This document shows positions 1 to 64,000 of a stretch of 64,000 bases of DNA, one piece after another (within the stretch, counting starts at the first letter, position 1; each line of letters begins with the position of its first letter). The stretch is taken from positions 450,954 through 514,953 of the forward strand of contig NZ_KQ130482.1 in NCBI RefSeq assembly GCF_001050375.1, written 5' to 3'. A program made the translations under genes and the position numbers. The notes below the pieces were generated by a model. The model made no database searches. It was not told the origin of the DNA and saw nothing but the letters and a program-made list of their open reading frames with translations. This DNA comes from Catenovulum maritimum (GTDB lineage Bacteria > Pseudomonadota > Gammaproteobacteria > Enterobacterales > Alteromonadaceae).

Positions 1-1
1 T

Positions 2-1009
2 ATAGATAAACTGTTTGTTGCCTTGGGTGTTGGTGGGGATAGTCCTGAACAAGAATCCCAAAGTGGTGAAAGAGACAATGGTGAAGAAGATAATAATAGC
101 GAGCTATCGACTAATGTCATAGACTCAAGTCTATTTGGTTATTGGAAAGCAGAGTCGCAAGACCACTATGTGGTGATTGGGAATGCGTCATTTGTGGAAT
201 ATGTTGATAAAGGTGGGTGTTATGAGGCATTTCCTTACAATCTAGTATCCAACCAAAATAATAAAATATCTGTTTCATCTGTCGCTGATGGCTCTATATC
301 AGCAGCCGCTCTTAGCCTTGAAGGTGGAAGTATATCAGCTGAATTGCCTATCGGGGGTATTCAAACCTATTCATCTGTTACTTTTATTCCGTTTGGTATG
401 AAAGGGTGTGCTAGCAATAATCCAATCCGGATTGAAATTGATTTTCGTGCTTTACCACAAGCTATCCGACAACTTGACACAACTTATCGAGTAAATGTAT
501 TTTTTGATGTGAATCGTAATGGTCAATTTGACGTTGGTGATCTAAATGTACTTCTAGTCAAAAGAGCTAATGTGAATACTGGCGGCACTTATGCAGAGGT
601 CCCAACCGATTTGAGTGCCACAATAACTCTAGTTAACGAATTTTCAGACCGAATAGCAAGTCGTTCAAATGCCGACAATGCTATTTCTGCTTCTGTTTCT
701 GGCAATACATTAACTTTTCAAGCAGATGCTAGCCAAGCTGCTTTATTAGCAAATTTATCATCGACAACTCCATTTTATGTACAGACTAATTTATCTTATT
801 CATCACCAGATAGGACGCCTTATCCAGACATGACGATGCAAGATGAAGGGCCTTGGCTGTGGTCTGAATCAAGTGAATTGCATTTAGATAGATTCCCAGA
901 TAACGGTTACGCAGATTTTAGTGCTGCAATTTACCATGATGCTCTAAATGATCAGACTGGTGAAGCTGGTTGGGTTGACATTGAATCAATAAAAATTTCG
1001 TTTAATTAA
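2..1009 (+). CDS. Exported or surface hypothetical protein, 5' end outside window
   Basis: The reading frame is open from the window edge, so the start lies upstream; the TTG at 23 is only the first in-frame start-like codon visible. The visible part (about 335 residues) begins with an acidic, low-complexity linker and continues with Thr/Ser-rich beta-type sequence, as in secreted proteins. It contains one EF-hand/dockerin-like calcium loop (D-x-N-x-N-G-x-x-D, in the FFDVNRNGQFDVGD stretch, about nt 505-545). I do not recognise a family or enzyme motif. The stop at 1009 is followed by a strong hairpin. The function is unknown; a lipoprotein or cell-surface role is plausible but cannot be shown because the N-terminus is missing. 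Confidence 0.6.
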   Translation: MDKLFVALGVGGDSPEQESQSGERDNGEEDNNSELSTNVIDSSLFGYWKAESQDHYVVIGNASFVEYVDKGGCYEAFPYNLVSNQNNKISVSSVADGSISAAALSLEGGSISAELPIGGIQTYSSVTFIPFGMKGCASNNPIRIEIDFRALPQAIRQLDTTYRVNVFFDVNRNGQFDVGDLNVLLVKRANVNTGGTYAEVPTDLSATITLVNEFSDRIASRSNADNAISASVSGNTLTFQADASQAALLANLSSTTPFYVQTNLSYSSPDRTPYPDMTMQDEGPWLWSESSELHLDRFPDNGYADFSAAIYHDALNDQTGEAGWVDIESIKISFN

Positions 1010-1016
1010 TGTCATA

Positions 1017-1051
1017 GCCCGAGTAAATTGTATATAGCCAAGTACTCGGGC
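1017..1051. terminator. Hairpin between convergent genes
   Basis: A perfect 9-bp stem (GCCCGAGTA/TACTCGGGC, loop of 17) lies just after the first gene. A second inverted repeat (ATCGTGC/GCACGAT, about 1066-1100) follows before the chemoreceptor stop. Neither has a long T-run, so they may be weak or bidirectional terminators. Confidence 0.5.
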
Positions 1052-1122
1052 AAATTTAGAGAGTAAATCGTGCGATTATCTATTTCATTTTATAGCACGA
1101 TATAAATCTTATTCATTCCAAT

Positions 1123-3438
1123 TTATTTAAACTGGCACACCTGTCCTAGTAAGCCACTAGCAATACCAGAAAGGGCAACACTCGCGCTAGATACATCTTT
1201 GGACGCAACAAATAACTCTGAAGCTGATTGTTCAACTTTTGTCATGTTTTTCATGATTTCATCGCAAGTATATTTTTGCTCTTCGTTAGCGGAAGCAACC
1301 GTTAAATTAATGTTATCTAAATCTTGAATGCCTAGTAGTAGTTCATTTAGTGATGTACTGAGTTCATCCACAAGATGGATACCTCCTTCTGCTGAAGCAG
1401 ATGCTCTTTGCATTGAATCTACTGCTGCACCTGCAACTATAGTAAGGGAATTAATATTTTCTTGAATTTCGACTGTGCTTTGTTGCGTTCGAGTCGCAAG
1501 TAACCTAACTTCATCTGCTACAACGGCAAACCCCCTTCCATGCTCACCGGCTCTGGCTGCTTCGATAGCTGCATTTAATGCTAAAAGGTTGGTTTGCTCT
1601 GCAATAGCAGTGATGACGTCTAAAACTTCATTTATGCTTTCTACCTGACCTTTTAATTGCCCAAGTGTATCGGCTGAATGCAATACTTCGTTAACGAGTT
1701 GGTTGATGTTACCTTTGGCTAAATGAGCACGTTGCGAGTTTTCTTCGGTAATATCTTTAGCTCTTGATGTTTCAGATGATGCTTGGTTAGAATTTTCTGC
1801 AACTTCCTTTATTGTTAAATAAAACTGCTTTAATGCTTCGTTGATTTCGTGTGATTGTTCTTGTTGTGTGTAAGCTGCATTATTTGTTAATTCAGTAGTC
1901 ACATTTAGTTGGGTACTTGATGATGCAACACTTTCTGAGTGTTCTTTAATTGAACCGATTATTTGTTTTAGGAGTGACAGAAAATTGTTAAACCCTAGTG
2001 TAACTTTGTCTATTTCTGTGATACCACTTTTCTTGAGTACTACATTTAGATCTGCATTGCCGCTATTTAGTTTCTCAACCTGATCAGCTAACTTGTGAAT
2101 AGGTCTGGTTAATATCACAGATAACCAATAGGCTAATACAAAGGTTACAATTACTAACATTGCAATAACTGTTGTTGCAGACCACCAAATGCTTTGACTT
2201 AACGTTTCTATTGCAGCATACGCTTCAGTTTCATCTACTTCGGATAATAGGGCCCAAGTATGACTGCCATAATGAACTGGACCATAAGCAGATAACACTG
2301 CTACCCCTCGGTAATCATTTAGAGTTGTAAATCCTTTATTACCTTTTAATGCCTCATCAGATGCTTTCCCTTGCACTGATTGGATACCTATTGTGGTGTT
2401 CTGAGCTCTAATCTGTTTAGCTTGCGCCGGATACATTGTCGAAATGGTGTTTAAATAATTACTTTGATCTTCTACGAAGAATCGACTTTCATTTCTCAAT
2501 GTTTTGTCTTTACCGACTAAATAAGTTTCTCCACTTTGGCCAAAACCTTTATTTTTCCAGTCAGAATCGTGGGTCATAATATTGTTAATTTCTGCTAATG
2601 GCATCTGGAAAATTAGGATTGCTTTTGATTGACCATCAATTTGAATGGGACTTGCAATGAAACTTGCCGGAGCATTGTATGAAGGCAAGTAAGATGTGAA
2701 ATCAGAAATATAAGTTTGGTTAGCAGGTAATGATTTTGCTTGCCTAAATGCTTCGGCGATACCTGTATTGGCATATGGTCCATTTATTAAGTTTGTGGCA
2801 AAATCCAACTCTTTAAACACGCTGTATACTATATTGCCTGAATCAGCATCTACGATGAAAATATCGTAGTAGCCAAACTGATTTAAATAGAATTGAAAAT
2901 CTCTATGGTGCTGCTGGTGTATTTTCGCGTAAGTTGTATTGCCTTTTGGTGCAAGAAGTGCATCTTTTTCTCCCAGTTTATTCGGATTGTTACTGATAAA
3001 ATCGAACTGTAGCAGGTTTGAGGTTGCGTTAAGGTTTTTATAAAGCTTTTCAACTTCTGTCATCTGGCCATTTACGGTCTCAAACTTTTTACCAAATTCT
3101 TTATGGTAGTAATCTTGCAAAGACTGTCTTAATTCAAAGTCTGTAATTTTTTCACGTTCGCCTGTATATAATTTAAAGGCGTTAATAAAATCACTGGCTG
3201 CTTTTTGTGTCTGTGAGTTTGCTGACAGTGTTTGAACTTGTTTTTCTATGGTAGAAAAGTATTTTTCAATTTTTGTTGTAATTGCTTCTCTTTTGGCAAT
3301 TAAATCGCGTTGCGATTTTTGGTGGATATTTTCATCGAATTCAGCAATGGAGATTTGGGCAATCAATATGACTACAGCAATACTTGCGGTAATAACACTC
3401 AAAACCATACTGATTAATATTCTATTTTTATAACTCAT
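1123..3438 (-). CDS. Methyl-accepting chemotaxis protein
   Basis: This 771-residue transmembrane chemoreceptor should signal ligand state to CheA/CheW. A transmembrane segment at about residues 7-29 is followed by a long periplasmic sensor of about 380 residues (dCache-like by size and pattern, ligand unknown). A second membrane segment lies at about 415-440, then a HAMP domain with the P-I-H-K-L start. The cytoplasmic coiled coil carries the signature hairpin tip ([19 protein letters not shown], then [12 protein letters not shown]). No C-terminal CheR-docking pentapeptide is visible. It is a single gene, convergent with the preceding one, with no chemotaxis operon beside it. Family identity is secure. 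The stimulus is inference only; proximity to carbohydrate genes is not evidence. Confidence 0.95.
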
Positions 3439-3733
3439 TAATTACCAACAACTTATAACACTCTTGATTTATATTGGGGGCACGCAAAATGTATACCAAA
3501 TCAGAAATAGACCAACTTTATACGTTTGAGAGCACAAATCTGGTTTATAATTTATTAATTGCACTAAACACACGCTTATGTGTGCACCATTAAGTGAATT
3601 TGTACCTATTAACGTTAGTCCTAATAGATACGGGGATAATTTGGAGCTTTAATTGCAATGAATTTATGATTTGTTATTATTGAATGTTGTTTTTTTGTTA
3701 AATGATATTATATTTAAAGAAAAGCTTAATGGA

Positions 3734-4261
3734 ATGAATACTTTGTCTGCAAAACTACCCATTATTATAGATATTGAAGCCTCGGGATTTGGTAAAGGAA
3801 GTTACCCGATTGAAGTTGGTTTTGTCCTAGCAAATGGCCAGAGAAAATGTCAACTGATCAAACCTGATTCAAGTTGGACACATTGGGATTTAGAGGCAGA
3901 GAAAGTTCATAAAATTAGGCGACTGCTATTACAGGAGCGAGGTGATACTCCTCACCAAGTTGCGCTTTGGCTAAATCAAGAATTGGCTGGTAGCACAGTT
4001 TATTCTGATGCTTGGGGACACGATTCAAGTTGGATAGCTAAATTGTTTGATATAGCAGAGCTGAATCCAAGTTTTAAAGTAGACAGTATAGTTACTCTCC
4101 TCACAGGTGAGCATGATTTAGATTTGTGGCAGCAAAGTATGGATAGGGTCATTACCGAGTTCAAAGGACAAAGGCATAGAGCAAGTGTTGACGCTGCTAT
4201 TATCCAACGTTGCTATGAGTTAACTAAACTTAGAGCTAAAAATATTCGGAGAGTTGCTTAG
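3734..4261 (+). CDS. DEDDh-type 3'-5' exonuclease-like protein
   Basis: The 175-residue protein has the layout of a DEDDh exonuclease (RNase T/DnaQ fold). It carries D-I-E at residues 13-15 near the N-terminus, D92/D97 in the middle (SDAWGHDSSW) and H148-x4-D153 near the end. These match the four acidic metal ligands and the catalytic histidine of the family. It lacks extra domains and is short for DnaQ or ExoX, so substrate and role (RNA or DNA trimming) remain open. I chose ATG 3734 because it places the first motif at the usual distance; the frame extends to a TTG at 3671 that adds a hydrophobic stretch unlike this family. It is monocistronic and ends in a bidirectional hairpin shared with the GH43 gene. 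Confidence 0.75.
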   Translation: MNTLSAKLPIIIDIEASGFGKGSYPIEVGFVLANGQRKCQLIKPDSSWTHWDLEAEKVHKIRRLLLQERGDTPHQVALWLNQELAGSTVYSDAWGHDSSWIAKLFDIAELNPSFKVDSIVTLLTGEHDLDLWQQSMDRVITEFKGQRHRASVDAAIIQRCYELTKLRAKNIRRVA

Positions 4262-4264
4262 TGT

Positions 4265-4295
4265 TACTGCGTTAAACTGACTGTTTAACGCAGTA
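4265..4295. terminator. Bidirectional hairpin terminator
   Basis: A perfect 13-bp stem (TACTGCGTTAAAC/GTTTAACGCAGTA) with a 5-base loop lies between convergent stops of the exonuclease-like gene and the GH43 gene. The + strand arm is followed by a short TTT. Confidence 0.7.
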
Positions 4296-4314
4296 TTTCC
4301 AAACCTTCAATTTG

Positions 4315-5520
4315 TTATTTAACTAACTTGTATTGCTCAGCAGTCAACTTGATTGTTTGTTTTGTATAAGTGGGGCCGTCGGACTTTAATGCACCGTCTT
4401 CATCTATCCAAATAGGATCCATGACTAAAAAGGGTGACTTACCATGCGCTATGCCGTGGCAAGATAACCATAGACGGCCATCAGGGCCTCTAAAAATCGC
4501 ATTGTGTCCAACATGATTGAATGGACTGTTCACGTCACCTGTATATTTAAAACCACGTTCTTCGGTCACTTGTTTATTCATCGCGCCATAAAATGGATTG
4601 TTAGAATGCTTAGTCCATGGACCTGTGATTGATTTAGCAGTAGCGTAGCCGATTTCATAACCTCTAGTCCAACTAGAGTAAAACAAATAATAAGTGCCTT
4701 TTTCTTTAATCACATACGCGCCCTCAATGCCGATTGAATCCCATTCATAATATTTAGCGACTTTAGGTTTTGGGCGGCCGTCATAGCCTGGTTCTTTTAA
4801 TAATTTACCTTTGTCATCATAGGCGTAGTCTAGCGGGCCAGCTTTTATTGCAGTTTGAGGCTCTGTGGTGAATTCACCTTTAGCTAAGTTTATTTCGGCA
4901 AAGCGAATGCCTTTCTTGTGTCCTTGGTTCCAAAATGCCCAAGTTGTCCCATTTTCATGATAAAAAGTTAAGTCATTTCCGCCGGTCAGAGGCTTTTCCT
5001 CTGTTACTACAGTATAAGGCCCTTCAATCTTGTCAGAAACTGCGTAACCTGTGTATTGGCCTACATAACCAAGTTCGTCATTTCTTGCATTAAATAATGC
5101 ATAGTATTTACCTTCTACTTTTTGAATCTCGGGTGCCCAAAAGCGACGGTAGTACCATTTGTGTTTTCCGACTGGCTGAACAATATAACCTCGGTTTTCC
5201 CAATCAGTGAGGTTTTTAGAACGGTATAAAATCACACCTTTATTTAATTTACCACTTGCTTCATCTTCTTGGCGCGACCAATGTGGGTATGAGGTGCCGG
5301 TCATATACCACCAATCTCCATCACGAAATATTTGCGCGTCTCGTATGCCATCTTTATCTATCCCAGAGGTGATAGGATTTTGGTAGCTAAATTCGAATGT
5401 TTTGTTTTGCTCTGAAGTTGTATTGATGTTATCAATTGTGTGTGTGCAACTCAGAATGAATAAGCTAGCTGATGCTGCAATCGTTAGTAAACATTTTTTT
5501 AGTAATAAGTTATTAAGCAT
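4315..5520 (-). CDS. Glycoside hydrolase family 43-like lipoprotein
   Basis: This is a 401-residue five-bladed beta-propeller glycosidase of the GH43/GH117-like clan. The signal peptide ends in a lipobox (I-L-S-C25), so the enzyme should be membrane-anchored in the periplasm or at the surface. Candidate catalytic acids are D61 (GIRDAQIF, general base), D183 (GGNDLTF, pKa modulator) and E266 (GIEGAYV, general acid), in the family order. Propeller phrases such as FWAPEIQK, YYLFYSSW and HNAIFRGPDG support the call. GH43 members remove xylose, arabinose or galactose residues, and several marine ones sit in ulvan or galactan loci. It lies 29 kb from the main polysaccharide region here. The substrate cannot be read from sequence. 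Confidence 0.85.
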   Translation of the reverse strand: MLNNLLLKKCLLTIAASASLFILSCTHTIDNINTTSEQNKTFEFSYQNPITSGIDKDGIRDAQIFRDGDWWYMTGTSYPHWSRQEDEASGKLNKGVILYRSKNLTDWENRGYIVQPVGKHKWYYRRFWAPEIQKVEGKYYALFNARNDELGYVGQYTGYAVSDKIEGPYTVVTEEKPLTGGNDLTFYHENGTTWAFWNQGHKKGIRFAEINLAKGEFTTEPQTAIKAGPLDYAYDDKGKLLKEPGYDGRPKPKVAKYYEWDSIGIEGAYVIKEKGTYYLFYSSWTRGYEIGYATAKSITGPWTKHSNNPFYGAMNKQVTEERGFKYTGDVNSPFNHVGHNAIFRGPDGRLWLSCHGIAHGKSPFLVMDPIWIDEDGALKSDGPTYTKQTIKLTAEQYKLVK

Positions 5521-5766
5521 AAGTTAACTCATAATGATTTATTTTAGACAATCTATTATTAAACTATGCATGCGCAAGTTGTAATGCGAATTGTTAAGAA
5601 TTGTGAATCGATTATTTTCGTTTTTAATTTTAACTCCTGTAATAAGTTTATAAAAATAATGGCTTAATTTCCGTTAGCATGTTAATTGTAAAATTAAATA
5701 TTTAAATTATTTCTTAATTGAGGAATTTCTACACTGGTTTTAAATTTAATTTAGGGGTCTGAATAT

Positions 5767-8700
5767 ATGCTATTTAATGGCAAGTTAATCACTGAATGTC
5801 CTATCCGTCAGAAAATTCGAGATTTTTATCGTATCGATGAAAATATTGCAGTTGATTTAATTTTGCCAGATGCCGAAGTGAGTATGGCAGCGCGCAGTCG
5901 AGCTTGGGCAAGGGCTAGAGACTTAGTTTTAAATATTCGAAAAATTCAAGAAAACAACCACGGCATAGATGCATTACTCAACGAGTATTCACTCTCAAGT
6001 GCCGAAGGTGTGGTTTTAATGTGTTTGGCAGAAGCATTATTGAGAGTGCCAGACAAAGCGACTCAAGATGAGTTAATTCGCGACAAAATATCTAAAGGCC
6101 ATTGGACTTCCCATCTTGGTCAATCAGAATCCTTATTCGTAAACGCATCTTCGTGGGGCTTATTAATCACCGGCAACATGGTCAAGTATGCCGATAATAA
6201 ATCACAACATAACCTGCTTAAACAATTAATGGGGCGCTTAGGTGAGCCAGTTATCCGTAAAGCCATGAATATCGCGATGAAGTTAATGGGTAAGCAATTT
6301 GTTATGGGCGAAACCATCAAGGATGCGGTGGAGCGAGCTCAACAAAAAGAAAGTACTGGCTATGTTTATTCTTACGATATGTTAGGGGAAGGGGCTAGGA
6401 CGCGTGAAGATGCAAATTTGTACTTTAAAGCCTACGCCGATGCAATTAAAGTTATTGGTACAGCAGCGAAAGGTAAGGGGCCAAGACTGAGTCCAGGGAT
6501 TTCAGTTAAGTTGTCTGCATTAGAGCCTAGATATGAAACAAGTCATTACCAGCATGTGATGCAAACCTTGCCTGTGAAATTGAAACAGTTGTGTTTGCTG
6601 GCTAAATTTTACGACATAGGTTTAACCGTTGATGCGGAAGAATCTGAGCGATTAGAGATTTCTCTCGATATTATTGAAAACGTGTTTACTGATCCTGAAT
6701 TATCAGGCTGGACAGGCTTTGGTATTGCAGTGCAGGCTTATCAAAAACGTGCGTTATTTGTCATTGATTGGTTGCGCCAATTAACCATAAAAACAAGACG
6801 AAAAATGATGGTGCGACTGGTGAAAGGCGCATACTGGGATAGCGAAATTAAGCAAGCACAAAAAGATGGCTTAAAGCATTATCCAGTGTTTACACGAAAG
6901 TCATCCACCGATGTTTCTTACCATGCCTGTGCTAATCGTTTATTAGATTACAGAGACACTATTTACCCACAGTTTGCCACCCATAATGCTTATACCGCAT
7001 CCGTGATTATTGAATTAGCGGGTGACGATAAACAAGGCTTTGAGTTTCAATGCTTACATGGCATGGGAGATGGATTATATAATCAAATCGTTGAAGAATT
7101 AGGCATCCAATGCCGCGTATATGCGCCGGTTGGAGGGCATGAAGGCTTATTAGCTTATCTGGTGAGACGATTACTAGAAAATGGTGCTAACTCTTCATTT
7201 GTTAATGCGATTGTCGATGAGAGCAAGCCTGTTGAGACCTTACTGTACGACCCTGTTGAAAAAACCCAAAACTTAACCAGTAAATACAATACCCAAATCT
7301 TAAAACCGGTAGAGTTATATGGATCTGAAAGGGATAATTCGAAAGGGTTAGATTTGTCTGATTTTGATCAAGTATATTCTTTGAAATTGCTAGTAGAGCG
7401 CAGTTTAAGTCAAATTCAATACACTGAAAATCTAGGTTTAGCAGAAGTATCTGACCAAAAACAGCTTGTTAGAAATCCAGCTAATTTGAATGAAGTGATT
7501 GGCTTTCATACATTTGATAAGCGTGAATCTATGCTGGCTAAGCTGAATCAAGTAGATTCAAATTTTTTAGTTTGGTCGCAAACGGATGTAAAACTTAGAG
7601 CAGATTTACTCAATCGAGTAGCTGATATTTTTGAAAGGCATATGCCCGATCTGATTGCATTGTGTATTAAAGAAGCAGGCAAAGTGACACAAGATGGCAT
7701 AGATGAAGTTAGAGAAGCGGTTGATTTTTGTCGATATTACGCGGCACAAGCGATCAAGCTATCGCAGGATGAAAGGCTAGTACCAAGAGGCGTGGTTTTA
7801 TGTATCAGCCCGTGGAATTTTCCGCTCGCTATTTTTATTGGTCAAGTAGCAGCTGCGATCTCTGTTGGCAATACGGTTATTGCTAAGTCTGCAGAGCAAA
7901 CGAGTTTAATCGCCAAACGTGCGTTAGAATTGATGGAATCTGTTGGTTTACCTAAAGGTGTGGTCGAGTTGATTGTCGCCCAAGGTTCAGAAGTCGGCAA
8001 AGTTTTATTACCGGATGACAGAATTAAAGCCGTTATGTTTACAGGGTCGACAGAAACAGCACAAGTTATTAATCAAGCTTTAGCTAAACGAGGCGGAGAC
8101 CAAGTTCCTTTGATTGCAGAAACAGGCGGTCAAAATTGCATGATAGTTGATTCCACCGCGTTACATGAACAAGTGGTTGATGATGTGATTAGCTCAGGTT
8201 TTAAAAGCGCAGGACAACGCTGCTCAGCTTTGAGAGTTTTGTACTTACAGCAAGATATTGCAGATGATGTTATTAAAATGCTAATTGGCGCGATGAAAAC
8301 ATTAACCTTGGATGATCCGGCTTACCTATCAACCGATATTGGTCCCGTGATAGATGATAAGGCGCTCTCAAATTTAACTCAGCATGCCGAAAAAATGCAG
8401 CAGTTTGAACAAGAAGGAATGGCTAAACTCTTGTATCAAGTTGACTTACCTGTGTTGGCTTCGCAAGCTTATTTTTTCCCAGCGAGCTTGTATTTAATTG
8501 ACAGTATTAAGTTGCTCGAAAGAGAAGTATTTGGCCCATGTGTTCATATAGTCAAATTTAAAGCAGAAGAATTAAACCAAGTAATTGAGAAAATAAACCA
8601 GACAGGCTATGGCCTAACTATGGGGATCCACAGCCGAATCGAATCCAGAGCGGTAGATTTAGCGGCTAAATCAAAAGCGGGCAATATTTATATCAATCGA

Positions 8701-9585
8701 AATATGATAGGCGCTGTGGTTGGTGTTCAGCCATTTGGTGGACGAGGCTTATCTGGGACAGGGCCGAAAGCAGGTGGTCCTAACTATTTATCTAGGTTGA
8801 TGAAAGAAAAATCGACTATAGAATTCACACCTCAGGAATACGATTTAGTTCAGCCCTCATTACAAAGTGACGCGCAGGCCATTTTAGAGGCGGCCCAACT
8901 TATGCTAAAAGCGAACCAAGCGGAAACCGCATGGCGGCACACAGATTTAAATAGCCGCTTGTCTGTGGTTAGGCAGCTTTTGGCCAAGATTGCGACAGTC
9001 GATAAATTAGATGAGTTTGCCGACGATTTAGATCGAACTTTAGCTCGCTCGCGTAGCCAATTGATTCAAATTGAAAAGCAATTAAAGACAAGTTTGGTTT
9101 TACCTGGGCCGACAGGAGAGTCGAATACACTGTCTCTAGAGCCAAGAGGTATACTAGTTTGTTTTGCCGATAAAGATGTAACTTTTGAATATTGGACTTT
9201 GTCGATAGTAACGGCATTGGCGACAGGTAATATTGTGATTACTGTGGTGTCTGATCTCTTCTATCAAGAAGCGCTGGCGTTTAAAGATAAGTTTGATTCA
9301 ACGGGGGCTGATTCAGGTGTTCTACAAGTTGCAAAACTTAAACATACTCAAGCTTTACTTGAATCTGAACAGCTTAAAGGGGTTGTGGTTGATAGTCATT
9401 CTCTAAGAAGTGCCTATTTTGCTATGCAGCTAGCCAAACGCAAAGCAGATATTCTGCCTGTCATTAGCGCTGAATATAATGATAACTTAATCAAGCGCTT
9501 AGTTACTGAAAAATGCATTAGCATAGACACAACAGCCTCAGGCGGTAATACGAGTTTAATGACCTTAGTGGAAGAGGAAAATTAA
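5767..9585 (+). CDS. putA: Bifunctional proline dehydrogenase / L-glutamate gamma-semialdehyde dehydrogenase
   Basis: This 1272-residue PutA oxidises proline to glutamate in two steps with substrate channelling. An FAD-binding proline dehydrogenase barrel (about residues 200-500, with MVRLVKGAYWD and the RVYAPVGGHE loop) is followed by an NAD-dependent aldehyde dehydrogenase (about 560-1040). The latter has the CISPWNFPLAIF motif, the glutamate in IAETGGQN and catalytic Cys819 in SAGQRCSAL. A further domain of about 220 residues closes the protein, as in long (type B/C) PutAs. The N-terminus starts directly with the alpha-helical arm and has no ribbon-helix-helix DNA-binding domain, so this PutA should not repress its own gene, unlike the E. 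coli protein. No putP is adjacent. The region upstream (5521-5766) is AT-rich with no recognisable operator. Confidence 0.97.
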   Translation: MLFNGKLITECPIRQKIRDFYRIDENIAVDLILPDAEVSMAARSRAWARARDLVLNIRKIQENNHGIDALLNEYSLSSAEGVVLMCLAEALLRVPDKATQDELIRDKISKGHWTSHLGQSESLFVNASSWGLLITGNMVKYADNKSQHNLLKQLMGRLGEPVIRKAMNIAMKLMGKQFVMGETIKDAVERAQQKESTGYVYSYDMLGEGARTREDANLYFKAYADAIKVIGTAAKGKGPRLSPGISVKLSALEPRYETSHYQHVMQTLPVKLKQLCLLAKFYDIGLTVDAEESERLEISLDIIENVFTDPELSGWTGFGIAVQAYQKRALFVIDWLRQLTIKTRRKMMVRLVKGAYWDSEIKQAQKDGLKHYPVFTRKSSTDVSYHACANRLLDYRDTIYPQFATHNAYTASVIIELAGDDKQGFEFQCLHGMGDGLYNQIVEELGIQCRVYAPVGGHEGLLAYLVRRLLENGANSSFVNAIVDESKPVETLLYDPVEKTQNLTSKYNTQILKPVELYGSERDNSKGLDLSDFDQVYSLKLLVERSLSQIQYTENLGLAEVSDQKQLVRNPANLNEVIGFHTFDKRESMLAKLNQVDSNFLVWSQTDVKLRADLLNRVADIFERHMPDLIALCIKEAGKVTQDGIDEVREAVDFCRYYAAQAIKLSQDERLVPRGVVLCISPWNFPLAIFIGQVAAAISVGNTVIAKSAEQTSLIAKRALELMESVGLPKGVVELIVAQGSEVGKVLLPDDRIKAVMFTGSTETAQVINQALAKRGGDQVPLIAETGGQNCMIVDSTALHEQVVDDVISSGFKSAGQRCSALRVLYLQQDIADDVIKMLIGAMKTLTLDDPAYLSTDIGPVIDDKALSNLTQHAEKMQQFEQEGMAKLLYQVDLPVLASQAYFFPASLYLIDSIKLLEREVFGPCVHIVKFKAEELNQVIEKINQTGYGLTMGIHSRIESRAVDLAAKSKAGNIYINRNMIGAVVGVQPFGGRGLSGTGPKAGGPNYLSRLMKEKSTIEFTPQEYDLVQPSLQSDAQAILEAAQLMLKANQAETAWRHTDLNSRLSVVRQLLAKIATVDKLDEFADDLDRTLARSRSQLIQIEKQLKTSLVLPGPTGESNTLSLEPRGILVCFADKDVTFEYWTLSIVTALATGNIVITVVSDLFYQEALAFKDKFDSTGADSGVLQVAKLKHTQALLESEQLKGVVVDSHSLRSAYFAMQLAKRKADILPVISAEYNDNLIKRLVTEKCISIDTTASGGNTSLMTLVEEEN

Positions 9586-9604
9586 ACCGACTGGTAAGTT
9601 AAAC

Positions 9605-9636
9605 TTACGTCTAGATGTTTAGACGTCTAGACGTAA
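9605..9636 (+). promoter_or_regulatory. Four tandem MetJ boxes upstream of metA
   Basis: Four contiguous 8-base met boxes are visible: TTACGTCT (6/8), AGATGTTT (6/8), AGACGTCT (8/8) and AGACGTAA (6/8), compared with the MetJ consensus AGACGTCT. MetJ bound to S-adenosylmethionine binds tandem boxes cooperatively. They sit directly before a likely -35 (TTGACA, 9642-9647) with a -10-like AACAAT 17 bp further (9665-9670), so bound repressor would block polymerase at metA. Confidence 0.88.
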
Positions 9637-9699
9637 ATAATTTGACAAAATAGGCTTAACCAGCAACAATTCACTCATATTTCAATTCAGGAGTCTGTT

Positions 9700-10632
9700 A
9701 TGCCTATTAAAATTCCCGATCAGTTGCCTGCGATCAAGGTTTTGCAACAGGAAAACATCTTTGTTATGTCTGATTCTCGAGCGTCTAGTCAAGACATTCG
9801 CCCGATGGAAGTTGCGATCCTGAATTTAATGCCGAATAAGATCGAAACAGAAGTTCAATTAATGAGGCTATTAGCCAATAGCCCACTGCAAATCAATATT
9901 GATTTACTTCGAATTGATATGCGTGTGCCTAAAAATACACCAGCGTCCCATATGGATAATTTTTATCATTTATTTGATGACGTAAAAAACAGTAGTAAAA
10001 ACTACGATGGTTTAATTATAACTGGCGCACCTTTAGGCTTAGTTGATTACAACGAGATCTATTATTGGGACAAGTTGCAAGAAGTACTCGATTGGGCTAA
10101 AAAACATGTTCAATCGACTCTACACTTGTGTTGGGCCGCACATGCTGCGTTCCATCATTTTTATGGTATAGATCGTTTTGTTCGACCGAAAAAAATATCA
10201 GGTGTATTCGAGCATAAAACCCATGATCAGTATGAGCCTTTAACCCAAGGTTTTGATGATACTTTTAAAATGCCACACTCTAGATATGGCCAAGTACCAT
10301 TAGAAAAACTAGAAGCCCATCCAGATTTAAACGTTTTAGCTAGCTTTGAAGATGGCGGGGCATTTTTAGTTGCATCTAAAGATCGCAGAAGTGTGTTTAT
10401 TATGGGTCATCCAGAGTATAATGCGACGACTTTAAGCGATGAATACCACAGAGATATTCAAAATGGCTTGGAAACGGAAATCCCCGAAAACTACTTCCCG
10501 GACGATGATGTAAGCAAAATGCCGCCAAATGTGTGGCGAAGCCATGGTAATTTACTATTTTGTAATTGGCTAAATCATTATGTTTATCAAGCAACACCAT
10601 ATGATTTATCGCAGTTGAACCAGTCGAAGTAA
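9700..10632 (+). CDS. metA: Homoserine O-succinyltransferase
   Basis: This enzyme (310 residues, typical length) activates homoserine with an acyl group from acyl-CoA in the first committed step of methionine synthesis. It has a glutamine-amidotransferase-like fold. Catalytic Cys144 (LHLCWAAHAA) and the His237/Glu239 pair (IMGHPEY) lie two residues past the E. coli numbering, consistent with intact active-site geometry. The ATG at 9700 follows an AGGAG-type ribosome site. Acyl donor preference (succinyl or acetyl) cannot be decided safely from motifs alone; the gammaproteobacterial context suggests succinyl. Expression should be MetJ-repressed through the boxes just upstream, and transcription should end at the hairpin after the gene. 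metH follows 160 bp later with its own leader. Confidence 0.95.
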   Translation: MPIKIPDQLPAIKVLQQENIFVMSDSRASSQDIRPMEVAILNLMPNKIETEVQLMRLLANSPLQINIDLLRIDMRVPKNTPASHMDNFYHLFDDVKNSSKNYDGLIITGAPLGLVDYNEIYYWDKLQEVLDWAKKHVQSTLHLCWAAHAAFHHFYGIDRFVRPKKISGVFEHKTHDQYEPLTQGFDDTFKMPHSRYGQVPLEKLEAHPDLNVLASFEDGGAFLVASKDRRSVFIMGHPEYNATTLSDEYHRDIQNGLETEIPENYFPDDDVSKMPPNVWRSHGNLLFCNWLNHYVYQATPYDLSQLNQSK

Positions 10633-10668
10633 CAAACAACTGGCTTTAGCGAGTTACAATATAAATTC

Positions 10669-10698
10669 AAGGCGCCTTAAAGGCGCTTTGCTGTTTTT
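10669..10698 (+). terminator. Rho-independent terminator after metA
   Basis: An 8-bp stem (AAGGCGCC paired with GGCGCTTT, one G-T pair, loop TTAAA) is followed after GCTG by a run of T, typical of an intrinsic terminator. Confidence 0.85.
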
Positions 10699-10791
10699 TA
10701 AATATCTCAATAGAGGTTTAAAAAACCGCAATTAAATCTCAGCTAATTTATATTTAAGATTAGCGCACGTAAAAGATTAGAGAAGGTTTTG

Positions 10792-13700
10792 ATGATTAAG
10801 CAACATCCAGCAAAAGCAAAAATTGAATCACTATTTAAAGAGCGAATTTTAGTTTTAGACGGCGGTATGGGAACTATGATTCAGGCATATAAGCTTGAAG
10901 AAGAAGACTATCGCGGTGAAAGGTTTGCTGATTGGCATCTAGATATTAAAGGTAATAATGACCTTTTATCTATCACTCAGCCTGAAATTATTGAAGCGAT
11001 TCAAAGTGAATATTTAGCGGCTGGCGCTGACATTATTGAAACTAATACGTTTAATGCGACGACGCTATCAATGGCTGATTACGAGATGGAATCTTTGAGC
11101 CGTGAAATTAATGTCGTTTCCGCTCAATTAGCGCGTAAAGTGGCAGATAAATTTACGGCTGAAAATCCAGATAAGCCTAGGTTTGTTGCTGGTGTTTTAG
11201 GCCCAACAAGTAAAACTGCTTCTATATCCCCTGACGTAAATGATCCGGGTTTTAGAAATGTTAGTTATGACCAACTAGTTGAAGCTTATATTGAATCAAC
11301 AACAGCTTTAATTGAAGGCGGTGTCGATTTCATTTTAATCGAAACTATTTTCGATACATTGAATGCCAAAGCGGCTGGTTTTGCGGTATTACAAACTTTT
11401 GAAAATTTAGGTATTGAGTTACCTATTATGATCTCAGGTACAATTACAGATGCCTCAGGTCGAACATTATCTGGCCAAACGACAGAAGCTTTCTACAACT
11501 CTTTACGTCATTTAAAACCTATGTCTATTGGTTTGAACTGTGCTTTAGGTCCAGCGGAATTACGTCAGTACGTTGAAGAGTTAAGCCGAGTATCTGACTT
11601 TGCTGTTTCTGTTCACCCTAATGCGGGTTTGCCTAATGCATTTGGTGAATACGATTTATCGCCTGAAGATATGGCTGTTCATATCAAAGAGTGGGCCGAA
11701 TCTGGCTTCTTTAATATTGTTGGTGGCTGTTGTGGTACGACCCCTGCTCATATTAAAGCTATGGCTGAAGCGGTTAATCAAGTTAAGCCAAGAGAAATCA
11801 AGCCAAGAGCTATCGCTTGTCGGTTATCTGGATTAGAACCGCTTACGATTGATGAATCATCGTTATTTTTAAACGTAGGTGAACGTACCAATGTTACTGG
11901 TTCAGCAATGTTTAAACGTTTGATTGTTAATGGTGATTTTGATCAAGCATTAGATGTTGCGCGCCAACAAGTCGAGAACGGTGCACAAATTATCGATATC
12001 AATATGGATGAAGGTATGTTGGATTCTGAAGCGGCTATGGTTCGCTTTTTAAATCTAATTGCATCTGAACCAGATATCTCGCGTGTACCTATTATGATCG
12101 ATTCTTCTAAATGGGAAATTTTAGAAGCCGGTTTAAAGTGTATCCAAGGTAAAGGCATAGTCAATTCAATTAGCTTAAAAGAAGGTGAAGAAAAGTTCAT
12201 CGAGCAAGCTAACTTGTTGCGTAAGCACGGCGCGGCTGTGATCGTTATGGCTTTTGATGAAGTTGGCCAAGCGGACACAAGAGCGCGAAAATTTGAAATC
12301 TGTAAACGCTCTTACGATGTGTTAGTCAACAAAATAGGTTTCCCGCCAGAAGACATTATTTTCGATCCAAACATTTTCGCCGTTGCGACGGGTATTGAAG
12401 AGCATAATAACTACGCAGTCGACTTCATTGAAGCCTGTAAAGATATTACAGATAACTTACCGTATGCCATGATTTCTGGTGGTGTCTCTAACGTGTCTTT
12501 CTCGTTTAGAGGAAATAACCCAGTTCGTGAAGCGATACATGCTGTATTTTTATATTATGCTATTAAAAACGGTTTAACTATGGGGATAGTAAATGCAGGT
12601 CAGCTTGCTATTTATGATGATATCCCGAAAGAATTAAAAGACGCAGTTGAAGACGTTGTTTTAAATAAAGACGACAACGGTACTGAAAAGTTACTCGACA
12701 TCGCTGAAAAATATCGCGGTGATGGTGCGAAACAAGAAGATAAAACAGCGCTTGAATGGCGTAGCTGGACAGTTGAAAAACGCATTGAATATGCCTTAGT
12801 TAAAGGTATTACTGATTTTATCGAAGAAGATACTGAAGAAGCACGACAAAACGCTGAAATTCCTCTGCACGTTATCGAAGGTCCATTAATGGACGGTATG
12901 AATGTGGTTGGAGATTTATTCGGTGAAGGTAAAATGTTCTTACCTCAAGTGGTTAAATCTGCACGTGTTATGAAGCGAGCGGTTGCTTATTTAGAACCTT
13001 ATATTGAAGCAGGCAAAACTGAAATTTCAACCAATGGTAAAATTTTACTCGCGACAGTAAAAGGCGATGTTCACGATATCGGTAAAAACATTGTAGGCGT
13101 TGTTTTACAGTGTAATAACTATGAGATAGTCGATTTAGGCGTAATGGTTTCGGCAGATAAAATCTTAAAAACGGCGATAGAAGAAAAAGTCGATATTATC
13201 GGTTTATCTGGTTTAATCACTCCATCTTTAGATGAGATGGTGCATGTAGCAAAAGAGATGAAGCGACAAGGTTTTACCATTCCATTATTGATTGGTGGCG
13301 CGACAACGTCAAAAGCGCATACAGCGGTTAAAATTGAAAGAAATTATGATGAGCCTGTAGTTTATGTACCTAATGCTTCGAGAAGTGTATCGGTTGCATC
13401 TGCACTACTGAGTAAAGAGCTTAAACCAGCTTTTGTTGATCGTTTAAATCTTGAATATGAAAGAGTTCGTGAGCAACACGCTAGCCGTGGCCCTCGTAGT
13501 TCACTAGTTAGTTTAGAAAAAGCAAGATCGAATCCGTTTCCACTGTCTTTTGAAAACTATACACCAGTAAAACCTAAACAACTGGGTATTACTGAACTAC
13601 AAGACGTTTCAGTTGCTGATTTACGTCAGTATATAGACTGGACTCCATTTTTCTTAACTTGGCAGTTATCAGGTAAATATCCACTTATCTTAAAACATGA

Positions 13701-14490
13701 GGTTGTGGGTGAAGAAGCTACTAAATTATTTAATGATGCAAATGAAATTTTAGACATCATAGAAAAAACTGGAAAAATTAAAGCTAAAGGTGTTTTCGGT
13801 TTATTTGCTGCAGCAAGTGAAGAAGATGATGTTATTGTTTATGCCGATGAAGCAAGAACTGAAGAGATTACTCGTCTACATCATTTACGTCAGCAGTCGG
13901 AGAAAAAATCTGGACAATATAATCGCTGCTTAAGTGATTATTTAGCTTCGACAGATTCAGGTGTTCAAGACTACATAGGTGCGTTTGCAGTAACGGCTGG
14001 TTTTGGCGCAGATGAATGGTCAGAAGAATTCTTGGCAGAGCATGATGATTACAACAGCATCTTAGTCAAAGCCGTTGCAGACCGATTAGCTGAAGCATTT
14101 GCTGAATATTTACACGAAAGAGTGCGTAAAGACTATTGGGGTTATGCCGCTGATGAACAGCTTGCGAATGAAGATTTAATTCGTGAAAAGTATCAAGGGA
14201 TACGTCCTGCACCAGGATATGCTGCTTGTCCAGAGCATACCGAGAAAAAGCGTATGTGGGATTTACTCGATGTTGAAAAGCGCATTGGCATGTCACTTAC
14301 GGAAAGCTGCGCTATGTGGCCAGGTGCTTCGGTAAGTGGTTGGTATTTTGCACACCCTGATACTAAGTATTTTGCGGTCGGTAAATTACAAAAAGACCAA
14401 ATAGAAAGTTATGCCCAAAGAACTGGCATGACAGTAACAGAAACTGAAACTTGGTTAATGTCTAACTTAGATTATGAACCAGATGCATAA
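10792..14490 (+). CDS. metH: Cobalamin-dependent methionine synthase
   Basis: This 1232-residue modular enzyme transfers methyl from methyltetrahydrofolate via methylcobalamin to homocysteine. Modules in order are a homocysteine-binding barrel with zinc cysteines (GLNCALG and GGCCGTTP), a pterin-binding barrel (from about residue 355, [12 protein letters not shown]), a cap domain, a B12 domain with the DVHDIGKN signature carrying the lower axial histidine, and the C-terminal AdoMet reactivation domain ([12 protein letters not shown]). All modules are full length. I start it at ATG 10792 behind AGAAGG (10781-10786), not at the preceding TTG. No MetJ box or cobalamin riboswitch is apparent in the 159-base leader. 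A terminator follows at 14515. Confidence 0.97.
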
Positions 14491-14514
14491 ATAGCTGTGC
14501 TTGGTTAGATTTAG

Positions 14515-14538
14515 AAGGCTGGTATATCCAGCCTTTTT
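14515..14538 (+). terminator. Rho-independent terminator after metH
   Basis: An 8-bp stem AAGGCTGG/CCAGCCTT with loop TATAT runs straight into TTTTT. Confidence 0.88.
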
Positions 14539-14581
14539 GCATTAAGTCGTGTGTAAATTTATCAACATTCATAGATGTATA

Positions 14582-14608
14582 CTAAAAAGTTTACAGCTTT
14601 GTCGATTT
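14582..14608 (+). promoter_or_regulatory. Possible sigma-28 (FliA) promoter of the flagellin gene
   Basis: CTAAA (14582-14586) and GTCGATTT (14601-14608) resemble the FliA -35 (CTAAA/TAAAGTTT) and -10 (GCCGATAA) with a spacing one base short of the usual 15. It lies about 95 bases before the flagellin ATG. The -10 match is imperfect. Confidence 0.45.
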
Positions 14609-14702
14609 ATGAGAAGTTAGTTTAAAAATTGAATTGAATGAATATTGACCAAATATTTTGAAAAGCTATACTTAATTAAATTTTTAATGAAGGCGTGTTG
14701 AT

Positions 14703-15509
14703 ATGAATTTTAGTGGTATTTCATCAAATTCGAATTTGTTAGATCAAATTAATCGTAAACAAGAGAACACCTTTGAGCAATTAGCTTCGGGTAAAAAGGT
14801 CAATAAAGCGGCTGATGATGTTTCAGCACAACTGATTATTGAAAGGCTCTCTAGCCAATCTAATGGATATCAACAGTCAGTTCGTAATGCTTACGATGGT
14901 ATTTCATATGCACAAGTAGCAGAAAGTACTTTGTCTGGTATTTCTGATTCAGCGAATAGAATTCAAGAACTCACTTACAGAGCCGGCAGTGGCATTTTGT
15001 CTGATAGCGATAAACAAGCTATCCAAAGCGAGATTGATTTATTAAAAGAAGGCATTCAAGATTCAATATCAAATAGCAATTTTGCCGGTAAGCCTATTTT
15101 CGGCTCAGAAGGCAGTGCTGATTTTCAAATCGGAGCCAATGCAGGTCAAACACTTTCTGTTGGTAATAAAGACATTGCCGCACAGCTTGAAAGTTTTGGA
15201 TTAGCTGATATTGATGTTACCCAAGCGGGTGGTGTTGATGCAGCACTTGCTTCGTTAGAAGATATTGGTCAATTCTTAGGAGAAGAGCAAGGCAGTCTTG
15301 GTGCGATTCAGAATCAATTTCAATCTGCTGCTAATCAGTTAGCTCAAACTGATGTAAATGTACAAGCTGCTAGAGCGCGTTTAGCTGACACAGATTATGC
15401 ACAAGCTTCAGCACAACAAGCTCAAAATGATGCGCAAAGCCAAAGTGCTAATATAGTTGCGGGCGCGTCTCGTCAACAAGCTGAATCAGTTTTGAATTTA
15501 TTATCTTAG
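14703..15509 (+). CDS. Short flagellin
   Basis: This 268-residue flagellin consists essentially of the conserved D0/D1 ends. The N-terminal helix region (NRKQENTFEQLASGKKVNKA, D-D-V-S-A-Q) and the C-terminal helix region ending in S-V-L-N-L-L-S match the terminal domains that pack into the filament core. The variable outer domains are almost absent, which gives a thin or accessory subunit. Composition is Gln/Ala/Ser-rich with repeated AQ pairs near the C-terminus. No flagellar genes flank it; metH precedes it and a periplasmic binding protein follows. It could be a minor filament protein or an isolated paralogue exported by the flagellar system. A sigma-28-like promoter supports late flagellar control. 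Confidence 0.85.
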   Translation: MNFSGISSNSNLLDQINRKQENTFEQLASGKKVNKAADDVSAQLIIERLSSQSNGYQQSVRNAYDGISYAQVAESTLSGISDSANRIQELTYRAGSGILSDSDKQAIQSEIDLLKEGIQDSISNSNFAGKPIFGSEGSADFQIGANAGQTLSVGNKDIAAQLESFGLADIDVTQAGGVDAALASLEDIGQFLGEEQGSLGAIQNQFQSAANQLAQTDVNVQAARARLADTDYAQASAQQAQNDAQSQSANIVAGASRQQAESVLNLLS

Positions 15510-15554
15510 CTTTATTTTTAAACAATTTAATGTCTTTATATGCGTTAATTCAAT

Positions 15555-15596
15555 AAGTTTCCTATAATCAAATTTGTAATTTGGTTTAGGAAACTT
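15555..15596 (+). promoter_or_regulatory. Long hairpin covering a ribosome binding site
   Basis: Arms 15555-15574 and 15578-15596 pair over 19 bp with a single bulged T and a 3-base loop. The right arm contains TAGGAAA (15587-15593), the only Shine-Dalgarno-like sequence for the TTG start at 15601. No T-run follows, so it is a poor intrinsic terminator but a good candidate for translational control of the next gene. It may also protect the 3' end of the flagellin mRNA. Confidence 0.55.
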
Positions 15597-15600
15597 CGCT

Positions 15601-16710
15601 TTGATTAATCCCGCAAAATTAATATATTTTATATTTTTCCTAATTTTATTCTGCAAGCCGCTGCATTCTAGTACTGACCCTTTATGTAAATCAGAAATTT
15701 TAAAACCACTAAAAGCAGTCGTTTTTATACCTTTAGTCGGTGATACAGGCTTTTGGGCAATGCAACATAAGTTTTTAGTAAAAGTGGCATTTAGCTTGAA
15801 CATTGAGCTTGATATTCAAAATATGAATGAAGAAATCGATCCTACTTTTCCAGCTAATTATTTAAAGCAAACACTTGAAAATAATCATATAGATTTTGTC
15901 TTATCCCCTTTGTTTTTTGGTAATGAAAACTTATTAAAGTTTACCAGTAGTAAAAATATTCCTATTTTTACCTACAATACTAGTTTAGATGCGCGTCACA
16001 ATAGTCTATTGGGAAAACCCAGAGAAAACTATCCCAATTGGCTCGGGCATATTTCACCGGATGATGAAGGTGCTGGATACATGCTAGCAGAGGCTTTATT
16101 AACAAAAACTAAAAATTTTAATAGATTATTAGCGATAGCGGGTAAACATCAGAGCGTTGTTAGTGGGAATAGAGAAAGGGGTCTCGTTAATTACTTTAAT
16201 AGCAAGGGAGAAGCTTTAATGCCCATTGTTCATAGCGATTGGACTTTTAAACGAGGCTATCAAGTCACTAAGTCTATGTTAAAACGAGATCCTAATATTG
16301 AATACATTTGGGTTGTTTCTACTAGTGTTGCATTTGGTGTCATAAAGGCTGTGGAAGAAATGGATAAATCTGACACCATCAAAGTCGGTGCATTCGACTG
16401 GTTACCAGAAACTATGGGTTTGATTGAGAATAAGACACTCTTTATGTCATATGGTGGACATTTTGTAGAAGCGGGTAAAGCATTAATCTATATGCGTGAT
16501 TATATAATGGGACATGACTTTAAAGAGACTAGCGGAGTTATTTTAAAAACAAAATTGAATAGGCTAACTTTAAAGAATTTAAATAAGTACAAAAATGGTA
16601 TCTTAGGTACTAATTGGGACAAAATTGATTATAAGCAGTTTTCATATTGCTTAAATCAAGGTAAAGGCAGGTATGAATTATCTATAGATAATTTGATTGG
16701 AACCAACTAG
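15601..16710 (+). CDS. Periplasmic sugar-binding-protein-like sensor or solute-binding protein
   Basis: The 369-residue protein has the type 1 periplasmic binding fold (ribose/galactose/LuxP-like). A signal peptide (hydrophobic residues about 7-20) is followed by KAVVFIPLVGDTGFW, a middle part with HISPDDEGAGYMLAEAL and RLLAIAGKHQS, and a late DTIKVGAFDWLPETM hinge segment. The start is TTG at 15601, because no ATG precedes the signal peptide. There are no ABC transporter genes next to it, so it may serve a sensor kinase or chemoreceptor elsewhere, as LuxP-type proteins do. The ligand is unknown. The gene lies downstream of the flagellin and its ribosome site is buried in a hairpin. An inverted repeat overlaps the stop codon (about 16690-16741). 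Confidence 0.75.
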   Translation: MINPAKLIYFIFFLILFCKPLHSSTDPLCKSEILKPLKAVVFIPLVGDTGFWAMQHKFLVKVAFSLNIELDIQNMNEEIDPTFPANYLKQTLENNHIDFVLSPLFFGNENLLKFTSSKNIPIFTYNTSLDARHNSLLGKPRENYPNWLGHISPDDEGAGYMLAEALLTKTKNFNRLLAIAGKHQSVVSGNRERGLVNYFNSKGEALMPIVHSDWTFKRGYQVTKSMLKRDPNIEYIWVVSTSVAFGVIKAVEEMDKSDTIKVGAFDWLPETMGLIENKTLFMSYGGHFVEAGKALIYMRDYIMGHDFKETSGVILKTKLNRLTLKNLNKYKNGILGTNWDKIDYKQFSYCLNQGKGRYELSIDNLIGTN

Positions 16711-16743
16711 CAAGATTTACTAGTTAATTCCAACCAATTAATT

Positions 16744-17856
16744 TTAGATCGAGAAACCGATGTGCTGGTGGAATCTAATTGGCATAAGCTCTTCATCATG
16801 CTTATAACCTAATTGATTTGAAACACTTCTCATGGTTTGCTGAATTTGGTTTAAGAATTTACCATAACCATAACTTGTCATGTTTTGGTGAGAAGCAACA
16901 AATACAAACTGTACTTTATCTACTAGTTGATCGCCTTCCCATTTTTTAGCGAAACCAATCATGTGTTCATCAGGCGTAAAGTTTAGTAATTGTAATTCAC
17001 CGTTAGCACTAACAGACTCATCTTTTTTGCTTCGTACAACTGGAATTAAATCATTTGCAATAATAACACAGTTGTCTAAGCCATTTTGTTCTGCACTTTT
17101 TACTAAAGATTTAGAAATTAGCTCATACAGTGGTGTATAAGGTTCTTCTGAAGACTTATCAATTTCAAGTAAATTTCTGATTCTGCGTGTGATTGGTAAA
17201 TCAGCAATCGCGTAAGTTTGAGCTTCTGCTTTATCTGAAACTGTAATGCCATCAGCAGAAAAACGATCCGAAATTGCTCTTAATTTATGAGCTTGAGTAC
17301 CTGTATCGCCTTTTTCTTTAGCAAATAAGTCATAAGTTAAATGCTGGTGATCGCATACTCTAACTGTATCTTTTTCTAATCCTAATTTTTCCGAATATTG
17401 GCTAATGGCTGTTTTAACTCTCTCATGGAAAAAAGCAGATTTCTTACGAATATTATCTTCGTTGGTTAAGAATAAAATTTTGATCTTATCTGCTCTTTTA
17501 GCACCATCATAATAAGCTTTTTGACCAAAATGGTAGCTAGGGTTATATAGAAATAAAATCTGCTGTTCTGTTTGAGAAATGATTTTTTCAGGACTGTAGC
17601 GAACTCTGATAAATTTATCGTTAGCAACTAGGTAACAAGTTTCTAAACCTAAAGATTCAGCTATTTCAAAAAGATCGGCAGATAATGCTTCATAAAACTC
17701 AGCATATGGTTGCTCGTCTGACTTGACAATTGTACTAGCGTATTTCTCTAGTAATTGATCTGTTAATTCAAACTTAGCGATCAAATATTGATTTTCACGA
17801 GCTGACTCAGGTATATATACTTTGTGTTGCGCACTTCTGTTACGAGTTATTGGCAT
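16744..17856 (-). CDS. Uncharacterised protein with internal duplication
   Basis: The 370-residue cytoplasmic protein has no signal peptide or membrane segment. It is built from two related halves. Half one (about 25-190) contains EPYAEFYEAL-type sequence, GLETCYLVANDKFIRVRYS, then DKIKILFLTNEDN, ending in CDHQHLTYD. Half two (about 215-368) contains EEPYTPLYELI, GLDNCVIIANDLIPVVRS, DKVQFVFVASHQN, ending in RFHQHIGFS. Both halves thus share an AND motif and a terminal HQH motif. It may belong to a DUF3083-like gammaproteobacterial family, but I am not certain. No function can be assigned. ATG 17856 is preferred over GTG 17862 because AGGG lies at proper distance upstream. Confidence 0.7.
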   Translation of the reverse strand: MPITRNRSAQHKVYIPESARENQYLIAKFELTDQLLEKYASTIVKSDEQPYAEFYEALSADLFEIAESLGLETCYLVANDKFIRVRYSPEKIISQTEQQILFLYNPSYHFGQKAYYDGAKRADKIKILFLTNEDNIRKKSAFFHERVKTAISQYSEKLGLEKDTVRVCDHQHLTYDLFAKEKGDTGTQAHKLRAISDRFSADGITVSDKAEAQTYAIADLPITRRIRNLLEIDKSSEEPYTPLYELISKSLVKSAEQNGLDNCVIIANDLIPVVRSKKDESVSANGELQLLNFTPDEHMIGFAKKWEGDQLVDKVQFVFVASHQNMTSYGYGKFLNQIQQTMRSVSNQLGYKHDEELMPIRFHQHIGFSI

Positions 17857-18007
17857 TACCACACCCTATTTTAAATTGTTCTAATATTTATTATTTATTA
17901 TCTGTATCGATAATATTGTTAGCATTTTTAATTGTAAGTCAGTTTTTCTAAACTTTACACTTAAATTTAAGAAAAAAACTAGATAAAAGGGGATTTATTG
18001 ATAAGAA

Positions 18008-18032
18008 ATAAAAAAAGGAGCTATAAAGCTCC
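18008..18032 (-). terminator. Terminator of sulA
   Basis: On the minus strand, GGAGCT-TTAT-AGCTCC forms a 6-bp stem followed by seven T residues, just beyond the sulA stop. Confidence 0.85.
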
Positions 18033-18062
18033 GTGGTGAAAGCGCAAAGCGCAAAACTACTG

Positions 18063-18479
18063 TTATGAAACTAGTTTTAATTTTGCCGGTTTATTCGCTT
18101 TAAGCGGTTTAACCATAATGCAGTTAGCTTGAGACGAAGCTGAAATTTCGATTAGATCATTTTTATCTTCTGTCGATAAATTTTCGATCCAAGATACAAC
18201 GGTTGCACATTTTCCCATCTGCAATGCTTTCTTAGTTATTTGTACACTGTCTTGATTTACGTTTGAGTGAATGACCAGCATTCTATTTAAGTTAATTCCA
18301 ACCGATTCAAGGAAAGCTTTGTTAGGCATTTTATGTGGGCAAACGACACATAGCCAGCGATTATCTTGCTGTAACTGGCTGATATTACGCCAAAATCTCA
18401 GCTCGAACTCGTTTGTTTGTAAATTAGTGGCGAAAAAACTAACATTTTTGTTTGCGTCTGTAGAAATTATTGTATTCAT
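18063..18479 (-). CDS. sulA: SulA-like cell division inhibitor
   Basis: This 138-residue protein should block FtsZ polymerisation during the SOS response. It resembles the core of E. coli SulA: NRWLCVVCPHKMPNKAFLESVG aligns with the SRWQLWLTPQ region, and NRMLVIHSN, the KALQMGKCATVVSW segment and the closing CIMVKPL match the order of the SulA domain. It is shorter than the E. coli protein (169), missing part of the N-terminus. Two LexA boxes lie directly upstream and give independent functional support. It is monocistronic here, not beside lexA, and has its own terminator. Sequence similarity is modest, so the assignment rests on family pattern plus control region. Confidence 0.83.
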   Translation of the reverse strand: MNTIISTDANKNVSFFATNLQTNEFELRFWRNISQLQQDNRWLCVVCPHKMPNKAFLESVGINLNRMLVIHSNVNQDSVQITKKALQMGKCATVVSWIENLSTEDKNDLIEISASSQANCIMVKPLKANKPAKLKLVS

Positions 18480-18497
18480 GCTGTCTCTCTATCCAGT

Positions 18498-18533
18498 TTG
18501 TATGTATATACAGTATACTGTTTTTTCATACAG
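18498..18533 (-). promoter_or_regulatory. Two LexA boxes upstream of sulA
   Basis: 18518-18533 reads CTGT-N8-ACAG, a full match to the LexA core. 18498-18513 reads TTGT-N8-ACAG, one base off, with an AT alternation in its centre. They are spaced 20 bp apart (two helical turns, same face) and end 19 bases before the sulA ATG, so LexA dimers could bind side by side over the promoter. Confidence 0.87.
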
Positions 18534-18777
18534 TTCAACTACTGTTTGAATTATTTTTGTACAAATTTATATTAAACAGGCTTCAGGTTAGTTACTGATA
18601 ATGCGGCAAAGCACTATTTCGTGTGGATTTGAGATAATGGTGCTAAAGGCAGTCTATGCGCAATCAATAGTTTTAGACTAGGATATACAGCTGTCAGTTA
18701 TTGCTTTTGAGGCTTAGCTTAGGCAAGTATCGAGTCAGTAGAGGGAGATTAGCTAATGAGTTTTGTAGTGGAGAAAC
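18534..18777. other. Intergenic stretch without recognisable gene
   Basis: Between the LexA boxes of sulA and the terminator region of proS I see only short open frames with poor starts and no RNA gene signature. Confidence 0.5.
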
Positions 18778-18802
18778 CTAGCTAACTGGTTGTTAGCTAG
18801 GT
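18778..18802 (-). terminator. Hairpin after proS
   Basis: A perfect 10-bp stem CCTAGCTAAC/GTTAGCTAGG with a 5-base loop; on the minus strand it is followed by TTT. It is a likely terminator for proS. Confidence 0.65.
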
Positions 18803-18820
18803 AAGACAACTAAAATAAAA

Positions 18821-20545
18821 TTAAGCTGTTAATTTAGACTGTATAAAATTGACGACTTCATCAATTTTGATTGTTTCTTTATCACCTGTTTGGCGATTTT
18901 TATACTCGACAACGCCTTCATCTAAGTTTCTTTCGCCGATGACAATTACATGTGGAATACCGACTAATTCAATGTCATTAAACATGACACCAGGTCGTTC
19001 TTTTCTATCATCAAATAAAACTTCACATCCAGCTTGTTGCAATTCTTGATATAAGTTGTTTGCAATATCAGGAATACGATGTGATTTGTGCATATTCATA
19101 GGCAAAATACAGACTTGGAATGGTGCAATGGCCGTTGGCCACTTGATGCCATACTTGTCATGATTTTGCTCTATAGCAGCCGCAACAATACGCGATACAC
19201 CAATCCCGTAACAGCCCATAGTTAGGGTTTCGTGTTTACCTGTTTCTGTTAACACACCAGCTTTCATCGCTTCACTATATTTAGTACCAAGTTGGAAAAT
19301 ATGACCCACTTCAATACCACGCTTAATGTTTAAAACGCCGTTACCGCAAGGGCTTGGATCGCCTTCTACAACATTTCTAATGTCTGCCACTTGGTAACCT
19401 TGAATATCTCTATCCCAATTAACACCTGTAAAATGGAAGCCATCTTCATTTGCGCCACAGGCAAAGTCAGCTAAGTAAGCAGCTGAATGATCAACAATAA
19501 TAGGCACTGATAAATTGATCGGGCCAATTGAACCTGCGCTACAGTTAGCCGCTTCTTTTATTGCTTCGTCGCTAGCAAAAGTTAAAGGGGAGAATACATT
19601 AGGGAACTTTTCTGCTTTAACTTCGTTGAGTTCGTGATCGCCTCTTAAAACTAAGGCTACTACACCGGATTCTTGGCCTTCTTCATCAGCACCAACAACT
19701 AATAATGTCTTGATAACTTGATTAGGTGAAAGCTCTAATGTGTTAGAAACTTCTTCTATCGTGTGTTTATTAGGGGTTGCTACTTTTGCTAGAGATTTCT
19801 GTGCTGCAGGTCTTTCTGTTTGCGGTGCAAGCGCTTCGGCTTTTTCAATATTTGCTGCATATTCGCTGCTGTCACTAAAGACAATTGCATCTTCGCCTGA
19901 TTCAGCTAACACATGAAATTCGTGTGATGTACTACCACCGATTGAACCTGTATCAGCTAATACTGGGCGATATTCTAAACCTAAGCGGTCAAAAATATTA
20001 CAGTAGGCTTGGTGCATTTTTTGATAAGTTGACTCAAGGCATGCTTCAGTTAAATGAAATGAATACGCATCTTTCATTGTGAATTCACGGGCACGCATAA
20101 CACCAAATCTAGGCCTAACTTCATCTCTGAACTTAGTTTGTACTTGATATAAGTTAATTGGTAATTGTTTATAGCTGCTAATTTCTTTACGAACGAGTTC
20201 AGTTATAACTTCTTCGTGAGTTGGGCCCAATAAGAATGGACGCTCATGTCTATCTTTGATTCTTAATAACTCAGGACCAAATTGCTCCCATCGACCAGAT
20301 TCTTGCCAAAGGTCTGCTGGTTGTACGACTGGCATTAGTACTTCGATTGCACCAACTTTATCCATTTCTTCTCGTACTATTTGTTCTACTTTTCTTAAAA
20401 CTTTTAAACCAGAAGGTAACCAAGTGTATAAACCCGAAGCTAATTTTCTGATCATACCAGCTCTAAGCATTAGCTGATGGCTGATAACTTCAGCATCTGA
20501 AGGTGTTTCTTTTAATGTTGATAACAAATAGTTGGAAGTGCGCAT
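18821..20545 (-). CDS. proS: Prolyl-tRNA synthetase
   Basis: This class II synthetase (574 residues, bacterial long form) charges tRNA-Pro. The N-terminal catalytic core contains motif 1 around [17 protein letters not shown], motif 2 around [17 protein letters not shown] and motif 3 [10 protein letters not shown]. Between motifs 2 and 3 lies the inserted editing domain (about residues 225-400) that clears mischarged Ala-tRNA-Pro. A C-terminal anticodon-binding domain follows. I take ATG 20545, with GGAA eight bases upstream, rather than the TTG six bases before it. A good promoter (TTGGCT, 17 bp, TACAAT on the minus strand, about 20586-20614) lies between the gene and the upstream small RNA terminator, so proS appears to be transcribed on its own. 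Confidence 0.97.
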
Positions 20546-20693
20546 TAACAATGTTCCAGGTTAATAAAGAATAAAAATATATTGTAACTTTGCTGAGTAG
20601 CTAAGCCAATAAGTATTCGTGAAAAAGATAGTGGGGAATTGTAATTAAATTACTTTTAGTACAGAAGCAAATAAAGATTGGCAAAATTTAGAT

Positions 20694-20797
20694 AAAAAAA
20701 AGCCCTGTTGGGGGACAGGGCAGTAATTTGCCTCAAATAAAGGCACTCAAGCACTAACAAAGGGATTTTCTGAAAAACTATGTGTCTCTCAAAGTTG
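20694..20797 (-). ncRNA. Putative small RNA (or orphan leader) with own promoter and terminator
   Basis: On the minus strand a -35 TTGCTT (20830-20825), 16-bp spacer and perfect -10 TATAAT (20808-20803) predict a start near 20797. About 75 bases later a strong intrinsic terminator follows: stem GCCCTGT/ACAGGGC (20702-20708 with 20715-20721), 6-base loop and eight T residues. The roughly 104-base transcript contains no convincing ORF and has a second small stem (GCC..GGC near 20731-20745). proS, on the same strand 150 bases further, has its own promoter, which argues for a free small RNA. I do not recognise an Rfam family. A proS attenuator is the alternative. Confidence 0.55.
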
Positions 20798-20802
20798 TGC
20801 TC

Positions 20803-20830
20803 ATTATAATCACGAAATGTAATAAAGCAA
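20803..20830 (-). promoter_or_regulatory. Promoter of the putative small RNA
   Basis: TTGCTT-16 bp-TATAAT on the minus strand, close to sigma-70 consensus. Confidence 0.6.
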
Positions 20831-21083
20831 CAAAAAATAGAGGCTTTTAAGCAAAAATTGCAAAAAACAATTAAATTTATGAAAATTTAACACAAAATTA
20901 ACCTGTTTATGTAAAAAAACAACAAATTTAATAAGTTCATGTATGAAATTAACTTTGCTTTACAAAGTTTAATTTACAGACTAGGTGTCTATTTTGATTT
21001 AAATCCCGTCGAACCTTCTAATTACTTGCCATTCAATGGTCAGCACAATAGACTATCGCGTTTTATTCTTGTTGAGTGGTTTA

Positions 21084-22148
21084 ATGCGAGTTTCTGATTT
21101 TTATTTTGATTTACCGGATGAGTTAATTGCTCGGTTTCCAGCTGAAAACAGAAGTGAGTCTAGGTTATTGTCAGTAGATGGTAATACTGGTGACTTGTCT
21201 CATTTAGTTTTTAATCAGATGCTAGATTTAGTAAATGAAAATGATTTACTTATCTTTAATAACACTAAAGTTATACCGGCACGCTTACTCGGTCAAAAAG
21301 TGACTGGGGGTAAAATTGAAGTTTTAGTTGAGAGAATTTTATCCGATTCTCAAGTTTTAGCTCATGTTAGATCTAATAAAGCATTAAAACCCGGCGCTGA
21401 GTTAATTTTAGAAGATAAGATCCAGCTTAAAATGGTTGAACGTCAAAATGACTTGTTCATTTTAGATGTATTGAATGAAACACCCGTTCTCGAATTATTA
21501 GAAGCCTACGGTCATATGCCATTACCGCCTTATATTGATAGAGCGGATACCTTATCTGATAAAGAAAGATATCAAACCGTATATGGTCAAGTTCCAGGTG
21601 CGGTTGCAGCGCCAACTGCTGGATTACATTTTGATAATGACTTGATTGAAAAAATTAAAGCTAAAGGCGTAAATACTGCTGAAGTTACCCTGCATGTTGG
21701 TGCTGGTACGTTTCAATCAATCCGAGTAGATGACATTAAAGATCACCAAATGCATTCAGAGCAAATCTTTGTTGACCAAGCTGTAGTCGACAAAATTAAG
21801 TCTTGTAAAGCGAAAGGCGGGCGCGTGATTGCTGTTGGTACTACATCGGTGAGAAGTCTTGAAAGTGCTGCAAAATTTGCTCAAGAAAATGGATTAGATG
21901 ACTTAATTGCCGCGCACCAAGGCGATACTAATATTTTTATTTACCCAGGCTATAAGTTTAAAGTAGTGGACGCTATGTTCACTAATTTTCATTTACCTGA
22001 ATCTACCCTGATTATGTTAGTTTCTGCATTTGCGGGTAAAGAAAATATTCATAATGCTTATCAAGAAGCGATTAAACAAAAATATCGTTTTTTTAGTTAT
22101 GGTGACTCTATGTTCCTAACTAAACAAACACCAAGCGAACAGGCTTAA
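21084..22148 (+). CDS. queA: S-adenosylmethionine:tRNA ribosyltransferase-isomerase
   Basis: QueA (354 residues) transfers the ribosyl part of AdoMet to preQ1 in tRNA to give epoxyqueuosine, acting after Tgt. The protein opens with the family start [19 protein letters not shown] and contains NTKVIPARL, the [12 protein letters not shown] motif, LHVGAGTFQ and the terminal RFFSYGDSM. The longer open frame from ATG 21036 adds 16 residues not found in the family. ATG 21084 with GAGTGG upstream is preferred. It is the first gene of the queA-tgt-yajC-secD-secF cluster, with tgt 13 bases downstream. The upstream region (20831-21083) is very AT-rich and contains an AACTTTG/CAAAGTT hairpin; no preQ1 riboswitch is evident. 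Confidence 0.97.
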
Positions 22149-22158
22149 CTGGTACTAA

Positions 22159-23292
<1,134 letters not shown>

Positions 23293-23329
23293 TTTTTAAT
23301 TTTAATATTGTTGTATATAGAGGAAATTT

Positions 23330-23665
23330 ATGGACTTTTTAATTGCAAATGCATACGCAGAAGGTGCTCCAGCTCAAGAAGCAGGCGGTTTACAAATGCT
23401 AATCATGTTGGGTATTTTTGGCGCTATCTTTTATTTTATGTTGTATCGTCCGCAAGCTAAGCGTGTAAAAGAGCACAAATCATTAATCGAATCACTTGCT
23501 AAAAACGATGAAGTTTTAACTCAAGGTGGTTTAGTCGGTAAAGTCGTTAAAGTAAGCGAAGATAAAGATTTTATCTCAGTTTCTTTCACTGATAATGTTG
23601 AAATTGCGGTACAAAAGTCTGCTATTACAGCTGTACTTCCAAAAGGTACTATCAAATCTATCTAA
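23330..23665 (+). CDS. yajC: Preprotein translocase accessory subunit YajC
   Basis: This small inner-membrane protein (111 residues) associates with SecDF and YidC. One membrane segment (about residues 21-41, LQMLIMLGIFGAIFYFMLY) is followed by the family phrase RPQAKRVKEHKSLIESL and a cytoplasmic domain with KNDEVLTQGGLVGKV. It sits between tgt and secD in the standard order; the secD GTG is 29 bases downstream. Confidence 0.95.
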   Translation: MDFLIANAYAEGAPAQEAGGLQMLIMLGIFGAIFYFMLYRPQAKRVKEHKSLIESLAKNDEVLTQGGLVGKVVKVSEDKDFISVSFTDNVEIAVQKSAITAVLPKGTIKSI

Positions 23666-23694
23666 TAGATTAATCAATTTAATAGGATATTCTG

Positions 23695-25548
23695 GTGTTA
23701 AATAAATACCCACTATGGAAATACCTGATGGTGCTGATTGTTGTCGCCGCAGGTTTTTTATACGCTTTACCAAATATATATGGTGAAGATCCTGCGCTTC
23801 AAATATCAGCTACCCGTGGTGGTAATGTTGAAATAAGCCAGTTGGAAGAAGTTAAATCTGCTTTAAATAAAGCGGATTTAGCTTTTGATTCTATAAAACT
23901 TGAAAATAATTTAATTGTTGTTCGTTTTAAAGACACAGCAAGCCAACTTGCTGCTCGTGATATTGCTACACAAGCTTTAGGCAATAATTTTATTGTGGCG
24001 ATCAACCTAATGCCGGCTCAACCTAAATGGTTAGCTGATTTAGGTGGTAACCCGATGAAACTTGGTTTGGATCTACGCGGTGGTGTTCATTTTCTAATGG
24101 AAGTGGATATGGCCGTTGCGATGGAGAAAAAACAAGAAGAATTACTTGAAGATTTTAAAACTGAACTACGAGAAGAAAAGATTCGTTATCGTCGTTTAGT
24201 ACCATATAAAAACGGGGTTAAAGTTAGTTTTCGTGGTGAGGCTGATTTAGCAAAAGCTGAAGAATTATTGATTGAACAGCACCCTAAACTCATTATTGAA
24301 GCGCTAGATAATGAGAGTAATACCTTATCTGCTATTATGGGTGAAGCCCGTATTAAAGAAGTTAAAGATTACGCTCTACAGCAAAATATTACGATTATTC
24401 GTAATCGCGTAAACCAACTAGGTGTTGCAGAACCTTTGGTTATGCGACAAGGTGCTGATCGAATTGTGGTTGAATTACCTGGTATTCAGGATACAGCCCG
24501 TGCCAAAGAAATATTAAGTGCGACCGCTACGCTTGAATTTAGACAAGTGAATTATGATGCTGACGTACGCGCTGCTGTGAATGGTCGTTTACCACCTGGC
24601 TCCGAGCTTTATTATGACCGCCGTGACGGTCGCCCAGTGATCTTGAAAAAGCAGGTTATCTTAACGGGTAACCATATCACAGATGCAAATTATAGCTTTG
24701 ATGAAAACCAAAGGCCGCAAGTCAATATTGATCTAGATAGTAAAGGCGGCAATAAGATGTCGAACTTTACCAAAGACAATATCGGTAACCCAATGGCGAC
24801 TCTATTTGTTGAATATGTACCGACAGGTCGTAAAACACCAGAAGGTAAAGTTGAGTTTGAAGCTAAAAAAGAAGTTATCAACGTTGCAACTATCCAAGCG
24901 CGTTTATCTAATAGCTTTAGGATTACCGGTATTGATAGTGCAGGCGAAGCTCAAAACTTAGCTTTATTGTTAAGAGCGGGTGCTTTAATCGCACCAATTC
25001 AAATTGTTGAAGAAAGAACAGTTGGACCTAGCTTAGGTAAAGAAAATATTGAATTAGGTACACAAGCTATTGTTTGGGGATTCTGTTTAGTTCTAGCATT
25101 TATGTTGTTCTATTACCGAGGTTTCGGTGTTGTTGCAAATGTTGCACTTGCACTAAATTTAGTTTTATTAATTGGCATAATGTCATTGATCCCAGGCGCT
25201 ACCTTAACTTTACCTGGTATGGCAGGGATTGTTTTAACCGTTGGTATGGCGGTTGATGCTAATGTACTTATTTTTGAGCGGATTAGAGAAGAAATTCGTG
25301 ATGGGCGTGGACCACAACAGGCTGTTCATCATGGTTATGATAGTGCGTTTTCAACTATTGCTGATGCAAACATTACAACCTTCATTGCGGCAATAATTTT
25401 ATTCGCTGTAGGCACAGGTCCAATTAAAGGTTTTGCTGTTACTCTAGCAATTGGTATTGTGACTTCTATGTTCACAGCTATTGTGGTTACTCGTGCAGTT
25501 GTTAATGCTTCTATTGGCGGTCGTAAAGTCAATAAGTTATGGATTTAG
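23695..25548 (+). CDS. secD: Protein translocase subunit SecD
   Basis: SecD (617 residues) is an RND-type inner-membrane subunit that uses proton motive force to help pull proteins across at the periplasmic face of SecYEG. The first membrane helix (about residues 8-26) is followed by a large periplasmic region including [17 protein letters not shown] and [11 protein letters not shown]. Helices 2-6 start after [13 protein letters not shown] and contain the [17 protein letters not shown] motif. The start is GTG behind AGGAT, and the protein begins like E. coli SecD. It forms a complex with the SecF encoded 12 bases downstream. Confidence 0.97.
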
Positions 25549-25560
25549 GGAATCAGAATA

Positions 25561-26496
25561 ATGTGGATTAAAAATACCATTCAATTTATGTCATGGCGTA
25601 AAATAGCCATGGCGATGTCATTCCTATTAATTGCAACTTCAATTGGTTCTTTAGCGACTAAAGGCTTGCAATTTGGCTTAGACTTTACCGGCGGAACGCT
25701 AATTGAAGTAGGCTACGAACAAGGTGCCGATTTAGAGAAAGTTAGAGCTAAATTAGATAGCTCAGGCTTCCCCGATGCAGTCGTACAACACTTTGGATCT
25801 AATACTGAAGTTTTGATCAGATTGGCGCCAAGAGAAGACACTAATGCAAATACCTTAAGTAACCAAGTGCTTTCTGCAATATCAACAGATGAATTAGGCC
25901 ATGCCGATATGCGCCGTATCGAGTTTGTTGGTCCAAGTGTTGGTGAAGAGCTTAAAGAGCAAGGTGGTTTAGCCATGCTTGTCGCGCTTATTTGTATCTT
26001 AATCTATGTTGCTTTTCGCTTTGAGTGGCGATTTGCGCTAGGGTCAGTTTTAGCCTTAGCACATGATGTTATTATTACAGTCGGTTTATTCTCTGTACTT
26101 TCTATAGAATTCGATCTGAATGTATTAGCTGCTGTTTTAGCTGTTATCGGTTACTCATTAAACGATACTATTGTTGTATCCGACCGTATTCGAGAAAACT
26201 TCAGAAAACTTCGTGAAATTGGTCCTGAAGAAGTGATTAATATTTCTTTAACGCAAACGTTAAGTCGAACTATGATTACATCCGTAACAACTATTTTAGT
26301 TTTACTTGCTTTGTTCTTTGTTGGTGGTGAATTGATCCATGGCTTCGCAACAGCATTGTTGTTTGGTGTGGTAATTGGTACATACTCATCGGTTTACGTA
26401 GCAAGCTCATTAGGCCTAATGTTAGGTATTAGCCGTGACGACTTGATACCGACTGTGGTTGAGAAAGAAGGCGAAGACCAAGACGCTATTATGTAA
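25561..26496 (+). CDS. secF: Protein translocase subunit SecF
   Basis: SecF (311 residues) has six predicted helices: helix 1 at about 13-33, then a periplasmic part beginning GLDFTGGTLIEVGY, followed by helices 2-6 with IGYSLNDTIVVSDRIREN, the counterpart of the SecD motif. It ends with a charged cytoplasmic tail. It is the last gene of the cluster, followed directly by a strong terminator. Confidence 0.97.
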   Translation: MWIKNTIQFMSWRKIAMAMSFLLIATSIGSLATKGLQFGLDFTGGTLIEVGYEQGADLEKVRAKLDSSGFPDAVVQHFGSNTEVLIRLAPREDTNANTLSNQVLSAISTDELGHADMRRIEFVGPSVGEELKEQGGLAMLVALICILIYVAFRFEWRFALGSVLALAHDVIITVGLFSVLSIEFDLNVLAAVLAVIGYSLNDTIVVSDRIRENFRKLREIGPEEVINISLTQTLSRTMITSVTTILVLLALFFVGGELIHGFATALLFGVVIGTYSSVYVASSLGLMLGISRDDLIPTVVEKEGEDQDAIM

Positions 26497-26520
26497 TCAC
26501 CTAAAATTACGGAATTAATT

Positions 26521-26550
26521 AAAAACCGATGCCAGCATCGGTTTTTTTAT
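26521..26550 (+). terminator. Terminator of the queA-secF cluster
   Basis: AAAACCGATG paired with CATCGGTTTT around loop CCAG, running into T residues. Confidence 0.92.
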
Positions 26551-26728
26551 ATCTAAATTTCAATTTATATTGATTTAGCTCTAGATATCAAAGTCTTATG
26601 AGTATTAGGGATAATAATTATTTTAGCTGAGATGTAGGTGAAAGATAGCTGAATCGAATGACTGAAGAAAATATGTAAGAATCTGAAATGTTAAAGAAGC
26701 TCTGTTTTATCTGAGTTAGCCTAGAGGA

Positions 26729-26768
26729 AATAAGACAAAGTCGGGCGCTAGCGCTACTTTGTCTTATT
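26729..26768. terminator. Long inverted repeat downstream of ppnP
   Basis: A 13-bp perfect stem (AATAAGACAAAGT/ACTTTGTCTTATT) encloses a 14-base segment that includes the palindrome GCGCTAGCGC. It lies 12 bases beyond the ppnP stop on the minus strand and is a likely terminator, though without a long T-run. Confidence 0.55.
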
Positions 26769-26779
26769 GACTTAACTAC

Positions 26780-27061
26780 TTATGCATATGTACAAAGGTA
26801 TGCAGATTGAGAAGTCGTTTTAACTTGGAATTTTTGATTTGCTGCAACGTCGAAGCTTTGTGTTGCAGTAAATGTTTTCCATTCAGTTTCACCTGGTAAT
26901 AAAACAGTTAACGCACCGCTAACAACTGTCATAACTTCATCTTGGCTAGTACCAAATTCATATTCACCAATTGCCATTACACCGACAGTAGAAGGTAATT
27001 TTTCACCTTCAAATGCAATTGATTTCACTTTACCGTCAAAATATTCGTTTACATTAAACAT
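26780..27061 (-). CDS. ppnP: Pyrimidine/purine nucleoside phosphorylase
   Basis: This small cupin-fold enzyme (93 residues, E. coli YaiE/PpnP is 94) phosphorolyses several nucleosides to base and ribose 1-phosphate. Family markers are [14 protein letters not shown] at the start, [29 protein letters not shown] and the terminal YLCTYA. It is a monocistronic gene with a compact leader (27062-27298) shared divergently with fadI; no operator is recognised there. Confidence 0.93.
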
Positions 27062-27298
27062 AGAGCTCTCTTAATTTGGTTGTACTAACTTACATAAAAC
27101 TCAGCTTAGCTGGGTTTTGATTTTTAACGGTGCAGATTTTAGACTGATACAAAAAAAAATAAACTAATATTTGAAAAACTTACATTATCGAGCGAATAGG
27201 CTAGCAAAATTTAAACAAGTGTTTTAAATTTAATAAATAATTTGCGCTCTAAAGTAAAATACGGATACCTGCACAATGTAGGTTAACGAGGATATAAG

Positions 27299-28609
27299 AT
27301 GGCAAGTCAGAATGGTTTAAAAACACATGATGGGCATAGAATTGCGGTCGTGAATGGGTTAAGAACTCCTTTTGCAAAACAAGCAACTGCTTATCACGAT
27401 GCTTCTGCGCTCGATTTAGGTAAGCTTCTAGTAAATGAATTGCTCGTAAGAGGCGATATAGATCCTAAAATAATTGAACAAGTGGTATTTGGCCAAGTGG
27501 TTCAAATGCCATCTGCGCCTAATATCGCACGTGAAATCGTATTAGGTACAGGTATGAATGTAAATACCGATGCTTATAGTGTCTCTAGAGCTTGTGCAAC
27601 AAGTTTTCAAGCCGTTGCTAATATCACAGAATCTATCTTATCCGGCAACATTACATGTGGTATTGCAGGCGGTGCAGATTCATCTTCTGTTTTACCGATT
27701 GGCGTATCTAAAAAATTAGCTTCTGCGTTATTAGATTTGAGCAAAGCCAAATCAATCGCAGCTAAACTTTCAATTTTAAAAAATATTAGGCCTAAAGATT
27801 TAGCACCAGTCCCACCAGCAATTGCAGAATATTCTACAGGCTTAAGCATGGGACAAACTGCAGAGCAAATGGCTAAGTCTCACCATATTAGCCGTCAAGC
27901 TCAAGATGAGTTTGCACATCGCTCTCATACTTTGGCTGCAAAGGCTTGGCAATCAGGTTTGCTAGATGATGAGGTCATGACTGCATACCCTGAACCTTAT
28001 AAGCAAAGCTTATCGCAAGACAATAACATTCGTTTTGATTCGGAACTAAATGCCTACGCCAAGTTGAGGCCGGTTTTTGACCGAAATCACGGTTCAGTTA
28101 CAGCGGCGAATGCAACCCCCCTAACAGATGGTGCTGCTGCAGTGTTATTAATGCGTGAAGATGTCGCAAAAGCACAAGGTTATCAGCCCCTTGGGTACAT
28201 ACATAGCTATGCATTTACCGCAATCGATGTTTGGCAAGATATGTTGATGGGACCATCTTACGCGACACCAAAAGTACTAGAGAAAGCGGGGTTAAACTTA
28301 TCAGACATAGATTTAATTGATATGCATGAGGCGTTTGCTGCGCAATCGCTAGCTAATATTAAAATGTTTAAAAGTAAAAAATTTGCTCAAACATGTTTGA
28401 ATCGTTCATCTGTTATTGGTGAGATAGATATGGATAAGTTTAATGTTAATGGTGGCTCTATAGCTTATGGCCATCCTTTTGCTGCGACAGGAGCACGAAT
28501 GATAACGCAAACCTTACGTCAATTGAAAAGGCAAGGTGGTGGTTTAGGTTTAACGACAGCTTGCGCAGCAGGTGGATTAGGTGTGGCAATGATTTTGGAG
28601 GCTGAGTAA
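27299..28609 (+). CDS. fadI: Acetyl-CoA acyltransferase FadI
   Basis: FadI (436 residues, equal to E. coli) is the thiolase that cleaves 3-ketoacyl-CoA in beta-oxidation. The acylated cysteine is in [12 protein letters not shown]. The other conserved residues lie in [18 protein letters not shown] (His) and TACAAGG (Cys). Identity with E. coli FadI is high across the length, including [12 protein letters not shown]. It overlaps fadJ by one base (TAATG), indicating translational coupling into the anaerobic-type trifunctional complex. Confidence 0.97.
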
Positions 28610-30765
28610 TGAATCGTTTACAACACTTTAGCCTAGCTATTGATGAAGACCAAATAGCCGTTATAACCTTGAATGTGCCCGATGAAAGTATGAACGTGCT
28701 TTCTCGTCAAACGATGAATGAAATACAAACCATTTTAAATGAGGTTGAAAAAAACCAACAAATTATCGGTGTGGTGTTAGTCAGTGGTAAACCTGATTCT
28801 TTTATCGCAGGTGCAGATATCAAAATGATTTCAGCCTGTAAAACCCTGAACGATGCTGAAGAGCTCGCAAAAGAAGGTCAGTCTATTTTTTCTCGGGTAG
28901 AAAAAGCACCTGTTCCTTTTGTCGCTGCAATACATGGGCTATGTTTAGGCGGTGGTTTAGAGTTTTCACTTGCGTGTCATTACCGAGTTGCGACTGATGA
29001 TGATAAAACTCAACTTGGTTTACCTGAAGTTAAACTTGGTTTATTACCCGGTAGCGGTGGCACACAAAGGTTACCAAAATTAGTTGGCATTCAAAATGCG
29101 CTAGATATGATGCTAACCGGAAAGCAAGTTAGAGCCAAATCAGCCTATAAAATGGGATTAATTGATGACTTAGTTCCACAAAGTATTTTATTGGAAACAG
29201 CGAAAGCTTTAATTTTGAATCCTAACTCCGATACCAAATCAGTTAAGCGAAGCATAATTAATAAAGCGTTAGAAAATAACTCTTTTGGTCGAGGCTTGTT
29301 GTTTGATCAAGCACTTAAACAGGTTGAGAAGAAAACTTTAGGTAACTACCCAGCACCTGCAAAGATCATTGACGTGGTTAAGTTAGGTGTAGAAAACGGT
29401 CACCTTCAAGGCTATCAAGCTGAAGCTCATGGGTTTGCTGAGCTATGCATGACACCTGAAAGTTTTCAATTAAGGCATTTGTTTTTAGCTACAACGGAAC
29501 AGAAAAAAGAAGAAAAATTAACTACAGAAGAGGTAAGACCAATCAAAAAAGTGGCTGTTTTGGGTGGCGGTCTGATGGGTGGCGGCATAAGTTACGTTAG
29601 TGCAATTAAAGCAGGCTTGCCAGTGAGATTAAAAGACATCCAAGAGCAAGGCATTGTTAACTCTCTTAAATACAGCTATGACTTGTTAGAGCAAAAGGTT
29701 AAACGCAAATTTATATTAAAATCGGTTGCGCAAAAACAGTTAGGTTTGATTACAGGTACTACAGATTTTAGTGGGTTTAAGCAAAGAGATATTGTGGTTG
29801 AAGCTGTATTTGAAGATCTAGCGTTGAAGCAGCAAATGTTAGCAGACGTAGAGCAAGCTTGTCATGATGAAACCATATTTGCTTCGAATACTTCATCATT
29901 ACCTATTGGCGATATTGCAGCGAATGCAAAACGTCCTGAGAATGTCATTGGGCTACATTATTTTTCGCCAGTAGACAAAATGCCTTTGGTTGAACTTATT
30001 CCACACGCTGAAACTAGCGACTCAACGCTGGCAACTACAATCCAGTTTGCCCGAAAGCAAGGTAAGACACCAATCGTAGTGAAAGACTGTGCAGGTTTTT
30101 ACGTTAATCGGATCCTTGCTATTTATATTAACGAAGCTGCTCATTTAATGTTAGACGGGGAGCCGATTGATATTATTGATAGAGCGCTAGTGAAATTTGG
30201 GTTCCCAGTTGGCCCTCTAAAACTACTTGATGAAGTTGGGATTGATATAGGCACCAAAATTATTCCTATATTAACTCAAGCATATGGGGAAAGATTTAAA
30301 GCGCCTTCTGCTTTCGATGCGATTATTGCAGATGGTAGAAAGGGTAAGAAAAACCAAAAGGGTTTTTATAATTACCAAGCAAATAAAAATTTAGCTCAGC
30401 AGCTTATTAATAAAGTTAAGCCTCAACCTGCAATAGATGAAAGTATTTATGATTTACTGAATCTAGATCCAGCTCAAAGGTTAAACCAAGAAGAAGTTGT
30501 AGAGCGCTGTTTAGTACAAATGCTAAACGAAGCTGCTCGTTGTTTAGAAGAAGGCGTAATACAATCGCCGCGAGATGGCGACATAGGTGCTGTATTTGGT
30601 ATTGGCTTCCCGCCATTTTTAGGCGGACCTTTCCGTTACATGGATAGTTTTGGTATTAGCAATTTGGTTGATAGGCTGCAAAATTTCCATAGTCGATTTG
30701 GCGAAAGGTATAAACCTGCTCAGATATTGCTTGATTATGATACTGAAGGCAGAAGCTTTTATTGA
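28609..30765 (+). CDS. fadJ: Multifunctional fatty acid oxidation complex alpha subunit FadJ
   Basis: FadJ (718 residues) combines enoyl-CoA hydratase, an isomerase-like activity and 3-hydroxyacyl-CoA dehydrogenase. The N-terminal crotonase domain has the oxyanion-hole sequence SFIAGADIKM, AAIHGLCLGGGLE and GLLPGSGGTQRLP. The dehydrogenase half begins at about residue 315 with the Rossmann motif VLGGGLMGGGISY and has IGLHYFSPVDKMPLVE. It ends with the double C-terminal HAD domain (GIGFPPFLGGPFRYMD). Partner FadI is encoded immediately upstream with a one-base overlap. Confidence 0.97.
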   Translation: MNRLQHFSLAIDEDQIAVITLNVPDESMNVLSRQTMNEIQTILNEVEKNQQIIGVVLVSGKPDSFIAGADIKMISACKTLNDAEELAKEGQSIFSRVEKAPVPFVAAIHGLCLGGGLEFSLACHYRVATDDDKTQLGLPEVKLGLLPGSGGTQRLPKLVGIQNALDMMLTGKQVRAKSAYKMGLIDDLVPQSILLETAKALILNPNSDTKSVKRSIINKALENNSFGRGLLFDQALKQVEKKTLGNYPAPAKIIDVVKLGVENGHLQGYQAEAHGFAELCMTPESFQLRHLFLATTEQKKEEKLTTEEVRPIKKVAVLGGGLMGGGISYVSAIKAGLPVRLKDIQEQGIVNSLKYSYDLLEQKVKRKFILKSVAQKQLGLITGTTDFSGFKQRDIVVEAVFEDLALKQQMLADVEQACHDETIFASNTSSLPIGDIAANAKRPENVIGLHYFSPVDKMPLVELIPHAETSDSTLATTIQFARKQGKTPIVVKDCAGFYVNRILAIYINEAAHLMLDGEPIDIIDRALVKFGFPVGPLKLLDEVGIDIGTKIIPILTQAYGERFKAPSAFDAIIADGRKGKKNQKGFYNYQANKNLAQQLINKVKPQPAIDESIYDLLNLDPAQRLNQEEVVERCLVQMLNEAARCLEEGVIQSPRDGDIGAVFGIGFPPFLGGPFRYMDSFGISNLVDRLQNFHSRFGERYKPAQILLDYDTEGRSFY

Positions 30766-30790
30766 TACTAAAAGTAGGCAAGCGACTAAC

Positions 30791-30825
30791 TAAACCAAGC
30801 TAAAACACCAATTTAGCTTGGTTTA
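30791..30825 (+). terminator. Hairpin after fadIJ
   Basis: A perfect 14-bp stem (TAAACCAAGCTAAA/TTTAGCTTGGTTTA) with a 7-base loop, 25 bases after the fadJ stop. Confidence 0.65.
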
Positions 30826-30937
30826 CTGTATTTATATCAATTTTATTTCAATAATAGTCGAAACTAATTTGCACTAGGGCTCATTAGTTTAATATTATGC
30901 AGTTATATTTTTAGTCTATTATTTTTTGGTTTTTGCT

Positions 30938-32897
<1,960 letters not shown>

Positions 32898-32921
32898 AAC
32901 TACCTTTAAATTGGAGTGCTT

Positions 32922-33302
32922 ATGAGCGCGCAGCATAGTTCAGGCTTTTTAAATCTAGTTAATCAAGTAAGAGCTCAGATTAAAGAGATTGATATTGAAA
33001 CCATGCTTGAAATGAAAGAGCAAGATCAAGCGTTTGTATTGATTGATGTTCGAGAGCAAAATGAATGGGCTGCAGGGCATATACCTGATGCGACTTATTT
33101 AGGTAAAGGTATCATTGAACGTGATATTGAATCTCAATTTCCGGATAAAGCGACTAAATTGGTTTTATACTGTGGCGGCGGATATCGCTCTGCACTCGCT
33201 GCGGATAACTTGCAAAAAATGGGTTATACCAATGTGATTAGTATGGATGGCGGTTATCGTCGTTGGCTTAGCTTAGGCCACAGAGTTGAGGTAGACGTTT
33301 AA
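32922..33302 (+). CDS. Rhodanese-like sulfurtransferase
   Basis: The 126-residue single-domain rhodanese has a catalytic loop beginning C-G-G-G-Y-R-S (LVLYCGGGYRSALAA), which can carry a persulfide. It also has the preceding VLIDVREQNEWAAGHIPDA segment typical of the fold. No signal peptide is present. The start is ATG 32922 behind TTGGAG, 24 bases after glnB, so it may be the third gene of the nadE operon. The physiological sulfur acceptor is unknown. Confidence 0.88.
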   Translation: MSAQHSSGFLNLVNQVRAQIKEIDIETMLEMKEQDQAFVLIDVREQNEWAAGHIPDATYLGKGIIERDIESQFPDKATKLVLYCGGGYRSALAADNLQKMGYTNVISMDGGYRRWLSLGHRVEVDV

Positions 33303-33390
33303 TCTCTTCGCTTTATGGTCATTGATAAAATGAGTGGCGATAAAGCGGGTACTTACAGTTTTATCCAAGCAAGTAATAAATTGAAATAAC

Positions 33391-33429
33391 ACAAGTAGTC
33401 AGATCGGAAGATAATGCCTGACTACTTGT
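33391..33429. terminator. Bidirectional hairpin between rhodanese gene and tpiA
   Basis: A 12-bp perfect stem ACAAGTAGTCAG/CTGACTACTTGT with a 15-base loop, positioned between convergent stops. Confidence 0.6.
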
Positions 33430-33441
33430 TGTACTATCTAA

Positions 33442-34242
33442 TTAGGCTAAGACAGCTTCTGCATTCGTTTGCACTGTTGCATTAGCAGCTTGTTTATTCG
33501 CTAGCTCACAGATTTCGGAGAAGTGTTCAGGATCTAAGCTCGCACCACCTACCAAAAGACCGTCGATGTTTGGCATTGCTAGTAATTCGGCTGCGTTCTT
33601 TTTATTTACACTACCACCATATATGATTCTAATCTTGTCTGCTGTTTCTTTATCAAAAATCGTACAGATTTCTTCATAGATATAAGCATGAATAGATTGT
33701 ACAGATTCAGGTGAAGCCGCTTTACCACTACCAATAGCCCAGATTGGTTCATAGGCAATGCAAAGCTCTTTGCCTGTTAAATCTTGACCTTGTAATGATT
33801 CATGAAGTTGTTTATATAAAATATGCTTCGTTAGTCCTAACTCATATTGTTGCTCATTTTCACCTATGCAAATAATCGGCATTAGGTTAGCTTCTAAAGC
33901 TCTAGCGATTTTAGTCTGGCATGACGCATTATTTTCTAAGAAAACTTGTCTACGTTCAGAGTGACCAATTAAACAAAAATTACAGCCAACTTCTTTAAGC
34001 ATTTGACCAGATGTTTCTCCAGTGAAAGCACCAGATTCGAATTTACTGATATTTTGACTGCCGATCATGATTGAAGAGTTTTTTAAGAAATTTGCCATAT
34101 CTCCTAGATATACATAAGGAGGAGCGATACCAATATTAACTTTAAAGTTGTGGCGAAGAAATTTAGAGACAGATGCACAAATTAAATCTGTACCGCCATT
34201 TAATTTCCAATTTGCGACTACGAGTGGGCTTTTATTTTTCAT
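33442..34242 (-). CDS. tpiA: Triose-phosphate isomerase
   Basis: TpiA (266 residues) interconverts dihydroxyacetone phosphate and glyceraldehyde 3-phosphate. All catalytic residues are visible: Asn11/Lys13 (ANWKLNGG), the histidine in CLIGHSERR, and the glutamate in AYEPIWAIGSG followed by loop 6. The phosphate-binding IYGGSVN and GLLVGGASLD are also present. I use ATG 34242 behind TGGAG; the frame extends 13 residues further without family support. A 15-residue Ala/Thr/Gln tail (NKQAANATVQTNAEAVLA) is a little longer than usual. The gene sits at the edge of the polysaccharide region; whether it is the only tpiA cannot be told from this window. Confidence 0.94.
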   Translation of the reverse strand: MKNKSPLVVANWKLNGGTDLICASVSKFLRHNFKVNIGIAPPYVYLGDMANFLKNSSIMIGSQNISKFESGAFTGETSGQMLKEVGCNFCLIGHSERRQVFLENNASCQTKIARALEANLMPIICIGENEQQYELGLTKHILYKQLHESLQGQDLTGKELCIAYEPIWAIGSGKAASPESVQSIHAYIYEEICTIFDKETADKIRIIYGGSVNKKNAAELLAMPNIDGLLVGGASLDPEHFSEICELANKQAANATVQTNAEAVLA

Positions 34243-34440
34243 AAACTTGTTAACTCCAATTATTTGGCAGAGATGATACAAGAAATATGAGTAAAGTGTT
34301 AATTGTTTTGATTTAAAATGACTATAAATGATTTCAATTGCTTGGTGGTCTGTCAGGTTTATTTGGCACTTGTAGTCACTAAAATATAGTTTTTGAACAA
34401 TTGAGAACTTGATATCTCTATTATCTTGTTAATCGATAGG

Positions 34441-34480
34441 TTATAGACAGTTAAGCGCCAATACGCTTAACTGTCTATAA
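34441..34480. terminator. Very strong hairpin downstream of sulfatase 1
   Basis: A perfect 17-bp stem (TTATAGACAGTTAAGCG paired with its complement) around a 6-base loop, 22 bases past the sulfatase stop. There is no T-run; it may act as a terminator or an mRNA 3' protector. Confidence 0.55.
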
Positions 34481-34501
34481 CATGATGTAGTTTTAGTATA
34501 A

Positions 34502-35947
34502 TTACTTGTTGTTGACACTACGCTTAGCATTGAAAGACGGTGCGTCTGTTGGGTATTGTTTATAGAGTAGGTCAGCCATATTTGCTTCGATATTTTTGAC
34601 TGCTAATTTACCAGATAAGTTAGCCGCCGCAATTTCACTTTCTCTATGATCGTATAATTCTTTGAATAGAATTTCTTGTGTGTCAGCATTGCGCCATTCA
34701 GTATAGCGCCAAGCACCATCTGTTACAGTGACACCCATATATTTCTTACCTCTATTAAATAAACTATAAGCTGCTTTATCCCAACTCATATTTGGATTGA
34801 CGAGTAAAGGCAATAAGCTTTGACCATCTACCTTAGGTAAGCTTAAACCTGCCGCACGAGCGACGGTAGGAAATACATCTATATTTTCAACTAAGGCCGA
34901 TGATGCCACGCCAGTTAGTCGATATTTTGCGCTCGTTTCACGGCTAATAATAAGTGGAACTCTAGTATCTAATTGCATGTTTGTGTGCTTATTCCATGCG
35001 CCGTACTCACCTAATTTATAACCATGGTCACTCATAAATACAACAAGCGTTTTTTTACGCAGATCTAATTCATCCAGCGCTTGCATTACTTTTCCAAGTT
35101 GAGCATCCATATAGCTAACAGATGCGTAGTATGCATGGATTAGGGTTTTAGTTAGCTCGTCGTCTAACTCTCCTTTTTTCGGAATGCCACCGTACATGCG
35201 TAACTCATTCCATTTAGTCAAAGCTAACCTGTACATGTTATTGGGTTTTGAATGACTTGGTACTTCAAATTGATCGCGTTGGTATAAGTCCCAATATTTT
35301 TTAGGTGCGTTAAAAGGTAAATGCGGTTTACTAAAGCCAACTACCATCAAAAATTTATCATTTTTTACTTTTTTAAGTGTCTCTATCGCATCTAAAGCAA
35401 CTTTACCATCTTTATAAAAGTCGTCCGCTACATCACCGGCTTCGTAAGCAAACTTAGTCTCTTTATTACCTTTAATGGAGTAAAAATTTTCCAATTTTTT
35501 TATGTGCGTCGTCCAGTTATCCGTATCATCAGATGTACTATGGTAAACTTTACCTATACTGATAGTTTTATAACCATTTTCTTTAAACAGCTGCGGCATG
35601 GAAACTACATTGGGTTGATTTGGACGAAGTCGACCGGCTCTATCAATTGTATATAACCCTGTGGTTTCAGGTCGTAAGCCTGTTAATATACTGACTCTAG
35701 ATGGGCCACAAATGGCTTGTTGCGCATAAGCTTGAGTAAATTTTATGCCATTATCAGCCAGCGCATCAATATTAGGGCTGATTACATGCTTACTGCCGTA
35801 AGTTCCTAAATCAACTCTCAAATCATCAATTAAAAAAATCAACACATTTGGCTGTTGTGTTGGTTTTAGTATATCTGCACTATGAGCTTGGGCTGAGAGT
35901 GCGCTCAAAAATAGCAGAATAAAAGTTGAAGCAATATTTCTTTTCAT
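34502..35947 (-). CDS. Secreted type I sulfatase, iduronate-2-sulfatase-like
   Basis: This 481-residue exported formylglycine sulfatase has a signal peptide (about 1-22), metal ligands D41-D42 (FLIDDLRVD) and Cys80 in C-G-P-S-R, which would be converted to formylglycine. The central phrases [31 protein letters not shown] and the iduronate-2-sulfatase-like ordering point to the S1_7-type group. Members of that group act on ulvan in marine bacteria; ulvan contains sulfated rhamnose and iduronate. It is divergent from the GH105 gene, which fits a role in ulvan oligosaccharide breakdown. Exact sulfate position and substrate are inference. The maturation enzyme is not encoded in this window. Confidence 0.88.
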
Positions 35948-36380
35948 AGCGAGATTTCACAATTTTTCAAATTAAAGGATTTATTTTGACTAAACTTGAT
36001 TAATATAGCAGATTTGCTTTAAAGCACAATCTCAGCTTGTAAGCCTAGTCTGTGCCAGAATCAGCATTTATTTTTAAATCCGTATTAGTAAAAGTAACTA
36101 GGACTTATTGCTATACCCATTTAAAACTATATTTATCAATTATTTATTTTTTTTGGTATGACTAGTATGGCGTTAATTAAACTGTACTATTCAGTTAGGT
36201 CGTTAATCAACCTTGCCCCCAAAGCTGAACGTATAGCCAAAATAGGATCTTATTTTGTGATTAAAGATGATTTAAATTGATTTTTATTGTATAAGGTATA
36301 ACTATCAGTAACATTTTTGCTCATAAATTTACATTTTGGCTTAATTTTAAATTGTTTAATCGTATACGACGGAATTCATC
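35948..36380. other. Divergent promoter region sulfatase / GH105
   Basis: This AT-rich 433-base region contains no gene. The only distinct signal is the palindrome TCGTATACGA (36360-36369), eleven bases before the GH105 ATG. It resembles the ATTGTNNACAAT operators elsewhere in the region with C/G at the outer positions (9 of 12 match) and is probably a related or weaker site. Confidence 0.45.
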
Positions 36381-37589
36381 ATGGTCATTACAAAACAAAA
36401 CAAAAACAGACTAGCGGCATTTGGACTTTTCTCTGTACTCTCTAGTGGTTTAATTGGCTGCGGGGTTCAGTCAAATACGTCAGAAGTTTCAGTGCAAGCG
36501 ACTGCTTCAGTCCAGCAATCAGCCTTGAATATAGGCAAACAAGCTGCCAATTGGCAGGTTAATCATTTAGATAATCTAGATTACATTGCGAAGCGTTATC
36601 ATAACGCAACAAAAGATCCTAAAAACTGGATCCAAGCAGCATTCTATATCGGCTTGTCTGAATGGACTAAAACAGTAAATGATGGTGAATTGATTTCTCA
36701 TATAGACCAAGTAGCTAAAGCTGAGAATTATGGTTTGAGAATGCATCGTAAAACACACGCAGATGATCATGCAATCGGTCAAACCTACTTATGGTTAACT
36801 GAGCAAACGGGCAACCATGAAGCATATAAGCCAATCCAGCAGTTATTTGATGATATTTTAGCAAACCCACCTCAAGTGGGACTAAAGATGGAAGAGGAAA
36901 AGAAAACTCGTTTCGCATTTGAAGGGCCATGTCAGGATCGATGGTGTTGGTCTGATGCTTTATTTATGGCGCCACGCACTTGGTTAAAACTATCGAATGT
37001 GACTGGGAACCCTAAATATTTTGAGTATGCAGACAAAGAGTTTTGGGCGACGGTAGACTACCTTTTTTCTGAGGAATACGGTTTATTTTACCGCGATAGC
37101 CGGTATTTTGAGTTGAAAAGTGACAATGGCAAGCCGGTTTTTTGGAGTAGAGGAAACGGCTGGGTTTTTGCTGCATTACCTCTGATTATTAATGATTTGC
37201 CACAGGATCACCCATCCCGTGATCGGTATATTGAATTATATAAAAAGAATGCTGCGGGTTTATTGAGAGCTCAAAATCCGAACGGTTATTGGCCTGCATC
37301 ATTGCTAGATCCTAATAAAGTTAAAACACCAGAAGTTAGTGGCACTGGCTTTATTACCTATGGGTTAGCATGGGGTGTAAATAACGGGATTTTAACTGAA
37401 GCAAAATATAAATCTGCTGTTTTAAATGGTTGGCGTGCAATTGAACAAGCTATTGAGCCAGATGGCAGGGTAAACTGGGTTCAACAAGTGGGTAAGTCCC
37501 CGGATCCAGTCAAAAAATCAGATACCCAATTATATGGTGTGGGTGCTGTTTTACTTGCAGCCGCTGAAATGAGTAAATGGCAAGGATAG
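36381..37589 (+). CDS. GH105 unsaturated uronyl hydrolase, lipoprotein
   Basis: This 402-residue (alpha/alpha)6-barrel glycosidase hydrolyses the 4,5-unsaturated uronic acid left by a polysaccharide lyase. The lipobox L-I-G-C27 marks a lipoprotein. Candidate catalytic residues are Asp128/129 (HADDHAIGQ) and Asp192 (RWCWSDALFMAP), matching the two-aspartate pattern of YteR-type enzymes. Aromatic subsite signatures FWSRGNGWVFAALP and GTGFITYGLAWGV are present. With a PL24/25-type ulvan lyase 3.5 kb away, the likely substrate is unsaturated glucuronyl-rhamnose 3-sulfate, though other lyase products are possible. It is transcribed divergently from the iduronate-sulfatase-like gene. Confidence 0.9.
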   Translation: MVITKQNKNRLAAFGLFSVLSSGLIGCGVQSNTSEVSVQATASVQQSALNIGKQAANWQVNHLDNLDYIAKRYHNATKDPKNWIQAAFYIGLSEWTKTVNDGELISHIDQVAKAENYGLRMHRKTHADDHAIGQTYLWLTEQTGNHEAYKPIQQLFDDILANPPQVGLKMEEEKKTRFAFEGPCQDRWCWSDALFMAPRTWLKLSNVTGNPKYFEYADKEFWATVDYLFSEEYGLFYRDSRYFELKSDNGKPVFWSRGNGWVFAALPLIINDLPQDHPSRDRYIELYKKNAAGLLRAQNPNGYWPASLLDPNKVKTPEVSGTGFITYGLAWGVNNGILTEAKYKSAVLNGWRAIEQAIEPDGRVNWVQQVGKSPDPVKKSDTQLYGVGAVLLAAAEMSKWQG

Positions 37590-37961
37590 ATTAAGTAAAA
37601 CTACATCACTGTCAGATCTATACTTTAATGTATGGAACTACACGCATTGAACAGTTAACTAGTTTCCTGCTGATTTCACTTTTGTTACAGGCAAACATTT
37701 AGGTGCCAGTTAAATTTTACGATGCTGGCTTTATGTTACTACAATGTCCATCCAAGCATTTAATCAATCAGTTGAGATTAAGAGATAACTTTTTTGCTTA
37801 TTTTGCCAGCTAAGTAATAGCTTATTTAGTTGGCAAAATTTGTAGCCGTATTTAGCCTCTATGAATTGAGCTTTTCTAGAATACAACACAGATGACTATA
37901 TAAATGCTATTTTAATGTAAATTGTATACAATTGGTTGTTGTTTAATTTTGCGGTGTAGTT
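37590..37961. other. Intergenic region with hairpin and operator
   Basis: No gene is seen. It holds a hairpin at 37801-37837 (TTTTGCCAGCTAA pairing with TTAGTTGGCAAAA, one G-T pair) and the palindromic operator at 37920-37933. Confidence 0.5.
37920..37933 (+). promoter_or_regulatory. Palindromic operator AATTGTATACAATT
   Basis: A perfect 14-base palindrome with core ATTGT-AT-ACAAT, 28 bases before the start of the helical-repeat protein gene. It is the same core as at 40766, 46529, 55704 and 58381. Confidence 0.6.
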
Positions 37962-39140
37962 ATGAAAGGCTCAATGCTCGTCTCCTCAATCATTTTGTGT
38001 TGCATAGTTTGTTTTTTGACTTTCTTCTATAGAAATGCAGCTAACACACCTGAATCGACCGAACCTCAAGCCAATGTTTTAAACACAGAACAAATATTTG
38101 AGTCGCATAGTCAACAAATCACCTTACAACAAGCTAAGCTCCAATCCTCAAATGTAGATGATTGCAAAAATGAAAGATCTAAGCTTGATAGTCCAGAGCA
38201 AATTAAAATTTGCATAGACTTATTATTAGTTGAAAGACCGCTGTTAATTGATGAACTGCTGAGACTATATAGCGCTTGGGCGGTATTCGATTTGGCAAAA
38301 GCTTTAGAACAATTAGTTTTGTTACCACCTGAGGTATCAAACTATTTAATTTATGACGTTATTCGTGGTGCAAGCGGTAACAATTTACATTTAATATTAT
38401 CTTGGCTCGAATCTCAATCATTTGAATATAATGTTAAATCAGATTTAATTGTTTCTGCGTATGTTGGTGCAAGTATAGATAATCCAATATCTATATTATC
38501 CTTAGCAGAAAACGTAACCAATCCACAATTAAAGAATCAGGTAATTGACAGCATTTTAACTAATTGGGCAGAACAAGATTATGCTGCAGTATTAGCTTGG
38601 GTGGAGAGTCGAGAGCGTCCTGAAATGTATCACTATGTGAAAAAAAAATTGCTGTTAAACATGATAGAGGAGAAGCCTTCTGAGGCCTTGTACTATTTAG
38701 AATTAATGCCACAAAATCCAGATAAAACACAACTTATTGAGCGCTACGCTCATGTCAGCGCTGAAGTTGATTTAAGCTCAACTTTAGAATGGGCAAGAAC
38801 ATTAGAAGTTCAAACAGAACGAGTAACTGCGTTAAGCGCTATTTTAGATTTGGCTGTTTCACAATCCCAAGATTATCAATTTGCTTGGGAGCTTGCCTTA
38901 ACTGAAAATAATTCAAGTGCTCAACAACAAATCTTAACGCATGTAGCTCAAAATATAGTAAACCAAGATATAGCATGGATTGTTGAAAGGTTTGATAGTA
39001 TCCCTGAAAGTACTCAAGCTGATATAGCAAAGATAATTATGCAAAAGTGGCTTGAATTAGATGAAGAAGCGGCAATTGAATGGGCTAATTCATTATCCAG
39101 CCCTGAAAGTCGTAATGGAATCAAACAAAATCTTTTTTGA
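37962..39140 (+). CDS. Membrane-anchored helical-repeat protein
   Basis: The 392-residue protein starts with a single hydrophobic segment (residues 4-25) and has no clear lipobox, so it is probably an N-terminally anchored periplasmic protein. The remainder is almost entirely alpha-helical and consists of degenerate repeats of about 30-40 residues, of the type W-A-x-x-D-x-x-A-V-L-A-W-V-E-S, S-S-T-L-E-W-A-R-T-L and E-A-A-I-E-W-A-N-S-L. It resembles a TPR/HEAT-like solenoid, so a scaffold or protein-binding role is likely. No enzyme motif is visible. It belongs to the polysaccharide region by position and by the operator in its promoter. The function is unknown. Confidence 0.7.
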   Translation: MKGSMLVSSIILCCIVCFLTFFYRNAANTPESTEPQANVLNTEQIFESHSQQITLQQAKLQSSNVDDCKNERSKLDSPEQIKICIDLLLVERPLLIDELLRLYSAWAVFDLAKALEQLVLLPPEVSNYLIYDVIRGASGNNLHLILSWLESQSFEYNVKSDLIVSAYVGASIDNPISILSLAENVTNPQLKNQVIDSILTNWAEQDYAAVLAWVESRERPEMYHYVKKKLLLNMIEEKPSEALYYLELMPQNPDKTQLIERYAHVSAEVDLSSTLEWARTLEVQTERVTALSAILDLAVSQSQDYQFAWELALTENNSSAQQQILTHVAQNIVNQDIAWIVERFDSIPESTQADIAKIIMQKWLELDEEAAIEWANSLSSPESRNGIKQNLF

Positions 39141-39337
39141 AACCTGTATTAGTTATTACATTGTTAACTTTCGCTAACTGGCAGAGGTATCAGGAACCCG
39201 ATTTCAATGAAGCTCCAGATTAATGTATTCGGGTAGGAAGTAACAGGCCGTATATGATAGAAAAATAAGGTGTTAATTATTAAAATTTAGCATTGCCACA
39301 TTTAATAGTTATTTTGAAATTTTTGATAAATAGATAT

Positions 39338-39366
39338 AACCGCAATCAATCAACTTGATTGCGGTT
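39338..39366 (-). terminator. Terminator hairpin of the GH16-CBM13 gene
   Basis: A 12-bp perfect stem AACCGCAATCAA/TTGATTGCGGTT with a 5-base loop, 13 bases beyond the gene's stop. Confidence 0.7.
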
Positions 39367-39379
39367 AAAATGAGTCAGA

Positions 39380-40693
39380 TTATTGGAACTTCCATTGCTG
39401 GTTGTTGCCATTGCCACAAGCCCACTGCTGCAAGTTTGCACCATTGGTGGTTGCAGAGTTGGCAATTTCTAAACATTTGCCACTGTGTTTGGCTTGTAGT
39501 TGGAACCAACCATTACCTTTATCAAGCAATTTAAACTGTTGGTTTGTACCATTGTAACAATTCCACTGTACGAGGTTTGCACCATTTGTGGTGGCTTTAC
39601 CCGCAACATCAATACATTTGTTGTGTTTGGTTTTCATTTCATAATAACCACCACCTTTCGCAACAAAAGTAATATCTTGGTTAGTATTGGTTGCATTACA
39701 ACCCCACTGTTGCATATTAGTACCATTGGCTGAATTGCCCGCGGATAAATCTATACATCTACTGCTATGTCTGGCTTCAAGAGATGTTGCACCTGCAGGT
39801 GGTGTTGGTGCTGAAGTACCTGAATCAGCGGGCTTGTAGACCCTGATCCAATCCACATAGAAAATGCTTTTTGCTGGATCAGCTAGCTCAGCAGAAGTTG
39901 GCTTAACATCTCGCCAATCTTGGTGCTCCATATCAATAATAATATGCAACGGCTTATTAACGCCAGTGCCGTTGGTGTAGTTGTGCGGATCAATCATTTG
40001 CTGACCTGAAACGCTTCTGACTAAGACGCCATCAATGTAATAATCAACATTCCAAGGATCTTTCCAGTGCATACCATAGTTATGATAAGCAACGCGCCAT
40101 GGTTCTTCGTCATTATATACCCATGATCCAGCATCTTTGGGCTGATAATCTTGAAATGGCTCTCGAACAAACACGTGATGGCTTACATGCATTCGGCGGT
40201 CATACCATTCTTGGCCTGGCCTATCACTACCGTATGCCTCCATTGCATCTAGCTCTTGCGTTGAATCTGCACTTAACATCCACACAGCATTCGCCATAGT
40301 GTTGTTAGTTGATTTTGCACGCGCTTCAATATAAAGCGGATAAGTAAATGTTTGTTTTGAAGAAATTATACCAGCGTAAACTTTGTCCGTACCTGGTTTT
40401 TCAGCTGCTTGCAGGGCTAAGTTACCTGAGTTTGTATACGAGTGGCCTGCGCTAAACTCTGTATCTCCAGGGCCCAACCAAGCATTAATGTAACTATCGT
40501 TCCAACGGCTAGTGAAAGCGGTTGGTTTATTATTCGGTGAGGCTGTGTAGTTAAAATCATCAGAAATGGATTGTAATTGCCAGGTTTTGTTTTGGCCTGC
40601 TGGCGCTGGAATCGGTACACCATCCCAATCAGCAGCTAAAGTTGATGTACTTGTAAGTAATAAAGATGTACATAACGTGATTTTGTTTAGCAT
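39380..40693 (-). CDS. Secreted GH16 beta-agarase with CBM13 (ricin-type) domain
   Basis: The 437-residue protein has a signal peptide (1-20) followed by a GH16 catalytic domain (about 21-290) and a ricin-B-type CBM13 trefoil (about 300-437). The GH16 signature E147-L-D149-A-M-E152 provides nucleophile, helper aspartate and acid/base. The opening WDGVPIPAPAG, the SISDDFNY phrase and the DWIRVYKP ending are typical of beta-agarases, which cut agarose at beta-1,4 linkages. The trefoil shows three Q-x-W repeats (MQQWGCN, LVQWNCY, LQQWACG), all with the sugar-binding pattern. A palindromic operator lies 73 bases upstream. The gene is divergent from the ulvan lyase, so the locus seems to serve both agaran and ulvan. 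Confidence 0.92.
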   Translation of the reverse strand: MLNKITLCTSLLLTSTSTLAADWDGVPIPAPAGQNKTWQLQSISDDFNYTASPNNKPTAFTSRWNDSYINAWLGPGDTEFSAGHSYTNSGNLALQAAEKPGTDKVYAGIISSKQTFTYPLYIEARAKSTNNTMANAVWMLSADSTQELDAMEAYGSDRPGQEWYDRRMHVSHHVFVREPFQDYQPKDAGSWVYNDEEPWRVAYHNYGMHWKDPWNVDYYIDGVLVRSVSGQQMIDPHNYTNGTGVNKPLHIIIDMEHQDWRDVKPTSAELADPAKSIFYVDWIRVYKPADSGTSAPTPPAGATSLEARHSSRCIDLSAGNSANGTNMQQWGCNATNTNQDITFVAKGGGYYEMKTKHNKCIDVAGKATTNGANLVQWNCYNGTNQQFKLLDKGNGWFQLQAKHSGKCLEIANSATTNGANLQQWACGNGNNQQWKFQ

Positions 40694-41099
40694 TAATTGT
40701 TTCCTTAATGTTTGTTAAGTGCTTTTATTGTATTTTCTATGTTAATTATTAACATTAATTAATAAATTGTAAACAATTAATTGTATTTATGGTGGTGTCT
40801 CCAATATTCACTTATTTGTAACAAGTTATGTTAAACCTCGTTTAATTTCGAACCATTCGATAGTGGTTTTAGTTAGCTTTAAGCTTTTTTGTTTTAATTT
40901 GTACCGCATTTGAAATAAAATGTTTAAATTTGGTTGTTTTTGTGTGTTTTTTGTTGAGTGGTTTTGATTTTTTGATAATCTTCCGTTTCAGCTGACCATA
41001 ACTGGTGAAGGGACACTTATCTATTTCATTAGTGCAGTTGGGCTAGTTTGATAAACGAATTCTGAAAAATTCAAAAGCATTTTAATAAGTAGGCACAAG
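40694..41099. other. Divergent promoter region agarase / ulvan lyase
   Basis: There is no gene in these 406 bases. The agarase side has the operator at 40766-40777. The ulvan lyase side shows no exact operator copy; nothing else was recognised apart from AT-rich runs. Confidence 0.5.
40766..40777 (-). promoter_or_regulatory. Palindromic operator ATTGTAAACAAT
   Basis: A full match to the ATTGTNNACAAT core, 73 bases upstream of the agarase ATG on the minus strand. On that strand its second half (TTTACA) could be the -35, with TAATAA-like sequence 16 bp downstream. Confidence 0.6.
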
Positions 41100-44000
41100 A
41101 TGAAAATTTTAAGAAATAAAAAATTGCTGTCATTGAGAAATATATTACTCATGGGATCCTTCATGAGTATTTCAATGCAACCAGCAAGTGCGCAAGTGAC
41201 TCTTGAACAGCAAGTTAAGATTACTGACTATGGTTTACACTTTGATGGTGCTGATCTTGATTATGGTAATGTTGCTAATCCCGATACAGGTGATAAATAC
41301 GACTTTTTCTTTGGTCGAAATATTTCCGCTCATGGAGATGCGGTTAAGACCTACAAACATTATGTTTTCATGACTTGGTACCGAGGCGGTAAATATGATC
41401 GCCACGTCATGTTATCTCGATACAATACTCAAACTGGTAGTGTCGCAACCATTGAATTTCCTCATCAACACACGGGTTTTAGAGGCGATCCTTTAGTCGG
41501 CGAATCTCACAACACCATAGGTTTAGCTGTTAGCCCAGTTAATGGAACTATCCATATGGTTTATGACATGCATGCTTATGATGATAACAATCATGGCGGT
41601 AAGTTTAAAAATGATTATTTTAGATATAGCTTTAGTAAAGAAAATGCAGCTGAAGTATCTGATGCAGAATTTACTTTAGAGCAATTTGTAAAAGACACAA
41701 GTGCAGTAAGCCAAGGTGATGATGATTACAAACACCTCACAATGACTGGTTCTTTAGCTGATAAAGGTAATTTTTCACGCTTAACGTATCCTAAATTTTT
41801 TACCACTACTGATGGTACCTTATTATTATATATGCGTTTAGGTGGTAACAATAATGGTGCATATGTATTTAACCGCTATGACGCGGAAACTGAAACTTGG
41901 TCTCGATTCACCAATTTTAACTTGAACAACCAGAAATCACATGGCAATGAATACAATTGGGGCTTATATGGCAACATGAAGTATGTCAATGGTAAGCTTA
42001 GAGTCGGTTTCCAGCAGCGAAGTAGTGACAATAACGACAAATATAAATATCAAAACGGTGTCTACTACGCTTATTCAGATCATCCAGAAGGTTTTGGTGA
42101 TTGGAAAAACCACAAAGGCGAAGCCATGACTTGGCCTTTAGTCAATTCAGATGAAATCAAAGTATTTGAGCCGGGCGACTATATTAGCCATGAAGAAGCC
42201 AACTCTGTTTATATTGTTGGTAGCTTTGATTGGACGGTAACAGAACGTGGTGATGTACATATTATTAGTAAAGTTAAATCGACTGATTCTAAGCGTCCAG
42301 ATTATGAAGAAGTCTACCTTCATGCATACAAGCCGGTAGGCGCTGAAGATTTTATTGTTACTTCAGATTTTACGGGTGCCAGTGAGATATACACAGCGGG
42401 TGATAATATTTACATTGCTGGTCTTAGAAATGGACGTCCTTATGTTGAGAAAGCGAAAGGGGGCAGCAACGACTTTGTCCGCGTCTATGAAGCAACTGAC
42501 GGCCCAGTCTTTGATCACGGCACTATTTACATTAAAGACGGTAAAATCTATTTCTATTTAATGGAAAAAACGTCTGGCAGTGCTATGCCGCTGTACCTTC
42601 AAATCATTGATTTAGATCTTGAAGCTGAAGCGAATGCACCGCAAGTTGCTTTTTCTTCTAGCTCAATGACTGTTGAAGAAGGTTTTGAAAAATTAGCATT
42701 AACGATTGATGCGACTAGCCCAATTGCGGATCGCTCAATTGAATCTGTTACTTTATATTTAAATGGTGAAGAGGTAAGAGTAGATACTTCAGTTCCTTAT
42801 TTATTCGGGCATGGATCAAAACCACATGAAACTGGCGCTATGGGCTGGTTAGATAGTCATTCACCTAATCCTAATCCGCTTCCTGCAGGTGTGCATAATT
42901 TTACAGCCGTTGCTGTGGATAGTGAAGGCGATGCAGGTGTGGCAACTATGTCTTTAACTGTATTATCAAAAACGCCTATGGTGAGTTTTCCATCTAGCGA
43001 TATGACAGTCGATGAAGGTTATGAAAAATTAGCCATTACAATTGATGCAGCAACTGAAATACCAGATCGAACAATTGAATCTGTATCACTTTACATTGAT
43101 GGTGAGTTTGTTCGTACAGATGATTCAGTTCCATATTTATTCGGCCATGGATCTAAACCACATGAAACGGGTGCAATGGGCTGGTTAGATTCACACTCGC
43201 CAAACCCAGAGCCATTCACCGCTGGGACTTATATTTTTACAGCCGTCGTCACTGACACTGAGGGTGTTCAAAATGAAACCAGTATGACATTAACAGTAAA
43301 AGGCTTGCCTGAACCACCAGTTGTAAGCTTCCCAAATGAAACCCTAACTGTATATGAAGGATATGAAAAATTAGCATTTACGGTAAATGCTGAGACACCT
43401 GTTGAAGGCCGTAGCATCGAATCTGTTACTTTATATATTAATGGTGAGTTAATCCGAAAAGATACTAAACCTATTTGGAATTTTGGTCATTCATTTGCAC
43501 CACACGAAACTGGCGCTATGGGCTGGTTAGATAGACACGAACCTAACCCAACGCCATTAGGCGCTGGTGTCCATACTTTTACTGCTATTGCATCGGACAA
43601 CCAAGGTTTAGAAGGCGAAGCAACAATGACCTTGATTGTAAAAGAATTACCAGGGCCAACAGTAAATTTTGTTGAATCCGACATTCAATTATTAGATGGC
43701 TATCCTGCGTTATCTGTTACTGCCGATGTTCAAACAGCTGCAGAGGATATAGACGTTGTGAGTGTTGCTTTATACATAAATGATGATTTAACACGAGAAG
43801 TATTCGAAGCACCGTTTACTTGGGGCACGCCTGACTATGCTGATGAATTACTCGGTTTATCTGCTGGTACTCATGTATTTAAAGCTGTTGCGACAGATAG
43901 CAACAATAAAATGAGTGAAGCTAGCATGATAGTTGAAATTGGATTATTTGGTGATTTAGATAATGACGGGGATGTTGATAGGTTAGACATGCGTCAATTT

Positions 44001-44132
44001 AATTCCGCAGTGCGTGCAGGTGAAATTACTAATTCTAGATACGATTTCAACCAAGATGGTGTTGTTAATATCCGAGATATGAGTGGTATGGCACGTTTAT
44101 GTTCTCGAGCACGTTGTGCAAGTAATGATTAA
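41100..44132 (+). CDS. Ulvan lyase (PL24/PL25-type) with four C-terminal repeats and dockerin-like module
   Basis: The 1010-residue protein has a signal peptide cleaved after A31. A catalytic beta-propeller (about 32-510) opens with [10 protein letters not shown] and [10 protein letters not shown], as in ulvan lyases. H137 (GESHNTIG), H158 (YDMHAYD), Y230 (RLTYPKF) and R246 (YMRLGGNN) have the same spacing as the catalytic set I recall for PL24/PL25 enzymes. The reaction is beta-elimination at rhamnose-3-sulfate/uronate bonds. Three near-identical Ig-like modules follow (about 513-624, 626-735, 739-850), each with an invariant [11 protein letters not shown] core, then a diverged fourth (854-948). 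The last 60 residues form two 12-residue calcium loops (952-963 and 982-993), dockerin-like. A gene for a cohesin-like PEP-CTERM protein follows after 14 bases. Confidence 0.88.
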
Positions 44133-44146
44133 TTTGGAGTATTGAG

Positions 44147-44677
44147 ATGAAATTATATTCAATTTTATTAACATTGTTTTTAGCTTTTAATGCTAATGCA
44201 GGCTTGATTACAACCCAAGCGGATAAAGATAGTTACACGGCTGGGGAGACGGTAACCGTTGATTTTTTCGTTAATGATGCTAACCCTTATATAGACTTTT
44301 TGCAGTTTGATTTTGGGTTTGATGACAGTCAGCTTAGCTTTATTGATTTTAGTTGGATGGATTCAGACGAAATCTATAACTTTGGTGCATCTGGCGATGC
44401 ATACTTAGCTAGTGCCGACGAGCTTTATTTGGATGTTTTATTTTTAGATGGTTTTGCTGCAGAGTTGGGGACTTCATTTAGACTTGGGCATGTTCAATTT
44501 GAAGCTTTAGTTGATTCAGCTTCGCCTGAATTTACTCTACTTGATCAGTTTGTATCGGATATAAACTTTGTTGAAATTCCAGTTGAACAACATCAGGTCT
44601 CGGTACCTGAGCCTTCAACATTAGCATTTTTTCCATTGTTGGCGGCTATGTTTTGGGTGCGAAGAAAGGTTAAATAA
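44147..44677 (+). CDS. PEP-CTERM protein with cohesin-like domain
   Basis: The 176-residue exported protein has a signal peptide (1-18) and a beta-sandwich domain (about 20-145) with the cohesin-like opening Y-T-A-G-E-T-V-T-V-D-F-F-V, then F-D-F-G-F-D-D-S-Q-L-S-F. A PEP-CTERM tail completes it: V-P-E-P-S-T at 153-158, a hydrophobic helix (about 159-170) and the basic end R-R-K-V-K. Such tails are processed by exosortase and target the protein to the envelope or matrix. It is 14 bases downstream of the ulvan lyase, whose C-terminus is dockerin-like, so it is a candidate anchor for that enzyme. The cohesin call is by pattern, not by search. No exosortase gene is in the window. Confidence 0.75.
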   Translation: MKLYSILLTLFLAFNANAGLITTQADKDSYTAGETVTVDFFVNDANPYIDFLQFDFGFDDSQLSFIDFSWMDSDEIYNFGASGDAYLASADELYLDVLFLDGFAAELGTSFRLGHVQFEALVDSASPEFTLLDQFVSDINFVEIPVEQHQVSVPEPSTLAFFPLLAAMFWVRRKVK

Positions 44678-44702
44678 CAAACTCTATGTCCCATCCTAGA
44701 TA

Positions 44703-44742
44703 GTAAAAAGCCACTTCATAGTTTTGAAGTGGCTTTTTTATT
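44703..44742. terminator. Bidirectional terminator
   Basis: AAAAAGCCACTTCA paired with TGAAGTGGCTTTTT, loop of 6, with T-runs in both directions. It serves the ulvan lyase-cohesin unit and the convergent sulfatase gene. Confidence 0.9.
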
Positions 44743-44804
44743 TTCATTGTCCCGCCCTAGAATGTGTTTTGTGTTTACACATTTAGGACTTATCAATGAC
44801 AAAT

Positions 44805-46511
44805 TTAATAAGGATCACTTGGTTTTAATTTAATGATTTCTGCGTAATCAGTAATTTTATTATCTAACTTCCATTGTTCACACATTTTAGTCAGCTTAGC
44901 CACTAAATCTGGCATTTTCTTAACTAAATTAGTTGTTTCACCTGGATCTTTAGATAAGTCATATAGCTCAACATTGATACCTGGTTTTGCTAACGTTTGT
45001 AAATACCAACCTGGCTCAATTAACAGCTTCCAACGGCCTTGATAAATAACACTTTGCTGGCCTTTATCGTTATTAAAAATAGCCTCTGGTGGCGCCATTT
45101 TTTCGCCTTTAAGCGAAGCCAAAACACTACGACCATCTAATGGATAGATAGTTTTACCACGATAAGTCTTAGGGAAATCGACATTAGCCATCTCTAAGAA
45201 AGTCGGCATTAAATCACCCACCCAAACTACATCATCATTAATTGTGTTTTCTTTAATGACATTTGGCCAAGCTGCAATCGCGTGAGCTCTTGCCCCACCT
45301 TCCCATAACAAGGCTTTAACACCATTGAAAGGCGCGTTCATTAGGTCTCCAATATGAGACGCAGAGCCATTATCAGACATATATAAAATCAAAGTGTTGT
45401 CATACTCACCACTATCTTTAAGTCCTTGGATAAGCTTACCTATGTTTTCATCCATTTTTTCCATCATGGCCGAATGCACTGCAGACATTAGTCTGAACTC
45501 TTCTATTTTAGCTTTTGCTTGCTTTGTCCACATATAGTTGTTGTTACGTACTTTCGCATCTTTTGGATATAAGCCTTGTTCAACTAAGCCCTTATGTCTG
45601 TTATCTGCTACTTTTTGTAAGTCGCTATAACGGGCTAAATATTTTTGGACTAATTCTTCTGGCGCTTGTAAAGGTTTATGTGGAGCACGGTATGCAACAT
45701 ACATAAAAAATGGATCTTCTTTTTTAGCCGCATCAGCAATCATTTCAACTGCTCTATCTGTCATACCATCAGTGGCATAAAACGCATTCCCCTTTTTGCC
45801 ATGGCAATCGCTGTACATCTTCTTCGCAAATGGTGTTTTAGCGTAACAGTGCATATCATAGTGGTAATCATATTTTAATTTAGCGCGTTTATTACCTTCC
45901 CAATATTCATGAGGCTTGTTAGGTAAGTAAAATAAGTTTCCTTGAGCACCATGAAACACAAAACTTTCCTGAAATCCTCTTTGAGGAGGTAAGGCTAAAT
46001 AATCAAGCTCCATTTCTTCTTGGGTTAATTTCATTTGAGGCGGGTGGGTTCTACGCCAAGCATTCGCCATCTTAGGATTATCTTTAATGTAGCTGCCGCC
46101 TAAATGCCATTTACCTACCATTAAGGTTTGATAGCCGTTGTCACCTAGTAGTTCTGAAATGAGCGGTTGATCATATGGGAGACGTCCTCTATGCGCTTCA
46201 AATGGTAACTCACGCACCCAGTCACCAACTACACCGCCGCCAAAACCTACTTTTGCGGAATCAAGCCCAGTGAGTAGAGAGGCACGGGTAGGGCTGCAGC
46301 GGGCATTGCTATAAAAGGCGCTAAAGCGCATACCTTGCGCTGCTAATTTATCTAAGTTTGGTGTTTCGACTTCGCCACCAAAACTACCTAAATCGGTAAA
46401 GCCCGCATCATCGGATAAAATAACGAGAATATTGGGGCGCTTTTGTTCAGCAGACACATTAAAGGTACTGACAGTAATTAAAAAATAAATTAAAAATCGG
46501 GTTAAATTCAT
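44805..46511 (-). CDS. Secreted type I arylsulfatase
   Basis: The 568-residue exported sulfatase has a signal peptide (about 1-21), metal-binding D34-D35 (LSDDAGFTD) and Cys72 in C-S-P-T-R, the formylglycine site, followed by A-S-L-L-T-G. The late phrases FMYVAYRAPHKPL and LYMSDNGSASH are typical of arylsulfatase A-like enzymes. It differs clearly from the other sulfatase of the region (C-G-P-S-R, iduronate type), so two different sulfate esters are probably addressed. A palindromic operator lies 18 bases before its ATG. The substrate is unknown; sulfated galactan or ulvan fragments are likely from context. Confidence 0.9.
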   Translation of the reverse strand: MNLTRFLIYFLITVSTFNVSAEQKRPNILVILSDDAGFTDLGSFGGEVETPNLDKLAAQGMRFSAFYSNARCSPTRASLLTGLDSAKVGFGGGVVGDWVRELPFEAHRGRLPYDQPLISELLGDNGYQTLMVGKWHLGGSYIKDNPKMANAWRRTHPPQMKLTQEEMELDYLALPPQRGFQESFVFHGAQGNLFYLPNKPHEYWEGNKRAKLKYDYHYDMHCYAKTPFAKKMYSDCHGKKGNAFYATDGMTDRAVEMIADAAKKEDPFFMYVAYRAPHKPLQAPEELVQKYLARYSDLQKVADNRHKGLVEQGLYPKDAKVRNNNYMWTKQAKAKIEEFRLMSAVHSAMMEKMDENIGKLIQGLKDSGEYDNTLILYMSDNGSASHIGDLMNAPFNGVKALLWEGGARAHAIAAWPNVIKENTINDDVVWVGDLMPTFLEMANVDFPKTYRGKTIYPLDGRSVLASLKGEKMAPPEAIFNNDKGQQSVIYQGRWKLLIEPGWYLQTLAKPGINVELYDLSKDPGETTNLVKKMPDLVAKLTKMCEQWKLDNKITDYAEIIKLKPSDPY

Positions 46512-46528
46512 CTCTACTATTCGTGTAT

Positions 46529-46540
46529 ATTGTTAACAAT
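46529..46540 (-). promoter_or_regulatory. Palindromic operator ATTGTTAACAAT
   Basis: A perfect palindrome, extended to TATATTGTTAACAATATA. It lies in the divergent region between sulfatase 2 (18 bases before its start) and the MFS transporter gene. Confidence 0.65.
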
Positions 46541-46728
46541 ATATAAAATTTAACCTATAAAACGAGATTTGTCATTATTTTGTTTAGATAAATGATGTTA
46601 TTTGACTTTTTTGAATGCGTCTTTTAGATGCTTTGCTTACAGATTAAGCGATATAACAGATTAATTTTGTAACAAATTATGATTAATGTTATAGAATGTG
46701 CATGCGTTTTGTTAAGGGAATAGTGTTT

Positions 46729-48309
46729 ATGAACCCTAGAGTTTATCCGTCGATTTATTATTCTTTATTTGTTGCCTTCGGTGGATTTATCTTTGGTATA
46801 GATACAGCATTAATCTCAGGTACGCTTGAGTTTATTGTCGCTGATTTTAATTTAAATGAGTTTCAATTAGGTAATGTTGTCAGCGCCCCTGCTTTAGGTG
46901 TTATTTTTGCGCTAGGCTTTATGGGATGGTTTTGTGATCAGTTTGGGCGTAAAAAAGCATTAATACTTATCGCTAGCTGTTACTTAATTTCGGCTGTTTT
47001 TTCAGCTTTAGCGCAATCTTACACTCAACTGTTTATCGCTCGGATGCTTGGTGGTATGGCCTTTACATCACTATCAATTGCGGCTATGTATATTGGTGAA
47101 ATTGCACCAGCTGATAGGCGTGGCAAGCTTGTTTCGCTTAATCAAATTTTAATTGTGGCAGGGGTAGCCGTTGCGCAGTTATTTAACTATTTAGTTGTTT
47201 CGATTGATAGCTCAAATTGGAATTTACCTGAATCTTTAGTCGTTAAATCGAATGAATGGAGATGGATGTTAGGCTTTGAAATTATCCCCGCAATTATTTG
47301 GCTATTACTCGTCTCACTTGTCCCAGAAAGTCCACGTTGGTTAATTGGAAAAAATAGGTTAGCCAAAGCAAAATTAGCGCTAGCTAAATTGGTTAAAAAA
47401 GACCAAGTTGAAGCTGAGCTTATCAAGCTCGTGCCGCTGATTCATGCTGAAACACCCAAAGAAAACTTATTGACTAAAATACGTGTGATTGTAGCACCAA
47501 AGTATCGGCTTATTATATTAATTGGAATTGCATTTGCTTGCGTCCAGCCCTTAACTGGAATGAACCCAATATTATACTTTGCACCTATGATTTTTGATAA
47601 AGCGGGTGTATCAACCAGCACCGCCTATTCACATACACTGCTGATTGGTATTGTTGGTTTTTTTACTACCCTATGGACTGTGCTATATATAGAAAAATTT
47701 GGTCGGCGTTTTTTGGTTAACCTTGGTTTAGTTATGTCTATACTTGGTTTAGCTTTATGCAGTTGGGCTTTTAATGAGGCAACTTACATAGTTGAAGCGG
47801 ATGCTATCAATCAATTGAAAATGAAATATGATGAATTAGAAAATATAAATTTTTCTGCATTATCAGGTGTTGTTTTTAGCAATGAATCTCAGTTCTTAGG
47901 TGCACTGAATGAAATTGATCATGGGATAAGCTCCAAACAAATTAGTAAGGACTTTTTAAACTTAGCTACCCGAGTTGATGTATGGCTTGTGTTAACTGGC
48001 ATACTTATTGTTGTCGGTGCTTTTCATATTTCGATTGGACCGGTTATGTGGGTCGTTTTTTCTGAAATCGTACCAACGACACACAGGGCTATTTTGATTC
48101 CCCTATTTGCTTTAATCACTTCGCTTATGAGTTATCTAATGCAAAAATTTTTCCCTTGGATGCTGTTAAATATGGGAGCAGACGGTTTGTTCGCAAGTTA
48201 CGCAGTCGCGTCACTGATCGGGTTTATGTTTTTGTACAAGTTATTGCCCGAAACAACGGGCAAGACAATTGAAGAAATCGAACAGCAGCTTGTAGATAAG
48301 AAAGATTAG
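46729..48309 (+). CDS. MFS sugar:proton symporter (SP family)
   Basis: This 526-residue transporter has 12 predicted helices. Sugar-porter signatures include FGGFIFGIDTALISGTLEF at helix 1, GWFCDQFGRKKALI after helix 2, VPESPRWLI before the central loop, QPLTGMNPILYFAPMIF in helix 7, and PETTGKTIEEIE after helix 12. A longer than usual loop of about 90 residues (about 360-430) lies between helices 9 and 10. The start is placed at ATG 46729 behind AAGGGAA; the frame opens 33 bases earlier. It probably imports a monosaccharide released by the periplasmic enzymes, across the inner membrane. The sugar is unknown. The gene ends in a 4-base antiparallel overlap with the LacI-type gene. Confidence 0.9.
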   Translation: MNPRVYPSIYYSLFVAFGGFIFGIDTALISGTLEFIVADFNLNEFQLGNVVSAPALGVIFALGFMGWFCDQFGRKKALILIASCYLISAVFSALAQSYTQLFIARMLGGMAFTSLSIAAMYIGEIAPADRRGKLVSLNQILIVAGVAVAQLFNYLVVSIDSSNWNLPESLVVKSNEWRWMLGFEIIPAIIWLLLVSLVPESPRWLIGKNRLAKAKLALAKLVKKDQVEAELIKLVPLIHAETPKENLLTKIRVIVAPKYRLIILIGIAFACVQPLTGMNPILYFAPMIFDKAGVSTSTAYSHTLLIGIVGFFTTLWTVLYIEKFGRRFLVNLGLVMSILGLALCSWAFNEATYIVEADAINQLKMKYDELENINFSALSGVVFSNESQFLGALNEIDHGISSKQISKDFLNLATRVDVWLVLTGILIVVGAFHISIGPVMWVVFSEIVPTTHRAILIPLFALITSLMSYLMQKFFPWMLLNMGADGLFASYAVASLIGFMFLYKLLPETTGKTIEEIEQQLVDKKD

Positions 48310-49322
48310 ATATTTTCTGGCAAGTAAATTTCTACTTTCGGCTCTACTATGCCTTTAGAAATCGAGCGTTTCTCTTTGTGGTTGATGAGTATTTCAATCG
48401 CATTAAAGGCTTCGTGGCTAACATCTTGGTTAATAATTGCGTCTAGAGTCCCATCTAATAAATGTGCTCTAGTGTTGTCAAATAATTCATGGGCAATAAA
48501 TACCAAGTTATTTGTTAATTCTAGATTTTTTAGACTTTGTGCTATTCCTTCCGTACCACCGCCAATGTTATATATGCCGAGTAAATTATTTTCTTCAGCC
48601 AAAGTGCCGCTGGTTAGGTCTTGGGCTCTGTCGTCATTATCTAGCAGCTCAGGCATTTCTATAATACGTAGATTTGGAAATTGTTCTCGGATTAAGCCTC
48701 TGAAACCTGCTTCTCTTTCCTCATGCCCTAAATAAGCATGACTGCCTAAAAATAAGCCTATTTTACCTTGGCTTCCCGGGCCTAAAAACCGCCCCATTAG
48801 CAATCCTGCAGTACGGCCAGCCGCTCGATTATTGATACCAACATAAGCGGTTCTATTGGTTGAAGAAATATCAGAAACTAAAGTGACAATACCGATCTCT
48901 TTGGCAACTAACTCATCGACGGCTGTTCGTACCTTAGGGTGCTCATAAGCTGCAAAGGCAATTCCGTCGGTATCTGATCCTATCTCATTGAGTTTGTCTG
49001 CTAAAGCATTTGGATTAAAGGCCTCGACTCGGTGAAATCTTGCATTGACTAAGTGAGCATTATAACTATGTTTGATTGCGTCGATTAAACGTGAATAAAA
49101 ATCTAAATAGCGAGAATGTGGGGTAGGGAATATAAAATCGAAATTATATTTTTTCTTAGGGAACTCATCTTCGTCACTTAGCCAGTAATTAGTGCTGTAT
49201 AACGCTCTATGAACCCGTTCTACTGTCACTGGACTAACATTACCGCGTTCATTTAAAACGCGATCTACTGTCGCACGACTAACACCAGCCTCTTTAGCTA
49301 CGTCATCTAAAGTTATTTTCAT
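48306..49322 (-). CDS. LacI-family transcriptional regulator
   Basis: The 338-residue repressor has an N-terminal helix-turn-helix (3-22: TLDDVAKEAGVSRATVDRVLN) and hinge, followed by a periplasmic-binding-protein-like ligand domain (about 60-335). The recognition helix reads A-T-V-D-R-V-L rather than the common T-V-S-R-V-L, so its operator may differ from classical CpG-centred LacI sites. The ligand domain is of the ribose/sugar type (AYVGINNRAAGRTAGLLMG, GKIGLFLGSHAYLGHEERE). Its position between the transporter, sulfatase and glycosidase genes makes it the prime candidate for local control. An imperfect operator copy (49381-49392) upstream of its own gene suggests autoregulation. Confidence 0.92.
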   Translation of the reverse strand: MKITLDDVAKEAGVSRATVDRVLNERGNVSPVTVERVHRALYSTNYWLSDEDEFPKKKYNFDFIFPTPHSRYLDFYSRLIDAIKHSYNAHLVNARFHRVEAFNPNALADKLNEIGSDTDGIAFAAYEHPKVRTAVDELVAKEIGIVTLVSDISSTNRTAYVGINNRAAGRTAGLLMGRFLGPGSQGKIGLFLGSHAYLGHEEREAGFRGLIREQFPNLRIIEMPELLDNDDRAQDLTSGTLAEENNLLGIYNIGGGTEGIAQSLKNLELTNNLVFIAHELFDNTRAHLLDGTLDAIINQDVSHEAFNAIEILINHKEKRSISKGIVEPKVEIYLPENI

Positions 49323-49667
49323 TGTATTAACCTTCGCTGAAAATTATCAAACCCATATGTCACATTTTACATCATTGTAACTTGTTGACAATAGAAAGTG
49401 TTTATTATGAGTAAGAATACTCATCTGTATTAATAATTTTTAAGGCTATTTTTGGTGCGGTCAAATTCAGCTAACACCAAGTATCATTTAGGCTATAGCT
49501 TATTTGGATGAGTTAAAATGATTTAAATATGAAATAAAATGAGTTGAATCTTGTTTTTGTTTGGTGTAGTTTTTGTTAACAGTTTGCAATATTTTGTTTA
49601 TATGGATTTTAATTCCAACTTGTAATCCTTTATTGAGATTTCTGACACAGACATAGGAAACTTACAC
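49323..49667. other. Divergent promoter region LacI regulator / large secreted protein
   Basis: No gene is present. There are two imperfect operator copies: CTTGTTGACAAT (49381-49392, 11 of 12) near the regulator, and TTTGTTAACAGT (49572-49583, 10 of 12) before the secreted protein. In the second, TTAACA is followed at 17 bp by TATATG (49599-49604), a plausible promoter. Confidence 0.5.
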
Positions 49668-51515
49668 ATGACTAAAGCTAGATTCAATTTACTAAACATA
49701 AGCCTTGCTATGTTATTGGCGTTATCGACTTCAGCAAAAGCTGAAGACATAGATAAATCAACTATCTGGTTCACCAATGTGCCCGATGCTACGCCAATAG
49801 CAGAAAACGCAACACGTGGTTCAGGCGTTTTCTGGGGACACATGCCTCAAAGCCAACTAAATAACGATCAAATTTTCCAACCTTGGGTTAATAGTGTTGG
49901 AGGATTTAGAAATAGAGGTTTAGATTACGTTGGTCGAGGTGAATTCGATTGGGGCTGGCGGTGGTTTTGGGATTTTGGAAATAATCCAGCGGTTGATTTT
50001 GTTCAAGATTTAGATGGCAATTACGTACAAATGGAATTTCTTGGTACGCCAACGTATAACGGTAATACGCCATCATGGCCGAGTGTTCATAGCCCTAGAT
50101 TTGAGCAATTTATGCGCTGGCAAGTGGATAAAATGTTCGAAGCAGACATTACTCATGTATTCTTTGATTCACAAACATCCTCAACACGCGCTTTACACTG
50201 GTTTGGTGGCGATTTTTCACCACATTCAATTAATGGCTTCCGTGCATATTTAAACAACAAATACACAACAGCCCAATTAAGCTCTATGGGTATTGCAAAT
50301 ATCAATAACTTTAACTATCGCACATTCTTGAAAAACCTAGGTTACACAGCTGCTACATATCGAAACGCCGCTTCTACTATATACGGTGGCGTTCCACTGT
50401 ATGCAGATTTTGTATACTTCACCAGAGAAAAATTAAATTCTGTGATGCAGTCAATATTTAACTATGTTGATCAAAAACAACCAAGTATACAAATTACCGC
50501 GACTACTTCAATTATTGAACCTAGAGGTTTTATCTTTTCTGACCGCTTAGATTTTTTCGCTGGAGAGATGGCTATTGATTCTGCAGGAAATAAAACCACA
50601 ATGCCTATTCAACCAATCTTACAGTTTAAGGCTGCTGAATATTACGATAAATCCTTAGTTTTCTTTCCATTTCCTAAAGAGTGGGGGGATTTAAGAACTC
50701 GCAATCGCCCAAATACTGCAAATATGTGGATTGTACAGGCCTATGCAATGGGGTCGATCATGACAGCGCCTGATAATGTATGGGCCAACGGTAGTGCATG
50801 GAAAATTGGCGGTGAACACTATAGCCAAGTATATCAATTTATAGATAATAACTCTGAGTTATTTGACAACTATGAAGCGGTATCAAAAGTAGGTTTTGTG
50901 TGGCCAGCTTTATCAAGCCTTAATTCTACGAACTTTAATGGCAATCCAGCTGCGCTTAACAGTACTCAGTATTTGATCGAGCAAAACATTCCTTATGATA
51001 TGCTTGTTTTCGGTGACCCTGCACGTCCAGCATCACCGAATGTTGATAAATTAAATGAATACGATGTTATTTTTACAGATAGCAATTCAGCTAATTATTT
51101 AAGTGGCTATCAGAAAAATCTGCTTACATGGAGTTCCACTCCAGTTATTGATTACGCGCAGCGAGGTACTGTTGCAGCAAATATTAGCGGTAAGGTAGAT
51201 GTTTTCATTAATGGTAATTTAAGAAACCAACTGATTAGTGCAATGCCACGACAATCGTCAACGAATAACAATGCACCATATGTGATTCACTTACTTAATC
51301 GTCGCCATAATGCCACTACCGATACTCCAATTGTGCGGAATAATGTAAAGGTAACTATCGATGCAAACCTTTTTGATGATCGAATTACCAGCGTACGTTA
51401 CCGTGCTCCAGGCGGAGTTAACAGAAATGTCCCAATAACTCGTGCACCGAATGGAGACCTTACTCTTAACGTTGGCAGAGTTGATTTGTGGGGTGTTTTA
51501 GTCGCTCAGCATTAA
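49668..51515 (+). CDS. Large secreted glycoside-hydrolase-like protein, family not recognised
   Basis: The 615-residue protein has a signal peptide (about 1-25) and is rich in Trp/Tyr/Phe, as carbohydrate-active enzymes are. It resembles clan-A-type barrel proteins such as GH42-like enzymes in the phrase PHSINGFRAYLNNKYTTAQL, followed by SMGI. Candidate acidic residues are Asp167 (HVFFDSQTSS) and Glu300 (DFFAGEMAID). A C-terminal part (about 380-615) contains a flavodoxin-like trimerisation-type segment (EYDVIFTDSNSANYL) and a beta-domain ending in DLWGVLVAQH. I cannot name a CAZy family. Local context (agarases, ulvan lyase, sulfatases) makes a polysaccharide hydrolase likely. A terminator follows, and AGGAAACTTACAC precedes the ATG. 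Confidence 0.7.
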   Translation: MTKARFNLLNISLAMLLALSTSAKAEDIDKSTIWFTNVPDATPIAENATRGSGVFWGHMPQSQLNNDQIFQPWVNSVGGFRNRGLDYVGRGEFDWGWRWFWDFGNNPAVDFVQDLDGNYVQMEFLGTPTYNGNTPSWPSVHSPRFEQFMRWQVDKMFEADITHVFFDSQTSSTRALHWFGGDFSPHSINGFRAYLNNKYTTAQLSSMGIANINNFNYRTFLKNLGYTAATYRNAASTIYGGVPLYADFVYFTREKLNSVMQSIFNYVDQKQPSIQITATTSIIEPRGFIFSDRLDFFAGEMAIDSAGNKTTMPIQPILQFKAAEYYDKSLVFFPFPKEWGDLRTRNRPNTANMWIVQAYAMGSIMTAPDNVWANGSAWKIGGEHYSQVYQFIDNNSELFDNYEAVSKVGFVWPALSSLNSTNFNGNPAALNSTQYLIEQNIPYDMLVFGDPARPASPNVDKLNEYDVIFTDSNSANYLSGYQKNLLTWSSTPVIDYAQRGTVAANISGKVDVFINGNLRNQLISAMPRQSSTNNNAPYVIHLLNRRHNATTDTPIVRNNVKVTIDANLFDDRITSVRYRAPGGVNRNVPITRAPNGDLTLNVGRVDLWGVLVAQH

Positions 51516-51528
51516 TTGGTTATCTATT

Positions 51529-51560
51529 AGTCTGTCGGCTGACCAGCCGTCAGACTTTTC
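51529..51560 (+). terminator. Rho-independent terminator
   Basis: The stem AGTCTG-T-CGGCT / AGCCG-T-CAGACT, with one T-T mismatch and loop GACC, runs into TTTT, 14 bases after the stop of the large secreted protein. Confidence 0.85.
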
Positions 51561-51782
51561 TGTTTGGCCTGTGAAACTGGCAAACCAGAATACTAAATCA
51601 AACCTAAAAACGTGATTTAGGATGGCTTTGTTAGCTGGGCGCCAGTGTAGAAACTGGATACAGCATTTAAACTGGAGATAGTGGTATTCGTTTAAATGAG
51701 CTTGTTTATGAGCTTAAGCTTTGATGTTTATTTTAAGTATAGCCCTATTGATAGGAGCCTAGGTGTTGCGGAGTAAAACCAA

Positions 51783-53261
51783 ATGTTGAGTATTAAAAAT
51801 AAGATATTGATTGTTGGTGGCGGTACTTCGGGTTGGATGACGGCCAGTTTACTTGCTAAAAAATGGCCAGACAGCCAAATTGAGCTTATAGAGTCAAAAA
51901 ACATAGGTACAGTTGGGGTTGGTGAAGGTTCAACCCCATACATCAAACAATTTTTTAATGCGCTTGAAATTAAAGAAGCTGATTGGATGCCGTACTGTAG
52001 TGCAACCTACAAAAACGGTATTCAATTTGTTAATTGGTCTAAAACACCAGGCTATGAGCAATATTTTCATGCTTTTTTAAGCGATCTGGATGAAAAATAT
52101 GCTTCTGAATTTGAACAGGCAACAATAGAAAGGCGCAATGGTCAAGCCGTTAAAGCCCATCCAGATGGTTACTTCTTCTTGCAAAGTTTAACTAAAGACT
52201 TACGGCAACCAGTCACTGATGCCAAAGTCGATCATGAAAATGTTTATGCCTACCATTTTGACTCAGGTAAACTTGCTGATTACCTTAAACAATATTGTTT
52301 AAACCTCGGTGTGAAGCACCAATATGTGGATGTGGAAACTGTTGAGCTTAATGCAAACGGAGAAATTGCTGCCGTTATTAGTCAAGAGCAGAAACGCTTT
52401 ACTGCAGATTTATATATTGATTGCACAGGCTTTAAAGCTTTATTAATACAGCAGCACTTAAATGAACCATTTATTCCATTTAACAACAACCTGCTTAACG
52501 ATAGGGCAGTCACAGTTGCAACTAAGGCCACGGCTCACTACCAACCGCAAACTATCTCTACCGCATTGAGTAATGGCTGGGCATGGAAAATTCCGTTAAC
52601 CACGCGAACTGGTAATGGCTATGTTTATAGCTCCAAATACATAAGCGATGAAGAAGCGACACAAGAACTAATTGAATTTGTTGGTGAAGATAATCTGATT
52701 AGTGAACCCAAAATCATTCCTATGAAAGTAGGGCGAGTAAAACGTTCTTGGGTGAAAAATTGTGTTGCCATTGGTTTGTCGCAAGGTTTTATCGAGCCAT
52801 TAGAAGCTACTGGCTTACATTTTATCCAGAGTACGATTGAAACTTTTATATTGTTATACGAGATGGGTGAAGGTACTGATGATTATCAAGAAGTTTATAA
52901 TCGTGAAATAGAGCATTTGTTTGAAAACGTGCGTGACTATATTGTTTCTCACTACCTAACTAATACTCGAAGTGATAGCGAATATTGGCGTGCTTGCCGG
53001 GAACAAATTAAAATTTCTGATTCGTTAAAAGCCCTGATGAATGCTTGGTGTAGCGGAAAAGATTTCAGGGATACTTTAGTCAAAGCTGAAATAGCTAACA
53101 TCTATCCATCTGAATCTTGGCATATGTTACTGGCTGGTATGGGATTTTTACCACCCATTGCTGGCGCGCACGAGCCCTCAATGCAAGAGCAAAAAATACT
53201 AGCGAAAATTGCTAGTGAATATCAGCATTATGTTGACTTGTATCCAAAAACACATGGGTAG
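51783..53261 (+). CDS. Flavin-dependent tryptophan halogenase family protein
   Basis: The 492-residue flavoprotein has the FAD motif VGGGTSGWM at residues 10-18, the family phrase GVGEGSTPYIKQFF and the diagnostic W-x-W-x-I-P motif (NGWAWKIPL, about residue 265). It also has GLSQGFIEPLEATGLHF. In characterised members, reduced flavin produces hypohalous acid that is passed to a lysine. Homologues are frequent beside TonB receptors and polysaccharide genes in marine Alteromonadales, where the substrate is unknown and may not be tryptophan. It starts behind GGAG and has no signal peptide, so it is cytoplasmic. It is monocistronic, with hairpins on both sides. No flavin reductase is in the window. 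Confidence 0.88.
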   Translation: MLSIKNKILIVGGGTSGWMTASLLAKKWPDSQIELIESKNIGTVGVGEGSTPYIKQFFNALEIKEADWMPYCSATYKNGIQFVNWSKTPGYEQYFHAFLSDLDEKYASEFEQATIERRNGQAVKAHPDGYFFLQSLTKDLRQPVTDAKVDHENVYAYHFDSGKLADYLKQYCLNLGVKHQYVDVETVELNANGEIAAVISQEQKRFTADLYIDCTGFKALLIQQHLNEPFIPFNNNLLNDRAVTVATKATAHYQPQTISTALSNGWAWKIPLTTRTGNGYVYSSKYISDEEATQELIEFVGEDNLISEPKIIPMKVGRVKRSWVKNCVAIGLSQGFIEPLEATGLHFIQSTIETFILLYEMGEGTDDYQEVYNREIEHLFENVRDYIVSHYLTNTRSDSEYWRACREQIKISDSLKALMNAWCSGKDFRDTLVKAEIANIYPSESWHMLLAGMGFLPPIAGAHEPSMQEQKILAKIASEYQHYVDLYPKTHG

Positions 53262-53309
53262 AAATAAATGTTGCTGGGGTAGCGTATTTTTTTGCCATCA
53301 TAACTTCTC

Positions 53310-53349
53310 TCGGATAGGCGATGCTCAGTAATGAAGATTGCCTATCCGA
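53310..53349. terminator. Hairpin between convergent genes
   Basis: A 10-bp stem TCGGATAGGC/GCCTATCCGA with a 20-base loop, between the halogenase and DUF1080 stops. On the + strand it is followed by an A-run, so as an intrinsic terminator it suits the minus strand better than the + strand only in the reverse reading of its left flank; strength is uncertain. Confidence 0.5.
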
Positions 53350-53405
53350 CAAAAAATTGTGGGATCGTTCGATGGAAGTGACGTAAATTACACAAAACTC
53401 AATTG

Positions 53406-54332
53406 CTAGAAATAGCGCGAGAATTTAGTTGGCATTTGCGTTAAATTTTTAATCTTAATATCACGAAAAGAAAGTTCAGCACCTTCTGATTGCAACTGAA
53501 TTTGACCTGACGTAAGTGGGTTACCTTTGGTGTCTTGCATGTCCTGAACAACCATTACCACTTCGCCATTTGCGACAAATACGGCTCGGTCGCCATAAGT
53601 AAATAATTCAAGTGTATTCCATTCGCCATGCGGCTTATCAACAACAGGAGATGCACTAGCATAACCGACATATCCTAGCTTGCCTGCTGGATCATAGACA
53701 GAGCGCTGCTGGTGTTCCGCACTGTTAGGAATTGGATCTCGTGAACGGATCTTACCTTTTAGATATCCGCTATCATTTCCTAGAGGAATATAATCACCTA
53801 GGTCAGTTTCTTGTATTTGATATTCGTGACAAAGTTTCCATGTGCGCCAAAATGCACCATGCTCGCCTTGGCAATGAAACAACAAACCGCTATCCCGTAA
53901 CGCGTTTAAACGAGGCTCCCATTTTTTATCTCCCCATTTTACTTGCAAACTTAAATGGTAATTTTGATAGTGTGCTTTGGTTGATATACCTCCGTATATT
54001 TCCCCCGTTACATTTAATACTGGCTCCCCAGAATCATTATTGATAGTAAAAACATCTTTTAGATTTTTCTGCCCAATCGCGTCGGCAGGATCCCCGTGAA
54101 ACCATAATTTTTCCATAGTAAATGTGTTTACTGGTAAGCCTTTGACAGAAGGGTGAGGCACTCCAAGCCAAATTTCCCAACCATCACTATTCTTATCTAA
54201 TAAGGGTTGCCAAGTGTCGCCTAACGAATGTATTACAGGGGAGGTAACTAAGTTTTTAGAGGTTGAGCAACCAGTAATAATTAATATTAATCCAATGATG
54301 AAACTAAATTTAATCTTCTGTATTTTTTTCAT
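53406..54332 (-). CDS. DUF1080 (3-keto-disaccharide hydrolase-like) lipoprotein
   Basis: The 308-residue lipoprotein (I-T-G-C22 lipobox) has one jelly-roll domain of the DUF1080/laminin-G-like class. Typical phrases are WQPLLDKNSDGWEIWLG near the start, the metal/ligand-site type SGLLFHCQGEHG, EYQIQETDLGDY, HGEWNTLELFTYGDRAVFVANG and GQIQLQSEGAELSFRDIKIK. Family members bind or hydrolyse 3-keto glycosides, or act as carbohydrate-binding modules. It is transcribed toward the halogenase gene. The role in this locus is inferred only from context. The 349 bases upstream hold a palindromic repeat element and no recognisable operator. Confidence 0.82.
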   Translation of the reverse strand: MKKIQKIKFSFIIGLILIITGCSTSKNLVTSPVIHSLGDTWQPLLDKNSDGWEIWLGVPHPSVKGLPVNTFTMEKLWFHGDPADAIGQKNLKDVFTINNDSGEPVLNVTGEIYGGISTKAHYQNYHLSLQVKWGDKKWEPRLNALRDSGLLFHCQGEHGAFWRTWKLCHEYQIQETDLGDYIPLGNDSGYLKGKIRSRDPIPNSAEHQQRSVYDPAGKLGYVGYASASPVVDKPHGEWNTLELFTYGDRAVFVANGEVVMVVQDMQDTKGNPLTSGQIQLQSEGAELSFRDIKIKNLTQMPTKFSRYF

Positions 54333-54479
54333 TATTTATAAATTTCCATTCAACAATACTTATACATGTATGTCATTACTCATGATGCTGCTTAGGCAAA
54401 GTAAATATCCACGCACAAACTACGTACTTTTGTTATTTAATAAAAGGATAGTTAACCTCAATTCGGGATCACAACTTGC

Positions 54480-54585
54480 TTTCTTGAGGGCCTTTTTCCT
54501 GATAACTGCGTTGAATTCGCTAGTAATAGCCAGCTATTACGTACGCAAATTCGCCTTGTTCTAAGAAAAAATACCTTTCAAGAAA
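54480..54585. repeat. MITE-like palindromic element
   Basis: The 106-base element is bounded by the inverted repeat TTTCTTGA/TCAAGAAA. Its arms remain complementary with interruptions (TTGAGGGCCTTTTTCC against the TTTTTTCTTAG side), and the centre is a perfect hairpin GTAATAGC-CA-GCTATTAC (54523-54540). It lies alone in the 349-base intergenic gap and encodes nothing. The form is typical of small non-autonomous elements or REP-like repeats of Alteromonadales; other genomic copies would prove it. Confidence 0.6.
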
Positions 54586-54681
54586 TAAAAATTAATAATA
54601 CCAATAACTTAATGGGGTTAGCTAATTTCTTATCTCGAGTTGAGGTTAGTTTATGCTTAGTCATCGAGGTGTGTTAATAAT

Positions 54682-55575
54682 TTAATTGGCTTCTGGTTTT
54701 ATCTGCCAAACTCTTACCCAGTCGTATGAGGTTGTACGCTGTTCTTTGTTGCCTGTTTTAATCATGCCTCCGCCTTGTGGCACAGGATTCCAGTCATAAG
54801 TTTCAATCGCCATATGAATAAATGCTGGTACGTCCCAACCTATAGGTGGCGTGATTGAATAAACGTACTCACCGTCTAAATAAAATCTGACTTCAGTTTC
54901 TGATTTCCACCAAGCTGCGTAAACATAATAACGCTCGTGATTTTTGGTTTTAGTCGTCACAGAATCTTCAATCTGAATATGATCAGGATTGTACTGATTA
55001 GTTCTGTGTATCGAGTTTGAATGGAAGATTTGATCCCAGCCTTTAGACCAATCAGCAGCATTATCTGAGCGTTTACCTACGCATTCCTGAATATCCAATT
55101 CTAACTTTTTAACTGTGTTTCCTTTAGTCATCAGCCAAAATGTTGAAGACATTTCAGTTGCGTTAGCTTTCATTCGAGTTTCGTAATACCAGCCTGGTTG
55201 GCCAGCTTCAAGTGAACGAACAATAGCACCTTGATACAAAAATTCTTTGTTTTCTATTGTTTTTTTATTTGGTAATACGCTAACTTCAACGTTTAAATTA
55301 CCCTCGGCTTCTGTGACATTTTCTGCTTTAAATAAGCCCGGTGGACGCCCAATCCATACCCAGCCATTCGCTCTAGGTTGGAGTTGCCATTTAGTCAGGT
55401 CAATATGATTATCGTTGAACTCATCAGATAAACTTTCGACCAGCTGCCAATTTAAGGCTTCAATTTCTGGCGCTTTATTTGGCTTAGTGTAGGGGCCATT
55501 TATCTCTGTTTTCGGGCTTATTATTGTACAGCCTGATAATAAAGCGATACCGCATATTAGAGTTATTATTTTCAT
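54682..55575 (-). CDS. GH16 lipoprotein, porphyranase/agarase-like
   Basis: The 297-residue lipoprotein (L-S-G-C16 lipobox) carries a single GH16 beta-jelly-roll. Catalytic motif E159-L-D161-I-Q-E164 has the non-bulged form also present in agarases and porphyranases. SLSDEFNDNHIDLTKW, IGRPPGLFKAENVT and SYDWVRVWQ are typical of the agarase/porphyranase branch. It probably cuts beta-1,4 bonds in agar or porphyran near the cell surface. It is divergent from the beta-helix gene. The start is placed at ATG 55575 because GAGGT lies five bases upstream; an in-frame ATG at 55602 lacks a ribosome site. The promoter region is shared with the operator at 55704. Confidence 0.88.
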   Translation of the reverse strand: MKIITLICGIALLSGCTIISPKTEINGPYTKPNKAPEIEALNWQLVESLSDEFNDNHIDLTKWQLQPRANGWVWIGRPPGLFKAENVTEAEGNLNVEVSVLPNKKTIENKEFLYQGAIVRSLEAGQPGWYYETRMKANATEMSSTFWLMTKGNTVKKLELDIQECVGKRSDNAADWSKGWDQIFHSNSIHRTNQYNPDHIQIEDSVTTKTKNHERYYVYAAWWKSETEVRFYLDGEYVYSITPPIGWDVPAFIHMAIETYDWNPVPQGGGMIKTGNKEQRTTSYDWVRVWQIKPEAN

Positions 55576-55703
55576 TGCTAACCTCGGGTGGATAATGTTC
55601 AAGTGTGTTTAGTCTGAATCCCATGTATAGATCCAGGTTATTTAGAATTAATTGATAAATCATTTGAACTCATGCTGCGTATAATTTAACATCAAAAGTC
55701 ATC

Positions 55704-55715
55704 ATTGTTTACAAT
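55704..55715 (+). promoter_or_regulatory. Palindromic operator ATTGTTTACAAT with -10
   Basis: A full match to the ATTGTNNACAAT core. Its second half gives TTTACA, and a perfect -10 TATAAT follows at 55729-55734 (15-bp spacer), 16 bases before the beta-helix gene start. Confidence 0.65.
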
Positions 55716-55750
55716 TAATTGATAAATGTATAATTCTAGGCGGTTCTAAC

Positions 55751-57823
55751 ATGCGATGCAAAATAATTACTTTGGCTGTGGCTTTATGCGCACTAGCTCT
55801 ACCCACAACTAGGCTTTTTGCAAAAGAGCTCTATGTTTCACCTCTAGGTAACGATAACAATAACGGCAGTGTAGATTTACCTTTTAAAACACTAGCTAAA
55901 GGTGTTTCCATATTAGCTGCCGGAGATACTTTAGTATTAAAAGAAGGGATATATAGAGAAACGTTAAAAATTACGGCAAGTGGTTCTGAAACTCAGCCTA
56001 TTAGAGTAAAAGCAGCTGATAATTCGAATGTTGTTATATCAGGTACAGAGCCATTAACGGGTTGGTCGGCTCATCAAAATAGTATATCTAGGGTCAGTGT
56101 CGCTGGAGTGAATAAGGTGGCTGATGAGACTTATTTTCAGCTTTATCACAATGGTGATTTGATGGATTTAGCCAGATATCCCAATGATCAAGACCTAAAT
56201 CGATTCACCATAGACACAATCGAGCTTGCACAAAAAGGTTCGGGTTTAAGCGTCAGCCATGCAGACATACCAGATGTAGACCTAACCTATGGTTATATCT
56301 GGTATTTAGGTTCCCATTCTGGCACAAGTTGGACACGGAAAATCACCTCATCCACCAATAATTCTCTTAACTTTGTTGAAGTAGACACAACTAAATGGCC
56401 GTTTAATCCCCATGCCCCAGTGCATCTACGAGAAGGCAACTACGGTCGTTTTTTTGTTTTCGGAAAATTAGAGCTATTAGATTACGAAAATGAGTGGTTT
56501 TATGACAAAAGCACAGACGAGTTATATTTACAAACAGCTAATGGACTCATACCTAAAGATAATGAAGTTGAAATTACAGCGCGCAAACACGCTATTCAAT
56601 TATCGGGTGATAATATTAGAATTGAAGGAATTGAAGTATTTGGTGCAAATGTACTGATAGAGGGCGATAACAACCAATTTATTAATGGCAAAATAGTTCA
56701 CGGCTTACAACGTATGGGTGAACTTAATAATACTGATGCGCAAGTTTCCGAGGGCTCAATTACCGTTTCTGGGAAAAATAGCTTAATTGAAAACAACCAC
56801 ATAGAGCACGGTTCGTTAAACGGTATCTATATTGTAGGTTGGGGTGGTAAGGGTAAAAATACAACAATTAAAAACAATGTTATTCGCAACTTTAATACCT
56901 TGGGCATTCACGCGAGTTTAATTCGTGCAACGGGCGAGGCGGCGTTGATTACGCAAAATGATATGTCGTATACGGGACGAGATGGCGTGTATTTAACTGG
57001 GATTAATTCAGAGTTTAGTTACAATGAAATATCACAAACCGCGCAGATAAATAATGACACCGGCATTTTTTATGTAACGGGTAATCAAGATGATAAAAAT
57101 GTAGTTGTCCATCATAACTGGTTTCATTCACCAGCACGTCGTTCGTATCACGATCAAAGAGTAGCAGGTATTTATTTAGATAATAATAGTAAAGGATACA
57201 CAGTCCATCACAATGTTGTCTGGAACTTGCCTTGGTCGGGTATTCAACTTAATTGGGAAAACTTTAATGATTTTATCTATCACAACACTATTTTAGATGT
57301 TAAACGTGCCATGGGCGAGTGGGTTAACGGCCATGTGCAACAAAACAACCGTGTATGGAACAATTATTCAAATACCCCAGCTTGGTTAACCAACCCAGCA
57401 TATGATATCGACAGTAGCTTAATTTCAACTAATCAAGTTAAGTACGAAGCTGATAAATCAATAAATTTTATGCCAAATGATGATTCAGAATTGCTTGATA
57501 ATGGCCGATTAATTGATGGTTTAGTACACCAATATACAGGTCCAGCTCCTGATATTGGTGCTTATGAATTACAAGGGACCAATTGGCGACCGGGTGTTAA
57601 CGCTGTACTTGATGATTGCACGAGTTGTTTAAGTGATCCTAATGCAGATCCTGTGGTTAAACCAGCGCAAGCGCCAGCGCCTGAGCCTAGCCCAGAGCCG
57701 ACTCCTAACCCTGAGCCAACACCAGAGCAGCCAAAAGAAGGGGCTACATCATCAGGTGGTTCTATGGGTTATGGCTTACTGGTTCTTTTTTTTGGATTAT
57801 TTAGGAAAAACCGTTTTAGATAA
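55751..57823 (+). CDS. Secreted right-handed beta-helix protein with GlyGly-CTERM tail
   Basis: The 690-residue protein has a signal peptide (about 1-24), then a parallel beta-helix beginning KELYVSPLGNDNNNGS and running to about 600, with repeated N-x-I-x-x turns (for example HIEHGSLNGIYIVGWGG, NEISQTAQINNDTGIFYVTG and HHNVVWNLPWSGIQL). Lyases and glycosidases of several families share this fold; I cannot assign one. A Pro-Glu-rich linker (about 635-660) leads to a terminal sorting signal: S-S-G-G-S (667-671), a hydrophobic helix (673-684) and the basic end R-K-N-R-F-R. This is the GlyGly-CTERM pattern processed by rhombosortase and linked to type II secretion. It is probably a surface-attached polysaccharide-degrading enzyme. 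Confidence 0.82.
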   Translation: MRCKIITLAVALCALALPTTRLFAKELYVSPLGNDNNNGSVDLPFKTLAKGVSILAAGDTLVLKEGIYRETLKITASGSETQPIRVKAADNSNVVISGTEPLTGWSAHQNSISRVSVAGVNKVADETYFQLYHNGDLMDLARYPNDQDLNRFTIDTIELAQKGSGLSVSHADIPDVDLTYGYIWYLGSHSGTSWTRKITSSTNNSLNFVEVDTTKWPFNPHAPVHLREGNYGRFFVFGKLELLDYENEWFYDKSTDELYLQTANGLIPKDNEVEITARKHAIQLSGDNIRIEGIEVFGANVLIEGDNNQFINGKIVHGLQRMGELNNTDAQVSEGSITVSGKNSLIENNHIEHGSLNGIYIVGWGGKGKNTTIKNNVIRNFNTLGIHASLIRATGEAALITQNDMSYTGRDGVYLTGINSEFSYNEISQTAQINNDTGIFYVTGNQDDKNVVVHHNWFHSPARRSYHDQRVAGIYLDNNSKGYTVHHNVVWNLPWSGIQLNWENFNDFIYHNTILDVKRAMGEWVNGHVQQNNRVWNNYSNTPAWLTNPAYDIDSSLISTNQVKYEADKSINFMPNDDSELLDNGRLIDGLVHQYTGPAPDIGAYELQGTNWRPGVNAVLDDCTSCLSDPNADPVVKPAQAPAPEPSPEPTPNPEPTPEQPKEGATSSGGSMGYGLLVLFFGLFRKNRFR

Positions 57824-57831
57824 ATTGAAAA

Positions 57832-57889
57832 TTTGAATTCGAAGAATTCAAATGAAAACGAATGCCGTTCATTTCAAGTGAGCGGCATT
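57832..57889 (+). terminator. Two adjacent hairpins after the beta-helix gene
   Basis: TTTGAATTC-GAA-GAATTCAAA (57832-57852) is followed by an 11-bp stem AATGCCG(TTCA)/(TGAG)CGGCATT (57861-57889). A short TTT follows; likely termination. Confidence 0.6.
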
Positions 57890-58499
57890 TCATCTCTAAT
57901 TTATGTTTTATAGTCACATGTTCACCACATAAGTGTATTGAGGTTGTTTGAGATTGAAATAGGACAACCTCATAACATTTATCTTCATTCAACCTCCTCT
58001 TATCTTATTTTCAACTTGTTCTGACGAGTGTGACAATGAAGTTAATCTCAGTTCGCTTAATTGAACTTTAGCGTAAGCCACTAAATGTAAACAAAATATA
58101 TATAGTTAATAGTGTTTTATTTTTGTTGATTGTTGACTGTGTTGTTGTTTCATTTTGCATCAAAAAATATTTTGTTAATTTTTATTTTACATTTAACTCA
58201 TGGTTATATTATTTAAGTTTAATTAAAAATTTAGTTAACTTGTTATTTTTTATGTGATTTTTGGCTTTGTTTAGTTGTGGCAGTTGATGGTGTTTTGCTT
58301 TTTTGTTGAAAGCAAATGCGTCGTCCAATACGTTTATTTGATGCTATTGGTGAGTTTATTTGATGTTTATCTTGATGTTAATTGTTGACAATTATGTGTT
58401 AACTGTGCAAATATTAACTTAGTGATAACAAAGTGACTTGAAATCGCTAACTGGCAAAGAATTTACACATTAAATACAACAAACGCTGGAGGTTGCTTT
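57890..58499. other. Long AT-rich leader of the TonB receptor gene
   Basis: This 610-base stretch without a gene contains the perfect operator at 58381-58392 and an imperfect copy ATTGTTGACTGT at 58139-58150 (10 of 12). The rest is T-rich with no ORF or RNA signature that I can support. Confidence 0.5.
58381..58392 (+). promoter_or_regulatory. Palindromic operator ATTGTTGACAAT
   Basis: A full core match with an embedded consensus -35 TTGACA (58385-58390), 108 bases upstream of the TonB receptor ATG. A bound regulator would occlude this -35. Confidence 0.65.
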
Positions 58500-61400
58500 A
58501 TGGCGACTCAATTTAAGTACAAACCTATAGTACTGATGGTTGCATCTGTACTATCTGCAAGCCAAATGGCATATGCCGCAGAAGCTGAAAATGATAAGAA
58601 AAAGAAGCAAAATGAGACAGACCCTGAAGTAATTGAGGTGACGGGTTACCGTGGTAGTGTTCTTAAATCTATGCTCGAAAAGCGAGCTACCGCTAATGTT
58701 TCTGATTCGATCTTCGCTGAAGATATCGGTAAATCAACCGACCAAAATATCGCTGATGCACTTTCTCGTGTAACTGGTATTTCGATTCAATCAGAAGGTG
58801 GTGAAGGTACTAAAATTTCTGTTCGTGGTACTAACCCTAACCAAAACGTAATTACACTAAATGGTGTGCAGCTAACGAGTGCTGGTGATAACCAAGGTGT
58901 AGACCTTTCAGCATTTTCTTCAGATATCCTATCAAAAATCACAGTTGTGAAAACAGCAAGTGCTGATCACGACGAAGGTTCTTTAGGTGCAACTGTTAAT
59001 CTTGAGACGGGTAAACCACTAAATCGTAAAAACAATGCGCGTAGCTTGACTATACAGGGTCGATACAATGGCTTGTCGGAAGAGTCTGATTATAAATTGT
59101 CAGGTTCTTTTTCTGACAAATTCTTAGATGAGACTTTTGGTTTTGCTGCAACTGTATTTAAAGAAACGCAATCGTTCCGCTCAGATCGATTCATCGTTGC
59201 TGAAAACCAATATCAAGCGGTACAAATTCCTTTAGCATCCGATCAAAATGGTGATATGTTAACCGATACGCACGCAATTTTACGTGGTGCGGCTCAATAT
59301 TCAATGTTACAAAACAAGCGAGATCGTCAAGGTGGTAACTTCGTTTTTCAATGGCTACCAACAGATACGACGAATGTCTTAGTTGATTTTAACTACAGCA
59401 AACAGACTCTAGTGAACGACGATTTAGCCATTCAAACCAGAACTCGTGCTGATAGTAGTTTATTGGAGAAAGGCGTTAAGCATGACTCTTTACCAAATAA
59501 TGATGATATCGCTAATTTCAGTGATCCTGCCTTAGACTGGATTCATATTAATACAGATACGCATACGGTAGATAAGTATGTTAATCGTTTTGGTGACGGT
59601 GGCTATAACCGTGCAGAAGGTATCAAAGATATCGTCAATAAATCAGGTGGTATTCGCATAGAGCAGTATGTCACTGACGATTTAAGAATGGACTTTAATG
59701 TTAGTTATTCTGAAACGGTTGAAAACCCAGGCCCATCAAGTTTTATCACAATGCAAGGTTTCCAAATTCCACAGACAAGACTAGCGCTTGCTGGTGAATA
59801 CGGTACAAATGGTGGTATTCAACCTGTTGGGTATGACTGTAGAGACAAAGCTAACGGTGTCTGTGAACTTGAATTTGGTAATGGTTTAATTGTACATAAT
59901 GACCCTGACACAAACTTTGATAATGACGTTATTACAGGTTTTAATCCAGATGACCGCGCCGCAACCAACATAGGTTATATGGGACGCACAGTTCGTAGTA
60001 TTGAAGATACTTTTAAAAGCGCATCTTTAGATTTTGATTGGGATGTTGAATTTGGTCCTTTAGTTAAACTTGAGTTTGGTGCTAAAGCTAACCAGCGTAC
60101 AAAATTTGTCGATAATCAAGTAGGTAAGTTTGATAATACTACCCAAGCGACGACAGTGCCTGTATTTGATAATGACGGCAACTATGTTACGGATAAAGTT
60201 ATTAAAGCTGGCGATACAGTTACTGAAATTTTAGGTTCAGAGATAGCCAGCACGGAAGAATTTCCGCACAACAACTTTATGGAAGAATTAGGTGTAAGTC
60301 GCAACGCTGCGACAGACGGTTGGCCTATGATCGACTCTACGCTTGCATTTGAACGTGCATTAGGCTCGGCTGATGCGGCTTTAACCGTTAATAACTCGCA
60401 AACGCGTGAAATGAACATTGACACGCAAGCGGCTTACTTAAAACTGAATTTTTCAGCAATTGATGATAGGTTAACTGCAGATGTCGGTTTACGTTACGTT
60501 AAAGATGAAGTAAATACTTGGGGTTATTCGGGTACTACTTATCAAACTGATCCTGTTTTATTACACCGTATTTTTGACCCTTTCTATGCGCTGCAATTAC
60601 GTAATAGCGCAAACCCTTCATGTCATGGCCAATCAACCGCGAATACAGGGCCTTACGAATTAGCCGATGGTTTCACTACTGCAGACGGCCAAACTTCAGT
60701 CGAATACGACACAACTACGCCAGGTAGAGAATACGCTTATGCACGTGTCGACGGGCTAGGTTGGTATCACAATGGAACACTTGATGACAGTAGTGATGAT
60801 ATTCGGCTTAAGAAGCTAATCGACACTAACGAAGCATGTTACGACCCATACACTGATATGTATCAAGGTTTTGCAGTAAATGCGCAAGGCCAACCTAATG
60901 TCGGCTGGGTAACTTTTGCACGTCATTCAGATGTCACTACCTCTACTAACTACCATATGTTTACTGATCAGCATTTAAATGCTGGCACAGATGAATTGGT
61001 TCGTGATCGCAAAGATATTCAAAACTTCAGAACAACTGGCAACAATGAATACAGCATGCTATTGCCAAGTTTGAACCTAAATTTTGCGCTTTCAGACGAC
61101 TTGATAACACGTTTTGCTGTATCAAAAACTATGTCTCGTCCTAGAATTGACTCTTTAAAACCTGGTTTTAGTGTTACTGAATCGGTGTGGGGAACACGAG
61201 CGGGTAATAGGGTTACCTTGAGTAATCCAAAATTAGTGCCATTAGAGTCTAAAAATTTAGATTTATCTGTTGAATGGTACTTCAATAAGACAGGTATGGT
61301 CGGTGCTGCTTTCTTCTATAAAGATATGACAAACTTTGAAGAAACCGTTGATTATAAAGCTTACCTAGATGATCTGCGTATCGCAAATTTGGATGGTTAC

Positions 61401-62213
61401 AATGCTGATAACTTGTTAAAAACACAAGCAGAAGTGATTGAAGACTTTAGTTCAGACGAAGATAAAATGGGCGTTTGTTTCCCTAAACGTGCGATTGCTG
61501 ACCAAGTTCGTCAAGATTACTTTATCTCAGGTGATTTCGATAACGAAGGTGGTGTAACTACTCAAGAGTTACTTGACAAGTGTGCGCTATTTAATGTTGA
61601 GGAAATACGCAATGGTAAAGGCGCTGAGATTGCTGGGGTTGAGTTGCAGTACCAACAAAGTTACGACTTTTTACCAGGGCTTTGGTCTGGCTTAGGCATC
61701 AACGCTAATTATACTTATCAAGAATCACAACAAGAAGCGGATGCACAAGCTATCGCTTTAGGTTTAGCAGCGCTGCCATCTGAAAGAACACCAACTCATA
61801 GTTATAATGCGACTGTCTACTGGGAAAAATTTGGCCACCAGTTGCGTTTATCTTATCGTGGTAAGTCTGATGAATTAGTTCAGACGTCTTGGGGCGAAGG
61901 TGCCTTATGGCAAGAAGGCGACACTGGTCTAGATTTTAACGCGAGTTATAAAATCAATAACCAAATGACAGTCTCTTTCCAAGCTTTAAATATTACGGAT
62001 ACTGCAACCCGTCATTATTACACAAGTCGAAATATGTGGATGGGGGATTATATGTTGAATGATGATGGAAGTCAGATTCTAGAAGGCGGTCTTCCAGTAG
62101 AAGCTCCATTTGATGAAGGTAACGCATTAGTTGACGACGTATACAAAGGTCGAACTCAGATGATGTATAAAACGGGTACAAATTACCGCCTTAACTTACG
62201 TGTTAACTTTTGA
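58500..62213 (+). CDS. Large TonB-dependent receptor
   Basis: The 1237-residue outer-membrane transporter has a signal peptide cleaved after A26. A TonB-box-like EVIEVTGYRGS follows. The plug domain (about 55-165) has DQNIADALSRVTGISI and ISVRGTNPNQN. A very long barrel with big extracellular loops ends in the membrane-type sequence YRLNLRVNF with a terminal Phe. Such large receptors import oligosaccharides in gammaproteobacterial polysaccharide loci; no SusD-type partner is adjacent. GGAGG lies just before the ATG. A surface lipoprotein gene starts 18 bases downstream, so the two are likely co-transcribed. The substrate is inferred only from the ulvan/agar context. Confidence 0.95.
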   Translation: MATQFKYKPIVLMVASVLSASQMAYAAEAENDKKKKQNETDPEVIEVTGYRGSVLKSMLEKRATANVSDSIFAEDIGKSTDQNIADALSRVTGISIQSEGGEGTKISVRGTNPNQNVITLNGVQLTSAGDNQGVDLSAFSSDILSKITVVKTASADHDEGSLGATVNLETGKPLNRKNNARSLTIQGRYNGLSEESDYKLSGSFSDKFLDETFGFAATVFKETQSFRSDRFIVAENQYQAVQIPLASDQNGDMLTDTHAILRGAAQYSMLQNKRDRQGGNFVFQWLPTDTTNVLVDFNYSKQTLVNDDLAIQTRTRADSSLLEKGVKHDSLPNNDDIANFSDPALDWIHINTDTHTVDKYVNRFGDGGYNRAEGIKDIVNKSGGIRIEQYVTDDLRMDFNVSYSETVENPGPSSFITMQGFQIPQTRLALAGEYGTNGGIQPVGYDCRDKANGVCELEFGNGLIVHNDPDTNFDNDVITGFNPDDRAATNIGYMGRTVRSIEDTFKSASLDFDWDVEFGPLVKLEFGAKANQRTKFVDNQVGKFDNTTQATTVPVFDNDGNYVTDKVIKAGDTVTEILGSEIASTEEFPHNNFMEELGVSRNAATDGWPMIDSTLAFERALGSADAALTVNNSQTREMNIDTQAAYLKLNFSAIDDRLTADVGLRYVKDEVNTWGYSGTTYQTDPVLLHRIFDPFYALQLRNSANPSCHGQSTANTGPYELADGFTTADGQTSVEYDTTTPGREYAYARVDGLGWYHNGTLDDSSDDIRLKKLIDTNEACYDPYTDMYQGFAVNAQGQPNVGWVTFARHSDVTTSTNYHMFTDQHLNAGTDELVRDRKDIQNFRTTGNNEYSMLLPSLNLNFALSDDLITRFAVSKTMSRPRIDSLKPGFSVTESVWGTRAGNRVTLSNPKLVPLESKNLDLSVEWYFNKTGMVGAAFFYKDMTNFEETVDYKAYLDDLRIANLDGYNADNLLKTQAEVIEDFSSDEDKMGVCFPKRAIADQVRQDYFISGDFDNEGGVTTQELLDKCALFNVEEIRNGKGAEIAGVELQYQQSYDFLPGLWSGLGINANYTYQESQQEADAQAIALGLAALPSERTPTHSYNATVYWEKFGHQLRLSYRGKSDELVQTSWGEGALWQEGDTGLDFNASYKINNQMTVSFQALNITDTATRHYYTSRNMWMGDYMLNDDGSQILEGGLPVEAPFDEGNALVDDVYKGRTQMMYKTGTNYRLNLRVNF

Positions 62214-62231
62214 TAGCGAGGTAACTAGATT

Positions 62232-64000
62232 ATGAAATTTTTTACAAAAACGATAGTAGCATCTTTTATCTCTGTTGCACTTGTTGGCTGTGGTGTTGAT
62301 GTTGAAGAAAAACCAAAGAAAGGCAGTAACAACGCGCCTATAGTTTCACCTGCATTGCTTGAAGTTAATTTTATGGAATCAGATACGGGCTATGATGACC
62401 CGAATGGTGGTGCCGATAAAGTTGATTATACATTTGTCGACTTAAAGGAAGGTGTATCTGACCCTGATACTTTGGACCGAGTTGCAATCAAATCAATTCG
62501 ACCGATTTGGACGGATTGGTGTTTAGACACTGAAACCCCTGATGCTGACGGTTGTATTGATGACAGACCTAAAATTTCTACAGAGGAGTTTGGCTTTGAA
62601 ATTTTAAATGATAAGGTCAAAGTGACGCCAACCGCGTTTGCGCCTATGTTGACTGATGAGCTTAGAGCATTTTTGCATTTAGAAGTAATATTTACTGATG
62701 GTGAAGCTGAAGTTTCTCGTGAAGTGAAAATTACAGTACAAGGTGAAGATTATGCTCCTGTCATAGATCAAGTTAAAGTCACTGAAGCAAAAGTTGTGGT
62801 TGCTGAGCGTGATCCGCAAGTGGTTGTTAACTTACTTGAGCATGCATCAGATAAAGATATCACTGATATGGCTATGTTTATTGTCAATAACGGTGCTACA
62901 GGCTTTGAAGAACTGCAATTTCCAATTGTACAAGACCTATGGTTAAAAGAATGTACGCAATACATTTTTCCAGCGCTTACAGATGCGGAAAAGGCTGGCA
63001 AAACGGATGCTGAAATTGCAGTCATTCAAGCACAATTGGACTATGATAACCAACCATTACACGATGGCGCATTTTCTTGTAAGAAAGGATTCGGCAGTGA
63101 GTCAACTTTAACCGTTGACCCTTCGGTTTATGCTGATGAATTGTTTATTAAAGAGAAAAGGAATGTTGGTATTTCTTACACATTAACGGATGGCACGAAA
63201 GAAATTAGTGGTGTTAAAGTTGTTACTATAAGCGGTTTGCCACCAATTGGCTTCCCAGCGTTTAAAGCAGCTGAACATACAATTAATATTGAGGAATCCG
63301 GTGAAACCAATGGTGTTGTTGCGGTTGACTTGTTAGAACTAACAGAAGGCGATAATTTAGTCGCTATCAACTTAGTCCAAAAAGACAAAGCTGCACTCGA
63401 ATATGGTTTAACTTGGGACGGTAGTAATACCCTTAATGTTAATACTCATGCTTTCTTTGCTGAAACGCAACCGGGTCAACCACATGAGCTAATGTTTGAA
63501 TACAAGCTTCAAAATAGTGATTCTGGTGATGAAAGTGTCCAAACGCGCACATTAACAGTCGCGATTGCAGAGCGTAACTTTAACTTATTCCGTGCAGACT
63601 TAGATGCAGGATTAGATACACCAGACTCAAGTTTATTCTTGGATCCAAATGGCTTTACGCATGTTACTGACTTGGTTCAAGCGGGTGCCGGTGCTAAGCA
63701 ATCTATTGCTAAGAAAACAAATGATATTCCTGCGGCTAAGTTTCCTGACTTGGTTAAAGATAAGAAATATTATATTTCTTGGTGGTTTAAAAATGACGAA
63801 GCATCCGATCTAGAAGTAATGCCTATGGTAACTTTTGCTAATGGCCGAGCGCCAGCAGCAAATCAACTGTGGTCAGCAGGTTGGTGGGGCGGCTACCGTT
63901 TACCATATAAAGCTGCTGATGTAGGTGAATGGCGTGAGTGGTGGTACACACACAATACAGGTACATCACCTGTAGCTGATCCTGATTTATTAGGTATGTA
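62232..64000 (+). CDS. Surface lipoprotein with Ig/cadherin-like repeats, 3' end outside window
   Basis: The frame is open to the window edge (about 589 residues visible). A signal peptide ends in the lipobox L-V-G-C20. Acidic beta-rich repeats follow, of the cadherin/Ig-like type, with phrases such as NNAPIVSPALLEVNF, YAPVIDQVKV and TNGVVAVDLLELTEGDN. The last visible part (about 450 onward, beginning NFNLFRADLDAG) looks like a carbohydrate-binding jelly-roll, with many aromatics (YYISWWFKN, WSAGWWGGYRLP, WREWWYTH). Lying 18 bases after the TonB receptor, it is likely a surface glycan-binding partner that takes the place of a SusD-like protein. I do not recognise a named family. The start is ATG 62232, behind GAGG. 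Confidence 0.8.
   Translation, partial: MKFFTKTIVASFISVALVGCGVDVEEKPKKGSNNAPIVSPALLEVNFMESDTGYDDPNGGADKVDYTFVDLKEGVSDPDTLDRVAIKSIRPIWTDWCLDTETPDADGCIDDRPKISTEEFGFEILNDKVKVTPTAFAPMLTDELRAFLHLEVIFTDGEAEVSREVKITVQGEDYAPVIDQVKVTEAKVVVAERDPQVVVNLLEHASDKDITDMAMFIVNNGATGFEELQFPIVQDLWLKECTQYIFPALTDAEKAGKTDAEIAVIQAQLDYDNQPLHDGAFSCKKGFGSESTLTVDPSVYADELFIKEKRNVGISYTLTDGTKEISGVKVVTISGLPPIGFPAFKAAEHTINIEESGETNGVVAVDLLELTEGDNLVAINLVQKDKAALEYGLTWDGSNTLNVNTHAFFAETQPGQPHELMFEYKLQNSDSGDESVQTRTLTVAIAERNFNLFRADLDAGLDTPDSSLFLDPNGFTHVTDLVQAGAGAKQSIAKKTNDIPAAKFPDLVKDKKYYISWWFKNDEASDLEVMPMVTFANGRAPAANQLWSAGWWGGYRLPYKAADVGEWREWWYTHNTGTSPVADPDLLGM

Follow-up and report, generated by a model that had tools for sequence, protein, structure and literature searches.

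The two-gene unit

The window, i.e., the whole stretch of DNA that was analysed, comprises 64,000 nucleotides of the Catenovulum maritimum genome and includes a compact unit of two genes on the plus strand. The first gene is a 1010-aa open reading frame (P0001; 41100..44132, +) encoding a PL24 ulvan lyase that carries Ig-like repeats and has a dockerin at its C-terminus (Pfam BNR_4, Big_7, and Dockerin_1). The second gene (P0002; 44147..44677, +) encodes a protein of 176 aa that combines a single cohesin domain with a PEP-CTERM sorting signal. Both reading frames lie where the original prediction had put them, with a gap of 14 nt in which a Shine-Dalgarno-like GGAG precedes the cohesin gene (44136..44139, +). 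An intrinsic terminator with a 14-bp stem plus a T run (44705..44738, +) ends the unit.

The lyase begins with a type I signal peptide that has no lipobox (approximately residues 1-31; 41100..41192, +). The beta-propeller catalytic domain (41193..42620, +) aligns to residues 24-506 of 6byp, a short ulvan lyase and characterised PL24 enzyme; the match covers residues 29-507 of P0001 (E 4e-233), which is full-length homology of the catalytic domain and identifies the enzyme as PL24. An Ig-like region with four Big_7 stretches (42627..43934, +) extends from the catalytic domain to the dockerin.

The dockerin occupies residues 948-1009 (43941..44126, +) and includes a pair of 12-residue calcium loops that lead into helices, the pattern of the Pfam family PF00404 (Dockerin_1). 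In the first loop (D952-D963; 43953..43988, +) the aspartates at positions 1, 5, 9, and 12 are invariant among 55 relatives; in the second (D982-D993; 44043..44078, +) D982 and D993 are invariant, and N984, D986, and G987 are conserved in at least 91% of the same relatives. Dockerin_1 matches residues 951-995 above its cut-off (23.5 versus 22.9 bits), and the top PDB matches of a dockerin family profile (A4) are dockerins. The C-terminal tail of the lyase is thus a true dockerin, with its loops exactly at the residues first proposed. Beyond the region that can be aligned to classical dockerins lies a C-x4-C tail (C1001-C1006, CSRARC; 44100..44117, +), in which both cysteines are invariant among the 55 relatives and which is the mark of this dockerin subfamily.

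The cohesin protein

The small downstream protein has the layout of a PEP-CTERM protein: a signal peptide (residues 1-18; 44147..44200, +), a PEP motif, a transmembrane helix, and a basic RRK end (44603..44671, +). The NCBIfam model TIGR02595 scores it at 20.5 bits against a cut-off of 16. The region between the signal peptide and the sorting signal (residues 19 to about 148; 44201..44590, +) is the cohesin domain. Because the single sequence of P0002 matches no cohesin in Pfam or among PDB sequences, this assignment required a family profile (A3) of 50 homologues. In a search of PDB sequences with A3, scaffoldin cohesins come first (3l8q, E 9e-10), and 18 of the 50 relatives match Pfam Cohesin (PF00963) directly (best 5.7e-7). 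The AlphaFold (AF2) model of P0002 has a mean pLDDT of 90.8. All of its first 50 PDB matches in Foldseek are cohesins, as are the first 45 in VIA-align (Z up to 12.8, to 6kgc_A, with 123 residues aligned at 2.9 A). Profile, model, structural comparison, and TIGR02595 agree in supporting the proposed order of signal peptide, one cohesin, and PEP-CTERM, and the structure prediction that the original prediction had suggested as a check returned a cohesin fold.

Cohesins share a likeness of fold with some carbohydrate-binding modules. The conserved neighbourhood could therefore exist without physical contact between the two proteins, with the beta-sandwich of the PEP-CTERM protein serving another role (e.g., carbohydrate binding). 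A one-chain AlphaFold model of an orthologous pair (L055) is compatible with this reading: both domains are folded confidently in the read-through chain, but the pTM of 0.57 is too low to fix their relative placement, and structural matches cover the cohesin half only. That chain was modelled with 13 linked rows plus unlinked ones, with TAA read as G and TAG as S in some rows. The top structural and profile matches, however, are cohesins rather than carbohydrate-binding modules, and the neighbouring gene is a dockerin carrier whatever its enzyme type, so that an arrangement without contact is very improbable.

A second pair and an exosortase in the same genome

The C. maritimum genome (4.55 Mb, with the window at C1:450954-514953) has exactly two strong dockerin matches, the PL24 lyase and a GH86-type enzyme, and each gene is directly followed by a cohesin/PEP-CTERM gene. 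The GH86-type enzyme is a protein of 1836 aa with porphyranase-type, CBM6, and Big_2 domains; 18 nt after its gene lies the gene for a 189-aa PEP-CTERM protein of the P0002 family. The chance that two of two strong dockerins would adjoin a PEP-CTERM gene is about 4e-6, assuming about eight PEP-CTERM genes among 4000 genes. The genome also encodes one exosortase (G000:C14:91166-91867), which TIGR02602 detects above its cut-off with 227 bits. Profile A3 has just two full-length matches in this genome, both of them single-cohesin adaptors, and no scaffoldin with several cohesins was found among them. The searches that the original prediction had suggested, for the same gene pair and for an exosortase elsewhere in the genome, thus both gave matches.

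Six weaker Dockerin_1 matches also occur in this genome. The four that were inspected (L003, L004, L005, and L007, leaving out L006 and L008) lack the full two-loop domain with a C-x4-C tail and were rejected. One of them (L003; G000:C18:64031-67096) is a Calx-beta protein that ends in a dockerin-like segment with a calcium loop and is followed by a lipoprotein whose beta domain resembles a cohesin by eye. This lipoprotein has no cohesin match in Pfam or among PDB sequences; the gene pair is possibly a lipoprotein form of the same arrangement.

Distribution of dockerins, cohesins, and exosortases

A profile search for the dockerin (two loops plus the invariant C-x4-C tail) detected it in 175 of 397 Alteromonadaceae species or genomes. 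Among the fetched regions of a first sample, 51 of 69 dockerin genes adjoin a cohesin/PEP-CTERM gene, which lies directly downstream in 50 cases and directly upstream in one. One further neighbour (at L105), a PEP-CTERM protein without cohesin similarity, was excluded both from this count and from profile A3. In a second sample, drawn from lower-scoring dockerin matches and searched with a profile of the cohesin domain only, 15 of 20 have an adjacent cohesin. The two samples together place 66 of 89 dockerin genes beside a cohesin/PEP-CTERM gene, whereas in roughly one case in four the dockerin gene has no cohesin next to it. Outside the family dockerins are rare, with 14 positive genomes among 369 drawn across the class, and an adjacent cohesin/PEP-CTERM gene is also present in several of those 14 genomes and in Methylomonas sp. 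LW13.

The three components tend to occur together. In raw counts that ignore kinship, 134 of 145 cohesin-positive genomes have the dockerin and 139 of 145 have an exosortase; among dockerin genomes, likewise with kinship ignored, the cohesin is found in 130 of 158 with an exosortase versus 4 of 17 without one. A recheck of these 17 with Pfam PF09721 gave no exosortase match over cut-off. In 13 dockerin genomes neither an exosortase nor the cohesin was found, which suggests that the dockerin there has another use or is a relic. Genera g20, g12, g28, and g38 (e.g., G019 and G187; L108) have dockerins without an exosortase and without a cohesin/PEP-CTERM protein, although g12 and g28 give weak matches (E about 1e-4); in these four genera the dockerin may belong with another anchor, or it may be a relic.

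Client enzymes, cassette exchange, and covariation

The enzymes that bear the dockerin are diverse and include PL24 ulvan lyases, ExeM/NucH nucleases, GH86-type and GH98 enzymes, an S8 subtilase, and M43 peptidases. The nuclease assignment derives from NF033681, which the three nucleases compared with it match at E 1e-190 or better; the ExeM-GG model is NF033680. The original prediction of an enzyme-anchoring pair for algal polysaccharide is supported, with a correction: the domain assignments, the recurrence of the pair, the exosortase, and cassette exchange support the pair, but nucleases and proteases carry it too, and its proposed specificity for algal polysaccharide does not hold. The same cassette accompanies many secreted enzymes of unrelated kinds within the family and looks instead like a general way of tethering.

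Cassette exchange is apparent within one genome (G239), in which a nuclease locus (L064) and a GH86-type locus (L068) have no detected DNA similarity except for one block of 751 bp that is 95.5% identical. This block (L064:9485-10235; reverse strand in L068) runs from the first dockerin codon to the cohesin stop, with an offset of 0 at both ends. Judging from its boundaries and identity, it is a recent and exact cassette transfer, which implies that dockerin and cohesin move as one unit. Among 50 adjacent pairs, with phylogeny not fully corrected, dockerin identity correlates with cohesin identity (r 0.61 versus a permutation maximum of 0.14). Under the same incomplete correction, covariation also holds inside enzyme classes (p 0.001); for PL24 enzymes, controlling for the catalytic domain leaves a partial correlation of 0.73. 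Covariation within classes and the joint movement of the cassette suggest pair specificity.

A looser arrangement would be a general network in which every dockerin enzyme can bind whichever cohesin/PEP-CTERM adaptors its cell contains, with adjacency serving for co-expression only. Some genomes are of the kind that such a network would produce. One replicon (G194:C2) has dockerins at 17986, 343138, and 619999 and a cohesin/PEP-CTERM gene at 131416, none of them adjacent, and one adaptor may serve several enzymes there; L055, the source of the orthologous pair modelled above, combines four dockerin enzymes with two cohesins. Where dockerins outnumber cohesins or are unlinked to them, the choice of partner may not be strictly one to one. 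As a general account the network is nevertheless doubtful, if a serious contender, since paired dockerins and cohesins covary also among enzymes of a single class and travel together as a cassette.

A model for enzyme sorting in trans

Very probably, the lyase and cohesin genes exemplify a two-gene cassette for enzyme tethering. The lyase would be exported by its Sec signal peptide without an anchor of its own and with the calcium-loop dockerin at its end. The cohesin of its partner from the same operon would then bind this dockerin, presumably in a calcium-dependent manner. By analogy with its family, the PEP-CTERM tail would keep the cohesin protein in the inner membrane until cleavage by exosortase, which would hand the protein on to the cell surface or to the exopolysaccharide matrix. 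The anchoring and final location of the cohesin protein are predicted from its PEP-CTERM signal and from that family. The enzyme would be sorted in trans, with the small adaptor bearing the sorting signal and the enzyme only the matching dockerin.

In its broader form, the model describes bipartite sorting in which the cohesin adaptor is the substrate of exosortase, and a secreted enzyme becomes a client whenever it gains the dockerin end of the cassette. Such a system would be present in about 40% of the sampled Alteromonadaceae species and sporadically in other Gammaproteobacteria, and it would have spread by exact cassette capture onto lyases, agarase-type enzymes, nucleases, and proteases. 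This generalization is probable, if less secure than the reading of the single gene pair.

Binding could also take place without surface anchoring. Exosortase might release the small protein, leaving the complex as a secreted enzyme that is either soluble or bound to the matrix, or the cohesin might act as a periplasmic chaperone or secretion partner. The single cohesin shares an operon with its enzyme, as such a partner could, and PEP-CTERM is linked to exopolysaccharide genes (PMC1569441). This outcome is rather unlikely, however, as none of the 69 dockerin enzymes has a lipobox, versus 33 of 352 other ORFs. Extracellular nucleases of the ExeM/NucH type elsewhere also carry a GlyGly-CTERM sorting signal, which is of the same tripartite kind as PEP-CTERM (PMC3237569), so that tethering looks like a trait shared by these homologues. 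Their GlyGly-CTERM is consistent with the dockerin standing in for an anchor, as the model of sorting in trans would have it.

Relation to known systems

The pair would work like cellulosomal anchoring, yet it does not have the makeup of a cellulosome. In the type I and type II cohesin-dockerin systems of cellulosomes, as in the single-cohesin anchors OlpA and OlpC of Clostridium thermocellum and the autonomous CohG of Ruminococcus flavefaciens, the enzyme has a duplicated calcium-loop dockerin and its partner a cohesin fold, and cohesin anchors to the surface, as it is proposed to do here. The hosts in the present case, in contrast, are Gram-negative marine bacteria, each adaptor has one cohesin, no scaffoldin was seen, and PEP-CTERM/exosortase takes the place of SLH or sortase attachment. 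The dockerin has a C-x4-C tail, enzyme and adaptor genes are adjacent and exchanged as one cassette, and the clients include nucleases and proteases besides polysaccharide enzymes. Non-cellulosomal modules in glycoside hydrolases of Clostridium perfringens (2jh2/2w1n/2ozn) and in an Archaeoglobus fulgidus cohesin (2xdh) are among the structural or profile matches; those of C. perfringens reside inside large enzymes, whereas the cohesin here would be a dedicated sorting adaptor. With PEP-CTERM/exosortase and GlyGly-CTERM/rhombosortase sorting (PMC1569441, PMC3237569), the likenesses are the PEP-CTERM on the small protein and, elsewhere, ExeM/NucH-type nucleases as GlyGly-CTERM clients; in the present pair the enzyme itself lacks a CTERM, and the signal would be given in trans by the cohesin protein.

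A dockerin repeat on "long" PL24 ulvan lyases had been noticed earlier and called type II (Kopel et al. 2016, as cited in PMC11101340). The claim that no such lyase-anchor pair had been described accordingly holds for the cohesin/PEP-CTERM partner, which goes unmentioned in the literature searched, but not for the dockerin on the lyase. The search returned no paper joining dockerin, cohesin, and PEP-CTERM, or "cohesin domain" and PEP-CTERM; an earlier mention may exist. What cohesins and dockerins do outside cellulosomes has been called not known (PMC5244752). If correct, the model provides a concrete and testable job for these modules and for the obscure PEP-CTERM/exosortase pathway, and would amount to an equivalent, in Gram-negative bacteria, of cellulosomal anchoring. 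The model also suggests a way for major marine degraders of polysaccharide and DNA to hold enzymes and products close to the cell. The fate of PEP-CTERM proteins past exosortase is poorly known. Being small and modular, the pairs would readily supply orthogonal tethers of marine bacterial origin.

Other genes of the window

Two further genes of the window (37962-39140, 392 aa; 54682-55602, 306 aa) have no Pfam family over cut-off. The gene at 49668-51515 likewise has none, but its product matches a solved alpha-agarase over nearly its full length (9m0b, E 3e-132). The region at 51783-62213, which adjoins the ulvan and agar genes, encodes a tryptophan-halogenase-family protein, a 3-keto-disaccharide hydrolase, a beta-helix protein, and a TonB receptor.
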